The notes beneath the pieces are model-generated. The model worked only from the letters and a program-made list of their open reading frames with translations. It was not told the DNA's origin and did no database searches. A stretch of 64,000 nucleotides of DNA from contig JANWYT010000020.1 in assembly GCA_025055175.1 (NCBI GenBank), positions 62,001 through 126,000 of the forward strand, given 5' to 3'. The stretch is from Anaerolineae bacterium (lineage in GTDB: Bacteria; Chloroflexota; Anaerolineae; Aggregatilineales; Phototrophicaceae). Position 1 is the first letter of the stretch. Each line of letters begins with the position of its first letter. The position numbers were made by a program, and so were the translations under genes. Below, piece after piece: positions 1-64,000 of the stretch.

Positions 1-2250
1 GTCGAAGCGCTCTCACGAGCAGAACGCGCCCTGCGCAACGGCCAGTACGAGCAGGCGGCCCAGACCTACCAGGCTATCCTGGCTCAAGGCGCGCAGGTCG
101 ACTCAGCCATCCGCGCGCAGGCCGCCTTCCAGCTGGGCCAGGCTGCTGTGCGCGAGGGCCTGTTCAGTCAAGCTGAAGCCGCCCTGACTCAGCTCATCAA
201 CGACTTCCCACAGGACAGCCGCAGGCCACAAGCTCACTTCCTGCGCGGCGATGCGCGTCTGGGCCTGGCCCAATGGGGCGGTGCGCTGGAGGACTTCCAG
301 CAATATTTGGCCCTGCGCCCCGCCCTGATCGACAGCTACGCCTACGAGCGGATCGCTGACGCCTATTTGGCCCTAGGCCAGAGCGAGGCCGCCCTCCAAG
401 CCTACGCTGCCGCCCTCAACGCCGAACGCACCCTCGTGCCGCAGTTGGCCTTGCGCGAGAAGGTGGCCCAAATCCTGCTCAACCTGGGCAAATTAGACGA
501 GGCCATCGCCCAATATGACGCCATCTTGCAGGTGGCTCGCAACGCTCCTTATCGCGCTTCGATTGACTATCTGGCTGCCCAAGCCCTGCGCCAGGCGAGC
601 CGCACCCAGCAAGCCATCGAACGCGCTCAGCGTATCTTCAGCAACTACCCAGAGACGCGCACCGCCTACCAGGCCATGCGCCTGCTGCAAGAGAACGGCG
701 TGGCCTTAGACGGCTTCCAGCGCGGCAAGGTGGCCTTCACCTACGGCGACTATCAGGGCGCCATCAGCGCCTTCAACGAATATTCTTCTTCGCAAACCCT
801 AGACAAGATTCCGGCGGAACTCTACCTGCTGCTGGGGCGCGCCTACCGCGAGATTGGCAACAGCCAGGCGGCGCTGATGGCCTTCCAGACCGTTGTGGAG
901 ACCTACGTCAACGATCCGCTGTTCGGCGACGCTCTGCTAGAGCAAGGGCGCACGCGCTTCCTGAGCGGCGACATCCCCGCTGCCATCGAACGCTACCTGG
1001 CCATCGCAGATCGTTATCCCAGTCTGACGGCCACTGCCGCTGAAGCGCTGTGGCGCGCCGGCTACCTGTACGGCACAAACAACGAGCCGAGCCTATCGCG
1101 CCAGGTCTTCACCCGTCTGGCCGATCTGTACCCCGGCACCAGCCAGGCGTCTAGCGGACTGCTGCTGGCCGCTTCGGCGGCAGTCAGTGCGCAGGAATGG
1201 GCCATCGCCGAAAACCTATACGGCCGAATCGCCATCCTGTCTAGCAGCGCTCAGGACAAGGCCGCCGCCTACTGGTGGGTGGGACGCCTGGCTCAACAGC
1301 GTGGCGACGCGCGCGCTGCTCAAGAAGCCTTCGCCCTGGCTATTCAGGCCGCCCCAGACAGCTACTTCGCCGCCCGCGCCCGCGATATTCAGCGCGGAAT
1401 TGCCCCCTTCCAGCCGCCCGCTGCGCTGCGCTTCAGCTTCGACGAAGACGCTGAACGCGCCCAAGCCGAGGCGTGGCTGCGCAGCACTTTCAATCTGGGA
1501 GCAGAGGTTGGCGACTTGGGCCAGCCTGCCGCCCTGAGCAGCGACCTGCGCCTGGTGCGCGGAGCAGAGCTGTGGGCATTGGCGGCCTACGACGAAGCCT
1601 TGACCGAGTTCAAGGCCATCTGCGATGACGCCCGCGCCAACCGCGACGTGGCCACATCCTACCGCATGGCTCGTCTGCTGCGCGACAAGGGCGCATACTC
1701 TCAGAGCATCGTCTGCGCCGCCGATGTCATCGTAGCCGCTGGCGTCGGCACGCTGGACGCGCCGCCTTACCTGGCTCGTATGCGCTTCCCGGCTTATTAC
1801 AGCGACCTGGTACAAGCCGAAGCAGCGCGCTACGGCTTCGATCCGCTGCTCATGCTAGCTCTCATCCGCCAAGAGAGCCTGTTCAACACCACAGCCGTCA
1901 GCAGCGCCAGCGCGCGTGGTCTGACGCAGGTCATCCCCAGCACTGGGCGCTACATCGCGGGCAAGCTGGGAATTGCTAACTTCAAAGAGACGGATTTGTT
2001 CCGACCCTACCTGGGCGTGGCCTTTGGCGCGTTCTATCTGGATGAGCAGCTACGCTTGTTCAAAGGCAATGCGGCCGCCGCGTTAGCAGCCTACAACGCG
2101 GGGCCAGGCCGCGCCCTAGATTGGTCGCGCTTGGCGGGCGGCGACGTGGACGCCCTAGTGCTGACGATCACCTTCCAAGAGACGCGCACCTACGTAGAGC
2201 GCATCTACAGCCACTACGCCATCTATCGGGCGCTGTACGGGACAGGCTAA
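1..2250 (+). CDS. TPR-containing soluble lytic murein transglycosylase, 5' truncated by window edge
   Basis: The reading frame is open from base 1 to the TAA at 2248-2250, so the start lies outside the window; at least 749 residues are visible. The first two thirds are tetratricopeptide/superhelical repeats (repeated A-x-x-x-F/Y-x-x patterns). The C-terminal part is an SLT goose-lysozyme-type domain: IRQESLFN with the catalytic Glu codon at 1873-1875, then GLTQVIPSTG and AAYNAGPGRA, all family signatures. Such enzymes cleave the MurNAc-GlcNAc bond of peptidoglycan, giving 1,6-anhydro ends, in the periplasm or cell-wall space. The signal peptide cannot be seen because the N-terminus is missing. 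The internal GTG at 148 is not the true start, since repeats extend upstream of it. The family call is secure. Confidence 0.93.
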   Translation, partial: VEALSRAERALRNGQYEQAAQTYQAILAQGAQVDSAIRAQAAFQLGQAAVREGLFSQAEAALTQLINDFPQDSRRPQAHFLRGDARLGLAQWGGALEDFQQYLALRPALIDSYAYERIADAYLALGQSEAALQAYAAALNAERTLVPQLALREKVAQILLNLGKLDEAIAQYDAILQVARNAPYRASIDYLAAQALRQASRTQQAIERAQRIFSNYPETRTAYQAMRLLQENGVALDGFQRGKVAFTYGDYQGAISAFNEYSSSQTLDKIPAELYLLLGRAYREIGNSQAALMAFQTVVETYVNDPLFGDALLEQGRTRFLSGDIPAAIERYLAIADRYPSLTATAAEALWRAGYLYGTNNEPSLSRQVFTRLADLYPGTSQASSGLLLAASAAVSAQEWAIAENLYGRIAILSSSAQDKAAAYWWVGRLAQQRGDARAAQEAFALAIQAAPDSYFAARARDIQRGIAPFQPPAALRFSFDEDAERAQAEAWLRSTFNLGAEVGDLGQPAALSSDLRLVRGAELWALAAYDEALTEFKAICDDARANRDVATSYRMARLLRDKGAYSQSIVCAADVIVAAGVGTLDAPPYLARMRFPAYYSDLVQAEAARYGFDPLLMLALIRQESLFNTTAVSSASARGLTQVIPSTGRYIAGKLGIANFKETDLFRPYLGVAFGAFYLDEQLRLFKGNAAAALAAYNAGPGRALDWSRLAGGDVDALVLTITFQETRTYVERIYSHYAIYRALYGTG

Positions 2251-2281
2251 GCCAGCCAGTCAATTAGCCCAGCCTGCTCGC

Positions 2282-2662
2282 CTAAGCTTCAGACACTTGA
2301 GATAGAATAGAGCGAACCCTAGCCACCAAGTCATGATGGAGGATAGGCTTGGGCAGGTAGTCGTTGGCGCCGGCTTCTATGCCCGCCATGACGCTCTCGG
2401 CGTCGCCGCGCGCCGAGAGGATGAGGATAGGCGTATGGGCCGTGTCTGGACGGCGACGGATGATCCCACACAGGGTGATGCCATCCGTGCCGGGCATCAT
2501 CACGTCGAGGATGATGAGATCGGGCGTGTTCTGGTCGAGCATGGCCAGGGCTGAAGCCGAATCTTTGGCCTTGAGGACGTTGAAGCCCCCGCGTTCCAGC
2601 ATGATTCCGACGAGGGTCAGCGCCCCAATTTCATCATCTACCACAAGGACTGTCTTTTTCAT
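2282..2662 (-). CDS. single-domain response regulator (CheY-like receiver)
   Basis: A 126-residue stand-alone receiver domain. The acidic pair is D9/D10 in VVDDE, the phosphoacceptor is D53 in LIILDVMMP, the switch Ser is in LILSAR and the conserved Lys is in the PKP motif near the C-terminus. There is no output domain, so it should act by protein-protein contact after phosphorylation by a histidine kinase. The gene stands alone, convergent with the transglycosylase (31 bases apart). It has its own promoter about 110 bases upstream and a long 5' leader with two palindromes. The partner kinase is not adjacent; the only histidine kinase in the window is at 42723. Confidence 0.93.
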   Translation of the reverse strand: MKKTVLVVDDEIGALTLVGIMLERGGFNVLKAKDSASALAMLDQNTPDLIILDVMMPGTDGITLCGIIRRRPDTAHTPILILSARGDAESVMAGIEAGANDYLPKPILHHDLVARVRSILSQVSEA

Positions 2663-2969
2663 GACTGCGAGCGTTCCTTCTCTCGTGAACAGGGCGCGCC
2701 TGGCGATTGATCTTGATAAATCAAGCGTAAGTTGCTTTGCGCCACGAGAACCTTAAGGTTGATAGTGTAGAGTGTACCATCGTCCTCGAAAAAATCCAAT
2801 AAGCCTTGACCCTGCCTTTAGTAGATTAACATTTATGATTCTGGTAATGTTAGCGCTTTTAGGACAGTTAATCTGCTCAGCAGACGAAACGCTCATCTAG
2901 TTTAACATGAATTTGATCTGACTTATGTAGTCTTGTCTAAAGTGCTAGGATAAGACCAAGGATCGATCC
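2663..2969. promoter_or_regulatory. divergent intergenic region with two palindromes
   Basis: These 307 AT-rich bases lie between a minus-strand receiver gene and the plus-strand PHP gene. No gene is seen. Two symmetric elements lie in what should be the 5' leader of the receiver gene: AACCTTAAGGTT at 2749-2760 (perfect 12-mer) and CTTGAT-AA-ATCAAG at 2712-2725. A minus-strand promoter lies at 2771-2799. Plus-strand promoter elements for the PHP gene are not convincing; AAGGA at 2958-2962 is its ribosome binding site. Confidence 0.5.
2771..2799 (-). promoter_or_regulatory. sigma70-type promoter of the receiver gene
   Basis: On the minus strand TTGGAT (2799-2794), a 17-base spacer and TACACT (2776-2771) match the housekeeping consensus at the preferred spacing. 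The predicted start of transcription, near 2764, leaves a leader of about 100 bases before the ATG at 2662. Confidence 0.5.
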
Positions 2970-3680
2970 ATGACGCAGAAGATGGGCCGCGCTGACCTCC
3001 ACATGCACACGCGCGCCAGCGATGGCCTGGCCACCGTCCAGCAGCTCCTGGGCTACGTCACTCAACACCGCCCTCACCTAGACGTGATCGCCATCACCGA
3101 CCACGACACGCTAGAGGCCAGCCTGTGGGCCTACGAACATCGCGCCAACTACCCTTTCGACATCGTGCCAGGGCTAGAAGTCAGCAGTCGCGCAGGCCAT
3201 GTCCTAGCGCTATGGGTGACGACCCTCATCCCCAAAAACCTCAGCCTGAGCGAGACGGTGCAGGCCATCCACGAAGCGGGAGGCTTGGCCATCCTGGCCC
3301 ACCCCTTCCACTTGGAGATGGATATCGTGCGCGCCAACGCGCTGCGCTTTTGGCACGCGCCCCATCTGCTGCGCGAGGCCCAGGTAGACGCGATTGAGAC
3401 GCACAACAGCGGCGGAGTCCTGCCCTTCACGCGCTTGGCGGCGCGCTTGTGGGCCGAGCGCGTGGGCCTGCCCCAAGTCGGCAACAGCGACGCACACACC
3501 CTAGGAGCGATCGGCAGCGGCCAAACGCGCTTCCCTGGTCGCAGCGCCGATGACCTGCGCCAGGCTATCCTCCAGGGCAGCACTCAGCCTGAAGGCAGCA
3601 CTTGGCCGCTGCGCGACATGATCGACTACGCCCTGTTCATGCGCGAATACCATCAAGTGGTACAATACGGACAAGTCTAA
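2970..3680 (+). CDS. PHP-domain metal-dependent phosphoesterase
   Basis: 236 residues. The polymerase-and-histidinol-phosphatase fold is shown by its metal-binding motifs in order: DLHMHTRASDG near the N-terminus, ITDHDT, GLEVSS, ILAHPFH in the middle and GNSDAH near the C-terminus. The family cleaves phosphoesters with three bound metals. Close relatives include the YciV/TrpH type (5'-3' RNA or 3',5'-nucleoside bisphosphate phosphatase), which is the likeliest role, but the substrate cannot be read from sequence. AAGGA lies seven bases before the ATG and supports this start. The mgsA gene follows after 28 bases on the same strand and may be co-transcribed. Confidence 0.88.
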   Translation: MTQKMGRADLHMHTRASDGLATVQQLLGYVTQHRPHLDVIAITDHDTLEASLWAYEHRANYPFDIVPGLEVSSRAGHVLALWVTTLIPKNLSLSETVQAIHEAGGLAILAHPFHLEMDIVRANALRFWHAPHLLREAQVDAIETHNSGGVLPFTRLAARLWAERVGLPQVGNSDAHTLGAIGSGQTRFPGRSADDLRQAILQGSTQPEGSTWPLRDMIDYALFMREYHQVVQYGQV

Positions 3681-3708
3681 CTGTCCTGCCACCTGAAAGA
3701 CCAAGCGT

Positions 3709-4095
3709 ATGAATGACGACAGCAGCAAGAAGACCCTGGCCCTCATCTCGCACGATGGCAAGAAAGCCGACATGGTGGCCTTCGCCATCGCCAACCGCGA
3801 CGTGCTGGCCCGCTATCACTTGGTGGCCACCGCCACCACTGGCGGCCTGATTGAGAGCAAAGCCAACCTGAAAGTGACCAAGCTCCTCAGTGGGCCGCAC
3901 GGTGGCGACGCCCAGATTGCTGCTCAAATTGCCGAAGGCAAGATTGCAGCGGTCTTCTTCTTCCTCGATCCGCTGGGCAAACACCCCCACGACCCAGACA
4001 TCCAGAGCCTGCTGCGCATTTGTAACGTCCACAATGTGCCGCTGGCCACCAACGCCGCCACGGCCCAATTCATCATCTCTCAGCAGGCCCTCTAG
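3709..4095 (+). CDS. mgsA: methylglyoxal synthase
   Basis: 128 residues. The protein carries the MGS signatures: ALISHDGKKADM at the start, TGGLIE, then SGPHGGDAQIAA with the catalytic Asp of GGD, FFLDPLGKHPHDPD with the second catalytic Asp, and VPLATNAATAQFII near the end. The enzyme converts dihydroxyacetone phosphate to methylglyoxal and phosphate, a glycolytic overflow bypass that releases Pi. The length is slightly shorter than the E. coli enzyme because the C-terminal tail is missing. The stop TAG at 4093-4095 is followed in the same frame by a decayed Uma2-like gene, so the tail may have been lost when that sequence was juxtaposed. The catalytic core is complete, so it is probably active. 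Confidence 0.93.
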   Translation: MNDDSSKKTLALISHDGKKADMVAFAIANRDVLARYHLVATATTGGLIESKANLKVTKLLSGPHGGDAQIAAQIAEGKIAAVFFFLDPLGKHPHDPDIQSLLRICNVHNVPLATNAATAQFIISQQAL

Positions 4096-4574
4096 CAGAC
4101 CAGCGCCTCAGGCCTGGCTAAGCTCAGCCCGGCCGACCAAGAAGCTCTGCTGGTTCAGCCCAACGAGTCGGATCATCGGCTAAAGTGGCTGATTGGCAAG
4201 CTGCTGATTGAGGCACGCTGTCGCCTACCCGATCAACAAGCCTCGCTCATCCCCGACCTATCGTTCATCCGCGCTGAACGCTGCCCATTGCTGATCCACG
4301 CGGCCTGCTGCCCTTCGCACCTGATTTGGCCGTCGAAGTGCGCTCGGAGAGCCGAAGCGCCAAGTTCATGCTGGACAAGGCGCAGCGCTACCCAGCTGCC
4401 GACGCGCACATGGTCTGGCTCGTCTACGCCGAGAAGCACATCGTACAGATTGCAGAGGTGCTGACACCCAGCGAACGCCACCTGCCGCTGCCCAATGAGA
4501 CCCTGCGCGGCGGCCAGGTGCTGCCTGATTTTGAGCTGCCGCTGCGCGCGCTCTTCCCAGCGCCGCCCAGCTGA
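4096..4574 (+). pseudogene. decayed Uma2-family putative endonuclease
   Basis: Immediately after the mgsA stop, and in its frame, the translation reads on through LAKLSPADQEALL and RLKWLIGKLLIEARC to PDLSFIRAERCPLL (about 4096-4299). The remainder, LLPFAPDLAVEVRSES followed by VLPDFELPLRALF, lies in a different frame (about 4303-4574). The two halves together give a typical Uma2 order (PDLSFIRAER...FAPDLAVEVRSES...GGQVLPDFELPL), so a single frameshift near 4290-4303 breaks the gene. No start codon with a ribosome binding site is seen for the first half. Uma2 proteins are PD-(D/E)XK-like and very abundant in Chloroflexota and Cyanobacteria. A sequencing error could mimic the frameshift, but the missing N-terminus argues for real decay. 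Confidence 0.72.
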
Positions 4575-4598
4575 TATTTAATTTTTATTCTCGCCTAG

Positions 4599-4627
4599 TT
4601 GAAAAAAGCCAATGCCTCATTCATAAT
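4599..4627 (+). promoter_or_regulatory. sigma70-type promoter of the 4671 operon
   Basis: TTGAAA at 4599-4604, a 17-base spacer and CATAAT at 4622-4627 lie in an AT-rich stretch. The predicted transcript starts near 4634, about 37 bases before the GTG at 4671. The leader holds the strong Shine-Dalgarno run GGGGTGAGG. Confidence 0.65.
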
Positions 4628-4670
4628 GAACGTAGAGAGCGCGCTTGCTTTTGGAAAGGGGTGAGGTATC

Positions 4671-5108
4671 GTGTCAACCTGGATGGTCGTCGAAGACGAA
4701 CCCGACATTTACGAAGTCCTCCTAGCCATGTTTGAGATGTGGGGCATTGAGGGGGTAGCCTTCGTCGATGGCGAAGAAGCCATCGCCTGGATTGACGATG
4801 TGGACAGTGGACGTTTCCAGGGAGAACTGCCAGAGCTGGCTTTGCTTGATATTCGCCTGCCCGGCTCTGTTGATGGCCTACAAGTGGGTGAACGTCTGCG
4901 CCGCAGCCGCGTGCTAGGGCAGATGGCCATCGTCCTCACCACCGCCTTCAAGCTGACGCCAGAAGAACAGCAACAGGCCATGATGAAGGCTGGCGCTGAC
5001 AAATGGTTGCCCAAGCCGCTGCCGCGCTTCAATGAGCTGCAAGGTATCCTGGAGAAGGTCATCGCGGATCGGCGCGTCTTGGCTAGCCGCAACAATCGGC
5101 GCGAGTGA
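4671..5108 (+). CDS. single-domain response regulator
   Basis: 145-residue receiver. The acidic pocket is E8/D9/E10, the phosphoacceptor is D60 in ALLDIRLPG, the switch Thr is in IVLTTAF and the conserved Lys is in LPKPLP. A short basic tail (VLASRNNRRE) follows the domain and there is no DNA-binding output. GTG is chosen as the start because GGGGTGAGG lies a few bases before it and a good promoter precedes it. Its stop overlaps the GTG start of the NERD protein, so the two are translationally coupled. The partner kinase is unknown. Confidence 0.9.
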   Translation: MSTWMVVEDEPDIYEVLLAMFEMWGIEGVAFVDGEEAIAWIDDVDSGRFQGELPELALLDIRLPGSVDGLQVGERLRRSRVLGQMAIVLTTAFKLTPEEQQQAMMKAGADKWLPKPLPRFNELQGILEKVIADRRVLASRNNRRE

Positions 5109-5857
5109 GCCTCATGCAGATCGTCGTGCCAGAAGCGACGCTCTCGCGGCGCGCGCGCAGCCTGCTGCTGGCAGCCTTGCTGTTGGGCGCACTGTCTTTG
5201 CTGGTCGGCGCGATAGCTGCTGCGCTGTTCGTCGTGCCGCTGGTCGTCCCCAGCAACCCCAGCTTCCCCACCTACGACGCTGCGCGCCAAATCGGCCTGA
5301 TCGTGGCTGGTGTGGGACTGGCCCTGGCGTTGCTCCTGGCCCTGCGCGCCCTGACCCTGCGCCGCGACAACGCCACCGCTGAACGAGTGGGCCAAGCTCT
5401 GGCGGCCTTCGTACCTGCGGGTTACCTGTATATCCGCAACGTCAGCAAGCCACGCTTGGGTTACATCGACGCTGTGCTGATCGGCACAGCTGGCGTGCTG
5501 GTTTTGCGCACAGTGGAGCGCACAGGCGTCTTCTACGCCGAAGCGCAACGCTGGATGATCCAGCGCGACCGCGACCAATGGCGCACCTTGCGCTGGAGTC
5601 CGACGCGCGAAGCGTTGCACGACATGAAACAGCTTGAGCGCTTCCTGGCCAAACAGGGCCTGAGCGCCGTCCCCATTGAAGGTTTGATCGTCTTCATCGC
5701 TCCACCCCCGACGACGACCATCCACGCTCCTGCTGCTCTCGTCCCCATCGCCCAACTGCACACCCTAGAAGACGTCATCCAGCGCCACTTCCTGGTTCAT
5801 AAGGGCCGCCTCAGCGTCCTGGACGCCGAGCGGGCTGCCAAGCTCATCTACCGCTGA
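5105..5857 (+). CDS. membrane-anchored NERD-domain protein
   Basis: 250 residues. Two hydrophobic segments near the N-terminus (roughly residues 18-48 and 63-85) make a membrane anchor. A NERD (nuclease-related) domain follows, recognised by GYIDAVLIGTAGVLVLRTVE and the following FYAEAQRW. NERD proteins are distant PD-(D/E)XK relatives of mostly unproven nuclease activity. The GTG start overlaps the preceding receiver stop; an ATG at 5114 is an alternative start. The addB gene follows after 27 bases, so this pair may form one transcript with the recombination genes. Whether it works with AddAB is not known. Confidence 0.75.
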   Translation: MSLMQIVVPEATLSRRARSLLLAALLLGALSLLVGAIAAALFVVPLVVPSNPSFPTYDAARQIGLIVAGVGLALALLLALRALTLRRDNATAERVGQALAAFVPAGYLYIRNVSKPRLGYIDAVLIGTAGVLVLRTVERTGVFYAEAQRWMIQRDRDQWRTLRWSPTREALHDMKQLERFLAKQGLSAVPIEGLIVFIAPPPTTTIHAPAALVPIAQLHTLEDVIQRHFLVHKGRLSVLDAERAAKLIYR

Positions 5858-5884
5858 CTTTGTGATTTTTAGGAAAGCCACGCC

Positions 5885-8800
5885 ATGCCGACCGTCCTTT
5901 GGCGCGCGATGATAGGCGCGGGCAAGACCGAAGCCGCCCTCCAGCACATCGACGCGACACTGCGCGCTGCTCCACAGCCTTTCCCTCAGGTCTGGGTGTT
6001 GCTGGCCAACCAGCGCCAGGAATACGCTTTTCGCGAGCGCCTGGCCTTGCGCGCTCCATCGCCGCACGCCTTGTTCAACGTCGAAACCTTCGATTTTTAC
6101 CAGCTCTATGCCCGCCTGCTGCGCCTGAGTGGCACGCCCTCGCGCCAACTCCAGCCCAGCGCCCGCCAAACGCTGCTGCGCGGCCTGTTGCGCGCCCAGG
6201 CTGCCCGCCTACGCTACTACGATAAGATCGCTCATACGCTAGGCTTCGCTCAGCAACTGGCCGACTTCTTCGACGAACTTAAACAGAGCCTCATCGATGA
6301 CGACGACTTCGCTGCCCAAGCCAGCACCTCCAAAGACCACGATCTGGCTCTGCTCTACAGCGCCTACCAGAGCCTACTCAAGCAGCATGACCTGACTGAC
6401 CGCGAAGGCCAGGGCTGGTTGGCGCTAGCTCGCCTGGACGAAGCCGAAGCTCTGGGTCAGGTAGTCCTCCTCATGGTAGACGGTTTCGACCAGTTCAGTC
6501 CGCTGCAGGCCCGCCTGTTGGCGCGCCTATCGTGCCGCTTGGGCCAGGTCGTCGTCACGCTCAGCAGCCTAGCGGATCGCCTGGCTTACGCCACCCGCTT
6601 CCAGCAAGCTGAAGACGCCCTGCGCCAAGCCCATGAGCAGGAAGGCGCTGCCTTCAGCGTGGAAGCGCTGCCCGCCCAGGCTCGTCGCAGCCCTGCCCTA
6701 CAAGCCCTGGTAGAGAACATCTTCCGCAGGGACGCCGCGTCTCTGCCTCACGACGAAGCTGCTCTGCGCCTGCTCAGCGCCCCAGACCCCGCCCAGGAGT
6801 TGGGTCTCGTCTTGCGCGACCTCAAGCGCCGCCTGCTGGACGGCTTGCCGCCCGACCAGGCCATGATCGTCGTCCGCGATTGGCCCACCTACCAAGCCCA
6901 TCTGGAAGCCGCCCGCCGCGCCTACGATTTGCCCCTGCTGCTGCACCAGCCCGATTCGCTGGATCATGCGCCTATCCTAGCCATCTTGCGCCTGGCCCTG
7001 AGCTTGCACCAAGACGACTTCCCTCGCCAAGCTCTGTTGGAAGTTATGGCCTCGCCCTACGTTGGAGTCGCGCCACGCCTGGTGGCCGCCCTGGACAGGC
7101 TGAGCCGCGAGCGCTTGGTGCGGCAAGGCCGCGACGCCTGGCTCAGGTTGGCTCAAGAAGCCGACCAGCGCCCTGAAGACCAAGAAGTTGATGACGACGA
7201 ACGCGCCGCTGATTGGCTCTACCTGAGCAGCGAAGACGCCGCCGACCTGGCCAACGCCTTGCATGATCTGTTCACTGCCCTCACCCCGCCACTCCAAGCC
7301 AGCCTGAGCGAATACGTCGCCTGGCTGGATCACCTGATTGGTCAAGACCCGCTAGCTGAGGACGAAGACGACTCGCTCGCGCCTCCACTCGGCGGTCGCA
7401 GCTTGGACGTGGTGCGCCGTCTGCGCGAGTTGGCCCGCGCTGCTTCTGATCCTGAAGAACAGGCGCTGTTTAACCGCGAGATGACTGCCCTACACGGCCT
7501 CAAACGCGCCCTGAGCGGCTTCCTACAAGGCCAGGCCCTCCTGGGGCTGGTGGGCCTGAGCAAGGACGCCACCCTGAGCTGGGACGACTTCCAACGCGAG
7601 CTATGGGTCGCAGTAGAGCAGAGCAACGTGACGACTCGGCGCCAGACGGCCCGTGAGGGGCGAGTGCTGGTGACGACAGCCAACAACGCGCGTGGCCTAC
7701 CCCAGCGCGTCGTCTACGTGCTGGGCCTGTCAGAAGGCCTGTTCCCCAGCCCCGCGCCGCAAGACCCCATCTACTTGGACAGCGAACGCGCCGCCTTCGC
7801 TCAGGCGGGCCTGCCCCTGCGCCTAGCTGCCGAACGCGCCGACGACAGCAGCCTGTTTTATGAGCTGCTATGCTTGGCCCAAGACGTCCTCGTCCTCACG
7901 CGGCCTACCGTCAAAGACGGCAAAGCCTGGGACGCCAGCGCCCTATGGCAGGAAGTCTTGCGTTGCTACAAAGCGCCACGCGTCCATGATCTGCCGCCTG
8001 GAGCTGTCGTGCCATATGCCCAGGCCCTCACGCTCAGCGAAGCGTTGCTGGCCGCCGCCGATGGCCTGAGCGCCGATCCGCCGCGCCACGACGGCTCAGC
8101 TTGGGCCAGCGCTCAGCCCGCGTGGAAGAGGATCACCCAGGGCAGGCGGATTGAAGCCGCTAGGCAGGACGCGCGCCAGCCTCACGACGCCTTCAACGGC
8201 GACCTGTCGGGCCTGGACTCGCCCCTGGTGAAGAGCCTGCGCCAAGCCGTTGTGGATAACTTGTGGAGCGCCAGCCAGCTCAACAGCCTGGGCAAATGCG
8301 GCTACTACTGGTTTGCTGAGCGCGCCTTGAAGCTGCGGGCCTGGGAAGAGCCAGAAGAAGGCTTGAACGCCTTGCAGCGCGGCAACCTGCTCCATGCCTT
8401 GCTCTACCGTCTATACGAATGGGCGCGCGAGCGCGGCTACGCCGTCCAGCCCAGCAACGCCGAAGCCGTGCTGAGCCAGCTTGACGCCGAGGGGCGCGCC
8501 TGGCTGGACGACGCTGCTGCCCGACAGCACTTCATCCCCAGCCCCACCTGGGACGAAGAAGCTGCCCTGCTGCTCAGGCAAGTGCGCGCTCTGGTGGCGC
8601 TGGACTTCAGCGAAGACAGCAAGCGCCCTCTCGCACCCTATGGCGTGCGGCGCATTTGGGGGCTGGAGCGGCGCATTGTCGCCCAAGTCGATCTAGCTCA
8701 ACAGGCGCGCGTGAACATCCTGGGCTACATCGACCGAATCGACCAGACGGACGCGGGCCTGATCGTCATCGACTACAAGAGCGGCTCGCTCCCCAGCCTG

Positions 8801-9169
8801 AGCGACATGACGAAAGGCCGCAACTTCCAGCTGCTGGTCTACAAGCTAGCCCTAGAAGCCCAACAGCGCAGGCCCGTCATTGGCGGGCTGTACTGGTCGC
8901 TCAGCGATCCAGAGGAACACAAGAAGGGCCGCTTCGGAGAAGCGCTGCTGCGCGCCCGTACGAACCGTTCCAAAGACGAAGACGATCCCTTGCCCGCCAA
9001 CCAAGCCTGGGCTGCCGTCCACGTCCAGCGCGCTCAGCGCGCCGATTTCCGCGTGCAGGCCAGCAACCAGAAGGATGGCAAGTGCGACGCCTACTGCCCC
9101 TACCATCAGCTGTGCCGTCTGGCCAGCACCTCGCCCTACAAGCCCGCCCGCGCGGAGACCGACGCATGA
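5885..9169 (+). CDS. addB: AddB-like helicase-nuclease subunit
   Basis: 1094 residues. The N-terminus has a Walker A sequence (GAGKTEAAL) at about residues 12-20. The middle is a divergent UvrD-like fold including RVLVTTANNARGLPQRVVYVLG. The C-terminus is a PD-(D/E)XK nuclease of the RecB type: GYIDRIDQTD then LIVIDYKSG. Four cysteines placed as in AddB iron-sulfur nucleases are present: one in LGKCGYYWFAERAL before the nuclease and three in CDAYCPYHQLC at the end. AddAB processes double-strand DNA ends for RecA loading. The ribosome binding site AGGAAAG precedes the ATG. The stop overlaps the addA start as ATGA. Assignment as AddB rather than RecC or RexB rests on the Fe-S cysteines plus the neighbouring AddA. 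Confidence 0.85.
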   Translation: MPTVLWRAMIGAGKTEAALQHIDATLRAAPQPFPQVWVLLANQRQEYAFRERLALRAPSPHALFNVETFDFYQLYARLLRLSGTPSRQLQPSARQTLLRGLLRAQAARLRYYDKIAHTLGFAQQLADFFDELKQSLIDDDDFAAQASTSKDHDLALLYSAYQSLLKQHDLTDREGQGWLALARLDEAEALGQVVLLMVDGFDQFSPLQARLLARLSCRLGQVVVTLSSLADRLAYATRFQQAEDALRQAHEQEGAAFSVEALPAQARRSPALQALVENIFRRDAASLPHDEAALRLLSAPDPAQELGLVLRDLKRRLLDGLPPDQAMIVVRDWPTYQAHLEAARRAYDLPLLLHQPDSLDHAPILAILRLALSLHQDDFPRQALLEVMASPYVGVAPRLVAALDRLSRERLVRQGRDAWLRLAQEADQRPEDQEVDDDERAADWLYLSSEDAADLANALHDLFTALTPPLQASLSEYVAWLDHLIGQDPLAEDEDDSLAPPLGGRSLDVVRRLRELARAASDPEEQALFNREMTALHGLKRALSGFLQGQALLGLVGLSKDATLSWDDFQRELWVAVEQSNVTTRRQTAREGRVLVTTANNARGLPQRVVYVLGLSEGLFPSPAPQDPIYLDSERAAFAQAGLPLRLAAERADDSSLFYELLCLAQDVLVLTRPTVKDGKAWDASALWQEVLRCYKAPRVHDLPPGAVVPYAQALTLSEALLAAADGLSADPPRHDGSAWASAQPAWKRITQGRRIEAARQDARQPHDAFNGDLSGLDSPLVKSLRQAVVDNLWSASQLNSLGKCGYYWFAERALKLRAWEEPEEGLNALQRGNLLHALLYRLYEWARERGYAVQPSNAEAVLSQLDAEGRAWLDDAAARQHFIPSPTWDEEAALLLRQVRALVALDFSEDSKRPLAPYGVRRIWGLERRIVAQVDLAQQARVNILGYIDRIDQTDAGLIVIDYKSGSLPSLSDMTKGRNFQLLVYKLALEAQQRRPVIGGLYWSLSDPEEHKKGRFGEALLRARTNRSKDEDDPLPANQAWAAVHVQRAQRADFRVQASNQKDGKCDAYCPYHQLCRLASTSPYKPARAETDA

Positions 9170-12100
9170 GCCACTCCTCCATCACCACGCTGAACGCGCA
9201 CCAGCGCCCCGCCGTCGAAATTGCCGACGTCAACTTGCTGCTAGACGCCGGGGCGGGGGCAGGCAAGACCCACGTCCTAGTAGAGCGCTTCCTACACCTG
9301 CTGGCCACGCGCGGCCTGCGAGAAGGCTGGCGACTGAACAACGTCGTCGCCATCACCTTCACGCGCCTGGCCGCCCAGGAGATGCGCACCCGCCTGCGCT
9401 ACAAGCTGAGCCAGCGCTCCGACCTGGCCCACTACCTGGCCGACATGGACAGCGCCCGCGTCGACACGATTCATGGCCTATGCACCGATCTGCTGCGCCA
9501 GAACGCCGCCCTGCTAGGCCTCGATCCTGCCTTTGAGGTGCAAGAAGAGGCGCAAGCTGCCTTGCTACGCCAAGAAGTCTATCAGGCTGTCCTGCGCCAA
9601 ACGAAAGACGCTGACGACCCCGACTCTCGTGCAGTGATGACTCTGTTCCGCCACTATCGTGCTAAGGCTATCCAAGACGCTGCCTGCGCCGCCGAGTGGA
9701 TGGCCCTAGACTGGCAAGCCGTCGCGTTGGCTGCTGCCGACGATCCTCACGAAGCCGCCCTGCTGCGCAGCTGGCAGGCCTTATTGCGCCGCCTGAGCGC
9801 CGCCTATCGGGAGCGCAAACGCGCCCTTAACATCCTGGACTTCGACGACCTGGAGAGCTTGGCGGTAGACTTGCTCAGCCGCGTCGACGTGCGCGCCCGC
9901 TACCAGGGCGCAGAGATCAAGCACCTCATGGTAGACGAATTCCAGGACACCAACGCCCGCCAATGGGCCATCGTACAGGGCCTGGCCAACCTCAGCCAGG
10001 GGGGGACGCTGTTCGTCGTCGGCGACGCCAAGCAGAGCATTTATGGCTTTCGCGGGGCAGACGTGCGCATCTTCGACCAAGTGCGCCGCGCCATCGAAGA
10101 CGCCGCGGGCCGCTGCCTGCCCCTGCAAATCTCCTTCCGCGCCCATCCCGATCTGCTGACTATCCTGAACGCGACCTTCGCTCGCGTCTTCGCGCCTGGC
10201 CATGACGCAGCTCAGGACTACGCCATCACCTACGACGAACAGGCCCGCCTGCTGCCCAATCGCTCGCCCAGTCCGCGCGGCAGAGCTGCCTACCAGCCCC
10301 TGGAGCTGATCCTGATCGACAAGGGTCAGCACGCCGACGACGCGGACGACGAGGAGCAGCTCGGGCGCCGCCGCGAAGCCCTGGCCATCGCCCAGCGCTT
10401 GCAAGCCCTCTACGCAGACGGCGCGCTGGTCTACGACAAGACCCTGCCCGACGATCCCTACCGTCCTTTCGACTATGGCGACGCGGCGCTGCTGCTGCGC
10501 AGCCTGAGCCAGGTGCGCCTGTACGAAGACGCCTTCAAGGCCCTGGGCATTCCCTTCATCACCATCGCCGGGCGCGGCTTCTACGAACGTCAGGAAATTT
10601 GGGACGTGCTGAACCTGTTGCGCGCCCTCTATCAGCCCCAGAACGACCTGGCCCTGGCCAGCGCCCTGCGCTCGCCCCTCTTCGCCTTCAGCGATGACTT
10701 GCTGCTGGCCTTGCGCTGGCGCGACAACCTGCGCCAAGAGCCGTCCCTGGCCTTGCGCGAGAGCCTACGCCAGGCCGCCCAGGGCACAAATCCCTGGCTG
10801 AGCGCCGAGCAGGCCGCCCAGTGCGCCCAAGCTGAAGCCATCCTGGCCCGCCTGGGCCGCTCGGCGGGCCGCCTGACAGTGGCGGAACTGCTGCGCCAAG
10901 TCTACGATGAGACGCACTACCTGGCCATGCTCAGCGGCCTGGCCAACGGCCCGCGCCTGCGCAGCAACGCCCTCCAGCTCATCACCATCGCCCAGACCAG
11001 CCAGACGGTCAGCCTGGGGACGTTCCTGCGCTACGTCGACGAGCTGCGCGTGCTAGAGGTGCGCCAGGGAGAAGCCGCCCAGGACGTGCGCGGGGCGGTG
11101 CGCCTGATGAGCATTCACGCCAGCAAAGGGCTGGAATTCCCCGTCGTCGTGCTGGCCGACGCTTCCTACAACAGGACGAGCGGCGAGAGCGAACTGCTGC
11201 TCTACGATGAGCGCTACGGCCTGGCCTGCAAGCTGCCCGACCGCAAGAGCGAGGATCAGCCTGAAACCTATCAGGCTATCCGAGCATTCAACAAGGCGCG
11301 CCAGGAACACGAGGACAAGCGCCTGCTGTACGTGGCCATGACGCGCGCCGCCGACTGCCTCATCCTCAGCGGGCAGATCAGCTTCAAGACTGATGGTAAA
11401 CTGAAAAAGCAGGGTTGGCTGAGCGAGCTGCTGTGCAGCTGGCTCGGCTTGCCCGACGATGCGCTGCGCAGCGAAGACGTTGTGCGTGATTGGCAGCTAG
11501 AGCCAAATGGAATAGAGGGCGTCCGAGTGCGCATCCATCGCCCCGCCTACGAACGCCAGGCGCTGCGTCGTCCGCGTCGTCCCCAGGCCGAGGCCTGGGA
11601 GACGGTCAAGCCCGATCCTGCCGCGCCCGCGCCGCCGTTGTTGGCCGCTACGCCACGCGCCCTCAGCGCCCAGCTGGGCCACCTCTCCGCTACGCAGCTG
11701 GGCCAGTTGGGATGCTACGCCAGCGCCCGCCAGCAAGCCCAGCACGACCTAGCCCGCGAGCATCGCCAACGCTTCTTGCGCCAGGTGCTAGACGCCGCTC
11801 CGAGCTATCTGGAAGCAGTGCGCCCGCCTCAGACGGGGGTCAGTAGACGCCAAGTGGGCCAAATCGTCCACGAAGCCTTGCGTCATTGGCAGTTCCCGCA
11901 CAACACGGATGGCTTGGATGAGGTGCTGCGCGGCTACGCCTGGGACTTTGGCGTCAGCCGTCCCCAGGACGTCGATGAAGCCGTCCGCGAGGCACGCCGC
12001 TTGCTGGAGCGCTTCACTCACAGCACCATCTATGGGCGTTTGACGCGAGCGCGCCGCGTCTATCGCGAGCTGCCTTTCATCTATCGCACCGAGCGTCGCC

Positions 12101-12423
12101 TGCTGCACGGCGTGATGGACGTCCTCTATCAAGACGCTGAGGGCCTGTGGCACGTCCTAGACTACAAGACCAACGCCGTCCCTCATCCGACGAATCCTGA
12201 CGCCTTTGCCCTCCATGCAGCACAGTTCCACCTGCAAATTGGGGCGTACTGCGCAGGGGTGGGCCAGCATTGGCAGGCACAGGGCCTGAGCGATGGCTAC
12301 CCTGGCGCCAGCATCCACTACATCCGCTACAACGCTACGGTGACGGTGCAGCCTCATGAGTGGCAAGCGGCGCTGGCGGATTTAGAAGCGCTCATCGGCC
12401 AGGTGGTGAGCGAGACGCCATGA
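9166..12423 (+). CDS. addA: AddA-like UvrD-family helicase-nuclease subunit
   Basis: 1085 residues, starting at the ATG that overlaps the addB stop; the open frame further upstream is a shadow of addB. SF1 helicase motifs in order: Walker A DAGAGAGKTHVLV, Walker B VDEFQDTN, motif III GDAKQSIYGFRGAD, motif IV region SFRAHPDLL, motif V SIHASKGLEFPVV, motif VI YVAMTRAAD. The C-terminal nuclease domain has QIVHEALRHW, HGVMDVLY and VLDYKTN. This is the translocating motor and one nuclease of the AddAB double-strand-break resection machine, acting in the cytoplasm. It is slightly shorter than the Bacillus protein. The third gene of the operon starts by an ATGA overlap at the end. Confidence 0.9.
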   Translation: MSHSSITTLNAHQRPAVEIADVNLLLDAGAGAGKTHVLVERFLHLLATRGLREGWRLNNVVAITFTRLAAQEMRTRLRYKLSQRSDLAHYLADMDSARVDTIHGLCTDLLRQNAALLGLDPAFEVQEEAQAALLRQEVYQAVLRQTKDADDPDSRAVMTLFRHYRAKAIQDAACAAEWMALDWQAVALAAADDPHEAALLRSWQALLRRLSAAYRERKRALNILDFDDLESLAVDLLSRVDVRARYQGAEIKHLMVDEFQDTNARQWAIVQGLANLSQGGTLFVVGDAKQSIYGFRGADVRIFDQVRRAIEDAAGRCLPLQISFRAHPDLLTILNATFARVFAPGHDAAQDYAITYDEQARLLPNRSPSPRGRAAYQPLELILIDKGQHADDADDEEQLGRRREALAIAQRLQALYADGALVYDKTLPDDPYRPFDYGDAALLLRSLSQVRLYEDAFKALGIPFITIAGRGFYERQEIWDVLNLLRALYQPQNDLALASALRSPLFAFSDDLLLALRWRDNLRQEPSLALRESLRQAAQGTNPWLSAEQAAQCAQAEAILARLGRSAGRLTVAELLRQVYDETHYLAMLSGLANGPRLRSNALQLITIAQTSQTVSLGTFLRYVDELRVLEVRQGEAAQDVRGAVRLMSIHASKGLEFPVVVLADASYNRTSGESELLLYDERYGLACKLPDRKSEDQPETYQAIRAFNKARQEHEDKRLLYVAMTRAADCLILSGQISFKTDGKLKKQGWLSELLCSWLGLPDDALRSEDVVRDWQLEPNGIEGVRVRIHRPAYERQALRRPRRPQAEAWETVKPDPAAPAPPLLAATPRALSAQLGHLSATQLGQLGCYASARQQAQHDLAREHRQRFLRQVLDAAPSYLEAVRPPQTGVSRRQVGQIVHEALRHWQFPHNTDGLDEVLRGYAWDFGVSRPQDVDEAVREARRLLERFTHSTIYGRLTRARRVYRELPFIYRTERRLLHGVMDVLYQDAEGLWHVLDYKTNAVPHPTNPDAFALHAAQFHLQIGAYCAGVGQHWQAQGLSDGYPGASIHYIRYNATVTVQPHEWQAALADLEALIGQVVSETP

Positions 12424-13343
12424 GCGCACAGGCCTTGCCGCCTGAGGTCTTGATCGATTGGCAGAGACGGCGCTGGCGACGCACGAGCGCGCGGCCCGTC
12501 TTGGCCCTGCGCGTGGCTTTGCTGAGCAGCGCTCTGGTGTTGGGATGGGCCTATGCCCAGGCCGACTATCTGCACGGGGGCGGCAGCTCCAGCGAGAGGC
12601 TGTGGCGCGGGCTGTACTTCCCGTTGGTGGCCTGGGGCTGGTGGACGAGCCTGCTGGCTCTGGTATCGGGTGCGGACTTGAGACAAGACAGGCCCACCTG
12701 GGACGCGCTGCGGGCCAGCGAACGTGGCGTGCTGCTAACGCTGCGCGCCTATTGGCTGGCGGGCTTCGGCAGGTTGCGCTTTGAACTGAGCGTGGCCCTC
12801 TTAGGACGCCTGGCCCTGCTAATGGGTCTGCTGGTCGAATTGGCCAGCCTGCGCGGCGGCTACCTGAACATTCTGGCTGGTGGGCTGATCCCGCCCGCGC
12901 CTCAAAGCCTGGCCTTCGCTTGCGTCGTGTTGGCGCTGGCGGCTGCTCTGGCCCTGCCCATGGCCAGCACAGGCCTGGAGATGGCGCTGGGCCTGCTGAT
13001 TGCGCGCTCCGTGCGCCCGTCGTGGCTGCGCGATCTGGCCTATCTGTCGGCGTTGGGATTACGCTTCAGCCTGGGGGTGGCGGGGCTGCTGGCCTTCGCG
13101 CGCCTGCCTGCGCTGCCCAGCAGCGGCGACGTGGAGCAAGTGGTAGTGGCAGTGATCGGCGCGCTAACTTTTGGTGATGGTGGCTTGCTGGCCTTCAGCC
13201 TCAGCCAGAGCGCCCAGGTCTGGGGCTTGCTGACGCACGGCTTGGCCCTGAGCCTGCTCTGGCTTGGACTATTGCTGGCCCAAGCCCTGCTCAGCGATCT
13301 GCTGCTGGCCCTGGCAGTGCGCGCCGCTCAGCGCGCCGAATGA
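12420..13343 (+). CDS. polytopic membrane protein in the addBA operon, function unknown
   Basis: 307 residues, starting at the ATG overlapping the addA stop (ATGA). A short basic N-terminus (RRRWRRTSARP) is followed by about seven hydrophobic segments, alternating with short loops. No family motif is recognised. It resembles permease-type subunits of ABC-2 transporters in general hydropathy only; no ATPase partner is adjacent. It is the last gene of the addB-addA run and convergent with the GT39 gene 13 bases away. Translational coupling to a DNA-repair pair is odd for a membrane protein and may be a lineage-specific association. Confidence 0.6.
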   Translation: MSAQALPPEVLIDWQRRRWRRTSARPVLALRVALLSSALVLGWAYAQADYLHGGGSSSERLWRGLYFPLVAWGWWTSLLALVSGADLRQDRPTWDALRASERGVLLTLRAYWLAGFGRLRFELSVALLGRLALLMGLLVELASLRGGYLNILAGGLIPPAPQSLAFACVVLALAAALALPMASTGLEMALGLLIARSVRPSWLRDLAYLSALGLRFSLGVAGLLAFARLPALPSSGDVEQVVVAVIGALTFGDGGLLAFSLSQSAQVWGLLTHGLALSLLWLGLLLAQALLSDLLLALAVRAAQRAE

Positions 13344-13356
13344 GCGCAGACCACCC

Positions 13357-15456
13357 TCAGCGCTTCCAGGCGCTAGGATGGTTGATGTTCTCTACGCTCA
13401 GCCAGGCCATGTACAAAGCGAATTGGCGCTCTGGTGGGATGTTGGCTGTGCTGAAGTACGGCCCATCCAAGACGAAGGAGTTCTTGAGCAAAGCCAGGCT
13501 GGCCTCGTCATCCCGATCCAAGAAGAAGGCGTTGTGGCGCGTGCGCCGCATCGTGCCGATCAGCGCGTCGGTCAGTTCTTGGCGATAGAGGTAGGTCATG
13601 TGGAGGTCGTCGGCTTGGTTGCGTCCGAAGTAATGCAGCACCACGTCGTGGCCAGCTCCGCCGCTGAAGCCGCGCGCGATGACGTAAACGTCTGTGCCGT
13701 AGGGCAGGCGCACCGCGCGGAAGAGCATGTCGTCGAAGTCGCTAGTGAGCGCCTGAGTGACCAGGTCTTTGTCGTTGTCGAAGGCCCAGCGGTAGTAATT
13801 GGGCAAATGATAGCTGAAGTAGTGCGCCGCCTGCCCAGAGGCAGCCAACAGGGCCAGGCCGATCAGCAGCGCAGGCCTGCGATGGAGCAGCAATCTGCCC
13901 AGGCGCAGCAAGCCCAGCGCAGTCAAGGCCGCCGTCGCAGGGTAGGCCACGACATAGCGAGGGCTGTTCACCCAAATGCTGAACAGGCCGTTGGCTAGCG
14001 CCACGCCGCCCACCCACAACAACCAAAGCGCCGCACCGCCTCGGCGCGGGCGCGCTAAACACCAGGCCACGCCGCCCAGGAAAGCTGGCACGAGCGGCCA
14101 CCAGACGAGCGCATTCGTGCCGCTGTAGAAAGGCGTGCCATCAGGTAGCTGGACATAAGCGAGCCAGCCCGTGGCCAGCCATTGGCCCAGCTGGGCGCTG
14201 CTCTGCTCCAAGCCGTCTGTGCCGCGCCCGCTGACTTGGAGACGCTGAGCCAGGGGCAGCTCGTTGGCCGTCCAGGCATAGAGCATAGGCAGGGCGATCA
14301 GGGACAGGCCTGCAATCAGCCAAGCCCATTCGCGCACCAGAGCAGGACGCTCTAGTCTCAGGCACAGCACAGGCGCAGGGCGCTTCAGCCACCAGGCCCA
14401 GGCCTGAGCTAACCAACCCACCTGAGGGGCGAACAAGCTCAGCCAAAGCAGCCAGGCCAACAGCAGCGGGGTGTAGAATAGCCGTCCCACCTCATAAAAG
14501 TAGTATGTCCCGCCCAGGGCCGCCCCTGCCGCCACCCACCAGCTCCGCCTGCCGCTGCGCAGGGCCAGGGCCAGCAGGGTCAAAGCCAGCAGAGCAAAGG
14601 TCGGATCGCCGTTGTTGTGCAGGCCGATCCTGCTCCAGTGGATGTGCTGAGGCCAGGTGGCCAACAGCATAGCAGCCAGCAGAGCGGCTTGGCGGCCCTC
14701 CAGCAAGCACACCAGAGCGTACAACAGGCCCACCTGAGCTACGCCGAACAGAACGCTGACGATCCGTATGCTGAATAGGCCAGGGCCGAAGATGCTGGTC
14801 GTCAGCGCCTGAAGCGCAGGGTAGAACCAGGTGAAATAGGTGATGGAGTTATGGGGCAGCAACAGCGGCTGAGCTTGATCGCGCAGCAGGGCAGCGCCGC
14901 TCATGACGTGGACTTCATCGATCAGGCGTGGCACAGCCTCCGCTAGCTGCCAAATGCGCAGCAGCAGAGCCAGGATCAGGATTGCTGCCAGAGCCAAGCC
15001 GTGCCAGCTCAGGCGCAGTTCGTCCGCCCAGACGGGCTTCCAGCGCCAGCGCCCCATCAGCGCCCACACGCCCAGGCCCGCGCCGCCTAGCCACAGGATT
15101 GCCTGCGCGGCGCTGCTCAGGCCAGGCTGAAAGCTGGTCATGCGGCTTTGTGGCGCGATGTTGACCAGCACCACCAGCGAGAGCGCCGCCACGCCCAGGG
15201 CCAGAGCGCGCCAGCGCGGCGGCGCCTCGGTGAGCTGACGAGCCAGCGGCACAGGCGGCGCGCTCTCATCTGTGGGCTGTGTGCCGCGCAAGGCGCGACC
15301 CAGGGCTAGAGCTAGAGCAGCCAACAACGTCGCGTAGATGCCTAGCACTCCCAAGACGTAGACGGTCTGAGGGCGGTACTCCCAGGTGGCGTAGGCCAGG
15401 GCTAGCAGCGCCAGCCCCAGGCACAGGCAGGCGGCAGGACGGCGCAGAGCTAACAT
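13357..15456 (-). CDS. GT39/ArnT-like polytopic glycosyltransferase
   Basis: 699 residues with more than ten transmembrane segments. The first large outer loop carries an acidic motif (PRLIDEVHV) as in GT-C enzymes that use lipid-phosphate sugar donors. The FTWFYPALQ stretch and the HWSRIGLHNNGDPTF segment resemble the PMT/ArnT family. A soluble C-terminal part of about 150 residues faces outside. It should transfer a sugar from polyprenyl phosphate to a protein, lipid or glycan; the acceptor is unknown. It is the last gene of the minus-strand chemosensory-like cluster, three bases after the receiver-Roadblock gene, and so probably co-transcribed with it. A surface-sugar enzyme under that operon is notable. 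Confidence 0.78.
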   Translation of the reverse strand: MLALRRPAACLCLGLALLALAYATWEYRPQTVYVLGVLGIYATLLAALALALGRALRGTQPTDESAPPVPLARQLTEAPPRWRALALGVAALSLVVLVNIAPQSRMTSFQPGLSSAAQAILWLGGAGLGVWALMGRWRWKPVWADELRLSWHGLALAAILILALLLRIWQLAEAVPRLIDEVHVMSGAALLRDQAQPLLLPHNSITYFTWFYPALQALTTSIFGPGLFSIRIVSVLFGVAQVGLLYALVCLLEGRQAALLAAMLLATWPQHIHWSRIGLHNNGDPTFALLALTLLALALRSGRRSWWVAAGAALGGTYYFYEVGRLFYTPLLLAWLLWLSLFAPQVGWLAQAWAWWLKRPAPVLCLRLERPALVREWAWLIAGLSLIALPMLYAWTANELPLAQRLQVSGRGTDGLEQSSAQLGQWLATGWLAYVQLPDGTPFYSGTNALVWWPLVPAFLGGVAWCLARPRRGGAALWLLWVGGVALANGLFSIWVNSPRYVVAYPATAALTALGLLRLGRLLLHRRPALLIGLALLAASGQAAHYFSYHLPNYYRWAFDNDKDLVTQALTSDFDDMLFRAVRLPYGTDVYVIARGFSGGAGHDVVLHYFGRNQADDLHMTYLYRQELTDALIGTMRRTRHNAFFLDRDDEASLALLKNSFVLDGPYFSTANIPPERQFALYMAWLSVENINHPSAWKR

Positions 15457-15459
15457 AGC

Positions 15460-16362
15460 CTAGAGGTTCTTAGGCAGCGTCTTGGGCTGGGGGATGGAGC
15501 GCAGCACGTCTTCGATGATAGCAGCGGTGCGCTTGCTATACAGCCAGACCATGCCCGGCTTCACGTCAGTCATGCAGATGACGGCCAGCGAGACGGTATA
15601 CACATCGCCGAATTCGATGATGTAGACGCCAGTGTTCTCACCTTCGAAGTAGGTGCTGTGGAACTTGGTCTCGTCCAGCAGATTAGCCAGCGATTGTTGG
15701 GCGCTGTGGTCGATAGATAGAGCTTGAGTGAGGATTTGCAGGTCATAGTCGTCCAGCGTGCCGGCTGCTCCTAGCATGTTGCCTTCCACGTCCACTAGGC
15801 CGACGAAGCTAGCGCGCACGTGGCCCAGCAGGCGATTCAACTCTAGGTTGATGCGCTTGAACTGGCTGCGGCCCAGCACTAGGGCGGCCGGTCGGGTGCG
15901 CGGATCGAGGCGCCTGGCGCGGTCGCGCGCTTCTATAGGCTTCTTGGGCTGGGCTTCCTCTACCGCGCGCGCCTGCTGCGAGCGCTTCATCTCCAGCTGG
16001 CGCTCCACCTGCATGAGGACGAAGGTCATGTTAAGCGGCTTGTAGAGATAATCTACTGCTCCCAAACGGAAGACGGCAACGGCGCTCCTGGCGCTCAGGT
16101 CGTCGTCGATGACGATGACGCGCGCGCCAGGCCTCAGGCCGCCCACCACCGCTAGCAAGTCCATGCCGCTCAGGTCGGGCAGTTCCGCTTCAGTGATGAT
16201 GAGGTCGAAATCCGTCAGCAGAATCTCGGATAGGGCTTCTTCGAACGAAGTCACCGGCACGATGTTGTAGCCGCCGGCTTCCTCCAGCGTCTCGCTGAGC
16301 TGTTCGCGCAACATCTCGTCTTTGGCGACGATGAGGATACGTTCCCTGTGACTGCCTTTCAT
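15460..16362 (-). CDS. atypical receiver-Roadblock/LC7 fusion protein
   Basis: 300 residues. Residues about 8-130 form a receiver fold, but the phosphoacceptor position is Glu (E58, in LIITEAELPDLSG), the first acidic pair reads VAKDE, and the switch Ser/Thr position reads VIDDD; only the Lys of YKP is kept. A charged linker follows. Residues about 165-290 look like a Roadblock/LC7 domain (ASFVGLVDVEGNMLGAAG, then VYTVSLAVICM). Roadblock proteins bind and regulate small GTPases of the MglA type. The receiver is thus probably locked or phospho-independent. The start overlaps the cheW stop by four bases. An MglA-like GTPase is at 31136. Confidence 0.8.
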   Translation of the reverse strand: MKGSHRERILIVAKDEMLREQLSETLEEAGGYNIVPVTSFEEALSEILLTDFDLIITEAELPDLSGMDLLAVVGGLRPGARVIVIDDDLSARSAVAVFRLGAVDYLYKPLNMTFVLMQVERQLEMKRSQQARAVEEAQPKKPIEARDRARRLDPRTRPAALVLGRSQFKRINLELNRLLGHVRASFVGLVDVEGNMLGAAGTLDDYDLQILTQALSIDHSAQQSLANLLDETKFHSTYFEGENTGVYIIEFGDVYTVSLAVICMTDVKPGMVWLYSKRTAAIIEDVLRSIPQPKTLPKNL

Positions 16363-16805
16363 AACGTCAGACTCGCTTTCGACGATGGGGCGTAAGCCGT
16401 CCAGACGGTCTCCAGGTCGAGGATTTGCAGCAGCTCGTGGCCGTCGCTGGCGACCTGACGCACGAAGGGGCCGCTGTTGACCAGAGGGCGGAAGTCGGCG
16501 GCGTCCATCGTCACCACGCCCAAGACTTCATCGACCAGCAAAGCCAGCAGAGAGTCTTCGCGCTGCACCACCACGAACAGATCGTCCAAGCGTGGCGGCG
16601 GTGGCTGTGCGCCCAGAATGCGACGCAAATCCAGCAGGGGTAGCGGCTGCCCATGTCGATTGAGCAAGCCGAGGAGGTAGGGCGGCGCGCCAACCACCTT
16701 CTCCATCGCTTGCATAGCGCCTACCTCGCGCACTTCGGCGATAGGCAGGCCGTAGCGGGCCTGATCGACGCGCAGCAGCAGCAGCGCCGAGCGCTCAGCG
16801 TTCAT
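16359..16805 (-). CDS. cheW: CheW-like coupling protein
   Basis: 148 residues covering a single CheW domain: an RYGLPIAEVREV segment near the start, PYLLGLLNRHGQPLPLLDL in the middle (the typical G-x-x-N/x-R-G-x-x-x-P-x-x-D-L block, with RHG here), and VDEVLGVVTM afterwards. CheW bridges chemoreceptors to the CheA kinase. Neither a receptor nor CheA is encoded in this window, so its partner must be elsewhere or the protein works in a non-classical complex. It overlaps the RsbT-like gene upstream by 11 bases and the receiver-Roadblock gene downstream by four, so these three should be co-translated. Confidence 0.87.
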   Translation of the reverse strand: MNAERSALLLLRVDQARYGLPIAEVREVGAMQAMEKVVGAPPYLLGLLNRHGQPLPLLDLRRILGAQPPPPRLDDLFVVVQREDSLLALLVDEVLGVVTMDAADFRPLVNSGPFVRQVASDGHELLQILDLETVWTAYAPSSKASLTL

Positions 16806-17211
16806 CCTGCCTGCCCTCGCTCGTCAGCCACATGACCATCAAGATCGTCGTCGGATCGCGTTCCAGCAAGATTTCGTCCACCAATTCGCCCATCTTGCTC
16901 TTGAGGGCGGTCAGGACGTTGTTGGCGCTGACGCTGGCCAGCCAGGGGGTCTCCGACGAAATTTGCAGGCCGCTGCGCGCGCCGTCGATGATCCCGTTGA
17001 GGTGGATGGTGTGGACTTCGCCCGTCTTCAAGACCAACTCGGCTAGGGTGGCGCTAGCGCTGGCCAACTGCGCGCGGTGCGCCGGCGAGAAGCCCAGCAG
17101 GGCTGCTGCGCGGCGCGTCGTATCGCGCACAATCATGATATCCATGCTGTCCTCCACTCGCACCTGCATGACGGGAGGGCGCATTTTGTACGGGCTGCGC
17201 GCTTCGCTCAT
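16795..17211 (-). CDS. degenerate RsbT-like GHKL ATPase domain protein
   Basis: 138 residues from the ATG at 17211, which has AGGAG three bases upstream; a TTG at 17232 is an alternative start overlapping the upstream gene. The part IVRDTTRRAAALLGFSPAHR followed by ASATLAELVLKTG resembles anti-sigma-factor kinases of the RsbT/RsbW type, whose N-box reads like E-L-x-x-N. Here the Asn is replaced (ELVLKTG), and no clear G1 D-x-G-x-G motif is seen, so ATP binding is doubtful. It lies between a receiver gene and cheW in one operon and may be a protein-binding switch. The family link is tentative. Confidence 0.5.
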   Translation of the reverse strand: MSEARSPYKMRPPVMQVRVEDSMDIMIVRDTTRRAAALLGFSPAHRAQLASASATLAELVLKTGEVHTIHLNGIIDGARSGLQISSETPWLASVSANNVLTALKSKMGELVDEILLERDPTTILMVMWLTSEGRQDER

Positions 17212-17221
17212 CCACTCCTGC

Positions 17222-17599
17222 CTATTCTTCAAGGAGGCCCAACTCTTGTAGCGTTTCGATCAAATGCTCGGAGGCGAAGATGTCCTTCGGAATATAGTCA
17301 TCGGCCCCGCTGCGCAGGCCGCTCATGGTGGCTTTGGGATCAGACTTCTCCGTGAGCATGATGACGGGTATATCCTGAGTGGTAGGGTTGCGCTTCAGGC
17401 GGCGGCACACCTGGAAGCCGTCCATCGTCGGCAGCTTCACGTCCAGCACGATCAAGGCGGGAGGATTAGCGATGGCCTCGCGTAGGCCATCTGGCCCATC
17501 ATAGGCCACGCGCACGCGCAGGCCCACGCTCTCCAACGTCTCTTTGATCTGGGCCGCCTGGGTTTTGCTATCTTCCACCAACAAGACTTCTAGCGCCAT
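17222..17599 (-). CDS. single-domain response regulator (PilG/CheY-like)
   Basis: 125-residue receiver with a complete active site: E9/D10, phosphoacceptor D53 in LIVLDVKLPTMDG, switch Thr in IMLTEKSD and the Lys in IPKD. It is the first gene of a minus-strand run leading to the RsbT-like, CheW and receiver-Roadblock genes, and a TATAAT lies 43 bases upstream of the ATG. Its likely role is to take phosphate from an unseen CheA-type kinase and signal to motility or surface machinery. No output domain is fused. Confidence 0.9.
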   Translation of the reverse strand: MALEVLLVEDSKTQAAQIKETLESVGLRVRVAYDGPDGLREAIANPPALIVLDVKLPTMDGFQVCRRLKRNPTTQDIPVIMLTEKSDPKATMSGLRSGADDYIPKDIFASEHLIETLQELGLLEE

Positions 17600-17641
17600 A
17601 GCTTTCTCATTCTCTCGCCATACGGCGGAACTCTGCCCCTA

Positions 17642-17647
17642 ATTATA
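17642..17647 (-). promoter_or_regulatory. -10 element upstream of the chemosensory-like operon
   Basis: The minus strand reads GCTATAATTAGG with a perfect TATAAT at 17647-17642. No good -35 is seen at the usual distance (TTTGCT is too close). The predicted leader before the receiver ATG at 17599 is about 36 bases. Confidence 0.4.
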
Positions 17648-17675
17648 GCAACGAATTCAGCAAAGGATGGCATGG

Positions 17676-18713
17676 TCACAGGTATTTGGCAAGTTCTGCA
17701 GCCACGTCCGCTAAGCCGACGACGCGCTCTACGGCGCCGCGCGCCAACGCTGCTTGGGCCATGCCGAAGACGGTCGATGACGTGGCGTCTTGAGCTAAGG
17801 TGCGCCCACCCACTTGGCGCAGAGCAGCCAACCCCTCTGCGCCGTCGTCGCCCATGCCCGTCAAAATCAGGCCGATGGCGGCGCTGCCGCAGGTCTGGGC
17901 CACCGACTCTAGCAAGCGGTCAATGCTGGGGACGTAGCGCTCGCCAGGTTGGGCGGGTTGTTGGCGCACGACTAGCGCGCTGCCGGCCCGCGCCAGCGTC
18001 AGGTGCTGGCCACCAGCGGCCACGACGACTAGGCCATGTCGCAAAGGCAGGCCGTCTTCCGACAAGACCACCCGCAGCGGGCCAGCCCTGTCCAGCCAGC
18101 GCACTAGACCACCCAGGAATTCATCAGGCATGTGCTGGACGATGGCGATGGGGATAGGGAAGTCGGCGGGCAGGTCGGCCAACAGGCGGTAGATGGCGCT
18201 CGGCCCGCCAGTGCTGGCGCCGATGGCCAAGACCTGTGGACGGGTTACACTAGTCCCGTTGGCTTCTGGACGCAGGCTGCGCTTGGGGCGATAGTCGCGG
18301 CGGGCGATGACGCGCACGCCAGCCATCGCTCTCAGGGTAGTCAGCAGTTCGTGACGTTTGGCGGCGAAGTCGGGGCGCTTCTCGTCGGGCGGCTTCGGCA
18401 CGACAGCCAGCGCGCCGGCTTCTAGGGCGTTCAAGGCCAGGTTGATCTCGCTCTCCAGCGCCCCGCTGACGATGACTACCGGCGTCGGCGTGTGGGCCAT
18501 GATGTGGCGCGTGGCCTCCAGCCCATCTACGACGGGCATGCGCACATCCATCGACACAACTGAGGGGCGCAGTTGTTCCGTAAGGGCGATGACCTCTTCG
18601 CCGTTGCGCGCTTCGCCTACCACCACCAAATCAGGGGCGGATTCGATCAGGCGACGCAAATGGAGGCGTTGCGTGGGGCTGTCTTCGGCGATTAGGACGC
18701 GAATTTCGTCCAT
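17676..18713 (-). CDS. cheB: CheB-type protein-glutamate methylesterase/deamidase
   Basis: 345 residues from the ATG at 18713 (upstream open frame has no start support). An N-terminal receiver (EIRVLIAEDSPTQR; phosphoacceptor Asp in VVSMDVRMPVVDG; Lys in VVPKPPD) is joined by a linker to the methylesterase domain. That domain has the Ser nucleophile in IGASTGGPSA, His in IVQHMP and Asp in LTGMGDDGAEG, so the triad is intact. CheB removes methyl groups from receptor glutamates during adaptation. No CheR or receptor is seen here. It is transcribed toward the receiver operon with 76 bases between them. Confidence 0.95.
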   Translation of the reverse strand: MDEIRVLIAEDSPTQRLHLRRLIESAPDLVVVGEARNGEEVIALTEQLRPSVVSMDVRMPVVDGLEATRHIMAHTPTPVVIVSGALESEINLALNALEAGALAVVPKPPDEKRPDFAAKRHELLTTLRAMAGVRVIARRDYRPKRSLRPEANGTSVTRPQVLAIGASTGGPSAIYRLLADLPADFPIPIAIVQHMPDEFLGGLVRWLDRAGPLRVVLSEDGLPLRHGLVVVAAGGQHLTLARAGSALVVRQQPAQPGERYVPSIDRLLESVAQTCGSAAIGLILTGMGDDGAEGLAALRQVGGRTLAQDATSSTVFGMAQAALARGAVERVVGLADVAAELAKYL

Positions 18714-18795
18714 TGGCTGACGGCTCACTCTTGACGATGACTCAGTTATAGCCCAGCGCCACCATTCGGCATAGGCGAAAAGGGTTGGGGTGTCG

Positions 18796-19122
18796 TTAGG
18801 GCTTGGTCTCATTCGCCCTGATGAAGGCGTCGTAGTCGCTTTGTTCCGCCCACTCTCCGTGCGCAATCTCGCGCTCCACCAGGGCGCGGCTGCGATCGAA
18901 GCGCAGGATGATCTCGCTGGGGAAGGGGCAGCGCGCCCCGCGCGCCAGCTTGCGCACGATGTAGCCGTCCTCTCCGTCGCTGAGCGATAGATCGTTCATC
19001 AGGTCGATGGTCACGCGTACGACTTCGCGGCAGGCTTTGGGGCGCACATAGACGACGTAGTGGCGCTGGTTGGCGGGTTGGCCCACCTTGCCCAAGCTGA
19101 ACAGGCGGCGCAAGAAGTTCAT
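18796..19122 (-). CDS. small protein of unknown function
   Basis: 108 residues, not recognised. It has a basic, hydrophobic start (NFLRRLFSLGK), then a compact mixed region (HYVVYVRPKACREVVRVTIDL, with YIVRKLARGARCPFPSEIIL) that alternates beta-like and charged segments, as in a small alpha/beta domain. No membrane segment is clear. It lies 24 bases downstream of the coiled-coil membrane protein on the same strand and 82 bases before cheB, so it may be in the same transcript. Reading-frame composition matches its neighbours, so it is probably a real gene. Confidence 0.6.
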   Translation of the reverse strand: MNFLRRLFSLGKVGQPANQRHYVVYVRPKACREVVRVTIDLMNDLSLSDGEDGYIVRKLARGARCPFPSEIILRFDRSRALVEREIAHGEWAEQSDYDAFIRANETKP

Positions 19123-19146
19123 GGCATTGTCCTCGTCCCAAATCGA

Positions 19147-19806
19147 TCAAGGCGTGGGCGTGCTGAAGGGAGCGATGAGGGGCGCGCCCTGGGTGGCGGC
19201 CTGCTGCAGAGCGGCTTGGGTGGCCTGGAAGCTGAGCTGAGCCTGGGTAGCATTTTGCTGCAAGGCAGCCTGCGTCTGGGCGAAATCGATGGCCACCTGC
19301 GTCTGTTGCTGAGCATTGAGCGCAGCAGAGGCGGTGCGGGTGGCGGCCACCTGAGCGGCAGATTGGGTGGCCGTCAGGGCCAGGTCGGCGGCTTGGCGCG
19401 CCTGCGCAGTCTGGCTGACCTCCAGCAACTGCAGGGAGGCGGCGCTCTGGGTGCTGGCCTGGTCGAGGGCGCGGGCCGTGCTGGCGGCGCTCTGGATAGC
19501 ACCGAGCAGGCGCTCAGTCTCGCTGGCTTGACGACCTTGCAGGGCGGTGAGAGCCAGCGCCGTCTCTTGCAGGGACTGAGCGCCGTGCGTAGCAGTGGCC
19601 TGTTGAGCTTGAGCAGCGGCTTCCAGCGTGCCACGCTGGCTATTCAGCAGAGCGCGCGTGGCCTCGTGGTTGTAGAGCGTAGGCGCAGCGATGAACATCG
19701 CCAGCGCTCCGCCCATAGCACCCATCAGGGCCATAAACAGGGCCAGCAGCAGGCCATAGCGGTTGACGACGGCCAGAGTGGCCTGATGTTTAACTTTATT
19801 GCCCAT
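19147..19806 (-). CDS. membrane-anchored Ala/Gln-rich coiled-coil protein
   Basis: 219 residues. One transmembrane segment lies at about residues 15-41 (LLLALFMALMGAMGGALAMF). The rest is a long, low-complexity helix rich in Ala, Gln and Thr with repeated AATQ/AQTQAAL units, ending in a short PFSTPTP tail. It should be a single-pass protein with a long coiled coil, perhaps a scaffold or a receptor-like stalk, but it lacks any methyl-accepting signature. GGGAGGAGA precedes the ATG at good distance, and a TATAAT lies at 19860-19855. No function is assigned. Confidence 0.6.
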   Translation of the reverse strand: MGNKVKHQATLAVVNRYGLLLALFMALMGAMGGALAMFIAAPTLYNHEATRALLNSQRGTLEAAAQAQQATATHGAQSLQETALALTALQGRQASETERLLGAIQSAASTARALDQASTQSAASLQLLEVSQTAQARQAADLALTATQSAAQVAATRTASAALNAQQQTQVAIDFAQTQAALQQNATQAQLSFQATQAALQQAATQGAPLIAPFSTPTP

Positions 19807-19835
19807 AGGTTGTCTCCTCCCGAGGTCATTTCAGC

Positions 19836-19864
19836 CTGTCATTCACAGAATCGGATTATACAAT
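19836..19864. promoter_or_regulatory. overlapping divergent promoters for selA and the coiled-coil gene
   Basis: On the plus strand CTGTCA (19836-19841), 17 bases, then TACAAT (19859-19864) points toward selA. On the minus strand a perfect TATAAT (19860-19855) points toward the gene ending at 19147. The two -10 elements overlap in GATTATACAAT, so initiation in one direction should exclude the other. Confidence 0.5.
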
Positions 19865-19908
19865 ACGACCCTGAAACATCCTGCCCAGTGGAGAAGAGAT
19901 GAGAGTCT

Positions 19909-21279
19909 ATGGCATCCTTGCGCGATTTGCCCTCGGTGGACAAGCTGCTGCAAGCCGCGCCGCTGCAAGCCTGGCAGGCGGCTTATGGGCGCGCTGGCGT
20001 GCTAGAGACGGCTCGCGCGGTGCTAGACGCGCTGCGCGCTGAATTGCGCCATAACGGCACACATCCTCTACCAGTACCAGCGCTTGACGAGCTTGTGGCC
20101 CGCGTAGGCGCGGCGCTTGAGGCGCGCTTTCGGCCTTCGCTGCGCCCCGTCATCAACGCGACGGGCGTCATCATCCACACCAATCTGGGCCGCGCGCCTT
20201 TGTCGCTGGCGGCTCAGCAGGCCATCGTCGCCATCGGCGGCCAGTATAGCACGCTGGAATTCGACCTGGAGGACGGCAAGCGCGGCTCGCGCTACGCCCA
20301 CGCCGAAGCCGCCCTGTGTGAACTCACGGGAGCAGAAGCCGCCCTGGTCGTCAACAACGCTGCCGCTGCCCTCGTCCTCGTCCTCAGCGCTCTGGCCCAG
20401 GGCAGGCAAGTTATCTTGTCGCGCGGCCATTTGGTCGAGATTGGCGGCGCGTTCCGCGTCCCAGAGATTATGGCTCAGAGCGGCGCGCTGTTGGTGGAGG
20501 TCGGCACGACCAATCGCACCCGTATCGGCGATTACGCCGCGGCCATCAGCCCACAGACGGCTATGCTCATGCACGTCCACAGCTCCAACTTCAGGATGAT
20601 CGGCTTCACAGAAGAAGCGCCGTTGGGTGAGATGGCGGCGCTGGCCCACGAGCGCGGCTTGATCTGCGTCCAGGATTTGGGCAGCGGCGCGCTGCTAGAC
20701 ACCGCTCAATTCGGCCTGTCGCATGAACCTACCGTGCAAGAGAGCGTGCAAGCCGGCGTCGATCTGGTGGTCTTCAGCGGCGACAAGCTGCTGGGCGGCC
20801 CACAAGGCGGGATCATCGTCGGACGGCGCGAGCTAGTGGCCCAGCTCAAGAAGCACCCGCTGGCGCGCGCGCTGCGCGTCGATAAGCTGGGCTACGCGGC
20901 GCTGGCAGCCACGCTAGATCACTACCGCTGTGGGCAAGCGCTCGCGCAGGTGCCGGTGTGGCGTATGCTCAGCCGATCGCTGGACGAGTTGTTACAAGCC
21001 GCGCGGCGCTGGGCCGATGCCTGGGGTGGGATCATCCTGCCTGGCCAATCCACCATTGGCGGCGGCAGCCTGCCTGGCGAGACGCTGCCCACCACCCTGG
21101 CAGCGCTGCACGTCCCCAAACCTGACGCCTTCTTGGCGCGCTTGCGACAGCACGAGCCGCCCATCATCGCGCGCATTCAAGATGAGCGCGTCCTGTTCGA
21201 CCCGCGCACCGTGTTGGATGGCCAAGAAGACGGCCTAATCGAGGGTGTAAAGCTGGCTCTGGAGCGGGAGAGGGCATGA
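19909..21279 (+). CDS. selA: L-seryl-tRNA(Sec) selenium transferase
   Basis: 456 residues, full length. The SelA family is clear: N-terminal LPSVDKLLQAAPL, then RPVINATGVIIHTNLGRAPL, the TGAEAALVVNNAAAALVL block and the PLP lysine K293 in FSGDKLLGGPQGG. SelA converts Ser-tRNA(Sec) to Sec-tRNA(Sec) with selenophosphate, giving the 21st amino acid. GAGATGAGAG precedes the ATG. In most genomes selB follows; here the next gene, started by an ATGA overlap, is a glycosyltransferase. No selB, selD or tRNA(Sec) gene was seen in the window, so these must be elsewhere if the pathway works. Confidence 0.96.
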   Translation: MASLRDLPSVDKLLQAAPLQAWQAAYGRAGVLETARAVLDALRAELRHNGTHPLPVPALDELVARVGAALEARFRPSLRPVINATGVIIHTNLGRAPLSLAAQQAIVAIGGQYSTLEFDLEDGKRGSRYAHAEAALCELTGAEAALVVNNAAAALVLVLSALAQGRQVILSRGHLVEIGGAFRVPEIMAQSGALLVEVGTTNRTRIGDYAAAISPQTAMLMHVHSSNFRMIGFTEEAPLGEMAALAHERGLICVQDLGSGALLDTAQFGLSHEPTVQESVQAGVDLVVFSGDKLLGGPQGGIIVGRRELVAQLKKHPLARALRVDKLGYAALAATLDHYRCGQALAQVPVWRMLSRSLDELLQAARRWADAWGGIILPGQSTIGGGSLPGETLPTTLAALHVPKPDAFLARLRQHEPPIIARIQDERVLFDPRTVLDGQEDGLIEGVKLALERERA

Positions 21280-23165
21280 CGCGCACGATCCTCCCGTCGC
21301 GCGGGTGGCTGGCAGCTTACCTGCTGGTGCTGGCCCTAGTGGGCGCGCTCTACGTCCCTACCTACCGCTACAGCTTCCCCTACATCGACCACACAGACGA
21401 ACCACAAATGAATCTGGGCGCGCGCTGGTGGATCGAGCATGATTCGGCCAAAGGCATGCTCTTCCACGCCTATCCGCCGGCAACGATTGCCCTCAACTTC
21501 GTGGCCCTCAAATTTTTGCCTCATGACCACCCCAACGACGTACTGCTGCCGCTGCGCCTACTGACGATCTTCTTTGGGCTGGGGGTGGTGAGCCTGGTCA
21601 TGCTGTTGGCCCGCGAGGTTGTAGGCGATTGGGGTGGCTTGGCTGCTGGCGTGTTGTGGGGCTTCCTGCCAGATAACGTGGCTCGCGCGGCTCCGGTCAT
21701 CGCCAACACCTATCTGACTTTCTTCACGTTGCTGGCGCTGTGGCTGGCCCTGGTGGCTCGGCGCCGCCCTGGCGATGGTTGGCGCACAGCGGCGCACTAC
21801 GCTCTGATGGTAGCCATCACCTTCAAGACGCAGGCCATCTTCGTCTTCCCCGCGCTGCTGAGCATTGGCCTGCTGGATTGGCAAGCCAAAGAGAAGCGCC
21901 CCGCGCTGCTGCGCTGGCTATACGCTATGTTCTGGCGCTGGCTCTTGTTCATGATCTGGCTCTTGGTGTTCTACCCCACGCTGCAAGCCAACGACATTCC
22001 ACACTGGGCCGCACCTATCGGCCAATTGGGCCTGCCTACGCCGCAGCTGCTGCTAGACAACTTCGCTGCCGCTACCGACGACTGGGCTAGCCCGCTCAAC
22101 TGGCTGCTGACGCTGGGGCCGCTGCTGGGCCTGTTGGTTGCGCCGCTGCGCTGGCGGATCGCCACGCTGCCTGTGCTGGCTCTGATGGCTTCCGTGCTGG
22201 CCTGGTGGATAGGAGTGAGCTTCTTCGGGCAGCAAGACGCGCGTCAGTTCATCACCATGAATGCCATGCTGGCCGTCCTGCGCGGAGCTTCGCTGGGCCT
22301 GGCCATCCACCTGGTCATTGGACTGCTGGATAACTTCTCGCCGCGTTTGCAGCGCTGGGCTGTGCCGATCAGCGGCGCGCTCATGCTGGTCTTCCTTTTG
22401 AAGCTCATGCAGCCCTTCGTCGTTGAATCACAGCGTATCTCTTACGACATGTCGCGCCGCGATCATCGCGCCGACCTGGCCGAATATGCCGCTGCCAGCC
22501 TAGAGTCGGGCGGCTACGTAGGCAACTGGAACTACCACAAGGTCTTCAACCCAGACTGGGGTGGTTACCGAGGTCAGACCATCTTTCGCTTGGTGGAGCA
22601 AGCAGAGTACGAGTCGCGCGACGTGGACGAGTGGCGCGCCCAGGGCGCGAGCTTCGCCCTCATCCCCTACGTGAGTCGCCGAGATTACGCCACTTCGCGC
22701 GATGCTGCTCAGACCGTCCTGCTCAAGCAGTTTCCCCCGCGCGAGGATCGGCGCGGGCCGACGACCAGCGTCGTCTGGTTATGGCCCATGCAGCCCCTGG
22801 CCGATCAGATCAGCCTGGGCGGTGTGACGTTGCTAGGCTATCGCCTGGAAGACGCCGATGAACTGCGCCTGCGCCTGTTTTGGCGTAGCGAGCAGCCCAC
22901 TGCTGTGCCGCACACGCTCTTTCTGCACCTGCTGGACGCTGAAGGGAACATCGTCGCTCAGCACGACGGCCCGCCGACTCTGCCTGGTCGTCCCACGACG
23001 ACTTGGGATGATCCTGACGAGATCATCATGAGCCATGTCCTGGCGCTGAGCTTGCCGCAGAGCAGAGCGCGCCTCGTCGCTGGCTTCTACGATCCGCAGA
23101 GCGGGGCGCGCTTACGCGCCGTCGACGGAACGGATTCGTGGGAAGTGTTGCGCTGGACGCCTTGA
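21276..23165 (+). CDS. GT39-like polytopic glycosyltransferase with C-terminal accessory domain
   Basis: 629 residues. About ten transmembrane segments follow a first outer loop with the acidic motif YIDHTDEPQMN, typical of GT-C enzymes. The soluble C-terminal 130 residues (from about ISLGGVTLLGYRLE through LFLHLLDAEGNIVAQHDG to the end) make a beta-rich domain also found, with clear similarity, at the end of the protein encoded at 32851-34761 (GQIRLIGYDLEG, LHLNPLSGRDILAQADG) and more distantly at 25473-27920. It should use a lipid-linked sugar on the outer face of the membrane. It is translationally coupled to selA by ATGA, which seems to be a chance operon fusion. Confidence 0.75.
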   Translation: MTRTILPSRGWLAAYLLVLALVGALYVPTYRYSFPYIDHTDEPQMNLGARWWIEHDSAKGMLFHAYPPATIALNFVALKFLPHDHPNDVLLPLRLLTIFFGLGVVSLVMLLAREVVGDWGGLAAGVLWGFLPDNVARAAPVIANTYLTFFTLLALWLALVARRRPGDGWRTAAHYALMVAITFKTQAIFVFPALLSIGLLDWQAKEKRPALLRWLYAMFWRWLLFMIWLLVFYPTLQANDIPHWAAPIGQLGLPTPQLLLDNFAAATDDWASPLNWLLTLGPLLGLLVAPLRWRIATLPVLALMASVLAWWIGVSFFGQQDARQFITMNAMLAVLRGASLGLAIHLVIGLLDNFSPRLQRWAVPISGALMLVFLLKLMQPFVVESQRISYDMSRRDHRADLAEYAAASLESGGYVGNWNYHKVFNPDWGGYRGQTIFRLVEQAEYESRDVDEWRAQGASFALIPYVSRRDYATSRDAAQTVLLKQFPPREDRRGPTTSVVWLWPMQPLADQISLGGVTLLGYRLEDADELRLRLFWRSEQPTAVPHTLFLHLLDAEGNIVAQHDGPPTLPGRPTTTWDDPDEIIMSHVLALSLPQSRARLVAGFYDPQSGARLRAVDGTDSWEVLRWTP

Positions 23166-23193
23166 GTTGCCTTTGTCTGAGAGAGAAGAGCGT

Positions 23194-25476
23194 TTGACGA
23201 CGAATCAATATCGCTTGGTTTTGGCCTGTGCCGTGCTGCTGCACTGGATCGTAGTCGCTGCCTTTGTGCTGGAGGTCATCCCGCAAGATTACAACCGCGA
23301 CGGGCAGTTTTGGCTGCACCAGGGCGGGGATGAGATCGGCTATCATAACTTCGCCCAAGACTTTTACTACGGCAAGTTTTATCCAAACAAGTATCCACTC
23401 GGCTTCCCGTTGCTTCTGCTGCCCTTCTTGTGGCTGGGCGTGCTGCGCTACGATGACCTTGTGCCGCTAGTCTCGGCCTTTTGGTCGCTGGCCATGTTCC
23501 CGTTGGGCCTATGGCTGACGGGCTGGCTGGGCCAGCGCTGGTTAGGACGCGGCAGAGCCGCTTTGGCGCTGATCCTGCTGGCCCTGCTGCCGCTGTTCGT
23601 TTACGCGGGCTTAGCCGTGTTCAACCCCACGCTGGCAGAGCTGTCGGCAGTCAAGCTCACTTGGGCGCAAATGTACGCCGACGGGCCGGCGGCCCTGTTT
23701 ACGCTACTGGCTTTGGCGGCCTTCTGGCGCGCCTACGAGGCCAATTGGCATTGGGGCTGGCTAGGCCTGAGCGGGGCATTGTGCGGCGCGCTTGTGCTGA
23801 TCCGCTTCAGCGCCATCATCACCCCCGCTGGCTTGGCCCTCATCCTGCTGTGGCAGCGCCAACCGCTGCGCTTGCTGGCTTTTGGCCTGCCTACCCTGCT
23901 CATGTTCATCCCGCAGATGGCCTACAACGCTGCCACTTTCGGCAGCCCGCTGGTGACGGGCTACACAGTCCTGGATAACTTACCGCCTCATGGCCTCTTC
24001 CACATCCTCTACCTCAGCGAAGCTGTGGCTCGGCTGGTAGATCGCGCGCCGCTGCTTCTGCTCCTGGGCTTATCTCTCAGCAGCGGCGCGTTGACCCTGG
24101 GGCTGCGCGGTCTGTGGCGCAAAGAGCGGCTAGGGGCAGTGCTTATCGGGCTGTGGCTGTTGGGGTATGCAAGCTTTTATGCGACTTATTATTACAGCTG
24201 GAGCGGGGGTCTAGTCCGCTTTCTCGTGCCGGCCATGCCTGCCCTGGCTCTGTTGCTGGCAGCAGTGGGGCAGGTGCGCATCGGGCGCAACTTATCCGCG
24301 CTGATGGTTGTGTTTGGGTTGATAGGCGCAACTCATGCGCAGATGAACGTATCAGACGACTTACCACCGTGTGAAAAGCGCCCCGCCAGCCTGGATTACC
24401 CGCGCGCAGCGCTGGGCATGTGCGTGGAGTTGGTGGCGATAGAGCCTCAAGCAGGCGCGCTGGCTTTTGCCGCGCTGGCGGTTGGCGATGACGGCACGCT
24501 TTATGCGGCGCGACCTCTGGCGGGACAGGTGTGGGCCTTGACCCCTGGAGACGATGGGCTGCCTGCCAACCCAACTTTGCTCATCAACGACCTAACCTTG
24601 CCCAACGCGCTGACTTTCGTCGATGGCGCGCTGTATGTAGTAGCGAGCGATTCGCTGTGGCGCTGGCGCGCGGGCGAACTCACGCGCTTGGTTGATGATC
24701 TGCCCAGCGGCCCCGGCTTTTGGACGGGCGGGCTGGCCAGCGATGGACGGCGCTTGTTCGTCGGCATAGGTGCGCCTTGTGATTCCTGCCCGTTTGATAG
24801 ACAGACGCGCGGCGTCGTCCTGAGCTACGACATGGAAGGACGAGACAAGCAGCTCGTGGCGCGCGGCTTGCGCCACCCGCAGGCTCTGGCCATCCATCAG
24901 GGTGCGTTGTGGATCGGCGATTCAGCGCGCCAAGGGCTACGCAGACAGGTAGGCTTAGACGAGCTGAACCGTCTGCTCTTGTCGTCGTTGGGCCAGGTGG
25001 CTGATTTTGGCTTCCCCCGCTGCTTAGCCGATGGGCGCGCCGATGGCGACTCTCAGGCTGATTGCGAAGCCACTCTGCCTCCCGCCTATCGCCTGGCGAC
25101 GCACAGCCAGCCTCTGGCCATGACGACCTATCGCGGCGAAGCCTTCCCTACCATGCAAGGCGACTTGCTGCTCGTCTTGGGTGGAGACTTAGCTCGCCCT
25201 AACCCCAACGGCTATCAGCTGGTGCGCATTGAAGAGCGATCCGACTCGGTCGTCTTCCACAGCCTCATTCCCTTCGATGGTGCGATCACAGGCTGGCCGC
25301 CGCCAGTGACTTACAATCCTGAGACGGGCTACTTCGACTACTGGGCCAACTATCTCAGTACTCAGCGAGCTGGCTTCTATCCGCACAGCCCCCTGGGCGT
25401 GGCTGTCAGCCCACAAGGCTGGATTTACGTCAGCAGCAGCAACGGAGTCCTGTTGGCCCTGCGGCCCATCGACTAG
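23194..25476 (+). CDS. polytopic GT-C-like membrane protein fused to a glucose/sorbosone-dehydrogenase-like propeller
   Basis: 760 residues from the TTG at 23194, chosen because GAGAGAAGAG precedes it; a TTG at 23167 has no such signal. Residues about 1-395 are membrane with around ten segments and a first loop with the acidic GDEIGYHNFAQDFYYGKFYP, as in GT-C enzymes. From about residue 420 a soluble domain begins: ALAVGDDGTLYAARPLAGQV, LTLPNALTFVDGALYVV, GLRHPQALAIHQGALWIGD and SPLGVAVSPQGWIYVSSSNG. This is a YVTN/GSDH-type six-bladed propeller. Two CxxC-like cysteine pairs (APCDSCPF) occur in it. The fusion is unusual; the propeller may bind glycans. Its TAG stop shares a CTAG with the opposing gene. 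Confidence 0.7.
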   Translation: MTTNQYRLVLACAVLLHWIVVAAFVLEVIPQDYNRDGQFWLHQGGDEIGYHNFAQDFYYGKFYPNKYPLGFPLLLLPFLWLGVLRYDDLVPLVSAFWSLAMFPLGLWLTGWLGQRWLGRGRAALALILLALLPLFVYAGLAVFNPTLAELSAVKLTWAQMYADGPAALFTLLALAAFWRAYEANWHWGWLGLSGALCGALVLIRFSAIITPAGLALILLWQRQPLRLLAFGLPTLLMFIPQMAYNAATFGSPLVTGYTVLDNLPPHGLFHILYLSEAVARLVDRAPLLLLLGLSLSSGALTLGLRGLWRKERLGAVLIGLWLLGYASFYATYYYSWSGGLVRFLVPAMPALALLLAAVGQVRIGRNLSALMVVFGLIGATHAQMNVSDDLPPCEKRPASLDYPRAALGMCVELVAIEPQAGALAFAALAVGDDGTLYAARPLAGQVWALTPGDDGLPANPTLLINDLTLPNALTFVDGALYVVASDSLWRWRAGELTRLVDDLPSGPGFWTGGLASDGRRLFVGIGAPCDSCPFDRQTRGVVLSYDMEGRDKQLVARGLRHPQALAIHQGALWIGDSARQGLRRQVGLDELNRLLLSSLGQVADFGFPRCLADGRADGDSQADCEATLPPAYRLATHSQPLAMTTYRGEAFPTMQGDLLLVLGGDLARPNPNGYQLVRIEERSDSVVFHSLIPFDGAITGWPPPVTYNPETGYFDYWANYLSTQRAGFYPHSPLGVAVSPQGWIYVSSSNGVLLALRPID

Positions 25477-27920
25477 CGCCAGCGCAGGCGAGCCAGTTGC
25501 GGCGCATCGTCTTCGCCGCTGCGCGCAGGTTCGGCCAGGGGCAAGCGCACCATCGTCGGGAAGCGATACCAGCCCACGCGCAAGCTGGCAGGACGCTGGC
25601 CCTGGGGCAGATCATCAAGGCGCAGCGTAGCCCACTCCAGGACTTGCCCGCCCGCGTCTTGCGCACCTAGTCTGATGTCCTGGCCCTGGATGAACTGACT
25701 GCGCTCATCCAGCACGTGCAGGAAGCGCACCATCTGGTCGTCGAGCGCGGCGCTGAACTGCCACCACAAAGCTACGTCAATCTGCCCCGCTTCAGGGTCG
25801 GTTTGTACGCTGCTGGCCCACAGGCGCAGGCCTTCAAATTCGATGGGGCGCAGCAGCAGCGGCCCAAGATAGTCTAGGCCCTGCTTGACCGAGCGCAGGT
25901 CACGACGGCAGATGAACAGGTCAGTCTGGTAGCGAGGCGGACAGGACTGCTCCAGCCGAATCTCGGCGCGCACAAAATCTGCCCCACGCACTAGCGGCAC
26001 GGGCAGGCGCAGCGTGCCATCCTGTGGACGCAGGGTCAGGCGCTGGAAGGGCTGACCATCGACGAACAGGCGCGCCGTCATGCTGTCCGACAGGCTACTC
26101 ACATCCAGCGTCCACTCAAACCAAGCAGGAGTGGCACTGCGCACGTCAGCGATCAAGCGAGCAGCTTCGGCCTGGGTGCGAGCGACCTGAAGCGGCGCAG
26201 CCTGGCCCAGCGGCACGCGGAACAGCAGCAGTTCACCATCGTCATAAAAGGGCGCGCCGAGCTGAGCGACGAGCTTAGCGCGCAGCGCGTCGGCGTAGGC
26301 AGCGTCCTGTTCAATAGCGCGCCGCCTGTGGAAGCTCACCAAGTCAGCGCCGACGGCGCGCAACAAGCCGGGGTGCAGCGTCTCTTGCAACAGGGCCAGC
26401 TTAGCCGAGTTGACAGGCGTGGCGCGGGTGTACTGACCAGCAATCAAAGGGCGCTGATGGAAGGTCTGGTCGTAAAGGGCATCTTTGGCCGCCAGCAGAT
26501 TCTCCCAGGGGACGTTGAAGACGGCGCGGATGGTGGGGTCTTGGCGCACCTGCTCCCAAGCTTGGGCCAGCGTTGGCGCGGGCTGAGCAGGACGCGTGGG
26601 CATGGGCCAAGCGGCTTGCACATCGATGAGATAGCCCAGCAGCAACAGGGCCAGCAACCCCTGTCTACCCTGGCGGCGGCGCAACAGCTCTCCTGCCCCA
26701 TAGGCCATGAGCATAGCCAGCGCCAGCGCCAGCGCCACGTTAAAGCGACCGGGCGCACGCGCCAGCGCGAAACCTGGCCAATCTTGCACGGCGGCCCAGG
26801 GCAGCGGTAGATAGGTCAGCACCTCATCCAGGTCGATCAGCAGCGGCGCATCGAAGACCTTCAGCACAGGGCCGAGCGACAGCACCCAGGCCAGGACGAA
26901 CAACCCCCACCATCCGCGCGCCTGGGGTTGGCGCAGGCTCAGCAGGGCCAGCCCACCACCAATCAGGCCCACATAAGCATAGCCCTCTGGCAAGTTGACC
27001 CCTAGCACGCGCCTGGGATACTCCAGGCCAGCCCATAGCGGATTTAGGAAGGAAGGCGTCACCAGGCTGAGCAGATCAGCGCTATAGCGCACCGCGCCGC
27101 CAGCTTCCACGTAGGCGCTGGTTTGCAGCGTGATCCTGATGACGGGCAGCAGGGTCAGCAGCAGGCCCGCTCCGCTCAGTGCCGAGACGATCAGCACGCG
27201 CCATAGCGCCAGCCAGCGTCCGCGCGCCGCTAGCCCTATTCCCGTCACTACTAGGATCGGCATGAGCATGGTGAAGACTTGTAGCATATGGCCGCTGGGC
27301 GTCAGGAAGAAGAAGAGAGCGCTCCACAGGGCGTAGCGCCGCCAGCGTGGCAGATAGGCGTTCGCTCCCTGGCTGCAGTCGATTAAGCGCAGCAAGGCCC
27401 ACAGGTAAAGCGGAGCAGGCCATTGGGCCATCAGTCCGCCATGACCTTCGATCAGGCGGCTTTGCAGCGGCGGCGCAGCACAGAAAGCGGCTCCGGCCAG
27501 CAGCGCTGCCGTCTGCACGATGCGCGCCTCCCAGCCCAAGCGCGCTAGGCGATCTTGAGCCAGAAACCACATAGCCCAGCCATTCAGCGCCAGGTAGAGC
27601 AGCACCGTGAGGTTGTAGGCCAGGCCAGGCGAGACTAGCAGGGCGAAGGCCCAGGCAGGGAAGTACTGGAGTTGGTTGGCCGCCAGCGGTAGACTAGAGA
27701 AGCCATGCGGGTAGCCTAGCAAGCTTTGGTAGTACATGTCTTGGCCCGTGCGCAGCGCCTGAGCCATCCACCAGATGTTGCGCGTCATCTCGTAGTTGTC
27801 GCCCACCGACCAACCGATGATCTGGTTGTCCAAGTCCGTCGCTAGCGGCCAGGTGACGGCGCAGGCCAACAACAAGTAGAGCGCGAAGGCGCGCAGGGCG
27901 CGCTTGAGGGAGTCGTTCAT
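25473..27920 (-). CDS. large polytopic glycosyltransferase-like membrane protein
   Basis: 815 residues from the ATG at 27920, five bases after the esterase gene stops; a GTG at 27944 is less likely. About twelve transmembrane segments occupy roughly residues 10-430. The first outer loop has GWSVGDNYEMTRNIWW, the usual place of GT-C acidic residues. The next part (residues about 440-640) is soluble, with FNVPWENLLAAKD. The last 150 residues form a beta-rich domain (IEFEGLRLWASSVQ, MVRFLHVLDERSQFIQGQD) resembling those of two other glycosyltransferases here. It resembles YfhO/oligosaccharide-transferase-type proteins. It is third in the minus run after the WecA-like and esterase genes, suggesting glycan or glycolipid assembly. 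Confidence 0.65.
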   Translation of the reverse strand: MNDSLKRALRAFALYLLLACAVTWPLATDLDNQIIGWSVGDNYEMTRNIWWMAQALRTGQDMYYQSLLGYPHGFSSLPLAANQLQYFPAWAFALLVSPGLAYNLTVLLYLALNGWAMWFLAQDRLARLGWEARIVQTAALLAGAAFCAAPPLQSRLIEGHGGLMAQWPAPLYLWALLRLIDCSQGANAYLPRWRRYALWSALFFFLTPSGHMLQVFTMLMPILVVTGIGLAARGRWLALWRVLIVSALSGAGLLLTLLPVIRITLQTSAYVEAGGAVRYSADLLSLVTPSFLNPLWAGLEYPRRVLGVNLPEGYAYVGLIGGGLALLSLRQPQARGWWGLFVLAWVLSLGPVLKVFDAPLLIDLDEVLTYLPLPWAAVQDWPGFALARAPGRFNVALALALAMLMAYGAGELLRRRQGRQGLLALLLLGYLIDVQAAWPMPTRPAQPAPTLAQAWEQVRQDPTIRAVFNVPWENLLAAKDALYDQTFHQRPLIAGQYTRATPVNSAKLALLQETLHPGLLRAVGADLVSFHRRRAIEQDAAYADALRAKLVAQLGAPFYDDGELLLFRVPLGQAAPLQVARTQAEAARLIADVRSATPAWFEWTLDVSSLSDSMTARLFVDGQPFQRLTLRPQDGTLRLPVPLVRGADFVRAEIRLEQSCPPRYQTDLFICRRDLRSVKQGLDYLGPLLLRPIEFEGLRLWASSVQTDPEAGQIDVALWWQFSAALDDQMVRFLHVLDERSQFIQGQDIRLGAQDAGGQVLEWATLRLDDLPQGQRPASLRVGWYRFPTMVRLPLAEPARSGEDDAPQLARLRWR

Positions 27921-27924
27921 GGCT

Positions 27925-28917
27925 TCAGGGGCTTGGCTCGGCACAAGACGGGAGCAGGCTGTATTCGCGCGTCCAGGGCTGGCTGAACCAGGCCAGGAAC
28001 TCAGCTAGGTGCGCCCGCCAGTAGTCATTGTTGTGTTCACCGCTGGGATGGACGACGTAAGTGTGTTGAATGCCACGCGCCGAGAGTCTGGCGCTGAACA
28101 ACTGCTGACTCGGCCCACTGGAATCAGCGGCGCCATTAGCCAGGTACATGCGCAAGCCCGACTCCCTGAGCGGCGTCTCGTTCAGCACCAACTCCAGCGG
28201 ATCGTTGGCCGGGGGCAGGCCCGCATTGGCAGGGAAGTAAGCGCTGAAGCCGCCCACCTGCCCAAACAGGTTGTTGTGGCGCATAGCGATGCTGTAAGCC
28301 CAGAAGCCACCTCGGCTAATGCCGCCGATGGCCCGCCCCTGGGCCGTGTTGATGGTGCAGAAGGTGCTTTCAATCTGCGGACGCAGCTCGTCGACGATCA
28401 CCGTCTCGTAGCTAGGGTTAGGCGGGAAGCGATCCTGCCCACCAATGCTGCCCAGGAAGGGCATGACGACCACGAAAGGCGCACTACGACCCGCCAGGAT
28501 AGCTTCGTTTAAGATGTTGGGCAGTCCCAGGTCAAGCCACTGCTGTTCGCGGTAGCTCATGCCATGGATCAAATATAGCACCGGGAAGCGCCGCGCAGAG
28601 CTGCCGTAGCACGGGGGCAAATAGACCAAGTAGCGGATGTTCTCGTTGGTGCTGGGGCTTGGGTTGTCCCTGAATTCCAGCAACTGCCCTCCCGTCTCCT
28701 CACAGGGGAAAGGGGTGGGAGTAGGCGTCCAATCGGGCGTGGGGCTGGGCAGCGGAGTGCGCGTGACCGTGGGCGTGGGTGTCACGGTGGGGATGGGCGT
28801 GAAGGTGGGAATGCTAGTCACGACCACCGCCACCACGCGCGGCTGGAACGGCTCGCAGGCGCTCAGTGTAGCAGCCAGCAGCGCCGCACCTGAAGCCAGA
28901 AAATACGCCATCCTCAT
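27925..28917 (-). CDS. esterase-family lipoprotein (alpha/beta hydrolase)
   Basis: 330 residues from the ATG at 28917, which overlaps the stop of the WecA-like gene (ATGA). A lipoprotein signal peptide ends in ATLSAC. A long TP-rich linker (VTPTPTVTRTPLPSPTPDW) follows, common in Chloroflexota exported proteins. The catalytic part is of the esterase D / feruloyl-esterase-like type: YLVYLPPCYG, PVLYLIHGMSYREQQW, nucleophile Ser in GGISRGGFWAY and His in SGEHNNDYW near the end. It should cleave an ester on an extracytoplasmic substrate. The neighbours (lipid-linked sugar transferase and polytopic glycosyltransferase) suggest trimming of a surface glycan, but that is inference. Confidence 0.82.
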   Translation of the reverse strand: MRMAYFLASGAALLAATLSACEPFQPRVVAVVVTSIPTFTPIPTVTPTPTVTRTPLPSPTPDWTPTPTPFPCEETGGQLLEFRDNPSPSTNENIRYLVYLPPCYGSSARRFPVLYLIHGMSYREQQWLDLGLPNILNEAILAGRSAPFVVVMPFLGSIGGQDRFPPNPSYETVIVDELRPQIESTFCTINTAQGRAIGGISRGGFWAYSIAMRHNNLFGQVGGFSAYFPANAGLPPANDPLELVLNETPLRESGLRMYLANGAADSSGPSQQLFSARLSARGIQHTYVVHPSGEHNNDYWRAHLAEFLAWFSQPWTREYSLLPSCAEPSP

Positions 28918-29942
28918 GCTGCAGGCCCCTTCTGGATGGTCTGACGAATCCAGACCATGCCCCAAGCGGCCAGGCCCATCAAGCCCAGGCCCATCAAGCC
29001 CAGGGCAAAAGCCAACGGCGCAGGCGCGTTGGCCACTAGCAGAGCCAGCCCGCCGAACAAGGCGCAGGCTAGGTAGAGGATCAGCACGGCGCGGCGCGGA
29101 TTGAAGCCCAGCGCCACCAGACGATGCGAGGTGTGGTCGCGGCCACCTTCGAAGGGTGAGCGTCTCTCCGCTAAGCGCGTCCAAACCACCAAGTTAATGT
29201 CGAAGATCGGCAAGGCCAGCGCCAGGATCGGCACCATCCAGGTGACGCTGAGCGGCTGAGTCTGGAAGTTGAGCTTGATGGCCAGGGTAGCCATCAGGTA
29301 GCCCAGGGTCAACGCGCCCATGTCGCCCATGAAGGTGCTGGCTGGGTTGAAGTTGTAGGTCAGGAAGCCCAGTGCGCTGCCCAAGATGGCAGCCGCCATC
29401 AGCGAGACCAGGATTTGCCCCTGAGACAAGGCAATCAGCAGGAAGCTGGCGGCGCTGATGGCCGACAGGCCCGCTGTCAGGCCGTCCATGTTGTCCAAGA
29501 AGTTGAAGGCGTTGCACAGCGCCACCACCCAGACCACCGTCAGCGGCACATCGATCCAGGGCGTGCCGAACAGGCGAATTTGGATGCCTACGGCCACCAG
29601 CAGCAGCGCCGCCAAGATCATCGCCCCGAAGCGGCTCAAGATCGATAGGTTGTAGCGGTCGTCCAGCAGGCCCACCAAAGCCAGTAGGCCCGCCCCACCC
29701 ATGATGACCAGTAGCTCAGCGATGTGGCGCGGCGGGCTAAACAGCAGCAACGACAGGCACAGCCCAACGTAAATGGCCAGGCCGCCCATCATCGGCTTGT
29801 GATCTTTGTGCGTCTTGCGCGGCAGGTTGGGCTTATCCACCACCCCCAGGCGCATGGCAATCTGGCGGCTGAGCGGCGTCAGGCCCAGCGCAGCCGCGAA
29901 GCCGACGATCAGGACAGGGATGAATTGCGCGGTTGTCTCCAT
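28914..29942 (-). CDS. WecA/TagO/MraY-family polyprenyl-phosphate sugar-1-phosphate transferase
   Basis: 342 residues from the ATG at 29942; an earlier ATG at 30002 would add 20 residues not typical of the family. About ten transmembrane segments alternate with the conserved cytoplasmic loops: DKPNLPRKTHKDHKPMMGG, LDDRYNLSILSRF, NAFNFLDNMDGLTAG and FMGDMGALTLGY, then HTSHRLVALGF. These match UDP-GlcNAc:undecaprenyl-phosphate transferases rather than MraY proper (no mur cluster). The enzyme would place the first sugar phosphate on the lipid carrier for a surface polymer. The gene heads a three-gene minus operon, divergent from the flippase-like gene. A 15-base tandem repeat near the 3' end (28971-29000) encodes a LGLMG repeat. 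Confidence 0.9.
   Translation of the reverse strand: METTAQFIPVLIVGFAAALGLTPLSRQIAMRLGVVDKPNLPRKTHKDHKPMMGGLAIYVGLCLSLLLFSPPRHIAELLVIMGGAGLLALVGLLDDRYNLSILSRFGAMILAALLLVAVGIQIRLFGTPWIDVPLTVVWVVALCNAFNFLDNMDGLTAGLSAISAASFLLIALSQGQILVSLMAAAILGSALGFLTYNFNPASTFMGDMGALTLGYLMATLAIKLNFQTQPLSVTWMVPILALALPIFDINLVVWTRLAERRSPFEGGRDHTSHRLVALGFNPRRAVLILYLACALFGGLALLVANAPAPLAFALGLMGLGLMGLAAWGMVWIRQTIQKGPAA
28971..29000. repeat. 15-base tandem repeat, two copies
   Basis: Two adjacent copies of CAGGCCCATCAAGCC lie in the 3' part of the WecA-like gene. They keep the frame and code for repeated Gly-Leu-Met-Gly-Leu in a membrane segment. Confidence 0.7.
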
Positions 29943-30073
29943 GCCTTCAACTGTAACAGAAGACGCGGCGTTTTCGTAGGGACGAGGACAGAGCAGAAGC
30001 ATGAGGCGTGTCGGCCCTCATTCCAAATCTCTCTCAGGTTGTGCGATTACAAAGCCACTACCCAGACCGTCTA

Positions 30074-30085
30074 CTTAGCGCTAAG
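30074..30085. promoter_or_regulatory. perfect 12-base palindrome upstream of the flippase-like gene
   Basis: CTTAGCGCTAAG lies 38 bases before the ATG at 30123, in the divergent region between it and the WecA-like gene. It could be an operator. No clear -10/-35 pair is seen near it. Confidence 0.3.
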
Positions 30086-30122
30086 ATGGTCGCCGTTCTG
30101 ACCATCACACCTCTGGGGAATT

Positions 30123-31151
30123 ATGCGCCGTCGTACACTGCTCATCGCCATCAGCTTCTTGGGGAGCGCCCTCATCTTGTGGTTGGTCGTGCGCGGTGTG
30201 CCGCTGGCCGACGTGTGGGCAGGGATACAAAAGGCTGATCCGCTGTGGCTGGTAGCCAGCTTCATCTCCATCTTCTTCGGCTTGGTAACGCGCGCGGTGC
30301 GCTGGCGCGGCCTGCTGGACGACAAGCTGGCCATGCAACCATCCATTCACCTGACCAACATCACCTTCATGCTCAACCAGCTGCCGCTGCGCTTAGGCGA
30401 GGTGGCGCGCGCCGGCCTGGCGCTGCGCTATGGCGTGCCGTTCATGACGGCTGCTACTAGCATTCTAGTGGAGCGCTTGGTCGATGTGCTGTTCATTGTG
30501 CTGATGATCGCCATCGCCTTCACCCAGGTGCCGTCGGCGTCGGCGCAGGTGAGCAGCGGGGCGTTCGTCCTCGGTCTGGTGGCGCTGGCGAGCTTTTTGG
30601 CGCTGGTGTTCTTCGCTAGTCGGCGCGAGCTGGCCCACCGCTTCCTGACCTTAGGAGAGCAGATGTTGCCGCTGCTCAAGCGGCTGCCGTTGGCACGCCT
30701 ACTAGAGCAGGTGATCGACGGGCTTCAACCGCTCACCCATTGGCGTGGCTTCGTCCACACCACCGTCTGGACGTTCATCGCTTGGGGCTTCTCCTACGCG
30801 TCGCTGATTACGCTGTTCTATGCCCTGGACGTGCAGGACGCGCCCTACCTGCTCATGTGCATGCTGGCGGTGGGCTTCACAGCTATTGGCATTGCCATCC
30901 CCATCAGCGTCATGTCGCTGGGGCCATTCCAGGCGGTTATGTTGTTGGTGGCTCACCAAATCTTCGGCGTCGATGAAGCTCTGGCCTTGACGCTGGGCTT
31001 CCTATTCAACGGCGTCGCTGTGCTGTCCTACCTAGCTTGGGGCGGCCTTAGCATGTTGACGTTGGGCCTCTCGTTCAGCGATGTGCTGGGCAGCAAGCCC
31101 ACGCCCACGCCAGACGCTCAGGCCGAACCGTTGGCTCAGCCCAAAATCTGA
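30123..31151 (+). CDS. flippase-like (LPG synthase transmembrane domain, UPF0104) protein
   Basis: 342 residues with about eight transmembrane segments. The family is recognised by WLVVRGVPLADVW at the start, RAVRWRGLL, the NQLPLRLGEVARAGLALRYG block (the conserved P-x-R-x-G-E motif) and the SILVERLVDVLF block. Members include the flippase half of lysyl-phosphatidylglycerol synthase and AglD-type proteins linked to lipid-linked sugars. Its position divergent from the WecA-like operon supports a role in moving or handling lipid-linked intermediates. GGGGAATT precedes the ATG. Its 3' end overlaps the opposing GTPase gene by 16 bases. Confidence 0.82.
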   Translation: MRRRTLLIAISFLGSALILWLVVRGVPLADVWAGIQKADPLWLVASFISIFFGLVTRAVRWRGLLDDKLAMQPSIHLTNITFMLNQLPLRLGEVARAGLALRYGVPFMTAATSILVERLVDVLFIVLMIAIAFTQVPSASAQVSSGAFVLGLVALASFLALVFFASRRELAHRFLTLGEQMLPLLKRLPLARLLEQVIDGLQPLTHWRGFVHTTVWTFIAWGFSYASLITLFYALDVQDAPYLLMCMLAVGFTAIGIAIPISVMSLGPFQAVMLLVAHQIFGVDEALALTLGFLFNGVAVLSYLAWGGLSMLTLGLSFSDVLGSKPTPTPDAQAEPLAQPKI

Positions 31152-31669
31152 TGCAGAGCGTCTACCACCACATCGCGCACCGAATTGCGATCCATCGTCA
31201 CGCAGGGATAAACGCTGAAATCGCGGATTCCCAGGCCGAGCTGAATGTCCTGATAGTGCCAGGCTTTAGGGTGATCCTGTTTGGTGGCAGCCACTACCAG
31301 CGGTACTTCGGCGTGGTAACCGCGCACTGTGTACAGAATACTGAGGAACTGTCCGAAGTGCTGAGGTTTGGTGCTGTCTACCAGCACAATGTAGCCGCTG
31401 GCGCGCAGCTTGCTCATCATCTCTTGTAACCAGATGAAGTCGTACTGTGTGCGCGGCGGTGGCTCTAGGAAGTGCAGCAGCAGCGACGAGTCGACGCGCA
31501 CGCGGCCGAAGAACCAGCTCATCTGCTCTTCAGCTTGCCATTCCGTGTATTGGCTGATAGCCTTGATGAAGCTAGTCTTGCCTGTGCGTGGCAACCCAGC
31601 AACCACCAACTTCACGACCTGGGCTTTTTGCTTGTGGAGTTGCTTCGTGCGCTGTGATGCCCCGTCCAT
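31136..31669 (-). CDS. MglA-like small Ras-type GTPase with degenerate switch II
   Basis: 177 residues. G1 is AGLPRTGKTSFIK and G4 is ATKQDHP; the GYIVLVDSTKP strand precedes G4 as in MglA/Gtr GTPases. The G3 position, which in MglA relatives reads like D/G-T-P-G-Q, is here LEPPPRTQYDFIW, so the Gly needed for gamma-phosphate sensing and the Gln-like residue are missing. It probably binds nucleotide but may hydrolyse it poorly. Roadblock proteins are the usual partners of this group, and a receiver-Roadblock fusion is encoded at 15460. A perfect TATAAT lies at 31716-31711. The 3' end overlaps the flippase-like gene. Confidence 0.78.
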   Translation of the reverse strand: MDGASQRTKQLHKQKAQVVKLVVAGLPRTGKTSFIKAISQYTEWQAEEQMSWFFGRVRVDSSLLLHFLEPPPRTQYDFIWLQEMMSKLRASGYIVLVDSTKPQHFGQFLSILYTVRGYHAEVPLVVAATKQDHPKAWHYQDIQLGLGIRDFSVYPCVTMDRNSVRDVVVDALHQILG

Positions 31670-31710
31670 GACAGCTCTCGCAATGATCGCTCATGATACG
31701 AATATGCTTG

Positions 31711-31716
31711 ATTATA
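31711..31716 (-). promoter_or_regulatory. -10 element of the GTPase gene
   Basis: The minus strand reads GCGCTATAATCAAG, with TATAAT at 31716-31711, 41 bases upstream of the ATG at 31669. No consensus -35 is visible. Confidence 0.4.
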
Positions 31717-31826
31717 GCGCAAATCATGTTGACTCGTCATCTTCTCACAGAAGTGATAGAGTCGTAATAATAATTTTTATCTGAGATTCCCCCAAAAACT
31801 GGTGGCCCGCTGAGAGTTTTAGCGTG

Positions 31827-31837
31827 TATAGTATAAA
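31827..31837 (+). promoter_or_regulatory. -10 region of the Bax-inhibitor-1 gene
   Basis: TATAGTATAAA offers two overlapping -10 hexamers (TATAGT at 31827, TATAAA at 31832) about 35-45 bases before the ATG at 31872. The -35 is weak. The leader ends with GAGAGAGAGG, a strong Shine-Dalgarno sequence. Confidence 0.45.
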
Positions 31838-31871
31838 TTGAACGTACGTATCAGAGAGAGAGGTAAAGACC

Positions 31872-32627
31872 ATGCAGAACTATGGACGTGGACAAGCGCC
31901 GGTGATCACCGCGCCCTCAAGCCTTGCCATCGACATGAATCCTATCATGCGCGCCGTGTACGGCTGGATGACGCTGGGCCTGGTGGTGACGGCGTTCATC
32001 TCGCTGTTCATCACTCAGCAGGCTGTGCTGCCCAACGGCATGCCTAACATCGATGTGCTGAATACGCTCAGCGGCCTCATGTTGCCGGCCATCATCGTGC
32101 AACTGGTGATCGCCCTGGGCCTGAGCTTCCTGGTCAACCGTATCTCGCCGGTCGTGAGCGGGGTGCTGTTCTTCGTCTACTCCGCTATCACCGGCTTGAC
32201 CTTCGGCGTCATCTTCACTGGCCTAGCCATCAGCGGTGACTTCAGCGCCGTCGTCAAGGCCTTCTTCTCCACCGCTGGTGTCTTCGGCGCCATGACCCTG
32301 GTGGGCCTGACCACCAAGACTGACCTGACGCGCATGGGTTCGTTCCTGATGATGGCCCTGATCGGCCTCATCATCGCCAGCGTCATCAACATCTTCCTGC
32401 GCAGCGACGCCTTCGGCTTCATCATCAGCATCGTCGGCGTGCTGATCTTCACGGGCCTGACCGCCTACGACACGCAGAAGATCAAGGAGATGGCCCACGA
32501 AGCGGCCTACAGCGGCGACAGCGGCTTCGGCCAGCGCGTGGCCATCATGGGTGCGTTCACGCTGTACCTAGACTTCATCAACCTATTCTTGTATCTGCTG
32601 CGCATCTTCGCCAGCAGCCGCGACTAA
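31872..32627 (+). CDS. Bax inhibitor-1 / YccA family membrane protein
   Basis: 251 residues with seven transmembrane segments. Family features are the VYGWMTLGLVVTAFISL first helix, the FGVIFTGLAI and FGAMTLVGLTTKTDL segments and the TAYDTQKIKEM motif after the sixth helix, which carries the Asp of the family's pH-sensing calcium-leak site. Bacterial members are putative calcium/proton channels or FtsH regulators. It is monocistronic, with its own promoter and a strong rho-independent terminator directly after it. The neighbour genes give no further hint. Confidence 0.93.
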   Translation: MQNYGRGQAPVITAPSSLAIDMNPIMRAVYGWMTLGLVVTAFISLFITQQAVLPNGMPNIDVLNTLSGLMLPAIIVQLVIALGLSFLVNRISPVVSGVLFFVYSAITGLTFGVIFTGLAISGDFSAVVKAFFSTAGVFGAMTLVGLTTKTDLTRMGSFLMMALIGLIIASVINIFLRSDAFGFIISIVGVLIFTGLTAYDTQKIKEMAHEAAYSGDSGFGQRVAIMGAFTLYLDFINLFLYLLRIFASSRD

Positions 32628-32660
32628 GCACGCTGAACGCCAATCCTGCCCTGTAACCCT

Positions 32661-32693
32661 AGCCCTTCGCCAGTCATGGCGAAGGGCTTCTTC
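32661..32693 (+). terminator. rho-independent terminator after the Bax-inhibitor-1 gene
   Basis: A perfect 12-bp stem (AGCCCTTCGCCA at 32661-32672, TGGCGAAGGGCT at 32677-32688) with a GTCA tetraloop is followed by TCTTC. The stem is exceptionally strong; the U-run is modest. Confidence 0.8.
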
Positions 32694-32850
32694 ATACCCA
32701 TCGGACTCAAGCCCAGCTCACATGAGCCACGACGAGATCATCGCATGGTCAGCCAGCAAAGGCGACAACTCGACGTTCATCTGCCCGATCACGACAGACG
32801 TTCAGCCCGTCATTGGCCCTCCACGACGACGGCAAGCTGCACCGGACGGC

Positions 32851-34761
32851 TTAGCGCACCGTGAGCGAGATAGCCACGTGATCTCGACCCTGAGCGTCCA
32901 GCAAGCGCGCGCCGCTGACCAGGTCATACAAGCCCAACAGCAGACGGTACTCGCCAACTGGCAGATCGGGTGGCAGGACGATGCTCAGAGGAGCGCCAAT
33001 TAGCGTCTCGGTGGGATCATCCCAGGTGAAGCTGGGGCGATCCCGTACGGGTACGCCATCAGCCTGTGCAAGGATATCGCGGCCGCTGAGCGGATTGAGG
33101 TGCAGGTAGACCTGGAGTTGCCCGTCGTAAGGCACAGCTGCCTGCCAGTAAGGGCGCAGGCGCAGGGTTTGGCCGGGGCTAGCTTGACCCTCCAGATCAT
33201 AGCCGATGAGCCGTATCTGCCCCAGCTGTACGCCTTTCAGCTCGTGGGCAGGACGCCAAAGACGATAGAAGACCAGGGACGGCCCTTGCCAGGTCTGGGT
33301 TGTCTGTGACGGCGGAAAGCGCCGCAGCAACAGAATGTCGGGATTGTCGGCGCGACTGAGCGAGGAGTCCAGCAGATAGCCCACACCCTCCGAGACCCAC
33401 TGAGCAACAGCCTTCTCCTCTAACGTACGAACATAGAACAGTTCCCAATCATCCCCGCGATAGCCACCTCTGTCGCGACTGAAGACCCGCTGACCCAGCT
33501 TGGCATGGTAGATGGTACGGTCAACAAGGATAGAGTATTCGTCTTCGGAGAGGATGGGTATGGCCCAGGTGGCGATTGCTGCCAGCGTGCTGGGGCGTGT
33601 ACGCACCTCTGCTAGTGCGGCGCTGTTCAGCACTGCGCTGCCCAGGTAGACGAAAGCCAGCACTACCACCAAGCCCGACCAGGCCAAGCGCAGAGCGCCG
33701 CGCAGAGCCTGGGCCATCCAAGCCAAAGGCAGTGCCACCAGCAGCAAGGCTAGCGGCGCGTAGGGCGCGGCGTAGCGCAGGCCGCCCTCCCAGTAGACCA
33801 GGAAGCGCGACACCAACCACAGGTGCAGCCCAAAGCCCAGGGCCAGGCCTATCCACAAACTGCGCTCGTGCCAGTGGCGACGCGCCACCAACAACAATCC
33901 CAAACCAAACGCCCCCACCCAAGCCAACAAAGGCCAGCCCAACTGCTCGACAATGCTCACTTCTAACAGTCGGCTCAGGGTGGCCCAATCCAGCGGCCAG
34001 AGCGGCTTGTTGGTAAAGGCTTGGTACTCTGGAATTTGCAAGCTATCGAATTGGCTCAGCCACACGACGGCAGTTGAAGCTATGAGGACGAGTTGAGCCA
34101 GCAGCACGCCACGCCAACGCGAGGGTTTCCACAGAGGCCAAGCCAGCAGCAGGGCAACTCCACAGCCAAAGCCCAGGGCAGGGAAGGCTGAATACTTGAA
34201 CAACACAGCCATCAAGCCTGCCAGCGTGCTGAGTAGGGCGTAGCGCGCGCAGCGAGTGCGCAGAGCGCGCCAAGCGAAGGCCAACGCCGCCACATAGCCC
34301 AGCACCTGATAACTTTCGGTGAGGGCCAAGCGCGTTTGGCTGAGCAGATTGGGCAAGGCCAGGCTGGCCAAAGCCAAGCCCAAGCCGAGCGGTGGTTGGC
34401 CCAAAGCCCGTCCCAGATGGATGAGCAAGGCAGCACTCAGCAGATTCACTGCTGCGCTGAACCAACGCATCCAGCGCAAAGCTGCCGCCATCTCCAGCTC
34501 AGTCACGCGGCCCGTCTGTGCTTCGCCAAGAGGTTGAGCTAGACGATGGACGGCGAAAATCCCTGGTGGATAGTCGTCCAGATCAATTTCGCTCAGGCGT
34601 CCCTGACGATAGAGATAGCCGTTCCAAGTTAGGCGCGCTTCGTCAAATTCGTCGATCGACGGAAAATGATCGTCGTGGCCCACTAAGTGCAGGCTGATCC
34701 CTAGCAATAGGATCGAGGCTGCGACTAGGGTGAAGGCTGAGGGCGAGCGCGCTGGTTTCAA
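32851..34761 (-). CDS. GT39-like polytopic glycosyltransferase with C-terminal accessory domain
   Basis: 636 residues from the TTG at 34761, decided by GGAGG seven bases upstream; the longer frame would overlap the thioesterase gene. About eleven transmembrane segments follow a first outer loop with PSIDEFDEARLTWNGYLYRQG and DLDDYPPG, typical acidic GT-C motifs. The soluble end (from about LGQIRLIGYDLEG) shares the beta-rich domain of the protein encoded at 21276-23165 (LHLNPLSGRDILAQADG and FTWDDPTETLIGAPL against TTTWDDPDEIIMSHV). The role is probably sugar transfer from a lipid donor at the outer membrane face. It is third in a minus run after the M20 peptidase and the thioesterase. Confidence 0.75.
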   Translation of the reverse strand: MKPARSPSAFTLVAASILLLGISLHLVGHDDHFPSIDEFDEARLTWNGYLYRQGRLSEIDLDDYPPGIFAVHRLAQPLGEAQTGRVTELEMAAALRWMRWFSAAVNLLSAALLIHLGRALGQPPLGLGLALASLALPNLLSQTRLALTESYQVLGYVAALAFAWRALRTRCARYALLSTLAGLMAVLFKYSAFPALGFGCGVALLLAWPLWKPSRWRGVLLAQLVLIASTAVVWLSQFDSLQIPEYQAFTNKPLWPLDWATLSRLLEVSIVEQLGWPLLAWVGAFGLGLLLVARRHWHERSLWIGLALGFGLHLWLVSRFLVYWEGGLRYAAPYAPLALLLVALPLAWMAQALRGALRLAWSGLVVVLAFVYLGSAVLNSAALAEVRTRPSTLAAIATWAIPILSEDEYSILVDRTIYHAKLGQRVFSRDRGGYRGDDWELFYVRTLEEKAVAQWVSEGVGYLLDSSLSRADNPDILLLRRFPPSQTTQTWQGPSLVFYRLWRPAHELKGVQLGQIRLIGYDLEGQASPGQTLRLRPYWQAAVPYDGQLQVYLHLNPLSGRDILAQADGVPVRDRPSFTWDDPTETLIGAPLSIVLPPDLPVGEYRLLLGLYDLVSGARLLDAQGRDHVAISLTVR

Positions 34762-34817
34762 AGCGCGTCCTCCGCGCTGGTAGGACTGCCCCGAACATTG
34801 CAGCTCACAGCCGCGTC

Positions 34818-35270
34818 CTATCCTGATTCCAACAACTGCTGCGTAGCGCTGCACAGAGCCAGCACTCGACCAGCGCTGTCGGTAGCCTGAGCGCCAAAGA
34901 CCAACAGACGGCGCGTACGCTCCACCAAACGCGCTGTCACGACGACGTGCGTCTCTTGCGGAGTGACGGGCCGCAGATAAGTGAGGCTCATGTGCGTCGT
35001 AACGCTGGGCGGGGCGACCAAGAAGGACAGCGGCCCAATCGTGTTGTCCAGCACAGCGGCGATCATGCCGCCTTGCATGAAGCCCAACGGGTTCTGCCAG
35101 CGCTGCTGCACCGGGAAGCGGCAGACCAGAGTCGCCGTCTCGGCATTGAACGAGATGACCTCGGCTCCTAACTCATGGAAGATGGGCGGGGGCAACTTGA
35201 GGCCCTGCGCGCTGCTGCCGAGCCGCTGCTGCATGAGGCTCACAATGTCGGGTGGTTGTCCTTCGCTCAT
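34818..35270 (-). CDS. PaaI-type hotdog-fold thioesterase
   Basis: 150 residues from the ATG at 35270, four bases after the M20 peptidase stop. The hotdog fold is seen in RFPVQQRWQNPLGFMQGGMIAAVLDNTIG, where the N/H-P-x-G-x-x-x-G-G block with a downstream D forms the acyl-CoA site, followed by THMSLTYLRPV. These enzymes hydrolyse acyl-CoA thioesters, often aromatic or medium-chain. The typical HG of PaaI is QG here (FMQGGM). The substrate is not predictable. It is co-transcribed with the M20 peptidase. Confidence 0.83.
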   Translation of the reverse strand: MSEGQPPDIVSLMQQRLGSSAQGLKLPPPIFHELGAEVISFNAETATLVCRFPVQQRWQNPLGFMQGGMIAAVLDNTIGPLSFLVAPPSVTTHMSLTYLRPVTPQETHVVVTARLVERTRRLLVFGAQATDSAGRVLALCSATQQLLESG

Positions 35271-35274
35271 CGAC

Positions 35275-36411
35275 TTAGAACTCCCAATCCAGCAGGATGC
35301 CCGCAACCAACGTGCAGCGCGTGGGCAGGCTATTCAGCACGACGTGTTCATGCAGGGCGTGCAGACCATCACCCTGTGGGCCAAGCCCATCCAGCGTAGG
35401 AATGCCCAGGGCTGCCGTGAAGTTGCCGTCGCTGCCGCCGCCGCTGCCATCTTCGCGCACACTGACGCCGTACTTAGCGCCAATGCGCTGAGCCTGCTCG
35501 TAGGCTGCTTGGTTGCGCTCCATCGGTGGGCGCGTGTGATTGAGCTTGATACTGACTTTGGCGCCAGGGATGAAGACGGGCCGATCTGCCAGGGCAGCTT
35601 CCAGCTTGGCCTGCTGCGCGACCGTCATCATGCGCGTGTCGATGAAAGCTTCCAGGTGAGCTGGGATGACGTTGCCGGCAGAGCCGCCGTTGACCATCGT
35701 CACGTTCACCGAGACGCCGTTCTTCAGGTCGTTCAGCTTGTGAATCTCGATCACCTGCTGGGCGAATTCGCTGATGGCGTTGATCCCCTGCTCTGGAGCG
35801 TTGCCGGCGTGGCTGGGACGTCCCTCGATGCTCAGGGTGTAGGTGGCAATGCCTTTGCGCCAAGTCTTGAGCGCGCCCTCTTTGGTGGCCGGCTCCATGA
35901 CCAGCACCAGGCCGCAGCGCTGGGCCGTCTCTTTGATGAGCGCTTCGCTGTGAATGCTGCCGACTTCTTCGTCGCTGGTCATCAGCACCCAGATGGGCCG
36001 CTTGGGCATTCGGCCTAGGGCCTGCAAGCCGCGCAAGGTGGAGAGGACGATGGTGATCCCGCCCTTCATGTCCACAGCGCCCGGCCCAAACAGGCGGCCT
36101 TCGTCGTCGATATGAGGCGGGCGTTCGGCCAACGTGCCGCTGGGCCACACGGTGTCGATGTGGATCAAGAACAGGATAGGCGCGCCGGGGGCGTCTTCGT
36201 GCCACTTGGCCAGCAGCATATCGCCGACTTCGCGGGCGGGGTAGCGCGTGACGGACGACGCGCCGAGCTGGCGGAACTGAGCTTCCATGTAGTTCCCCAG
36301 CTTATCCACCATGTCTTTTTCGGTGGTGAAGGTTTCGTAGCCGATCAGCTCCAGCAGCAGGTCGGTCATAGCCTGCTTTTGGCTGTTGAAATACTGCAAC
36401 AATTCAGACAT
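35275..36411 (-). CDS. M20-family metallopeptidase (glutamate carboxypeptidase-like)
   Basis: 378 residues from the ATG at 36411, with GGAAAGG six bases before it. Metal and catalytic motifs in order: LFLIHIDTVWP (His ligand and Asp), GAVDMKGG (bridging Asp), TSDEEVGS (catalytic and metal Glu), VMEP (metal), GRPSHAG (dimerisation-domain His) and GLHALHEHV near the end (metal His). The closest general match is carboxypeptidase G2/ArgE/DapE-type. It should hydrolyse an amide of an N-acylated amino acid or a C-terminal glutamate. It has no signal peptide. It leads the run to the thioesterase and the GT39 gene. Confidence 0.92.
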   Translation of the reverse strand: MSELLQYFNSQKQAMTDLLLELIGYETFTTEKDMVDKLGNYMEAQFRQLGASSVTRYPAREVGDMLLAKWHEDAPGAPILFLIHIDTVWPSGTLAERPPHIDDEGRLFGPGAVDMKGGITIVLSTLRGLQALGRMPKRPIWVLMTSDEEVGSIHSEALIKETAQRCGLVLVMEPATKEGALKTWRKGIATYTLSIEGRPSHAGNAPEQGINAISEFAQQVIEIHKLNDLKNGVSVNVTMVNGGSAGNVIPAHLEAFIDTRMMTVAQQAKLEAALADRPVFIPGAKVSIKLNHTRPPMERNQAAYEQAQRIGAKYGVSVREDGSGGGSDGNFTAALGIPTLDGLGPQGDGLHALHEHVVLNSLPTRCTLVAGILLDWEF

Positions 36412-36460
36412 GCTGAGCCTTTCCAGGGGTTGAGGGTGGTACGTCATCCAAACCATAGCG

Positions 36461-37771
36461 TCAAAATGGGCAGAGGTCTAGTGCCGTGTAGGTTGGGCTG
36501 CGCGAGCCGTAACGGTTGAGCAGGCGCAGCACCTCGCGCCGTTCTTCGACGATGAGCAGCGTATCGACGCAAGCAGTGTGCAGGTCGCCGCTGCGCGCGT
36601 AGCTATCCGACCAGCGATACGCCATCAGCACGAAGGGCGGCAGCTTAGCGGGGTCGGCGTTGGGCGTGAGCGGGAACTGAGCGTTCAGGCGGGCCAGAGC
36701 ATCGCTGAGCCGACCGTCGCTGGTCAGGGCGTAGGCCAGGATAAGACGGTAGAGCGCATAGCTGAGGACGGTCTCAGTCTCGTCGTTGTACCAGGCGCGC
36801 AGACTCTCGTCTTCCAGGGTCAGACGATAGGCCTCGGCGGCAGCGGCGTAGTTCTGGCGGCTGAAGGCCTTGTCGCCCTCGTGGACGACCTGAATGCGGA
36901 AGCGCGGCGGATCAAGCTGGACGATGGACAGGGTGTAGACCAGGCCATCCCAGTCGTAGATGTTGACGCCAGTGCGCAGCGGGCCAGTGCGCGAGTTGCC
37001 TCGGCTGGTGAGGTTGACCACCAACTCAAGCACGCCGTCCTGATCCACGTCGCGGGCCTGAGGCAACTCTAAGCTACGCAGGGGCGCGTCTAGCAAGTTG
37101 ACCAGGCGCGCGCCGTCCCAGGACAAGATTTGCGTCTCCAGCTCGCAGTCATCGGCGCTGAGGCAGACGCGGCGGCTGACCACCAATTCGGCTGGCGGGC
37201 TGGCGTTCATGTCGCCCACAAAAGCCACCTGAGGCGGCTCTGTGCCATCCGCCGTCACGCTGTGGATGAGGCGATAGCGGCCATCCAGGCAAGCGAACAC
37301 GTGTAAGATTCCCAAGTCGCCTGGTGCGCGGTAAGCGACGAGGATCGATCCTTGACCTCCGCCCAATAGGTCAGCGCTGGGGCTAGATGGATCGCCTACC
37401 TGTCGCCAGCGCAGGCGCAACGCAGCGTTCAGGTCACGGGTCGTTCCGCCCTGGTTGAAGAAGCGCAGCAGGCGCTCTACGCCCTCGTCGACGCTCCGCG
37501 GACGCGCTTCTAGGGCCACGCCACTGCGCGGAGTCGGGCAGACGCTCAGGTCGGGGGTGGGCGTGGGAGCGCTAGCGATGGCGATGGCGGTCGCTGGGTT
37601 GGCCAGATTAGGCAGATCAGCCTGAACGCCGACGGTGGGCAGCAGGCCGCTCACTGCCGCGCCGACGGTCATCGTCGGGAAGGGAAGCGCCGTCGGCTGG
37701 AGCGGCGCAGGCTCGCATGCGCTCAGAGCTAGGCTCGAACAAAAGATGAGGAGTGTTACTGGCGTTCTCAT
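36461..37771 (-). CDS. lipoprotein with VCBS/FG-GAP-like and TPR-like parts, leaderless start
   Basis: 436 residues. A lipobox (SLALSAC) ends a short signal peptide, followed by a PTP-rich linker. The middle (residues about 120-270) has repeated FVGDMNASPPAELVVS and DVDQDGVLELVVNL stretches as in FG-GAP/VCBS repeat proteins. The end is helical (about residues 300-420) with DKAFSRQNYAAAAEAYRLTL, typical of tetratricopeptide repeats. No enzyme motif is seen. A -10 element lies only seven bases before the ATG, and the ATG sits in the loop of a perfect hairpin, so the mRNA is probably leaderless. Its stop is 49 bases before the M20 peptidase start on the same strand. Confidence 0.7.
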   Translation of the reverse strand: MRTPVTLLIFCSSLALSACEPAPLQPTALPFPTMTVGAAVSGLLPTVGVQADLPNLANPATAIAIASAPTPTPDLSVCPTPRSGVALEARPRSVDEGVERLLRFFNQGGTTRDLNAALRLRWRQVGDPSSPSADLLGGGQGSILVAYRAPGDLGILHVFACLDGRYRLIHSVTADGTEPPQVAFVGDMNASPPAELVVSRRVCLSADDCELETQILSWDGARLVNLLDAPLRSLELPQARDVDQDGVLELVVNLTSRGNSRTGPLRTGVNIYDWDGLVYTLSIVQLDPPRFRIQVVHEGDKAFSRQNYAAAAEAYRLTLEDESLRAWYNDETETVLSYALYRLILAYALTSDGRLSDALARLNAQFPLTPNADPAKLPPFVLMAYRWSDSYARSGDLHTACVDTLLIVEERREVLRLLNRYGSRSPTYTALDLCPF

Positions 37772-37806
37772 GAACGCCAGTATAGCAGAGCGCGCCGCGA
37801 TCCCAA
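37757..37806 (-). promoter_or_regulatory. promoter with perfect inverted repeat around the start codon
   Basis: On the minus strand TTGGGA (37806-37801), a 16-base spacer and TATACT (37784-37779) are followed after seven bases by the ATG at 37771. An 11-bp perfect inverted repeat, arms 37772-37782 and 37757-37767, flanks the four loop bases ATGA (37771-37768). The left arm overlaps the -10 element. It can act as an operator at DNA level or a hairpin at RNA level. Confidence 0.6.
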
Positions 37807-37886
37807 AGATGGGCGGGCCAGAGTTTAGCCGAACACCAGCCTCGAGTTACGGGGACGAGTCGATGAACCGCCCCGACAAAATGGGC

Positions 37887-38744
37887 TTAGACCAGGCCCA
37901 TCACGCGGCAGGGGCCGCCAGAGCCTTTGGCGAAGCGCGGCACGCCGACGATGACTTGCGCAGGCTTGCCGATCAGGGCCTTGAGGTTGGCGACGTTCTC
38001 AATGCCGTATTTGCCCGCCCCCAAAATAGTGAAATGCACGTCGAAGGTGGACGACGAGCCGATGTCCAGCGACAGCGTGTCGACGGCAATGCCGTGAATG
38101 TCGCGCTGCTCCACCAGGAAGGTGGCGGCTTCTGGGCTGAAGCCAGGGAAGCGCATGACGCCGCCGCTATCTTCGTTGCGGAAGGCAGCGATGTCTTCCC
38201 AGCGGGTGTCCCAGCCGCTGTACATGCACACCAGCGCACCAGCGGGCAACTCTCCGTTGGCGCTCTCCCAGGCCTGAATATCTTCCACTGTCACCATCGC
38301 TTCAGGGTCTTCGACAGCTTTGGCGCTGATGTCGATGACCACTGCTGGGCTGACGAAGGCCGAGATGGCGTAGTTGTCCACCGTCTCGCCGTCGGCGATG
38401 AAGTGGGCCGGGATGTCCAGATGCGTGCCAGTGTGTTCGCCGAACGTCCACTGCTGAATGTAATAGCCGTTGGCCTGCACCGTCACTACGTCCTGAACGC
38501 TGGGCAAGGCCGTCTTGTCGTAAGTAGGCAGGCTAGTCGAGAAGATATGGCTCAGATCGACGACTTCGCTCATGGCGTGAGAATCGGCGCGCACCCGCGA
38601 AGGGTTGAGCAGGCCAGCGCCGGCTGCCAAGCCAGCAGCGGCGGTCAGACCACCCAACTTCAGGAAATTGCGACGGCTAGGGTTCGGCACGCCCTGGCGC
38701 TGGATACGTTCGGCGACGACCTGGGCAATTTTAGGGGAACACAT
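37887..38744 (-). CDS. Tat-exported cyclase-family (kynurenine-formamidase-like) hydrolase
   Basis: 285 residues from the ATG at 38744, with GGAGAG six bases before it. The N-terminus has a twin-arginine signal (PSRRNFLKLGG) with a hydrophobic stretch, so the folded protein is exported. The mature part belongs to the cyclase family, shown by HTGTHLDIPAHF (metal-binding H-x-G-T-H-x-D-x-P-x-H), VDTLSLDIG and GAGKYGIENVANL. Relatives hydrolyse N-formylkynurenine or cyclise polyketides; the substrate here is open. It is divergent from glutamate dehydrogenase across a region full of symmetric elements. The Tat signal suggests a bound cofactor or metal loaded in the cytoplasm. Confidence 0.87.
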   Translation of the reverse strand: MCSPKIAQVVAERIQRQGVPNPSRRNFLKLGGLTAAAGLAAGAGLLNPSRVRADSHAMSEVVDLSHIFSTSLPTYDKTALPSVQDVVTVQANGYYIQQWTFGEHTGTHLDIPAHFIADGETVDNYAISAFVSPAVVIDISAKAVEDPEAMVTVEDIQAWESANGELPAGALVCMYSGWDTRWEDIAAFRNEDSGGVMRFPGFSPEAATFLVEQRDIHGIAVDTLSLDIGSSSTFDVHFTILGAGKYGIENVANLKALIGKPAQVIVGVPRFAKGSGGPCRVMGLV

Positions 38745-39062
38745 AGCGTACTCTCCACGTGATTCTGACAAGAGCGGACACCAAGTGGCTGAAAAGCTAC
38801 GAAAAAGGCCATTTGGCCTAGCTTAGCCAAAGATAGGTATAAGGCGCATTAGCCACAATGCACAAAATTGATTGTTTATTTATTATTTGATACGAAGTAT
38901 CATCTTTTGCAGGCTGACAGTTTCTCACTACCTTCTTATTTGTGCATTATGCACATACAATTAGGCAATTAGCTTAGATGTTATGCATATCTCCACTGTA
39001 CAACGCACCAATTCATGCTATACTCATGGCAAATCGTTGAAATCACCGAAAGAGAGGGCGCT
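38745..39062. promoter_or_regulatory. divergent control region between the cyclase gene and gdhA
   Basis: No gene is seen in these 318 AT-rich bases. Plus strand: TGTACA (38997-39002), 16 bases, TATACT (39019-39024) for gdhA. Minus strand: TTGTGC (38865-38860), 17 bases, TTATAC (38842-38837) for the cyclase. Between them lie a palindrome TGTGCATTATGCACA (38941-38955), a related half-site AATGCACAAA overlapping the minus -35 (38857-38866), TATGCATA (38982-38989) and TGATAC-GAA-GTATCA (38888-38902). A short hairpin with a T-run (38802-38819) lies in the cyclase leader. Confidence 0.55.
38802..38819 (-). terminator. possible attenuator hairpin in the cyclase leader
   Basis: On the minus strand AGGCC (38819-38815), loop AAAT, GGCCT (38810-38806) and T4 (38805-38802) resemble a weak intrinsic terminator, located after the predicted start of transcription (about 38830) and 57 bases before the ATG. 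An outer AGCTA/TAGCT pair may extend the stem. Confidence 0.35.
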
Positions 39063-40340
39063 ATGGTTGTCGCTTATCCACAAACTAATCCTCAACCTCT
39101 TGATGCTTACAAGACTGCTTTGGAACAATTTGACCGCGCTGTGGCCCACATGAGCCTGCCTGACGGCATGGCCGACTATCTGCGCTATCCCCGCCGCGAG
39201 TTCACCGTCAACTTCCCAGTGCGCCGCGACGATGGCCGCGTGGAGATGTTCACTGGCTACCGCGTCCACCACAACACAGCTCTGGGAGCGTCTAAAGGCG
39301 GCCTGCGCTACAGCCCTCACGTCACTCTGGACGAGGTGCGCGCGCTGGCCATGTGGATGACCTGGAAATGCGCCCTGGTCAACATCCCCTACGGCGGCGC
39401 CAAAGGCGGTGTGGTAGTCGAACCCAAGACGCTCAGCCTGAGCGAGTTGGAGCGCCTGACGCGCCGCTATGCCAGCGAGTTAGCTCCGCTGATGAGTCCG
39501 CAGATGGACGTGCCTGCCCCCGACATGGGGACGAATGCCCAGGTCATGGCTTGGATCATGGACACCTACAGCATGACCGTCGGCTACAGCGTGCCGGCCA
39601 TCGTCACCGGCAAGCCGATCAACGTCGGTGGCAGCGAAGGCCGCAACGAAGCCACCGGACGCGGCGTGGTCTTCGTCATGATGGCTACGCTCAAGAAGTA
39701 CGGCTACACCGATCCTGCCAAAGTGAAGATCATCATCCAGGGCTTCGGCAACGTCGGCTCAAACGCCGCCCTGTATGCCCACGAGCTGGGCTACCGCGTC
39801 GTCGGGGTGAGCGACGTAGGCGGCGGCTTGTACAATGAGGAGGGTCTGAACATCCCAGAGGTGTTAGACTACTATCAGCGCAACCGCAGCCTGCGCGACT
39901 ACCCCAAAGCTGAACCCGTCACCAACGCTGAATTGCTCATCCAGCCCTGCGACGTGCTGATCCCAGCTGCCCTGGAAGGCCAAATCCACCAACATAACGC
40001 CCCACACATCCAAGCCCGCTTCATCATCGAAGGCGCTAACGGCCCGACTACGCCAGAAGCCGACGACATCCTCAACGACAAAGGGGTGATCGTCGTGCCA
40101 GACATCCTCGCCAACAGCGGTGGCGTCATCGTCTCCTATTTTGAATGGGTGCAGGACTTGCAGGCCTTCTTCTGGGACAAGGCCGCCGTCTTCGCTCAGT
40201 TAGAGCGGATCATCACCGCCGCCTACGAAAAGACCAACGCCACCGCCGAGAAGTACAAGGTCGATCTGCGCACTGCCGCCCAGATCACCGCCATCCAGCG
40301 CGTGGCCGACGCGGTGATGACGCGCGGTTTCTATCCGTGA
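39063..40340 (+). CDS. gdhA: glutamate dehydrogenase (Glu/Leu/Phe/Val dehydrogenase family)
   Basis: 425 residues from the ATG at 39063, chosen for the GAGAGGG before it; the open frame upstream covers the -10 element. The catalytic domain has GYRVHHNTALGASKGGLRYS, NIPYGGAKGG with the catalytic Lys, and the PAPDMGTNAQVMAWIMDTY active-site Asp. The Rossmann part has GFGNVGSNAA and GVSDVGGGLYN. The length and motifs match the hexameric NAD(P)-dependent enzymes that interconvert glutamate and 2-oxoglutarate plus ammonia. The end is marked by a strong terminator, so it is monocistronic. Coenzyme preference cannot be read safely. Confidence 0.96.
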   Translation: MVVAYPQTNPQPLDAYKTALEQFDRAVAHMSLPDGMADYLRYPRREFTVNFPVRRDDGRVEMFTGYRVHHNTALGASKGGLRYSPHVTLDEVRALAMWMTWKCALVNIPYGGAKGGVVVEPKTLSLSELERLTRRYASELAPLMSPQMDVPAPDMGTNAQVMAWIMDTYSMTVGYSVPAIVTGKPINVGGSEGRNEATGRGVVFVMMATLKKYGYTDPAKVKIIIQGFGNVGSNAALYAHELGYRVVGVSDVGGGLYNEEGLNIPEVLDYYQRNRSLRDYPKAEPVTNAELLIQPCDVLIPAALEGQIHQHNAPHIQARFIIEGANGPTTPEADDILNDKGVIVVPDILANSGGVIVSYFEWVQDLQAFFWDKAAVFAQLERIITAAYEKTNATAEKYKVDLRTAAQITAIQRVADAVMTRGFYP

Positions 40341-40366
40341 TCTAAGCTGCCTGTGCTACACTCTGG

Positions 40367-40391
40367 GGCGCAGCGCAGGCTGCGCCTTTTT
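40367..40391 (+). terminator. rho-independent terminator of gdhA
   Basis: GGCGCAGC (40367-40374), loop GCAG, GCTGCGCC (40379-40386) and T5 (40387-40391): a perfect 8-bp GC stem followed by five T, 26 bases after the gdhA stop. Confidence 0.92.
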
Positions 40392-40417
40392 CGTTCATCG
40401 CCCTAGGAGGCCCAGCC

Positions 40418-42571
40418 GTGACCTTCTTCGACCAGCTCAAAGAATTCTTCTTCCCCACCGCCAAGTCGCTGCCCAATGCGATCAACCCGACAGCAGCTTC
40501 TGCCCCTCAAGGTCAAGGTTCGGCGCTAGACGCCATCCTGCGCGCCAAGAACAGCGAAGATTACGCCGAAGCGCTGCGCCTGATGAGCGATTGGGCCGCC
40601 AGCGCGAGCGCCCAACAGACGCCCACCCTAGTGATTGACTTGGCGCTCAACATGGCCGACATCTACATCGTCCAGCGGGACTACGAGCGGGCGCAAGCCC
40701 TCCTGGATGAAGCCCGCCAGCGCGCTGAAGGCTTGCGCAGCCGTTCGCCCCTAGCTTATGTGTTGTGTGCCGCGGCCAGCCTAGAGCAAGCTCGCCAGCG
40801 CTGGGATGAAGCCGATGCCCTGCTTCAGGACGCCCTGCGCCTAGCAGAGGAAGCCAACAGCGAGGGCGCGAAGGGCCGCGCCCTGGGCCACCTGGCCGAC
40901 TCCGACCTGCACCGAGGCGAGACCAGCCGCGCCATCAACCGTTTGTTGGAAGCCATGCCCCTGCTCGAAGCCAGTGGCGACACCGAGCTTCTGCCCTATT
41001 TCGCCAGCCGCCTGGCCGAAGCCTATCAGCGTAGCGGCAGGCTTGACGACGCCGAGACCTTGCTCAACCGCGCTCTGAGCCTGGCTACCCAGGAAGGCGA
41101 TCGCCGCGGCCAGCGCCGCCTCCAGCAGCAGCTCGGCGCGCTGGCCCTGGCGCGCAGCGACCAGGACAAGGCCGCCAACCACTACAAAGCCGCCTATCAG
41201 CTCTTACCTCAGCAGCCTGACGACCTGGCCCAAGCTGTCGAAATTCTGGCCCAGCACAGCCAAACCCTGCTGGCCCAAGATGGCCCTGCCGCTGCCCAAC
41301 CCCTGGCTGAACGCGCCCTGTCCCTGGCCGAATCGCTCCAAGATGAGGCCTTGTTGGCCCTAGCTCAGGCCAGCTTGGGCCTGGTGCGCAAGGCTCAGGG
41401 CCAGACTGAAGCCGCTCAAAGCCTGCTCCAGCGCGCCAGCGACTTCTACCGCACCTTGCCACCTTCGCCCTTCAGCCTACACCTGCTGAACCAGTGGGCC
41501 GATCTGCAAGCCGCCCTCGATCCAAAGCAGGCCATCATCAGCTATCAGGCTGTCGCCGACATTGCAGGGAAAGCTCGCTTGCCGCACGTGCGCGCCCAAA
41601 GCTTGACAGAGATGGGTCGCCTCTATGTGCGCCTGGGCCAGCAGGCCGAAGCCAGCCGCGCCTTCCAAGAGGCGCTCGCTTTGTATCGCAGCAACCGTCC
41701 TGCCGACGCCGCCCGACTCCATTGCCAGCTCGCTGAATTGTACGCCAAGCAGGGCCAGAGCCGCGCCCTGCGCGAGTACGAGCAGGCCCTGCTGCTGCTC
41801 AAAAGCGTCCACTCTGCTGACGTGCGCGGCCAGGTCTTGCAAGAGGTTGGGCATTACTACATGCGCTATGGCGACGTAGACACCGCCGAGTCTTATTTCG
41901 CCGAAGCAGTGCAAATTGCCGCCGACAGCGACAACCGCGTCCTAGAAGCCGAGCGGCGCAGCCTCTACGGCGTGCTGCTGGCCCTCAGCAGCGAACCGCA
42001 GCGCGGACTAGCCGAGTTGGCCAAAGCCCAAGCGCTCATCGGCGATGATCCCGCTCAGACGGTGCGCCGCGCCTTCATCCTCACTCGCCTAGCCATCGCT
42101 CAGCGCGCCAACGGCGACTTGAAAGAAGCTTTGCGCACTCACGACCAAGCCCTAGCCTTGATCGGCGACGCCCCAGAAGCCATCTGGATGGCCGTGCAGA
42201 AAGCCGACACCCTGCTAGAGCAGCCTGTCCTCGTCCCCTACCTGGACGAAGCGCAGGCCATCTACGCCCGCGCAGAAGCCGCTTGGCGGCAAACCGAAGA
42301 CGTGCCGCTGCTCATCCTGGCCCTGATTGGCCTGGGACGAGTGGCTTTGTTGCGCGGCGACGCTCAAGCGGCCGCTCCCTACGTTGAGGAGGCTAATGCT
42401 CTGGCCACCAAAGCCGCTCTGCGGCGCCCCCTGGCAGATATTCGCGCCCTGCAAAGCCAGCACGCCGCCCTGCTGGGGGATCGCGCGCGCGCCGAGTCGC
42501 TGTGGCAGGAGGCAGCCAAGCTGCGCCGTATCCTCAAGCGCCCAGCCTTCAACCCGCCCTGGCTGAGCTGA
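40418..42571 (+). CDS. large cytoplasmic tetratricopeptide-repeat protein
   Basis: 717 residues starting at GTG, with AGGAGG seven bases before it. The protein is all-helical with about fifteen TPR units (for example RDYERAQALLDEARQRAEGL, RLDDAETLLNRALSLATQEG, GDVDTAESYFAEAVQIA), rich in Ala, Leu, Gln and Glu. No signal peptide, membrane segment or catalytic motif is seen. TPR solenoids act as protein-binding scaffolds; the arrangement recalls the sensor part of MalT/LuxR-type or PknD-linked proteins but no output domain is present. It follows gdhA after a terminator, so it has its own expression signals, which are not obvious. Confidence 0.8.
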   Translation: MTFFDQLKEFFFPTAKSLPNAINPTAASAPQGQGSALDAILRAKNSEDYAEALRLMSDWAASASAQQTPTLVIDLALNMADIYIVQRDYERAQALLDEARQRAEGLRSRSPLAYVLCAAASLEQARQRWDEADALLQDALRLAEEANSEGAKGRALGHLADSDLHRGETSRAINRLLEAMPLLEASGDTELLPYFASRLAEAYQRSGRLDDAETLLNRALSLATQEGDRRGQRRLQQQLGALALARSDQDKAANHYKAAYQLLPQQPDDLAQAVEILAQHSQTLLAQDGPAAAQPLAERALSLAESLQDEALLALAQASLGLVRKAQGQTEAAQSLLQRASDFYRTLPPSPFSLHLLNQWADLQAALDPKQAIISYQAVADIAGKARLPHVRAQSLTEMGRLYVRLGQQAEASRAFQEALALYRSNRPADAARLHCQLAELYAKQGQSRALREYEQALLLLKSVHSADVRGQVLQEVGHYYMRYGDVDTAESYFAEAVQIAADSDNRVLEAERRSLYGVLLALSSEPQRGLAELAKAQALIGDDPAQTVRRAFILTRLAIAQRANGDLKEALRTHDQALALIGDAPEAIWMAVQKADTLLEQPVLVPYLDEAQAIYARAEAAWRQTEDVPLLILALIGLGRVALLRGDAQAAAPYVEEANALATKAALRRPLADIRALQSQHAALLGDRARAESLWQEAAKLRRILKRPAFNPPWLS

Positions 42572-42722
42572 GTTGGCCGCCCTGAAGACTGCGCTCTTCC
42601 TGGCACGCCGCTAGAGCGTTAGAGGCCTGGACTGCGTCCGACCTGAGACCTATGCATTGCCTGCGCGTTTGTTGGCCTGGTGCTAAAATAGGGCCGTACA
42701 GTACCTATGAAGTGGTCAAGCC

Positions 42723-43973
42723 ATGACTGAGCCGAACATTGCTGCCCTAGAGAAAAAAGTTAGCACCCTCATGCGTCTGGCCGAGATCAGCGCTTCGCTC
42801 AACGCCGAAGCTGATCTGCAGGCTTTGCTGAACCAGATCATGGCGACCTGCGTTGAAATCACTGACAGCGAAGCCGCCTCTGTGTTGCTGTGGGACAGGC
42901 AGCACAACAAGCTGGTCTTCACTGCTTCCACCACCCTCAACGAAGACAACGAACTGATCGGACTGGCCGTGCCAATGGACAGCATTGCCGGCACGATCTT
43001 CACCACCAACCAGCCTCTGCAAGTGGACGACGCGCGTCATGATCCGCGCCATTACGACAAGGTAGACGAGAACATCAGCTTCGTGACACGTTCGTTGCTG
43101 GGCGTGCCAATGACCAACAAAGGCCAGGTGATCGGCGTCCTGGAGGCCATCAACAAGCGCACCCTGCCCTGGACAGCCGAGGATCATCTGTACATGAACA
43201 TCCTGGCGGCCCAGGCGGCGGTGGCTATCGAACGCGCTCAGTTCATCCAGGCCCTGGAGCGTGCCTACGCTGAGCTGAGTGAACTGGACAAGCTCAAGAA
43301 CGACTTCATCGCCATCGCCAGCCATGAGCTGCGCACGCCCCTGGGCGTCATCATGGGCTACGCCAGCTTCCTGCAAGATGGCCATGATCCCGACACCCAC
43401 GAACACGCCACTAAAGTGCTAGAGAGCGCCCTCAAGCTGCGCAAGATCATTGAAGACATGGTGAACTTGCGCTACCTGAAGCAGAAACAGGCTGATCTGA
43501 TGATGGAGCGCTTGACGCTGGACGACATCATGCAAGGCCTCAGTCACGAGACTCACGCCAGCTTCGACTCGACGCATCATCGCCTAGAGATTATCGTGCG
43601 TGACGGGCAGCGCCATATCGATGCAGACTATGCGCGCCTGTTGATGGCCCTCTCTAACCTGCTGAACAACGCCTTCACCTTCACGCCGCAGGGCGGCCTG
43701 GTGCGGGTGACCTGTCAGTGTGCGGACGAACGCGAAGCGCACATCGTCGTCAGCGACACGGGGATTGGCATCGAAGCACACCAGCTTGAGCGCATCTTCG
43801 AGGAATTTTACCAGGTGGAAGACCATATGACGCGCCGTCACGGCGGCTTGGGGATTGGTCTGAGCATTGCGCGGGCCATCGTCAACGCGCACGGCGGGCG
43901 CATTTGGGCGGAGAGCGACGGGCTAGGCCGAGGAGCGCGCTTCACGATCGCCCTACCCCTGACCCGCGACTGA
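42723..43973 (+). CDS. GAF-domain sensor histidine kinase
   Basis: 416 residues without membrane segments. A short helical lead (1-30) is followed by a GAF domain (about 30-175, with SEAASVLLWDRQHNKL and SLLGVPMTNKGQVIGVLEAIN). The dimerisation/phosphoacceptor helix has H201 in IASHELRTPLGVIMG. The ATPase domain has the N-box NLLNNAFTFTP, G1 VSDTGIGI and G2 HGGLGIGLSIARAIV. It is a complete soluble kinase that should sense a cytoplasmic ligand or redox state. A TAAAAT at 42684-42689 may be its -10. No receiver gene is adjacent; the stand-alone receivers at 2282, 4671 or 17222 are possible partners. A GT2 gene follows after 16 bases. Confidence 0.92.
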   Translation: MTEPNIAALEKKVSTLMRLAEISASLNAEADLQALLNQIMATCVEITDSEAASVLLWDRQHNKLVFTASTTLNEDNELIGLAVPMDSIAGTIFTTNQPLQVDDARHDPRHYDKVDENISFVTRSLLGVPMTNKGQVIGVLEAINKRTLPWTAEDHLYMNILAAQAAVAIERAQFIQALERAYAELSELDKLKNDFIAIASHELRTPLGVIMGYASFLQDGHDPDTHEHATKVLESALKLRKIIEDMVNLRYLKQKQADLMMERLTLDDIMQGLSHETHASFDSTHHRLEIIVRDGQRHIDADYARLLMALSNLLNNAFTFTPQGGLVRVTCQCADEREAHIVVSDTGIGIEAHQLERIFEEFYQVEDHMTRRHGGLGIGLSIARAIVNAHGGRIWAESDGLGRGARFTIALPLTRD

Positions 43974-43989
43974 AGACGACGCACTGCGC

Positions 43990-44982
43990 ATGACCGCACC
44001 ACGCATCAGCTTGATCGTCACCGTCCTCAACGAGGCCGACAACATCGCGCGCCTGTTAGACTCGCTGCTGGCCCAGACGCGCCTACCCGATGAGGTAGTC
44101 ATCGTCGATGGCGGCAGCACAGACGGCACGCAGGCCATCCTGAGCCGCTACCGGGCATGTATGCCGCTCCAAGTCATTGTGCAGGCGGGCTGCAACATCA
44201 GCCAGGGGCGCAACCTAGCAATCCAGCACGCCAACGGAGACATCTTGGCCATCACCGACGCCGGCGTCGTCCTACCAGCCGATTGGCTGGAGCGGCTGTG
44301 CGCGCCTTTGCTGGCCGACGAGTCGCTGCACGTGAGCGCAGGCTTCTTCGTGGCCGATCCGCACAACGTCTTTGAAGCGGCGCTGGGGGCGACCACGCTG
44401 CCTTCAGCCGACGAAATTCAACCTGAGCGCTTTTTGCCCAGCAGCCGCAGCGTGGCAGTGCGGCGCGCCGCCGCCCTGGCTGTCGGCGGCTATCCAGAAT
44501 GGCTGGACTACTGCGAAGACCTGATCTTCGATCTGCGCTTGCAAGCGCGCTATGCCCCGTTCGTCTTCGTGCCGCAAGCCGCTGTGCGTTTTCGGCCTCG
44601 GCCCAACTTGCGCGCCTTCTACAAGCAGTACCGCTTGTACGCGCGCGGTGATGGCAAAGCTGACTTGTGGCGTGCGCGTCATGCCGTTCGCTACGGGACT
44701 TACCTGGTCGGCGGACCCGGACTGCTGGCCCTCAGCTTGCTAGCCAGTCCCTGGTTTGCGGCCCTGCTGCTGCTAGGTCTGGCGGCCTATCTGCGCAGGC
44801 CTTACCTGCGCCTACCTCAGGTCATGGCTCGTCTGCCCTTCCGCCCGACGGCGCGCCATTGGTTGGCAGCTTGGGCCTGGATTCCTGTCGTGCGCGTCGT
44901 CGGCGACGTGGCCAAAATGCACGGCTACCCGCAGGGCTGGCGCTGGCGACTAGCCCACGAGCCGCCCAGTTGGCGGCTGTGA
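43990..44982 (+). CDS. GT2-family glycosyltransferase with C-terminal membrane segment
   Basis: 330 residues. The GT-A fold starts with ISLIVTVLNEADNIARLLDSLL and VIVDGGSTDGTQ, the usual nucleotide-sugar site. The metal-binding D-x-D position reads ITDAGV. The catalytic ED is in LDYCEDLIFDLRL. Two hydrophobic stretches near the end (about residues 235-265) should anchor it to the cytoplasmic membrane face. It should transfer a sugar from a nucleotide donor to a lipid or glycan acceptor. It starts 16 bases after the histidine kinase gene, so the two are probably co-transcribed. Acceptor and sugar are unknown. Confidence 0.85.
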   Translation: MTAPRISLIVTVLNEADNIARLLDSLLAQTRLPDEVVIVDGGSTDGTQAILSRYRACMPLQVIVQAGCNISQGRNLAIQHANGDILAITDAGVVLPADWLERLCAPLLADESLHVSAGFFVADPHNVFEAALGATTLPSADEIQPERFLPSSRSVAVRRAAALAVGGYPEWLDYCEDLIFDLRLQARYAPFVFVPQAAVRFRPRPNLRAFYKQYRLYARGDGKADLWRARHAVRYGTYLVGGPGLLALSLLASPWFAALLLLGLAAYLRRPYLRLPQVMARLPFRPTARHWLAAWAWIPVVRVVGDVAKMHGYPQGWRWRLAHEPPSWRL

Positions 44983-45351
44983 GCGGCACAGTGCCATACT
45001 TGAGCAAGCTCCCAGCTCACATGAGGTCTTGTGGCGCTGCTCATGGTGTACGGCCTCTCCTCTCAGCATGATTTGCGAACAGCATAGCGCGGCTCAGAGA
45101 GGCGCGACAACGCTCATCCTAGGACAACACAGGAATGCTCGCAGCTTCTTTCGGCTCTCATATCTAATCCCTCCCCTGCAGGGCAAGACATTTTGTTTCG
45201 CTCCTCTCTGAGGGATGAGTCTCATGCGATAGCCCCATGATCTGTGGCTGACTCAACGTGTGTTTATCTTGTGTTCCGACATTTGGCAACGACTGCATTT
45301 TCGCAGATAATGAGCTTATCGACCATACTAGCAACTTTAGGAGAGTCTTTT
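44983..45351. other. non-coding gap with a promoter at its right end
   Basis: No gene is seen in these 369 bases. A 10-base palindrome CCCTGCAGGG lies at 45174-45183. Its right end carries a good promoter for the gene at 45352. The rest shows no clear RNA gene or repeat. Confidence 0.5.
45283..45311 (+). promoter_or_regulatory. sigma70-type promoter of the 45352 gene
   Basis: TTGGCA (45283-45288), 17 bases, GATAAT (45306-45311). The predicted start near 45318 leaves a 34-base leader with AGGAGAG before the GTG at 45352, which rules out the longer in-frame starts. Confidence 0.65.
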
Positions 45352-46848
45352 GTGCGCGTTCGTTTTGTGACGACCTGGATCATTGCAGCTTTGCTGCTGG
45401 CTTGGCCTACCCTAGCCCAGTTCTACACGCCCGGCGAGCCGTCTGACGCTCGCAGCATGTACTACGATTACACGAACAATCGGATCATCGAGCTGCCCGG
45501 CTCTAATGTTTACAACCTCAACGTCGCCGCCAACGAGTACATCAGCGACGTGACCATCAGCCCCGATGGACGCTACGCCGCCTGGTGCAGCTATATGTCC
45601 GCTGGGCCAGAGTCGCTGACGAGCTTCGTCATCTACGATCTGTTCCAAGAGCAGCTGCTCTCGCAGATGTACCTGCAAGCCACTATCTGCCGCCTGGGAC
45701 GAGGATCGTTCAGCCCCTTCAGCGACCGTATCGCGGTGGCCTCCATCGACTTCGATTACAACGCCTACTTCACAGACAACGTTGGCGATCCCAGGAGCTG
45801 GGTGTTGAGCGTCTACGACTTCCTGGCCGAGCCTATGCAGCTCCTCACCGCCGACCAAATTCCCGTCCTCACTCAACCTGAAGTACCAAACTTGCCCATC
45901 CCCCTGTGGTGGACAGAGGAAGACGAGATTTATCTGTCTATGCTGCCCATCTACTTTGAGGGCGGCTATCTCGACCGCACTCAGGTTTACATCTGGCGCC
46001 TGGATACGGGCCGCGTCTTCCAGCCGTCCGATCCCACCTGGGGCGAATACGGCATGGACTACCTGCCTCAGACGGACGAGCGCCTGTGGCTGGCATTTGA
46101 TCCCGCGCTCACCTACACCGAGCCGATGTTCCCCTACACGCGCGCCTTCAACGTCATCCGCCTGCGCGACGCCGCTGGCGAGCGCAACGTCTACCACATC
46201 GGCAACGGTTGGATCGACAGGGCGCACTTCAGCGATAACGGACAGTACATTGTCGTCTACGTCTACATACCGCGCAGCCCTGACGACTTCGATCCACCTT
46301 ACTACCGCGTGGGCATTCCACGTGGTGGCGCCGCTCAAGCACCTGAGCTAGTCACGATCAGCACTTCGCAAGGTATGCCGTTCGCCTTCATCTGGCGTGA
46401 CCCGTTCGGAATCGTCGCCAATGCCAACTCTGCGCCTTTCGCTGGCGTGCTAGGCGAGTTCGCTGCCCAACCGCTCCAGCCCACGCCAATCCCACAGTTC
46501 CAACCGCCACAGTTCCAGCCCACACAGCCTGCGCAGTTCCAGCCACCGCAACCCACGCAGTCACAGTTCGTCGCCCCCATCGTCACTTGTCCTGGCTTCA
46601 TGCCCTCGCGCTTACAGCCCAATCGCGCAGCGCGAGTGCTGCCAGGTCTATCCAACCGTCTGCGCAATCAGCCCAGCACCAGCGGCCAGCAGATCGGCCT
46701 CATCCCTGGCGGCGCGCTGATCTACGTGCTAGAAGGGCCTGTCTGCGACACCCAGGGGCGAGCCTGGTGGCGCGTGGACTACAACGGCACGCAAGGCTGG
46801 ACGGCTGAAGGCCAGGGCAACGAGTACTACATCGACATCGTTCCATGA
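45352..46848 (+). CDS. secreted protein with C-terminal SH3-like domain
   Basis: 498 residues from the GTG at 45352, set by AGGAGAG and the promoter upstream. A signal peptide (TTWIIAALLLAWPTLAQ) leads to a long beta-rich domain (about 30-370) with VTISPDGRYAAWCS and SFSPFSDRIAVASIDF, weakly like PD40/propeller blades. A Pro/Gln-rich linker with repeated QFQPPQ units follows (about 375-410). The end is a bacterial SH3-type domain (RLRNQPSTSGQQIGLIPGG and WWRVDYNGTQGWTAEG). SH3b domains often bind cell wall. The next gene overlaps by ATGA and is also a propeller protein, so the pair may act together at the cell surface. No enzymatic motif is seen. Confidence 0.75.
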   Translation: MRVRFVTTWIIAALLLAWPTLAQFYTPGEPSDARSMYYDYTNNRIIELPGSNVYNLNVAANEYISDVTISPDGRYAAWCSYMSAGPESLTSFVIYDLFQEQLLSQMYLQATICRLGRGSFSPFSDRIAVASIDFDYNAYFTDNVGDPRSWVLSVYDFLAEPMQLLTADQIPVLTQPEVPNLPIPLWWTEEDEIYLSMLPIYFEGGYLDRTQVYIWRLDTGRVFQPSDPTWGEYGMDYLPQTDERLWLAFDPALTYTEPMFPYTRAFNVIRLRDAAGERNVYHIGNGWIDRAHFSDNGQYIVVYVYIPRSPDDFDPPYYRVGIPRGGAAQAPELVTISTSQGMPFAFIWRDPFGIVANANSAPFAGVLGEFAAQPLQPTPIPQFQPPQFQPTQPAQFQPPQPTQSQFVAPIVTCPGFMPSRLQPNRAARVLPGLSNRLRNQPSTSGQQIGLIPGGALIYVLEGPVCDTQGRAWWRVDYNGTQGWTAEGQGNEYYIDIVP

Positions 46849-48020
46849 GGCGAGTGCTGGAGTTGGCGCTCGTAGCGTTGTTGGTAGCCCAGGGACGCGC
46901 TCAAGAGCCGCTTCTGGGCGCGCCCCTGCTGGCTTACACCCGCGCCGATCACGCCGACGTTTGGCTGTACGATGTGCAGGCCGACACAGCCCGCCGCCTG
47001 CGCCTGGGAGAGGGGCTGCACCACGTCTGGGGTTTCAGCCCCGACGGCTGCCGTCTGCTGGCCAGCCTGGATGCAGGGCGGCTGGGGGGACGACTGTTCA
47101 GCCTGAGCCTGGATGGCACGGACGTGCGCTCGTTGGTGGCCTACGACGAGCTGCCGCCCCAAGCTTGGGGCGTGTGGGAAGCGACTTGGTCGCCTGACGG
47201 GCAACGAATCGCCTTCATCATGCTGCGCGAACAGCCCGAACGCGGTCAAGTCGTGGTCGCGCGCCACCTGGCCATCATTCCGTCGGAGGGTGGCGCGCCC
47301 CAGTTCTACAGCGTGACGGGCCGCGAACACAGCCCTGCTTGGTCGCCTGATGGCGCACTATTGGCCTACACCAGTTATGACGAGCGTCCAGTCGGCGCTG
47401 ATCCGCTCTCTACTGCCGCCCCGACGCTCGTGCCAGAAGCAGGCGTCAGCCCGTCACCGCCAGTCACAGTCAGCGAAGCTGATTTGTGGCTCATCAGGGC
47501 CGATGGCCAGGCCAAGACGCGCCTCACCAACTTCAGCGTGGGCAGCGTGACCATGCCGCGCTGGTCGCCTGATGGTGCGCTGTTGGGCTTCGTCTACAGC
47601 CCCACGCCCAACAACGACCTATTTTGGATGATCGCTCCGCAAGCCAACGCTATCCCCACCCAGCTCAGCTTGGGCGGGGTGAACGTGTTAGATTTGGCTT
47701 GGTTGCCCGACAGCACGGCTTTGCTGGCCAGTGCGCGCAATATGCAAGGGATCAGCGAGAACATCTTATGGCGCGTGCCGCTGGTGGGCCTGGCCGATAC
47801 CGACTCAGCGCCGCTGCTGCCCGAAGCAGCTGGCCTGGGCAGTGCCGACTTCCCGCGCTGGAGCGCTGATGGGCGCATTTTGGCCCTGCGCAGCGCCTAC
47901 GCTTTGGCCTTGTGGGACGCCGAGTCGCAGCAAGCCCGCTTCATCGCCGATAGCTTGGGCAACACGCCGCCCCACTGGTCACCTGCAGGCTTCCAGGGCG
48001 AGACGGGCTGTCGGCCCTGA
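46845..48020 (+). CDS. secreted TolB/PD40-type beta-propeller protein
   Basis: 391 residues, started by an ATGA overlap with the preceding gene. A signal peptide (VLELALVALLVAQGRAQ) is followed by WD40-like PD40 repeats: VWGFSPDGCRLLASLDAG, ATWSPDGQRIAFIML, PAWSPDGALLAYTSYD, PRWSPDGALLGFVY, PRWSADGRILALRS. Such propellers are six- or seven-bladed and bind proteins or peptides. There is no C-terminal peptidase or TolB N-domain. Its role should be binding at the cell surface or periplasm together with the SH3 protein upstream. The gene is convergent with pepF 35 bases away. Confidence 0.8.
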   Translation: MRRVLELALVALLVAQGRAQEPLLGAPLLAYTRADHADVWLYDVQADTARRLRLGEGLHHVWGFSPDGCRLLASLDAGRLGGRLFSLSLDGTDVRSLVAYDELPPQAWGVWEATWSPDGQRIAFIMLREQPERGQVVVARHLAIIPSEGGAPQFYSVTGREHSPAWSPDGALLAYTSYDERPVGADPLSTAAPTLVPEAGVSPSPPVTVSEADLWLIRADGQAKTRLTNFSVGSVTMPRWSPDGALLGFVYSPTPNNDLFWMIAPQANAIPTQLSLGGVNVLDLAWLPDSTALLASARNMQGISENILWRVPLVGLADTDSAPLLPEAAGLGSADFPRWSADGRILALRSAYALALWDAESQQARFIADSLGNTPPHWSPAGFQGETGCRP

Positions 48021-48055
48021 TGGCCGATCAGGGCCGAGCGCTCACGAAGCAGGCG

Positions 48056-49858
48056 TCAGGCGCTCGGCTCAATCAGCGCCTCTAGGCGGTCGATCAGGCG
48101 AGCCAACACGCCGAAGGCGCGCTCAATCGGCTCTGGCGTGGTCATGTCTACGCCAGCCAGCTTCAGGGCTTCCAGCGGCGGCACAGATGAGCCGGCACAC
48201 AGGAATTGCAGGTAGCGCTCAGCAGCGCCCGCTTCGCCCGCCAGGATCGCCTCGCTCAGAGCATGAGCAGCGCTGATGCCGGTGGCGTACTGGAAGGTGT
48301 AGAAGGCTTCGTAGAGATGCGGGAACTGCGCCCAAGTGATGGCGGTGCGTTCACGGTCGTCGCTCATGGTCGTGCCGTAGCCTTCGGCGTACAAATCAGC
48401 CATGATGGCGTTGAGGGCCTGGGCGTTGAGCGGCCTGCCCTGCCCTAGGCGGGTATGCACCTCCAGCTCGAAGCGCGCCAGCGTGGGCATGATGAAGAAG
48501 TAACGGTGGAAGTTGTCGATGGCTTCCTGAATCAGGGCCAACTCAAAGTCACGGCCCATACCCTGCTGGAACAAGTAGGCGCGCGTCATGGCCTGGTTGA
48601 AGTTGCTGGCCGTCTCGGCGACGAACATGCCGTAATCGGCATAGATGGGAGGCTGGTGGCGCACCGTGTGGTAGGTGTGCAGTGAGTGACCCAACTCGTG
48701 GGCTAGCGTAGACATGCCACTCAGCGACTCTTCGTAGCTCATCATGATGAACGGATGGGTGTCGTAAGAGCCGCTGGAGAACGCGCCCTGGCGCTTGCCT
48801 GCGTTGACGGCATAATCCACCCAACGCTCTTCCAGGCAGCCGCGCCGCAGCGCCGCCACGTAGTCTTGGCCCAGCGGCGCCAGTCCTGCGGCGATCCATT
48901 CGACGGATTGGATGTACGGCACTTGAGGTTCATGGGCAGTCATGGGCGCCCAAATATCCCAGGGATGGAAGGTCTCGTAGCCCAGGACGCGGCGCTTGAC
49001 ATCCCAAAAGCGCTGCCACAGGGGTAAGTGGCGCACGAAGACGCTCATCAGGTTATGGAAGACTTGGATCGGCAAGGCTTGGGGGAAGAGCTTGTAATGC
49101 AGGACGCTCTCGAAGCGGCGTAGGCGTGCCAGGGCCACGTTAGTGCGAGCGTTGGCCAGATAATTGCTGGCGAAGGTGTTTTGTAGGGCCAGGTAGCTAT
49201 CGGCGTAACTCGTCCAGGCGGCCTGACGCAGAGCGCGGTCGGGGTCTTGCAGGGCGATATGCACGGTAGGCTGACCCAACGGGAAGGGCTGGCCCTGGCT
49301 CGTCTGGATGCTGGGGAACTTCATATCGCTGTTGGCCAGCTCGCTGGAGGTCAGGTAGGGACTCTCCAGCACTTCGCTCAGCGCGCCCAGGACGGCCTCC
49401 GCTTCAGCGCTGAGGGTATGATCGGCCCGACGGAAGACCTCGTCGAAGTGGTGACGATAGATGGCTAGGGCGGGCAGAGAAGCCATCCAGTCCATGACAG
49501 TTTCGCGGCCCAGGCTCAGCAGGTGCGGCTCGTAGAAGGCCGTCAGGCTGGCGAGTTGGCCATAGTGACCCATAGCTTGGCCCAACATAGCGCGAGCTTC
49601 GTCGTCGCTGCTGTCCACGCTGGACGCCAGCGAAGCGTACATGAACAAGGTGCGCACGCGCCGCCCCAAGCTTTGGCTGGCTTCCAAGTAGGCCAACAGG
49701 CTAACTGCATCGCTGAAGCCCTGGTGCTGAGCCAGCGTGGGAATGTCGCGAGCCAGGGCGTCGTACTCGGCGCGCCAGGCGTCGCGGTCAGCGTAGACGC
49801 TCTCGGCGTTCCAGGTTTGTTCTGTAGGCACTTGGCTGCGGGGGATGAGGGTCGTCAT
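48056..49858 (-). CDS. pepF: oligoendopeptidase F (M3 family)
   Basis: 600 residues, full length. The zinc site is LAHELGHSLHTYHT (H-E-x-x-H), followed by the Glu ligand in FVAETASNFNQA about 28 residues later. The N-terminal part (WNAESVYADRDAWRAEYDAL) and HPFIMMSYEESLSGM before the zinc site match PepF/M3B. It is a cytoplasmic metallopeptidase that cuts peptides of about 7-17 residues, for peptide recycling. A Shine-Dalgarno GAAAGG precedes the ATG. It is the third gene of a minus operon after the metallo-beta-lactamase-fold gene and a 103-residue protein. Confidence 0.95.
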   Translation of the reverse strand: MTTLIPRSQVPTEQTWNAESVYADRDAWRAEYDALARDIPTLAQHQGFSDAVSLLAYLEASQSLGRRVRTLFMYASLASSVDSSDDEARAMLGQAMGHYGQLASLTAFYEPHLLSLGRETVMDWMASLPALAIYRHHFDEVFRRADHTLSAEAEAVLGALSEVLESPYLTSSELANSDMKFPSIQTSQGQPFPLGQPTVHIALQDPDRALRQAAWTSYADSYLALQNTFASNYLANARTNVALARLRRFESVLHYKLFPQALPIQVFHNLMSVFVRHLPLWQRFWDVKRRVLGYETFHPWDIWAPMTAHEPQVPYIQSVEWIAAGLAPLGQDYVAALRRGCLEERWVDYAVNAGKRQGAFSSGSYDTHPFIMMSYEESLSGMSTLAHELGHSLHTYHTVRHQPPIYADYGMFVAETASNFNQAMTRAYLFQQGMGRDFELALIQEAIDNFHRYFFIMPTLARFELEVHTRLGQGRPLNAQALNAIMADLYAEGYGTTMSDDRERTAITWAQFPHLYEAFYTFQYATGISAAHALSEAILAGEAGAAERYLQFLCAGSSVPPLEALKLAGVDMTTPEPIERAFGVLARLIDRLEALIEPSA

Positions 49859-49888
49859 GAGAGCTAGCCTTTCACGAGGGCGGGTCGG

Positions 49889-50200
49889 TCAAATCTGAAA
49901 GTCACCAGTGACGTAGACGACCTTCTGGCGATAGTCCTTGACGTATTGCAGCAGCTTAGCGTGCAGGCTCTGCCATTCACTGCCCTTAAGGACACGACGC
50001 ATAGTGGGCAAATCATCGGCGATGGCTTCGGCCATAATGCGCGCCTGATCCTGATGACGGCTGTAGACGGTGAACCAGGCGGCGATGGTGCGCAGGCCCA
50101 GGGCGTTGGTAGTCGGCACCCATTCGCGCACCATGAACTCAAAATACTCCTGATCCATGCCAGGGCGGATGTTCCAGTACATGATGAGCTTGACGTTCAT
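49889..50200 (-). CDS. small NIPSNAP-like/dimeric alpha-beta barrel protein, function unknown
   Basis: 103 residues. It begins with a beta strand (VKLIMYWNIRPGMDQEYFEFMVREWVP) and continues helix-strand-helix-strand as a ferredoxin-like dimeric alpha/beta barrel would (GLRTIAAWFTVYSRHQ; helical ADDLPTMRRVL; strand VVYVTGDFQI). No catalytic residue is evident. The start overlaps the preceding metallo-beta-lactamase-type gene by ATGA; pepF starts 30 bases after its stop. It is a real gene judging by coupling and codon use, but the fold call is only by eye. Confidence 0.55.
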   Translation of the reverse strand: MNVKLIMYWNIRPGMDQEYFEFMVREWVPTTNALGLRTIAAWFTVYSRHQDQARIMAEAIADDLPTMRRVLKGSEWQSLHAKLLQYVKDYRQKVVYVTGDFQI

Positions 50201-50865
50201 CCGCGCGCGTTCTCCGCGTTAGCTTTGATTTGAGGGCGCAGCAAGACGATCTGCGTGCCTTCTTCGGGGGCGCTGCTGACGCGCAGGGTGTCTTCTTCTT
50301 GGACTTTGCTCACGCCCATCGCCTTCAAGAAGCGCTCTACTGGCTCCAAGTCCAGCGTCAGGCCGTCCAGAGCGTAATGCATGGGGATGATGTAGCTGGG
50401 TTCAATGAGAGCGATGACCTCGGCAGCCATCGCGGCGCGCAGGCCGTTGCCGCCACCTACTGGCACTAGCAGCACCGTCACCTCGCCTAATTCCTGGATT
50501 TGGCGCTGATCAGGGACGTGAGCCAGATCGCCCAAGTGCAGCACATTCACCTCGCCACCGAAGTCGAAGCTATAGGCCACGTTGTAGCGAGCTAGGCCTC
50601 GGCTTTCATCGATGGTGTGCATGGCAATGCCTGTCACGAACACGCCGCCGATCTCATACTCGCCAGGGCTTTGCAGCACCATCTGCGCGCCCTTGACGAT
50701 CTCAACAGCGCTGTGGCCCAGCCCCTGATGGCTAATAGTGACGATATCGCCCTTGAGCTTGGGGACGGGCAGGCCGATCCCTTCGCCGTACGGGTCGGTG
50801 ATGACAGTAGCAGCCCCGCGTTCGCTCAGGCGAAAACAACTGTGTCCGTACCAGGTGATATCCAA
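50197..50865 (-). CDS. metallo-beta-lactamase-fold hydrolase (UlaG/YtkL-like)
   Basis: 222 residues from the TTG at 50865, set by GAGG five bases upstream; the longer frame runs through the promoter. It begins ITWYGHSCFRLS, as in UPF0173/UlaG-type MBL proteins. TISHQGLGHSAVE stands where the H-x-H-x-D-H metal motif is expected (SHxHxDH), so here the ligands are altered to S-H-Q-G-L-G-H. Further blocks are LHLGDLAHVP (Asp ligand) and IPMHYAL (His ligand). The altered first motif suggests changed metal binding. It leads the operon to the 103-residue protein and pepF. A TATAAT lies at 50917-50912. Confidence 0.78.
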   Translation of the reverse strand: MDITWYGHSCFRLSERGAATVITDPYGEGIGLPVPKLKGDIVTISHQGLGHSAVEIVKGAQMVLQSPGEYEIGGVFVTGIAMHTIDESRGLARYNVAYSFDFGGEVNVLHLGDLAHVPDQRQIQELGEVTVLLVPVGGGNGLRAAMAAEVIALIEPSYIIPMHYALDGLTLDLEPVERFLKAMGVSKVQEEDTLRVSSAPEEGTQIVLLRPQIKANAENARG

Positions 50866-50911
50866 GTTTGCCTCGCAGTACCTAAAAAGTGGGGGTTTCG
50901 CTCGTGTGCAA

Positions 50912-50917
50912 ATTATA
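50912..50917 (-). promoter_or_regulatory. -10 element of the MBL-pepF operon
   Basis: The minus strand reads GGGGTATAATTTG with TATAAT at 50917-50912, 46 bases before the TTG start at 50865. A consensus -35 is not visible. Confidence 0.45.
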
Positions 50918-50996
50918 CCCCATACGCCTAAAAGGATACCATAGAGTACAATGACGTGTTGGTTCTGCACTCCCCATCACAAAAGGCTCTCTCACT

Positions 50997-51968
50997 ATGA
51001 TTCTCATCAACCTCCTGTCGGTTGCGGCGGGCTTGCTCGGCTTGTTTTTGGGCGGCGAGTGGTTGGTGCGCAGCGCCTCGCGCCTGGCCACCAGCTTCAG
51101 CATTCCATCGGTCGTCATCGGCCTGACCGTGGTCTCGGTCGGCACATCTTTACCCGAACTGGTGGTCAGCGTCAGCGCGGCACTGCGCGGCAGCAGCGAC
51201 ATTGCGATGGGCAACGTAGTCGGCTCAAACATCGCCAACATCGGCCTCATCTTGGGCATATCGGGCCTAATCTCGCCGCTGCTGGTGCATATCAGCCTAG
51301 TGCGCCGCGAAATTCCGATCATGATCGGCGTGACGATCGTGTTGTGGCTGTTCATCAGCGATGGTCAACTGGCCCAGCTGGAGGGCTTGCTGTTCCTGGC
51401 GACCTTCGTCGTCTTCACCTTCTTCCTGTACCGCTTCAACGGCATCGACGTCGAGGGCGAAGCCGAAGTAGAAGCCGAGGTCTCGTCCATCGAAGGCCCG
51501 CCCCCTATCAACCGTGCGCGCGAGGTGTTGGTGCTGGTCGTTGGACTCGTGTTGCTGGTGGCAGGCGCACAGCTCACCGTGGATGGCGCCGTCAACATCG
51601 CTCGCAGCCTGGGCGTGAGCGAACTGGTCATTGGCTTGACGCTAGTAGCCGTCGGAACGTCGCTGCCAGAGCTGGCCACGTCGGCGGTGGCGGCCTATCG
51701 CGGTCACGTAGACATTGCCGTCGGCAACGTGGTTGGCTCGAACATCGCCAACATCCTGCTCATCTTGGGCGCGACCAGCGTCATCAATCCCATCAACGTC
51801 AACAATCTCATCATCCAGCGCGACATGCTGATCGCCCTCATCTTCGCGGTGGGCTTGCTCGTCTTCGTGCTGGATCGCACCCTCCAGCGCTGGCAAGCCG
51901 GCCTGGCCCTGCTCATCTACTTCGCCATAACAGCCATCTTCTTCATCCAAGAGGCTGCTGCGCGTTGA
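50997..51968 (+). CDS. CaCA-family sodium/calcium (cation/Ca) exchanger, YrbG-like
   Basis: 323 residues, about ten transmembrane segments in two inverted halves. Each half has an alpha repeat: VVSVGTSLPELVVS with GNVVGSNIANIGLILG in the first, and VAVGTSLPELATS with GNVVGSNIANILLILG in the second; the Glu and Asn/Ser of these motifs bind the cation. The loop between halves is short and acidic (VEGEAEVEAEVSS). The protein should extrude Ca2+ in exchange for Na+ or H+ through the cytoplasmic membrane. It is divergent from the MBL gene. TACAAT at 50947-50952 may be its -10, and the Shine-Dalgarno sequence is weak. Confidence 0.93.
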   Translation: MILINLLSVAAGLLGLFLGGEWLVRSASRLATSFSIPSVVIGLTVVSVGTSLPELVVSVSAALRGSSDIAMGNVVGSNIANIGLILGISGLISPLLVHISLVRREIPIMIGVTIVLWLFISDGQLAQLEGLLFLATFVVFTFFLYRFNGIDVEGEAEVEAEVSSIEGPPPINRAREVLVLVVGLVLLVAGAQLTVDGAVNIARSLGVSELVIGLTLVAVGTSLPELATSAVAAYRGHVDIAVGNVVGSNIANILLILGATSVINPINVNNLIIQRDMLIALIFAVGLLVFVLDRTLQRWQAGLALLIYFAITAIFFIQEAAAR

Positions 51969-52079
51969 TCCTGCGTTCAGCGAGCATTCAGCATATCGAC
52001 ACAGCATAGGGTGACTGATCGGCGCGACGCGCGTCGGTTGATTCACTCGCTCAGCATGCCAACCCACTCGGAGTTTCTC

Positions 52080-52841
52080 ATGCCTTTACGTCTGCCCAGG
52101 CCCACTTGGGGACGCTCGTTCGCCATAATCGGCGTCTCGTCGCTCATCGTCGCCATCAGCTTTGTGCTGTGGGCCAACACGCCGCAGGGCGCGCTCATGC
52201 CCGAAGTCGCCGCTGCCCTGCAAGACGATCCGCTAGTCGATGTATCTGCCGCAGATTACCTGTTGTTCATGCCCCAGGGTCAGACACCCACAGTGGGCTA
52301 CGTGCTGTACCCAGGTGGTCGCGTGCAGGCAGAAGCTTACGCGCCGCTGGCGCGGGCCATCGCCGAGCGGGGTTATCTGGTGGCCATCGTCTATGTGCCT
52401 CTCAACCTGGCTTTCTTCAACGTGGGGGCGGCTCAGGCCGTCATCGACGATCACCCAGAGATTGTTGCCTGGGCCGTCGGCGGCCATTCTTTGGGCGGCG
52501 TAGCCAGCAGCCTGTTCGCGGCAGGCCAGCCTGACAAAGTGCGCGGCCTGGTCATTATGGCCTCCTACCCCGCCAACAATGCCCTGGCCAATCGCGATGA
52601 TCTGCGCGTCGTCTCCATCTATGGCACAGAAGATGGCTTGGCCAAGCCCGAAGATATCCTGGCCTCGGCCAAAGACCTGCCGCCAGGGGCGCAGTTCGTG
52701 GCCCTCGAAGGGGGCAATCACAGCCAATTCGGCTGGTACGGCGATCAGCCTGGCGACAAACCCGCCGCGCTGAGTCGCCAGGAACAGCAGGCACGCATCG
52801 TCGAAGCGACGGTAGACCTGCTGACCCAACTGGAGAGCTGA
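52080..52841 (+). CDS. membrane-anchored alpha/beta hydrolase
   Basis: 253 residues from the ATG at 52080 with GGAG six bases before it. One N-terminal transmembrane segment (SFAIIGVSSLIVAISFVLW) anchors the protein outside. The hydrolase core has GYVLYPGGRVQAEAY (oxyanion region), the nucleophile Ser in GGHSLGGVASSLFA, an Asp region in VSIYGTEDGL and His in EGGNHSQFGWYG. This resembles the alpha/beta hydrolase family of PF12695 type, often esterases or dienelactone-hydrolase-like. The substrate is unknown. The gene lies 111 bases after the exchanger and 87 bases before the exonuclease on the same strand. Confidence 0.83.
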   Translation: MPLRLPRPTWGRSFAIIGVSSLIVAISFVLWANTPQGALMPEVAAALQDDPLVDVSAADYLLFMPQGQTPTVGYVLYPGGRVQAEAYAPLARAIAERGYLVAIVYVPLNLAFFNVGAAQAVIDDHPEIVAWAVGGHSLGGVASSLFAAGQPDKVRGLVIMASYPANNALANRDDLRVVSIYGTEDGLAKPEDILASAKDLPPGAQFVALEGGNHSQFGWYGDQPGDKPAALSRQEQQARIVEATVDLLTQLES

Positions 52842-52928
52842 ACGCCTTTGCGCGCTGGGCTGCTTGCGCTATCCTTGAGGATGAGCAGTCGGCTCAGTGA
52901 TCTGCGGCTGCTTATGGAGTTCGGCCTC

Positions 52929-53513
52929 ATGGTACTCAATCCGCACCACCCCAACCCTGCCGACCGCGACAACGCCCGCCGTTGGGCGCGCGAGCTGCTG
53001 GCCCTGCCCAATTTCTACGTGCTAGACACAGAGACGACGGGCGTCGATCTGCAAGCTGAAGTCGTCCAGATCGGCGTCGTTGACAAGGATGGTCGAACCG
53101 TCCTAGAGACGTTGGTCAGGCCCACGCGACCCATCCCACCCGATGTTCAGGCTGTGCATGGGATCAGCGACGCGATGGTGCAGGACAAGCCCACCTTCGC
53201 CGACCTGTACGCTCAACTGGCGAGTCTGCTGGCTGGCATGGTGCTTGTGGCCTACAACATGGACTTCGATTGGCGCATCCTCCAGCAGAGCGGCACGCCC
53301 TACGGCTTGCCCGCCCTGCGCCCCAAAGCGCTCCACTGCGCCATGAAGCAGTACGCTGCTTTCTGGGGTCACAAGAAGCTAGGCTATGCCGATTACCGCT
53401 GGCACAAACTGGGCGAAGCGGCGGCTCAGCAAGGGATCGTCGTGCGAGACGCCCACAGCGCCTTGGGCGACGTGCGCATGACGCTGGCCCTCATCCGCAA
53501 AATGGCCGAATGA
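52929..53513 (+). CDS. DnaQ-like 3'-5' exonuclease (DEDDh)
   Basis: 194 residues from the ATG at 52929, with GGAG nine bases upstream; other in-frame ATGs at 52881 and 52914 have poorer signals. The DEDDh motifs are complete: Exo I FYVLDTETTGVD, Exo II VAYNMDFDWRIL and Exo III RDAHSALGDVRMT, with HGISDAMV between. The enzyme degrades DNA or RNA from the 3' end, and could proofread or trim. It is not part of a polymerase gene. Its stop overlaps the ATG of the PPC-repeat gene. Confidence 0.92.
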   Translation: MVLNPHHPNPADRDNARRWARELLALPNFYVLDTETTGVDLQAEVVQIGVVDKDGRTVLETLVRPTRPIPPDVQAVHGISDAMVQDKPTFADLYAQLASLLAGMVLVAYNMDFDWRILQQSGTPYGLPALRPKALHCAMKQYAAFWGHKKLGYADYRWHKLGEAAAQQGIVVRDAHSALGDVRMTLALIRKMAE

Positions 53514-55009
53514 CGACCATGAAGACGGCACGCCGCGTCTTGAGCCTGCTTTTGGCCTGGATCGTCGTCGGCCTGAGCCTGGCCCAGACCCCTACCCCCA
53601 CCCCCGCTGCGCTCGGCGCGGCAGAGGAAGCGGCCCGTCTAACAGGACGGCTGGACGCGCGCACCCCGCGCCAGACCTATACCTTTGATGGCTCGCGTGG
53701 CGAAGTCGTGCGCCTGAGCCTGCGCGCCACCAGCGGCGACCTTGACCCCGTACTGAGCCTCTACGATCCGTTGGGGCAGCTGGTGCTGACCCGCGATGAC
53801 TCAGCAGAGGGGCTAGACGTGCGCGCCAACGCCACTCTGCCTAGTGACGGCCCGTATCTGCTGGTGATAGGACGCTGGGGCTATGGCCTGGGCAGCAGCG
53901 AGGGCGATTACGAGCTGAGCGTGGAACGCTTGGGCGTGCTGGCGGCCCAGGGCAGCACCCTGCGCTACGGCGTCCCCGTCACCAACCTCATCACCGATAG
54001 CCAATTTGAGTGGTACTACACCTTCCGCGCGCGCCAGGGTGACATCCTCAACATCGAGCTAGTGCGCAGCAGCGGCACGCTCGATCCCTTGCTCAAGGTG
54101 CTGGACAGCGACCGCTTTTTGCTAGATAGCAACGACGACGAAGCGCCTGACACGCGCAACGCCGCCCTGCGCAATTTCTTCGTGGAGCGGGACGGCGTCT
54201 ACGTCGTCGTGGCCACGCGCTACGGCGAGGCCGCTGGCGACAGCGTCGGCTCGTTCGTCCTCACCATCAGCGAAGCGGCTTCCAGCGGCGTCGGCAATTC
54301 CCCGCGCGCCCCAGCGCCTATCGGCTACAACCAAACCCTAGAAGCGTCGCTGGACAACCGCCAATCCGTCCGCTACTACCGCTTCATCGGCCAAGAAGAC
54401 GACCTCATCACGGCCAGCGCCGAGCAGCGCAGCGGTCGGCTTGACCCCGTGCTGACGCTGGCCGACGCCGATATGCAGCCCCTGCGCAGCGACGACGACG
54501 GCGGCGGCGGCAAGAATGCCCGCATTGAGCGCTTCCGCTTGCCATACAGCGGCGTCTTCCACCTGATCGTCAGCCGCTTCGACGACAACCAGGGTGCATT
54601 CCGACTGGGCCTGCGGCGCGTCGGCACGGCTTTTGAAGGCTTTGACCCTGCTATGCCGCGCTTGCTCTACGGCACGACCGTCCAAGACGCCATCAGCGAG
54701 TCTGATCCTAGTTCGCAGTACGCTTTCTGGGGCGAGGTCGGCGACGTGGTGACGATCCGCATGGCTCGCACCAGCGGCACGCTAGAGCCGGTGTTGGAGC
54801 TGCTGGACGACCGAGGGCGGCGGATGTTCCGCGCCGATGGCACGGGGGAGGTGGTGGGCTTTGAGCGGCTCGTCCTGCCCGCGACAGGCGCGTATATCAT
54901 CTACGCGCGGCGTTACGAAGGCAACATGCGGCCCGCCAACACGACGGGCGACTTCAGGGTGACGCTGGCCCTCATCGAACGCCAGCCCCCGCCCACTCCC
55001 ACGCGCTGA
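53510..55009 (+). CDS. secreted protein with four PPC-like beta domains
   Basis: 499 residues from the ATG that overlaps the exonuclease stop. A signal peptide (VLSLLLAWIVVGLSLAQ) is followed by a short TPTPTP linker. Four tandem units of about 95-110 residues follow, each with a GD/GE-V-V-x-x-x-x-x-x-S-G-x-L-D-P-V-L-x-L core: VRLSLRATSGDLDPVLSL, IELVRSSGTLDPLLKVL, TASAEQRSGRLDPVLTL, IRMARTSGTLEPVLEL. This is the pre-peptidase C-terminal (PPC) type beta-sandwich, normally found next to proteases. Here no protease is fused, but a trypsin-like protease gene lies three bases past the stop on the opposite strand. Its role should be surface binding. The end is Pro-Thr rich. Confidence 0.8.
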   Translation: MTTMKTARRVLSLLLAWIVVGLSLAQTPTPTPAALGAAEEAARLTGRLDARTPRQTYTFDGSRGEVVRLSLRATSGDLDPVLSLYDPLGQLVLTRDDSAEGLDVRANATLPSDGPYLLVIGRWGYGLGSSEGDYELSVERLGVLAAQGSTLRYGVPVTNLITDSQFEWYYTFRARQGDILNIELVRSSGTLDPLLKVLDSDRFLLDSNDDEAPDTRNAALRNFFVERDGVYVVVATRYGEAAGDSVGSFVLTISEAASSGVGNSPRAPAPIGYNQTLEASLDNRQSVRYYRFIGQEDDLITASAEQRSGRLDPVLTLADADMQPLRSDDDGGGGKNARIERFRLPYSGVFHLIVSRFDDNQGAFRLGLRRVGTAFEGFDPAMPRLLYGTTVQDAISESDPSSQYAFWGEVGDVVTIRMARTSGTLEPVLELLDDRGRRMFRADGTGEVVGFERLVLPATGAYIIYARRYEGNMRPANTTGDFRVTLALIERQPPPTPTR

Positions 55010-55012
55010 GCG

Positions 55013-56146
55013 CTAGAAGCGCACCCCTAGCGCTTCCAGGACGCGGTCAATCGGCGTGAAGATACTGGCCAAGCCAGAGCCACCGAAGAGCAGGCCGACG
55101 ACTTGGCCGCTGGTCGCGTCGAAGACCAGCGCGCCGCTGTCCCCGCCCTGACTGAGTCCGCTAGTGATGACCTGGCCGACGAAGCGGGCAGTGCGCGGGC
55201 CTGCCAGAGTGTTGTAGGCCACGTCCACCGTCGCGTTCAGCAAGTTGACCGTGCCTTCCGTAAGGTTGGTGGTGCGGCCCATCTTGCGCACGCGCATGCC
55301 CAAGATCGGCTGGCGAATCCCTGCGATGCGGCCAATGCCCAGGACTTCGGGGCTGAACTGCACGCTAGGGGCGGGCCTAGCGACGGCGGCGTCCAGCCCA
55401 TTGGTCGGCACGCTGTGCTGGAAAGCCACGCTGGTCGGGGCAGAGGGGACGAAAGGGGTAGCGCTCTGGGCAACGCTCAGAGCCTGGGGACGATTGGCCC
55501 TGCTGAGCGTCTCGCCCAGCGTCATCACCAGCGAGAAGCAGCCCTGCGGCTCTGAGCCTGTGCCGCTCCCGTCTGTGGATGTTGGCGGTGGGCTAGGTTG
55601 AGGATTGGGCGGGCTGGGCTGGATGGCCGTCTCTACGTAGAGCAGCGGCTGGAAGCGCAATAGGTGGGCCACCACGTCGGCGGGACTCAGCCCGCCGTCG
55701 GTGGCGCCAGGCTGGACAATCGGGTCGCCTGGACGAGCGTCGTTGCTGTTGGCCAGCACGTGGTTGTTGGAGAGCAGCAGCGGCTCGCCCGTCGCGCGGT
55801 CATAGACCAGCGCCCCCAGCGTGCCAGCCGTCACCATATGATGGCCTACGCTCACTCCGCCGGGGATGACAGGTCGCCAACGGCTGCGCGGCGTGCTGGC
55901 CTGTTGAGCGCGCATGACGCCAATCTCCAGCACGTCGGTTTGAGCGCCATCTAACTCGCGCGGCACGAGGTCTTCGGGCCGCAGGGCCTCTTTGGGCTTC
56001 TTCTGCTCTACCAGCGCCACCACCGCCAATTCATCGGTGAATTCGCCGCCTGTTTCGCGGTAGCCGACGGCCACGCCAACGACGTTGGAGCGCGCCAGCA
56101 GCTCGTCTTGAAAGCGCTCTTGCGCTTCAAGTAGTTGGTCGATCAT
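55013..56146 (-). CDS. trypsin-like serine protease without signal peptide
   Basis: 377 residues from the ATG at 56146, which has GAAGGA eight bases upstream. The chymotrypsin-fold triad is visible: His in LLLSNNHVLAN, Asp in GLDAAVARPA and Ser in LSQGGDSGALVF. Between His and Asp is a Pro/Ser/Gly-rich insertion (PSPPNPQPSPPP and a Ser/Gly stretch) absent from the usual family. The first 60 residues form a helical/beta module (LLARSNVVGVAVGY) common before this peptidase type, as in NAL1-like proteins. No signal peptide is seen, so it should be cytoplasmic or exported non-classically. It is convergent with the PPC-repeat gene. A perfect 16-base palindrome lies in its leader. Confidence 0.8.
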   Translation of the reverse strand: MIDQLLEAQERFQDELLARSNVVGVAVGYRETGGEFTDELAVVALVEQKKPKEALRPEDLVPRELDGAQTDVLEIGVMRAQQASTPRSRWRPVIPGGVSVGHHMVTAGTLGALVYDRATGEPLLLSNNHVLANSNDARPGDPIVQPGATDGGLSPADVVAHLLRFQPLLYVETAIQPSPPNPQPSPPPTSTDGSGTGSEPQGCFSLVMTLGETLSRANRPQALSVAQSATPFVPSAPTSVAFQHSVPTNGLDAAVARPAPSVQFSPEVLGIGRIAGIRQPILGMRVRKMGRTTNLTEGTVNLLNATVDVAYNTLAGPRTARFVGQVITSGLSQGGDSGALVFDATSGQVVGLLFGGSGLASIFTPIDRVLEALGVRF

Positions 56147-56166
56147 GAGCAAAGTCCTTCATCATG

Positions 56167-56199
56167 AGGCGGCGCGCCGCCTGAGCCTGCCTTATTATA
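56167..56199 (-). promoter_or_regulatory. -10 element and 16-base palindrome upstream of the protease gene
   Basis: A TATAAT on the minus strand (56199-56194) precedes the perfect palindrome AGGCGGCGCGCCGCCT at 56167-56182, which lies just after the predicted start of transcription. It may be an operator or a 5' hairpin. It could also serve the end of the upstream GNAT gene, but no T-run follows. Confidence 0.4.
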
Positions 56200-56217
56200 G
56201 CCTGAACGCCTTCGGCG

Positions 56218-57258
56218 CTAGGCGCTGTAGCTCAGGTCGCTGTCAGCGAATGTCCAATGAGGTCGGAGAGCTTCGATGGCCGCCATCCAAGCGGCGTCCT
56301 GGTGATACCAGCAGAATGCTAGTGGCGCGCCGCGCCGAAAGCCCAGGTCTTCATAGACGGTGCGAGCTGCGTCGTCGGTCGTCACCGCCAGGGCGTGTTC
56401 TGCCCTCTGGGCTAGGCCATCGCGCAGAGCCAGAGCTAACGCTTGGCGCAGCAGGTCGGGGCGCGCCGACCCAAAGGTGTCTTCGATGCGCAGAGTGCGC
56501 AGGCCTTTGATGGTCAGCAAGCGGCTGATGAGGGCCACCTGCTGGTCGCCGTCTTCTGCCAAGTACGCGCGGAACTGCTGCGGGTAGGGACATTGGCCAT
56601 AGCGCCAATCGAAGTAAGCTTCGTCGCGCAACGTCGTGAGCGACGACTGATCTTGAGCGAAGACGCTGGCCAGCAGCGCGCCATCCAGGGTGGGCAGGCG
56701 GCGCACCTGAGGCGCAGCGACGCTCTGGAGGCTGGCGAAGCGCTGACGACGCTGCCAGGGATCATCCAAGCGGGCCAGGCCACGCAGGAGCTTGCCTTGC
56801 CAACCGAGCCGGTAGCGCAGAGAGTCTTGGGCGCGGCGGCTAATCGGCCAGTGCATGTACCAGCCGTCGTCGCGCACCCCCCAGCCATGCTTGCGGTGGA
56901 TGGGCGCTGCGATGGCGTTGGGGAAGCCCACTTGGGCGCGTCCCAGGGCGCGTAGCCCTTCATCCAGCAAGTGCTGCAAGCCCTTGCCGCGCTGCTGCGG
57001 CAGCACATAAATATCGACCAGCCACAGCACCTCGTCCACAGCCTGCGGACGCCTGATTCGGCTGGCGATGAGGGCGTTGTAGGCGACGATCTGGCCCTGC
57101 TCATCCAGCACAGCGAAGCGCGCTCGGCTGCCGCCATGCCACCAGTGGCCGTGTTCCAACAGGAAGGCGGCTTTGTGCGGGCCAAAAGCTTGGGTGAAGA
57201 AGACTTCCTGGGCTGGCTTGGGGACTTCTGCCAGGGGGACGAGGCGATAGCCGTTCAT
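56218..57258 (-). CDS. GNAT-type N-acetyltransferase, two-domain
   Basis: 346 residues from the ATG at 57258, overlapping the stop of the deacetylase remnant. The first GNAT domain has WLVDIYVLPQQRGKGLQHLLDEG, the acetyl-CoA-binding motif A (R/Q-x-x-G-x-G/A with RGKG). The second half (about 190-340) is a further GNAT-like fold with LRIEDTFGSARPDLLRQAL and VTTDDAARTVYEDLGF. Such proteins acetylate amino sugars or small molecules; acceptor residues are not clear. Pairing with a polysaccharide-deacetylase gene suggests sugar amide turnover, though that neighbour is broken. Confidence 0.8.
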   Translation of the reverse strand: MNGYRLVPLAEVPKPAQEVFFTQAFGPHKAAFLLEHGHWWHGGSRARFAVLDEQGQIVAYNALIASRIRRPQAVDEVLWLVDIYVLPQQRGKGLQHLLDEGLRALGRAQVGFPNAIAAPIHRKHGWGVRDDGWYMHWPISRRAQDSLRYRLGWQGKLLRGLARLDDPWQRRQRFASLQSVAAPQVRRLPTLDGALLASVFAQDQSSLTTLRDEAYFDWRYGQCPYPQQFRAYLAEDGDQQVALISRLLTIKGLRTLRIEDTFGSARPDLLRQALALALRDGLAQRAEHALAVTTDDAARTVYEDLGFRRGAPLAFCWYHQDAAWMAAIEALRPHWTFADSDLSYSA

Positions 57259-57985
57259 ACGGCCCACTCCACCAATTCATGGTTGACGACAGGACGACCA
57301 CCGCTGGCCTGCAAGCGTCGCAGCAGTGCCTCCAAATCGGCCCATTGGCCGTATTGCTCGATCTCCCAACTGTGACCCCACAAGTGGAAGACGCCGCCGA
57401 CGACCTGGACGTGATCGACCCAAGCGCTGGCCCAGGGCAGCCAGGCGCGCAGCGCCGCCAGAGGCAGGCCGCGCTGGCGCTGGGCCTGATGGGCCTGACG
57501 CAGCGGCACAGTGCGGGTGCGCCAGCCGCGCCAGGGGGCGATGCTGGGCAGAGGGCGCAGCGGCAGCGGATAGACTTGCAAGCTGGTGTTCATAGCATAG
57601 CGCGGGCCGACCTGGATTTGGTGGACGCCAGCGCCGCGCGCCGCCTGATAGCCGGCGGCTTCGACCTCTGCTTGCAGCGCCGCATTGAGCGCGCCGCGCG
57701 GATAGCAAAAGCAGCGCACAGGCTGGCCCAAGACGTCCTCCAGCCAGGCTTTGCTGCCTTGTATCTCCTCGCGAGCCTGTTCCAGCGGAATCTCGGTCAA
57801 GGTAGGGTGGGTGAGGGTGTGTGCGCCAATCTCGTGGCGTTGAGCGATCTGGCGCAGCTGTGCCTCGCTCAGGTGGGGGTGCAGGTAGTTGAGCGCGACG
57901 CAGAATGTGCCGCGTCCAGCAGTTCCACCAGGCGCGTGTCCAGCGCGTGGCCATCGTCCCAACTGGTGCTGATGAGGAAGCTCAT
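57255..57985 (-). pseudogene. frameshifted polysaccharide deacetylase (NodB fold)
   Basis: The gene starts at the ATG at 57985 with AGGA seven bases before it and reads SFLISTSWDDGHALDTRLVELLDA, with the NodB catalytic D-D motif. After about 57915 the homologous reading moves to another frame: RGTFCVALNYLHPHL, HEIGAHTLTHPTLTEIP (the H-x-x-x-H metal motif) and CFCYPRGALN. Relatives have four to six residues (a helix end) between these parts, so the shift probably reflects a small deletion of non-multiple-of-three length. The rest of the gene is intact to 57255. If real, the protein is lost; if a sequencing error, the gene is functional. Confidence 0.72.
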
Positions 57986-58141
57986 AGGCGAATCCTGGAT
58001 AGCGTAGGTCGCAAGCATAATCGAAGGCCGAAGGAGTGGAAAAGGGCCAACTGGCCGAGCTGCTGCAAACAGGCGATAATAGGCCCGATCGAGCCGCAGC
58101 GATGGCCCATCAACTCCAACCAGATCCACGCGAGGAAGACC

Positions 58142-58363
58142 ATGAGCGACAAGAAGCGCAAGCAGCAGAACGAACAGAACGCTCCCGACGACGCCCTGCC
58201 TACTAAGACTATCGCCGAATCAGAGAACTACGTCGTCTGGCTCTCGCAAGAGCCAGATGGCGAGATCGTCTACCACGTGGAGCTAGGCGCGGTGACGCTA
58301 CACTTCTTCCAAGAAGAGTGGGAGGAGTTGGTGGCCCTCATCCGCGTGGCCGAACAGGGCTGA
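58142..58363 (+). CDS. small acidic protein of unknown function
   Basis: 73 residues from the ATG at 58142, with GAGGAAG just before it. The N-terminal third is basic then polar (SDKKRKQQNEQNAPDDALP). The rest is compact (NYVVWLSQEPDGEIVYHVELGAVTLHFF with an EEWEELVALI helix), as in a small beta-beta-alpha domain. It is not recognised by me. It is seven bases upstream of the methyltransferase-like gene and likely in one operon with it and the THUMP-like methyltransferase. Confidence 0.6.
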   Translation: MSDKKRKQQNEQNAPDDALPTKTIAESENYVVWLSQEPDGEIVYHVELGAVTLHFFQEEWEELVALIRVAEQG

Positions 58364-58370
58364 AGCGCGC

Positions 58371-59189
58371 ATGAGCGGCGTGCGCTACGCCTTCATCGAA
58401 GCTATGCTCAAGCAGCTGCCGCCCAGCGCTTCAACGCTGCGCCTGCTAGACGTAGGCGGTCTGTGTGGCCCTGTCCTGGCTCGGCAACGCCCCGATATCC
58501 AAGCTCAGGCTGTCTCGCTGATCGCGACTCACTGGCAGGAAGCCCCTGCTAGCGCCGCTGCTGTCGTCGGCTGTGACCTGTACCTGAGCCATGCGCTGCT
58601 GCGCGCCGCCCACAATGCCTTGCGCCCTGGTGGTCGCCTGATCGTCGTGCAGCCCCTGGAGACGATGGACGCGCATGAGCGTTACGCCGAAAGGCTGACT
58701 CAGGCGGGCTTCGTGCGCCTGCTCATCGAGCCAGCCTTGAACCGAGCTGGCCTGCTGCTGCGCGGCGAAAAACCTCACACCACCGGCGATACGCTGGCAC
58801 GCGTGCGCCAGACCGCCGACGCCGACGCGGACGCGCTAGACCTGAGCGGCTATCGCGGGCGCTACCTGCACTTGCTGGTGCAACAGACGCCCAACAAGCC
58901 TGCTTGGCGTCTATCACCGGACGAGCCGCTGCGCTGGCGCGCCTTGGCCTTCCAGGCGGAAGATGGCCTGCGCTTGCTAGCCTTCACCAGCTTGCCCAAA
59001 GCCGTCGCCTTCTTGCAGGCAGGGGTGCTGGCAGGGCGCGTGCGCGACGTCAACAAAGTCGCCAAGTTCCCCCGCGAAGCTGCCCAGAGCTGGCCCGTCC
59101 TGGCCCTCAACCTGCCGCCCGAAGCTCTGCCTGACGCTCCGGCTTGGCTAGACGTTGATCCCAACCAGGCTGCTGTCCCCGACGAATAG
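58371..59189 (+). CDS. SAM-methyltransferase-like protein (divergent)
   Basis: 272 residues. The N-terminal half looks like a class I methyltransferase: LRLLDVGGLCGPVLARQ (motif I, G-G-L-C-G), CDLYLSHALLRAAHNALRPGGRLIVVQPLE (motifs IV-VI with the R-P-G-G turn). The acidic residues usually binding SAM after motif I are not clear. The C-terminal half (from about 150) is unassigned. It sits between the 73-residue protein and the THUMP-like methyltransferase, with five bases to the latter, so an RNA-modification operon is possible but unproven. Confidence 0.6.
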   Translation: MSGVRYAFIEAMLKQLPPSASTLRLLDVGGLCGPVLARQRPDIQAQAVSLIATHWQEAPASAAAVVGCDLYLSHALLRAAHNALRPGGRLIVVQPLETMDAHERYAERLTQAGFVRLLIEPALNRAGLLLRGEKPHTTGDTLARVRQTADADADALDLSGYRGRYLHLLVQQTPNKPAWRLSPDEPLRWRALAFQAEDGLRLLAFTSLPKAVAFLQAGVLAGRVRDVNKVAKFPREAAQSWPVLALNLPPEALPDAPAWLDVDPNQAAVPDE

Positions 59190-59193
59190 CCCA

Positions 59194-60384
59194 ATGCAGC
59201 TCGCCGATCTAGACTTCCTAGTCAGCGCACGCGGCCAAGCTCTGCTAACTGAGCTAGCCCAAGCTGACCTGAGCGACGCAGCTCAGCTCCCCTTGCTTAC
59301 TCGCCTGCGCAAGGCCTATACCCCTGCCGAGAGCGCCGCCGCCCTGGAGTTAGTCCGCCTGCGCCAGCGCGCCCGCGATAAATTCGGCCCGCAAGCCGAC
59401 TCGCTCTATTTTACGGCTGCTGCCCTAGAGCAGGCCAGCCATCCGCTGACGCGTGCCTGGCGCGCACAAGCCTGGGCTGGCGCGCAGGTCATCGACGTGG
59501 GTTGTGGCATTGGCGCAGACAGCCTGGCCTTCGCCCAGGCGGGAGCGCACGTCCTGGGTTTGGACATTGACGACCTGCGTCTGGCGATGGCGCGCCTCAA
59601 TGCCCAAGCTGTGAGTCTGCCCGCCCACTTTGAGCGCCAAGACGCGCGCGCCTGGCAGCCCGCCTCTGCCGATTTGATCTTCTACGATCCTGCGCGGCGC
59701 AGCGCCCAGGGCCGGCGTCTGCGCCACGTCGAAGCCTACGAGCCACCCCTCAACCTGGTGGAAGTCTGGGCTGGGCGCGCGCGCGTCCAGGCCAAGCTCG
59801 CGCCAGGGCTTGATCTATCCCAGATCGAAGCACTGGGCGGTGGCCTGAGCTTCTTGGCGGTGGGCGAAGACTTGAAAGAAGCGCTGTGGGACAGCCAGCC
59901 CGACTGGGCTACAAGAGACAGGGATCGGCGCGCTGTGCTGTTGCGTCCCGATGGCGCGCTGACCTGGTCGCGCCTGGCTCACGAGCCAGAGCCACCTGCT
60001 CGCTTGAGCGCACCACGCGCCTGGCTGATCGAGCCGAACGCCGCCCTGCTGCGCGCAGGCCTGGTGCGCCACGCCGCCCTGGCCTGGGACGCTGCCCTGC
60101 TCGATGAGACTATCGCCTACCTGACCAGCGACTCACCGCCCGACACGCCCTGGGCCAGGGCTTGGCGCGTGCAGGCCTGGCTACCCTTTCAGCTCAAGCG
60201 CTTGCGCGCCGCCCTACGCGAACGAGGCGTGGGCCGCCTGACCGTCAAGAAACGCGGCAGCCCCATCACACCAGAAGCGCTCATGACTCAGCTCAGGCTC
60301 AAGGGCGACCAGGCCGCCACCGTCGTCCTCACCCGACTCCAGGGCCAGCCCATCGCCCTCATCTGCGACGAACAGCCCGCCTAG
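59194..60384 (+). CDS. class I SAM-methyltransferase with THUMP-like domain
   Basis: 396 residues from the ATG at 59194, four bases after the preceding stop. The N-terminal helical part (LARLRKAY-like, RQRARDKFG) leads to a methyltransferase core: VIDVGCGIGADSLAFAQAGAHVLGLDID (motifs I and II), then LIFYDPARR (motif IV). The C-terminus is a THUMP-like domain: GRLTVKKRGSPITPEALMTQLRL and VVLTRLQGQPIALI. THUMP domains bind structured RNA, so this should be an RNA methyltransferase. The substrate RNA is unknown. The stop shares a CTAG with metG on the other strand. Confidence 0.87.
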   Translation: MQLADLDFLVSARGQALLTELAQADLSDAAQLPLLTRLRKAYTPAESAAALELVRLRQRARDKFGPQADSLYFTAAALEQASHPLTRAWRAQAWAGAQVIDVGCGIGADSLAFAQAGAHVLGLDIDDLRLAMARLNAQAVSLPAHFERQDARAWQPASADLIFYDPARRSAQGRRLRHVEAYEPPLNLVEVWAGRARVQAKLAPGLDLSQIEALGGGLSFLAVGEDLKEALWDSQPDWATRDRDRRAVLLRPDGALTWSRLAHEPEPPARLSAPRAWLIEPNAALLRAGLVRHAALAWDAALLDETIAYLTSDSPPDTPWARAWRVQAWLPFQLKRLRAALRERGVGRLTVKKRGSPITPEALMTQLRLKGDQAATVVLTRLQGQPIALICDEQPA

Positions 60385-62189
60385 AAGCCGTCTTCCACCT
60401 CTTCGCGCGGCTGGCCGAGGCGAGCGCGTTCCGTCGCAATCATCTCATCTTCCAGCTTGACGTAGAGCGGCGTTGGCTCTCGCAGGGCTTGGCCCTGGGG
60501 GAGCTGGCTGGCCTCCCAGCGGCCTATGGCGGCGCTGCCATCGTAGATCAAGGCATCGTGGGTGCGCCCATCCTCATCGTAGCAGGTGATGATCTGTTCG
60601 CCGAACAGTTGGCCTGCGTAGCCCAGCATAGCGCGCACCTGCTGGCTGCTGAAGGGCAAGAAGGGCGCTAGCAGCGTCTTGAGGTTATCGATGGCGCGCA
60701 GGGCGGTGTAAATGCTGCGAGCCGCGTCCTGCTCGTCGGTCTTGATCGTCTTCCAGGGGGCGCGCTGATCCAGATAGACGTTGACCTCGCGGGCCAGGCC
60801 CATCGCCTCTAGCAAGGCGTCGCGCAGGCGCACCCGTTCCAGCAGGCCGCCTACGCTGTCAAAGCCACTCTCTATGCGAGCGATAAGGGCCTGATCGGCA
60901 TCGGTCAGGGCGTCGTAGGTGGGAACGCGGCCATCGAAGCGCTTGTAAGCGAAGCCGATGACGCGATTCACCAGGTTGCCCCAAGCCGCCAGCAACTCAG
61001 CGTTCACGCTGTTGAAGAAGTTCTCCCAACTGAAGTCGCTGTCGCTGGTCTCTGGGAAGCTACGCGCCACATAGTAACGGATAGCGTCGGGCTGGTAGCG
61101 CCGCAAGATGTCCGGCAACCACACAGCCCAATTGCGCGATTTGCTGAACTGCTGGCCCTCGATGTTCATGAACTCGTTGGCTGGCACGTCGTAAGGCAGG
61201 GTGATGGGCGGCGCGCCTTCGAGAGCGTACAGGCCATCGACTCCTAGCAGCTCGGCTTGCCAGATGACGGTGTGGAAAGGGATGTTGTCCTTGCCGATGA
61301 AGCAGTACATCTGGCAATCGGGGTTGTACCACCAATCGCGCCAAGCGTCGGGCGTCCCCTGGTTCTTGGCCCACTCCACGCTAGCCGAGAAGTAGCCGAT
61401 GACTGCTTCAAACCACACATACATGCGCTTCTGTTCGCCCCAGCCCTCCAGAGGGATGGGAATGCCCCAATCAATGTCACGGGTGATGGGGCGTGGGCGC
61501 ACATCTTTCAGGAAGTTACGGCTGAAGTTGAGGACAGCGGGCCGCCAATGCCCCTCGTGGCTGTCCAGATAGCGGGCGATGGCCTCCTGGAATTTGTCCA
61601 GCTCCAAGAAGTAGTGTTCGGTCTCGCGCGGGACGAGCCGATCCTGCGGATTCTCTTTGCTGCGCGGGTTGATGAGCTTCATCGGATCCATCAAGTTGCC
61701 GCAGTTATCGCACTGGTCGCCGCGCGCGTCTTTGTAGCCACAGATGTAGCATTCGCCTTCGATGAAGCGGTCGGGCAGGAAACGCTGCTCTAACTCGCTG
61801 TAGAGCAGCGTTTGCTTCTCTAGGCGCAAGTAGCCGCGCGCTAGCAGGGTGCGGAAGAAATCCTGGGAGATACGATGATGATTGACGGTGTCGGTGTGGG
61901 TGAAAAGATCGTAGCTGATCCCAATGGCCTTCTGCGTCTCCAGGAAACGACGATGATAGCGTTCGAACAAGTCTCTGGGAGTCATGCCGCGCTTGTTGGC
62001 TTCTACCATAATGGGCGTGCCGTGACTATCTGAGCCAGAGACCATCAGCACGCGATTGCCCCTCAGGCGATGATAGCGCGCGAAGATATCGGCGGGCAAG
62101 TATGCGCCGGCCAGGTGGCCGACGTGCAGATCACCATTGGCGTAGGGCCAGGCGACAGAGACGTGGATCGTCTTGGGCGGGGTGGTCAT
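60381..62189 (-). CDS. metG: methionyl-tRNA synthetase
   Basis: 602 residues from the ATG at 62189, with AAAGGACG before it. Motifs: LHVGHLAG (HIGH signature, HVGH at residues 22-25), a zinc finger pair CYICGYKDARGDQCDNCG, and QQFSKSRNWAV (the KMSKS equivalent, FSKS). The MetRS class-I core and the anticodon-binding helical domain are complete, while the C-terminal tRNA-binding (EMAP/Arc1p) dimerisation domain is absent, as in many shorter MetRS. It charges tRNA(Met) with methionine. Upstream is a Met-rich leader ORF with terminator and antiterminator, suggesting attenuation. The gene is convergent with the THUMP-like gene. Confidence 0.97.
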   Translation of the reverse strand: MTTPPKTIHVSVAWPYANGDLHVGHLAGAYLPADIFARYHRLRGNRVLMVSGSDSHGTPIMVEANKRGMTPRDLFERYHRRFLETQKAIGISYDLFTHTDTVNHHRISQDFFRTLLARGYLRLEKQTLLYSELEQRFLPDRFIEGECYICGYKDARGDQCDNCGNLMDPMKLINPRSKENPQDRLVPRETEHYFLELDKFQEAIARYLDSHEGHWRPAVLNFSRNFLKDVRPRPITRDIDWGIPIPLEGWGEQKRMYVWFEAVIGYFSASVEWAKNQGTPDAWRDWWYNPDCQMYCFIGKDNIPFHTVIWQAELLGVDGLYALEGAPPITLPYDVPANEFMNIEGQQFSKSRNWAVWLPDILRRYQPDAIRYYVARSFPETSDSDFSWENFFNSVNAELLAAWGNLVNRVIGFAYKRFDGRVPTYDALTDADQALIARIESGFDSVGGLLERVRLRDALLEAMGLAREVNVYLDQRAPWKTIKTDEQDAARSIYTALRAIDNLKTLLAPFLPFSSQQVRAMLGYAGQLFGEQIITCYDEDGRTHDALIYDGSAAIGRWEASQLPQGQALREPTPLYVKLEDEMIATERARLGQPREEVEDGF

Positions 62190-62271
62190 GGCAGAACGTC
62201 CTTTCTGAGAGCGGTAGGGCCTTGTGCTGGGGTCTGTAAGTCTATGGCCTATGTGGTCTGTGTCTATAATG

Positions 62272-62297
62272 AAAAACCGCCTGACGGGGCAGGCGGT
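62272..62297 (-). terminator. intrinsic terminator in the metG leader
   Basis: On the minus strand ACCGCCTG (62297-62290), loop CCCCGT, CAGGCGGT (62283-62276) and T-run (62276-62272). It lies after the leader ORF and about 80 bases before the metG ATG. Its 5' arm can also pair with GCAGGCGG at 62345-62338 in the leader. Confidence 0.88.
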
Positions 62298-62319
62298 GAA
62301 GTTGTTATGGCGTCGGCGC

Positions 62320-62406
62320 TCAGCCACATGAAATCATCCGCCTGCGAGAGCTTTCGGGGCGCATGGTCATGGGCATGAGGGCGCGATCGGTCGTGAGCGT
62401 ATTCAT
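62320..62406 (-). CDS. predicted Met-rich leader peptide of metG
   Basis: A 28-residue ORF with methionines at positions 1, 11, 13, 15 and 24, including the cluster ALMPMTMR. It is followed by a stop (TGA at 62322-62320), then 23 bases later the terminator. Within its 3' part (62345-62338) is the antiterminator strand GCAGGCGG, which pairs over 8 bp with the terminator's 5' arm plus one loop base. A ribosome stalled at the Met codons 11-15 would cover about up to 62349, leaving the antiterminator strand free. A ribosome at the stop would cover part of it. No Shine-Dalgarno is present; the ATG is seven bases after the -10 element, so the leader mRNA should be leaderless. Assignment is inference from layout. 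Confidence 0.6.
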   Translation of the reverse strand: MNTLTTDRALMPMTMRPESSRRRMISCG

Positions 62407-62413
62407 GCCGACG

Positions 62414-62441
62414 ATTATAACGCGCGCAGGCCAAAAGGCAA
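62414..62441 (-). promoter_or_regulatory. promoter of the metG leader
   Basis: On the minus strand TTGCCT (62441-62436), a 16-base spacer and TATAAT (62419-62414), then seven bases to the leader ATG at 62406. It starts just past the stop of the upstream minus-strand gene. Confidence 0.65.
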
Positions 62442-62446
62442 AGGCA

Positions 62447-62914
62447 CTAGGCGCGCCACAACGCGCGCAGGCGCGCTTCCTGGGCCTGGCGAGCCTCATC
62501 TTCGGCCTGCATTTTGCGACGCGAGTCGGAGAAACCGCTCTCGGCGAAGCCAGCCCAGCCAACGATTTGGGCGGCGAAGAAGGCCACGCCTTCCGCGTCG
62601 AAGTCAGCTTCGCTGGCGGAGCGAGCCAGGCGGGCCATCAAGTTGGCAGCGGCTTCGGCGGTGGACAAGCCCAGCGGCCCAGTGCGGCGGCGCGCTTCGT
62701 GAGCTTGCTGGCTGGCGCTCTGGCAGACGCTCTGCAAATGAGCCAGATCGTGGGCCTGCCGCAACGCGTCAGCGGCGGCTTGTAGGCCAGTCTTGTCGAG
62801 GATGCTCATCAAAGCAGGGCGCGCCTGCTCCCAGATGCACCACGACACGAAGGCTTCGAGGACGTGGGACGGCACAGTGTCGCGGTTGAGGTGATCCAGC
62901 AGGACGTCGCTCAT
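62447..62914 (-). CDS. Ala-rich helical protein, possible putative-immunity-type family
   Basis: 155 residues, alpha-helical throughout, with repeated AxxxA patterns (CIWEQARPALMSIL, AAADALRQAHDLAHLQ, AEAAANLMARLARSASEAD, AVAFF-like FDAEGVAFFAAQIVG) and a charged C-terminus (AEDEARQAQEARLRAL). The pattern resembles the Ala-rich putative immunity protein family seen next to polymorphic-toxin genes, but no toxin is next to it here. I cannot confirm the family by eye. The metG leader promoter lies at its 3' end. A real gene on coding composition; function unknown. Confidence 0.5.
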   Translation of the reverse strand: MSDVLLDHLNRDTVPSHVLEAFVSWCIWEQARPALMSILDKTGLQAAADALRQAHDLAHLQSVCQSASQQAHEARRRTGPLGLSTAEAAANLMARLARSASEADFDAEGVAFFAAQIVGWAGFAESGFSDSRRKMQAEDEARQAQEARLRALWRA

Positions 62915-63305
62915 GGATGACGAGAAAGCTTGGTGGTCGTTTTTGAAGGACGAGAGACGCTTTCGCTAATACATAGGTCAGCGTTCAGCCTAACGTGAGG
63001 CGAGCAGGCGGGAACTATGACTCTGTGCGTCGTCCCGCAAACAGCGATCACTCGTCCTCGTCCAAGCCAACTATAACGCGGCGCCCTGATATTTACAAGG
63101 TCTTCAGCCAGAGCTGACGGCTCTTTGACCCTCACCGCCGAGTTTTGCCCCCTCTGCGTGTCGCCAAAGCAAGTTGGGCAGCACGTCGCACATAAAGGGA
63201 CAAAGCTCGGCAAAGATGAGTGATAGATGAGAGAAAGGCAACCCACTCAGCTGCCCCGCGTATAGCTGTCTAGTGTACGGACGCATGAGACACGGAGAGC
63301 TAGAC
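62915..63305. other. non-coding gap between the minus 62447 gene and the plus 63306 gene
   Basis: Divergent gap of 391 bases. No convincing gene, RNA or repeat is seen; minus-strand frames here have no Shine-Dalgarno sequence or family features. A GGAGAG lies before the 63306 start. A weak short stem (AGAGC/GCTCT) occurs near 63108-63124. Confidence 0.5.
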
Positions 63306-63872
63306 ATGATGAACGAAGAAGAGAAGAATCTACCCGAAGCTCAGAACGGCGAAGACCTGGCCAAGCGCGCCCGCGAAGTGGCCGAAGACGCTGCCGAGAT
63401 CGTCAGCGATGCCGTCGTCAAGGCCCGCGAGACGGTGAGCGAGACCGCTGAGAAGGCTCGCGAGTCGCTGAGCGAGACGGTGGAGAAGGCCCGCGAGCAG
63501 GCTAAAGAGGTCATCGAGAAGATGAGCGAGCAAGCCAAAGAAGCCGCCGAGAAGGTCAGCGAGCAGGCTAAAGAAGTCGCCGAGAAGGCCCGCGGACAGG
63601 TCAAGGAAGCCGCCGAAGGCGTACAAGAGGCCATCGATAGGACGCCGCTGGGCGACCTGATCGAAAGCCAAAAGCGCGCCCTCAGCGAAGCTATGAAGGC
63701 TTTCGAAGCTCTCATCCCCGCTGCCACTCGCGAACACGGTGAGAAGGCCCTCAAGGAGATGATCGAAGGCTATCGCACTCTGCTCAGCATGACTGCCGAT
63801 CAGATCAACGGCTTGCTGGAACGCGCTGGCTTCAAGCGCGACAAAGACACCACCGACGAAACCGCCTCTTAG
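63306..63872 (+). CDS. LEA/amphipathic-helix protein with 11-residue repeats
   Basis: 188 residues from the ATG at 63306 with GGAGAG six bases before it. From about residue 25 to 115 it consists of tandem 11-residue units of the type K-E-x-x-E-K-A-R-E-x-x (SETAEKARESL, SETVEKAREQA, KEVIEKMSEQA, KEAAEKVSEQA, KEVAEKARGQV), like group-3 late-embryogenesis-abundant proteins and apolipoprotein-type amphipathic helices. The end (residues about 115-180) is a charged helical part with FEALIPAATREHGEKAL. Such proteins protect membranes or proteins during desiccation or bind lipid; that role is inference. No signal peptide. A related gene begins 20 bases after it. Confidence 0.65.
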   Translation: MMNEEEKNLPEAQNGEDLAKRAREVAEDAAEIVSDAVVKARETVSETAEKARESLSETVEKAREQAKEVIEKMSEQAKEAAEKVSEQAKEVAEKARGQVKEAAEGVQEAIDRTPLGDLIESQKRALSEAMKAFEALIPAATREHGEKALKEMIEGYRTLLSMTADQINGLLERAGFKRDKDTTDETAS

Positions 63873-63892
63873 TACCAACGGAGAACGAAATC

Positions 63893-64000
63893 ATGGCTAC
63901 CACCCCCAAGAAGACCAGCACCCGCGCCAAGAAGGACGCTGAGAGCGTCACCGAGACCGTGAGCGAAGCCCTGGACAGCGCCGCTGAGACCGTGACTGAA
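63893..64000 (+). CDS. start of a second charged helical protein, cut by the right edge
   Basis: An ATG at 63893 with GGAGA eight bases upstream opens a frame to the window end (36 codons). The sequence has a basic start (PKKTSTRAKK) followed by acidic-polar helix with SETV/TETV repeats (DAESVTETVSEALDSAAETVTE). It resembles the preceding LEA-type protein, so they may be a tandem pair. The remainder is outside the window. Confidence 0.55.
   Translation, partial: MATTPKKTSTRAKKDAESVTETVSEALDSAAETVTE

Follow-up and report, generated by a model that had tools for sequence, protein, structure and literature searches.

A putative leader-peptide transcription attenuator with methionine codons in front of metG in Anaerolineae (Chloroflexota)

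The methionyl-tRNA synthetase gene metG of an Anaerolineae bacterium is preceded by a promoter, a short Met-rich open reading frame (ORF) and an intrinsic terminator, which we read, with a probability of roughly 0.86, as a leader-peptide (ribosome-mediated) transcription attenuator sensing charged elongator Met-tRNA and controlling metG. The element lies in a stretch of 64,000 nucleotides (the window), and on sequence comparison its arrangement is conserved across most of the order to which this bacterium belongs. By its predicted anatomy it is a member of the leader-peptide transcription attenuators: a short ORF of predicted translation carries a cluster of codons cognate to the controlled gene, an intrinsic terminator stands between this ORF and the structural gene, and an antiterminator strand that excludes the terminator covaries with it, with compensatory pairs at two positions. 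The attenuator interpretation given in a preliminary description of the window is supported by the comparisons reported here. If it is true, more synthetase would very probably be made when charged Met-tRNA runs short.

Table 1. Parts of the metG leader element in the window
Feature	Position	Strand	Remarks
Promoter, sigma-70 type, TTGCCT-16-TATAAT	62441-62414	minus	10/12 consensus matches
Met-rich leader peptide ORF, 28 codons, probably leaderless, encoding MNTLTTDRALMPMTMRPESSRRRMISCG, Met at 11, 13, 15 and 24	62406-62320	minus	
Putative sensor Met cluster, codons 11, 13 and 15 (AUG CCC AUG ACC AUG)	62376-62362	minus	
S2, antiterminator strand GCAGGCGG, inside the leader ORF	62345-62338	minus	
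T5, terminator 5' arm, CCGCCTGC (RNA CCGCCUGC)	62296-62289	minus	partner either S2 or T3
Intrinsic terminator hairpin ACCGCCUG-CCCCGU-CAGGCGGU	62297-62276	minus	TTTTT tract to 62272
metG, methionyl-tRNA synthetase, 602 aa	62189-60381	minus	SD-like AGAAAGGA upstream

The coordinates given in the preliminary description were all correct on recheck, and the reread sequence bears out its 28-codon ORF with the four Met positions. The gene product matches TIGR00398 with 478.6 bits (cut-off 336). When the two strands of the window were scanned blind, the combination of a promoter, an abutting short ORF and a terminator turned up only once. The terminator hairpin has a predicted folding energy of -13.4 kcal/mol. 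The previously proposed pairing of S2 with the terminator arm was likewise confirmed, with a duplex energy of -18.1 kcal/mol that was reached in none of 200 dinucleotide shuffles (z -4.0). The claim that terminator and antiterminator are mutually exclusive stands as well, T5 being able to pair with either S2 or T3, and the S2:T5 alternative being backed by covariation.

From the observed parts, their conservation, spacing and covariation and their association with metG, we infer ribosome stalling, its coupling to RNA polymerase and the direction of regulation. A ribosome would begin translation at the very 5' end of the transcript or close to it. If Met-tRNA is ample, the ribosome would reach the stop codon and sit against the 3' side of S2; S2 would be barred from T5, the T5:T3 terminator would form and transcription would end before metG. 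With Met-tRNA in short supply the ribosome would stall at codons 11-15 with S2 emerging just ahead of it, S2 would pair with T5 as T5 is transcribed, no terminator would form and metG would be made. The 3' end of S2 is separated from the stop codon by 15-18 nt in the majority of leaders, a distance at the edge of the ribosome footprint; a ribosome terminating there would lie directly against S2 and occupy the space separating it from T5.

A set of 43 leaders from the same family was aligned with MAFFT, pairing being ignored. In this alignment 91.5% of the S2:T5 cells are paired, compared with 29-44% in slid registers. Seven cells are changed on both sides, against 1.5 in shuffles, and the covariation is 0.163 versus 0.132, with none of 500 shuffles as good. 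Compensatory changes between S2 and the terminator arm, which the preliminary description had named as a check, are thus found in these seven double-changed cells; because the counts rest on two positions and on related sequences, the covariation supports rather than proves S2:T5. The window is itself a compensated case, with CGCAGGCGG and CCGCCTGCC replacing GACAGACGG and CCGTCTGTC. T5:T3 is 98% paired, T3 being nearly invariant and its G accepting U or C in T5. The idea that S2:T5 is always stronger than the terminator owing to G.U pairs in the latter was not supported (stronger in 21 of the 43 leaders).

The distance from the first base of the last Met codon to the start of S2 is 18 nt in 31 of the 43 leaders (range 15-27). 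For Met codon 15 of the window it is 19 nt to the paired GCAGGCGG and 18 nt in the register of the alignment. Given the usual ribosome footprint, 18 nt is a few bases past a ribosome stalled at that Met codon. ATG occurs inside the leaders 239 times in frame versus 22 and 16 times out of frame, in a set chosen partly on Met. Two leaders (L015 and L021) encode TDG instead of DRR across S2, the reading frame being different and the RNA sequence unchanged; this indicates selection on the RNA there.

These features bear on an improbable alternative, in which the leader ORF is translated and the signal is other than Met-tRNA charging, namely an arrest peptide, a general slow-down of translation, or lost formyl-Met-tRNA initiation on a leaderless message. 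Leaderless initiation also needs Met-tRNA, a Met-rich leader alone leaves the signal unfixed, and R-R residues are conserved at S2; however, S2 itself accounts for R-R, which L015 and L021 have lost while keeping the RNA, the conserved features of the leader peptide in the alignment are the Met codons and their spacing while its other residues vary, and metG, the gene under control, encodes the cognate synthetase. Regulation by MetRS or another RNA-binding protein that binds a hairpin of the leader is less probable still: synthetase autoregulation is known for thrS in E. coli (mentioned in PMC2965389), but protein binding leaves the Met cluster, the 18-nt spacing and the position of S2 inside the ORF unexplained.

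Very little probability falls to a riboswitch reading, in which the leader binds a tRNA (T-box) or a ligand (SAM riboswitch) and the ORF is accidental. A T-box does occur in this genome, at pheS; around the element of the window, on the other hand, no Rfam match was obtained up to E = 1, and the scan of 4227 families returned no SAM riboswitch or other leader match. At metG both the T-box core GGGUGGNACCGCG and a match to RF00230 are absent, the core being present in none of 30 metG loci versus 22 of 30 pheS loci, and the Met codons and frame of the leader are conserved. The pheS T-box leader of the same genome (L342:1068-1323) matches RF00230 at E 1.8e-13, its 68.5 bits falling short of the 93-bit gathering score, and a T-box core was seen before thrS in 4 of 30 relatives. 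One genome would hold two different tRNA-sensing systems for two synthetases, the T-box of pheS and the leader peptide of metG.

In a DNA search of the 271-nt leader against 60 relatives its own genome alone was matched; as the element is too diverged for such a search, the MetG protein was used for comparison. MetG is present in 100 of 101 near relatives, and the upstream DNA was examined in 90 genomes of the same order and at 80 loci nearly all from other orders or classes. The conservation test asked for a short ORF that has two or more internal Met codons and stops ahead of a terminator. It was passed by 44 of 55 metG loci of the same family and 28 of 35 from other families of the order, and further out by 11 of 61 from other orders of the class and 1 of 19 from other classes. 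Control genes in the same test gave 9 of 143 loci (hisS 3/30, thrS 3/30, pheS 0/30, metK 3/23, fmt 0/30), two of the three metK matches resembling coding sequence of the neighbouring gene; the same attenuator design was thus not seen for these five genes in these genomes. Co-conservation in related Chloroflexota had been the other check set by the preliminary description, and ORF, Met codons, an S2-type strand and terminator are indeed kept together. A chance arrangement, in which the terminator serves the gene upstream and the short ORF has no meaning, as the terminator's distance of about 150 nt from the end of the upstream ORF (62447) and the commonness of short ORFs might suggest, has next to no probability and, on comparison, is already refuted for the relatives, ORF, Met codons, S2 and terminator being conserved as a unit before metG, not before the five control genes, and the element staying with its promoter when the neighbouring genes change.

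The exact, Met-blind pattern GACAGACGG-N(33-62)-CCGTCTGTC has matches in 14 of 101 genomes, every one of them beside (upstream of) metG, and the reversed-pattern control matches in 2 of 101 genomes. All 14 leaders of this Met-blind set have 2-4 internal Met codons.

Partial cases from the same family that fail the conservation test are L013, with one internal Met, and L040 and L046, where the fetched DNA begins inside the element. The attenuator is absent from some relatives (L024, L061 and the three g19 genomes L066, L068 and L073), and in L011 the terminator is kept with a leader ORF decayed to 9 codons and no internal Met; because of these relatives and of L011 the attenuator cannot be essential. 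L011 is a natural broken or rewired case. At seven loci (L006, L015, L021, L050, L175, L184 and L191) the attenuator lies 600-1040 nt upstream of metG and ahead of a gene that precedes it, a placement indicating that it belongs to the promoter of the operon.

The TATAAT box of the window ends 7 nt before the leader ATG; as this is the usual distance from -10 to +1, transcription is predicted to start at or beside the A of the ATG, and the leader ORF is probably leaderless. A TANNNT box is found 5-8 nt before the leader start in 39 of 55 metG loci of the same family and 12 of 35 others of the order (51 of 90 in total), compared with none of the 143 control loci, where a -10 box abutting the ORF start was looked for. 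The -35 box is near-perfect (5 or 6 of 6) in 62 of 75 promoters, a set selected partly on the -35 score. L007 and L006 have a longer distance between -10 box and ATG, so the leaderless spacing is not universal. Such a -10 signal was taken as a mark of leaderless genes in the survey PMC3160421, which estimates leaderless genes at about 5% in the 4 of 12 Chloroflexi genomes where they were detected.

A more specific form of the attenuator reading is tentative, and we would put it somewhat below even odds: a Met-specific attenuator on a leaderless message would read failure of initiation and failure of elongation, both of which need charged Met-tRNA, separately, and would be the first methionine member of its class, evolved in Chloroflexota beside T-boxes for other synthetases of the same genome. 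Stalling at internal Met codons would then lead to read-through, and lack of initiation may lead to termination in leaders with a protecting hairpin.

In an occlusion model of the window the antiterminator takes 96% and the terminator 4% when the ribosome is stalled at codon 15, and the terminator 43% when it is at the stop codon. With the ribosome removed the terminator reaches 88%, S2 then being paired to a neighbouring upstream strand. Equilibrium folding of 48 leaders of the same type does not separate the states, the median P(terminator) being 0.94 for the stalled ribosome versus 0.88 for the ribosome at the stop codon; kinetics, that is co-transcriptional timing, must therefore matter. 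When the same 48 leaders are folded with T3 not yet made, T5 is more paired in the stalled state than at the stop codon in 14 and less paired in 2. As a proof of switching, equilibrium folding was rejected, being positive for the window and negative across the 48 leaders. The preliminary description had seen no clear 1:2 hairpin. This holds in so far as no strong one is conserved in the same family, the window having a weak predicted sequestration of S2; it needs qualifying in that S2 is predicted to be paired upstream without a ribosome, and a predicted hairpin of this kind is clear in sister families.

In the sister families the leader continues with ..MRLPWS..RRW.., and a strand that begins a few nucleotides past the last Met codon is able to pair, as a long stem, with one lying immediately ahead of T5. 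Such a predicted stem was noted in L054, L055, L058, L062, L065 and L091 and in L047, L048, L059 and L090; the pairing analysis covered ten loci. The strands are GCTTGCCGTG/CACGGCAAGC in L054 and GCGAGCCG/CGGCTCGC in L059, and in L065 the pair is changed to CTGCCGTGG/CCACGGCAG. By analogy with classical four-strand attenuators, the first of these strands would be hidden under a ribosome positioned at the Met codons. In families whose terminator arm departs from CCG[CT][CT]TG, a plain S2:T5 duplex mostly fails to exceed chance; there other pairings must act. The leaderless start, the fixed distance from Met codon to S2 and the protecting stem of sister families are absent from the preliminary description.

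Met-rich metG leaders, predicted to be mostly leaderless and with up to 7 internal Met codons, were also seen in other orders of Anaerolineae (L131, L219, L224, L225, L227-L229, L231), with sequence and terminator wholly different from those of the window. L131, L224, L225 and L227-L229 have unrelated leaders, e.g. MKFTSAFPMVPMTMAMQMEMFTCAKWKA, before a GGCTGTCC...GGACAGCC terminator, and simple pairing found no antiterminator in the other-order leaders. Independent origin or deep divergence is perhaps the explanation.

Of all amino acids, only methionine is carried by a tRNA that is also required to start translation, which makes it an inconvenient signal for leader peptides to read. If conserved Met leaders serve metG, this would demonstrate that such a design is in use and that leader-peptide attenuation reaches into a further phylum. 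The variants, two-strand or protected and leaderless or not, form a natural series for testing how such switches evolve, and the metG leader points to a whole family missing from Rfam and from short-ORF annotation.

The attenuator class as such is known; the sensed amino acid and the gene appear to be new, and the start is probably leaderless. Leader-peptide attenuators of synthetase genes are described for pheST of E. coli and for trpS and leuS of Streptomyces (PMC1262725) as well as for hisS paralogues of Firmicutes (PMC2965389). The metG element shares with them a short ORF rich in cognate codons, competing antiterminator and intrinsic terminator, and a synthetase gene downstream, but differs in amino acid, gene and phylum, in its probably leaderless start and, in the same-family version, in having no conserved strong 1:2 hairpin. 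For methionine operons of Actinobacteria no conserved RNA structure was reported (PMC1262725). In the ilvB1 attenuator of Mycobacterium tuberculosis a ribosome that has reached the stop codon covers about 26 nt, so that no antiterminator forms (PMC13236596), much as proposed for metG, and again two hairpins are exclusive; it differs in using codons for branched-chain amino acids and in serving a biosynthesis gene. Mycobacterial leaderless poly-cysteine short ORFs, described in passages of PMC13236596 that cite Canestrari 2020, control a downstream operon and resemble the metG leader in being leaderless and rich in the sensed amino acid; they differ in sensing cysteine and, according to the same passages, in acting by translation attenuation with no terminator. 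Met T-boxes of Firmicutes, T-boxes being reported for Chloroflexi too (PMC2494555), do the job proposed for the metG leader, raising Met genes when Met-tRNA is uncharged, but they have no leader peptide, read the tRNA directly and are absent at metG here. The preliminary description knew of no metG case in this phylum, and in the open-licence PMC papers searched we likewise found no leader-peptide attenuator for Met or metG and none from Chloroflexota; the survey of synthetase-operon attenuators by Lopatovskaya et al. 2010 (Mol Biol 44:128), beyond that scope, could contain one.

Where the database scan gave a named match, it was always to a metagenome-assembled genome (MAG) of Anaerolineae/Chloroflexi, with MetG identities as low as about 50%. 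Two records titled 'Pleurocapsa minor GSE-CHR-MK-17-07R' (L194) and 'Bacteroidetes bacterium labscale reactor_MAG9' (L191) have an Anaerolineae-type metG (67-69% identity) with the attenuator; their titles look wrong or their bins mixed. A TACAAT or TATAAT box was observed between terminator and metG in L054, L055, L058, L062, L014 and L023, and might, as a second promoter, allow transcription to start past the attenuator.
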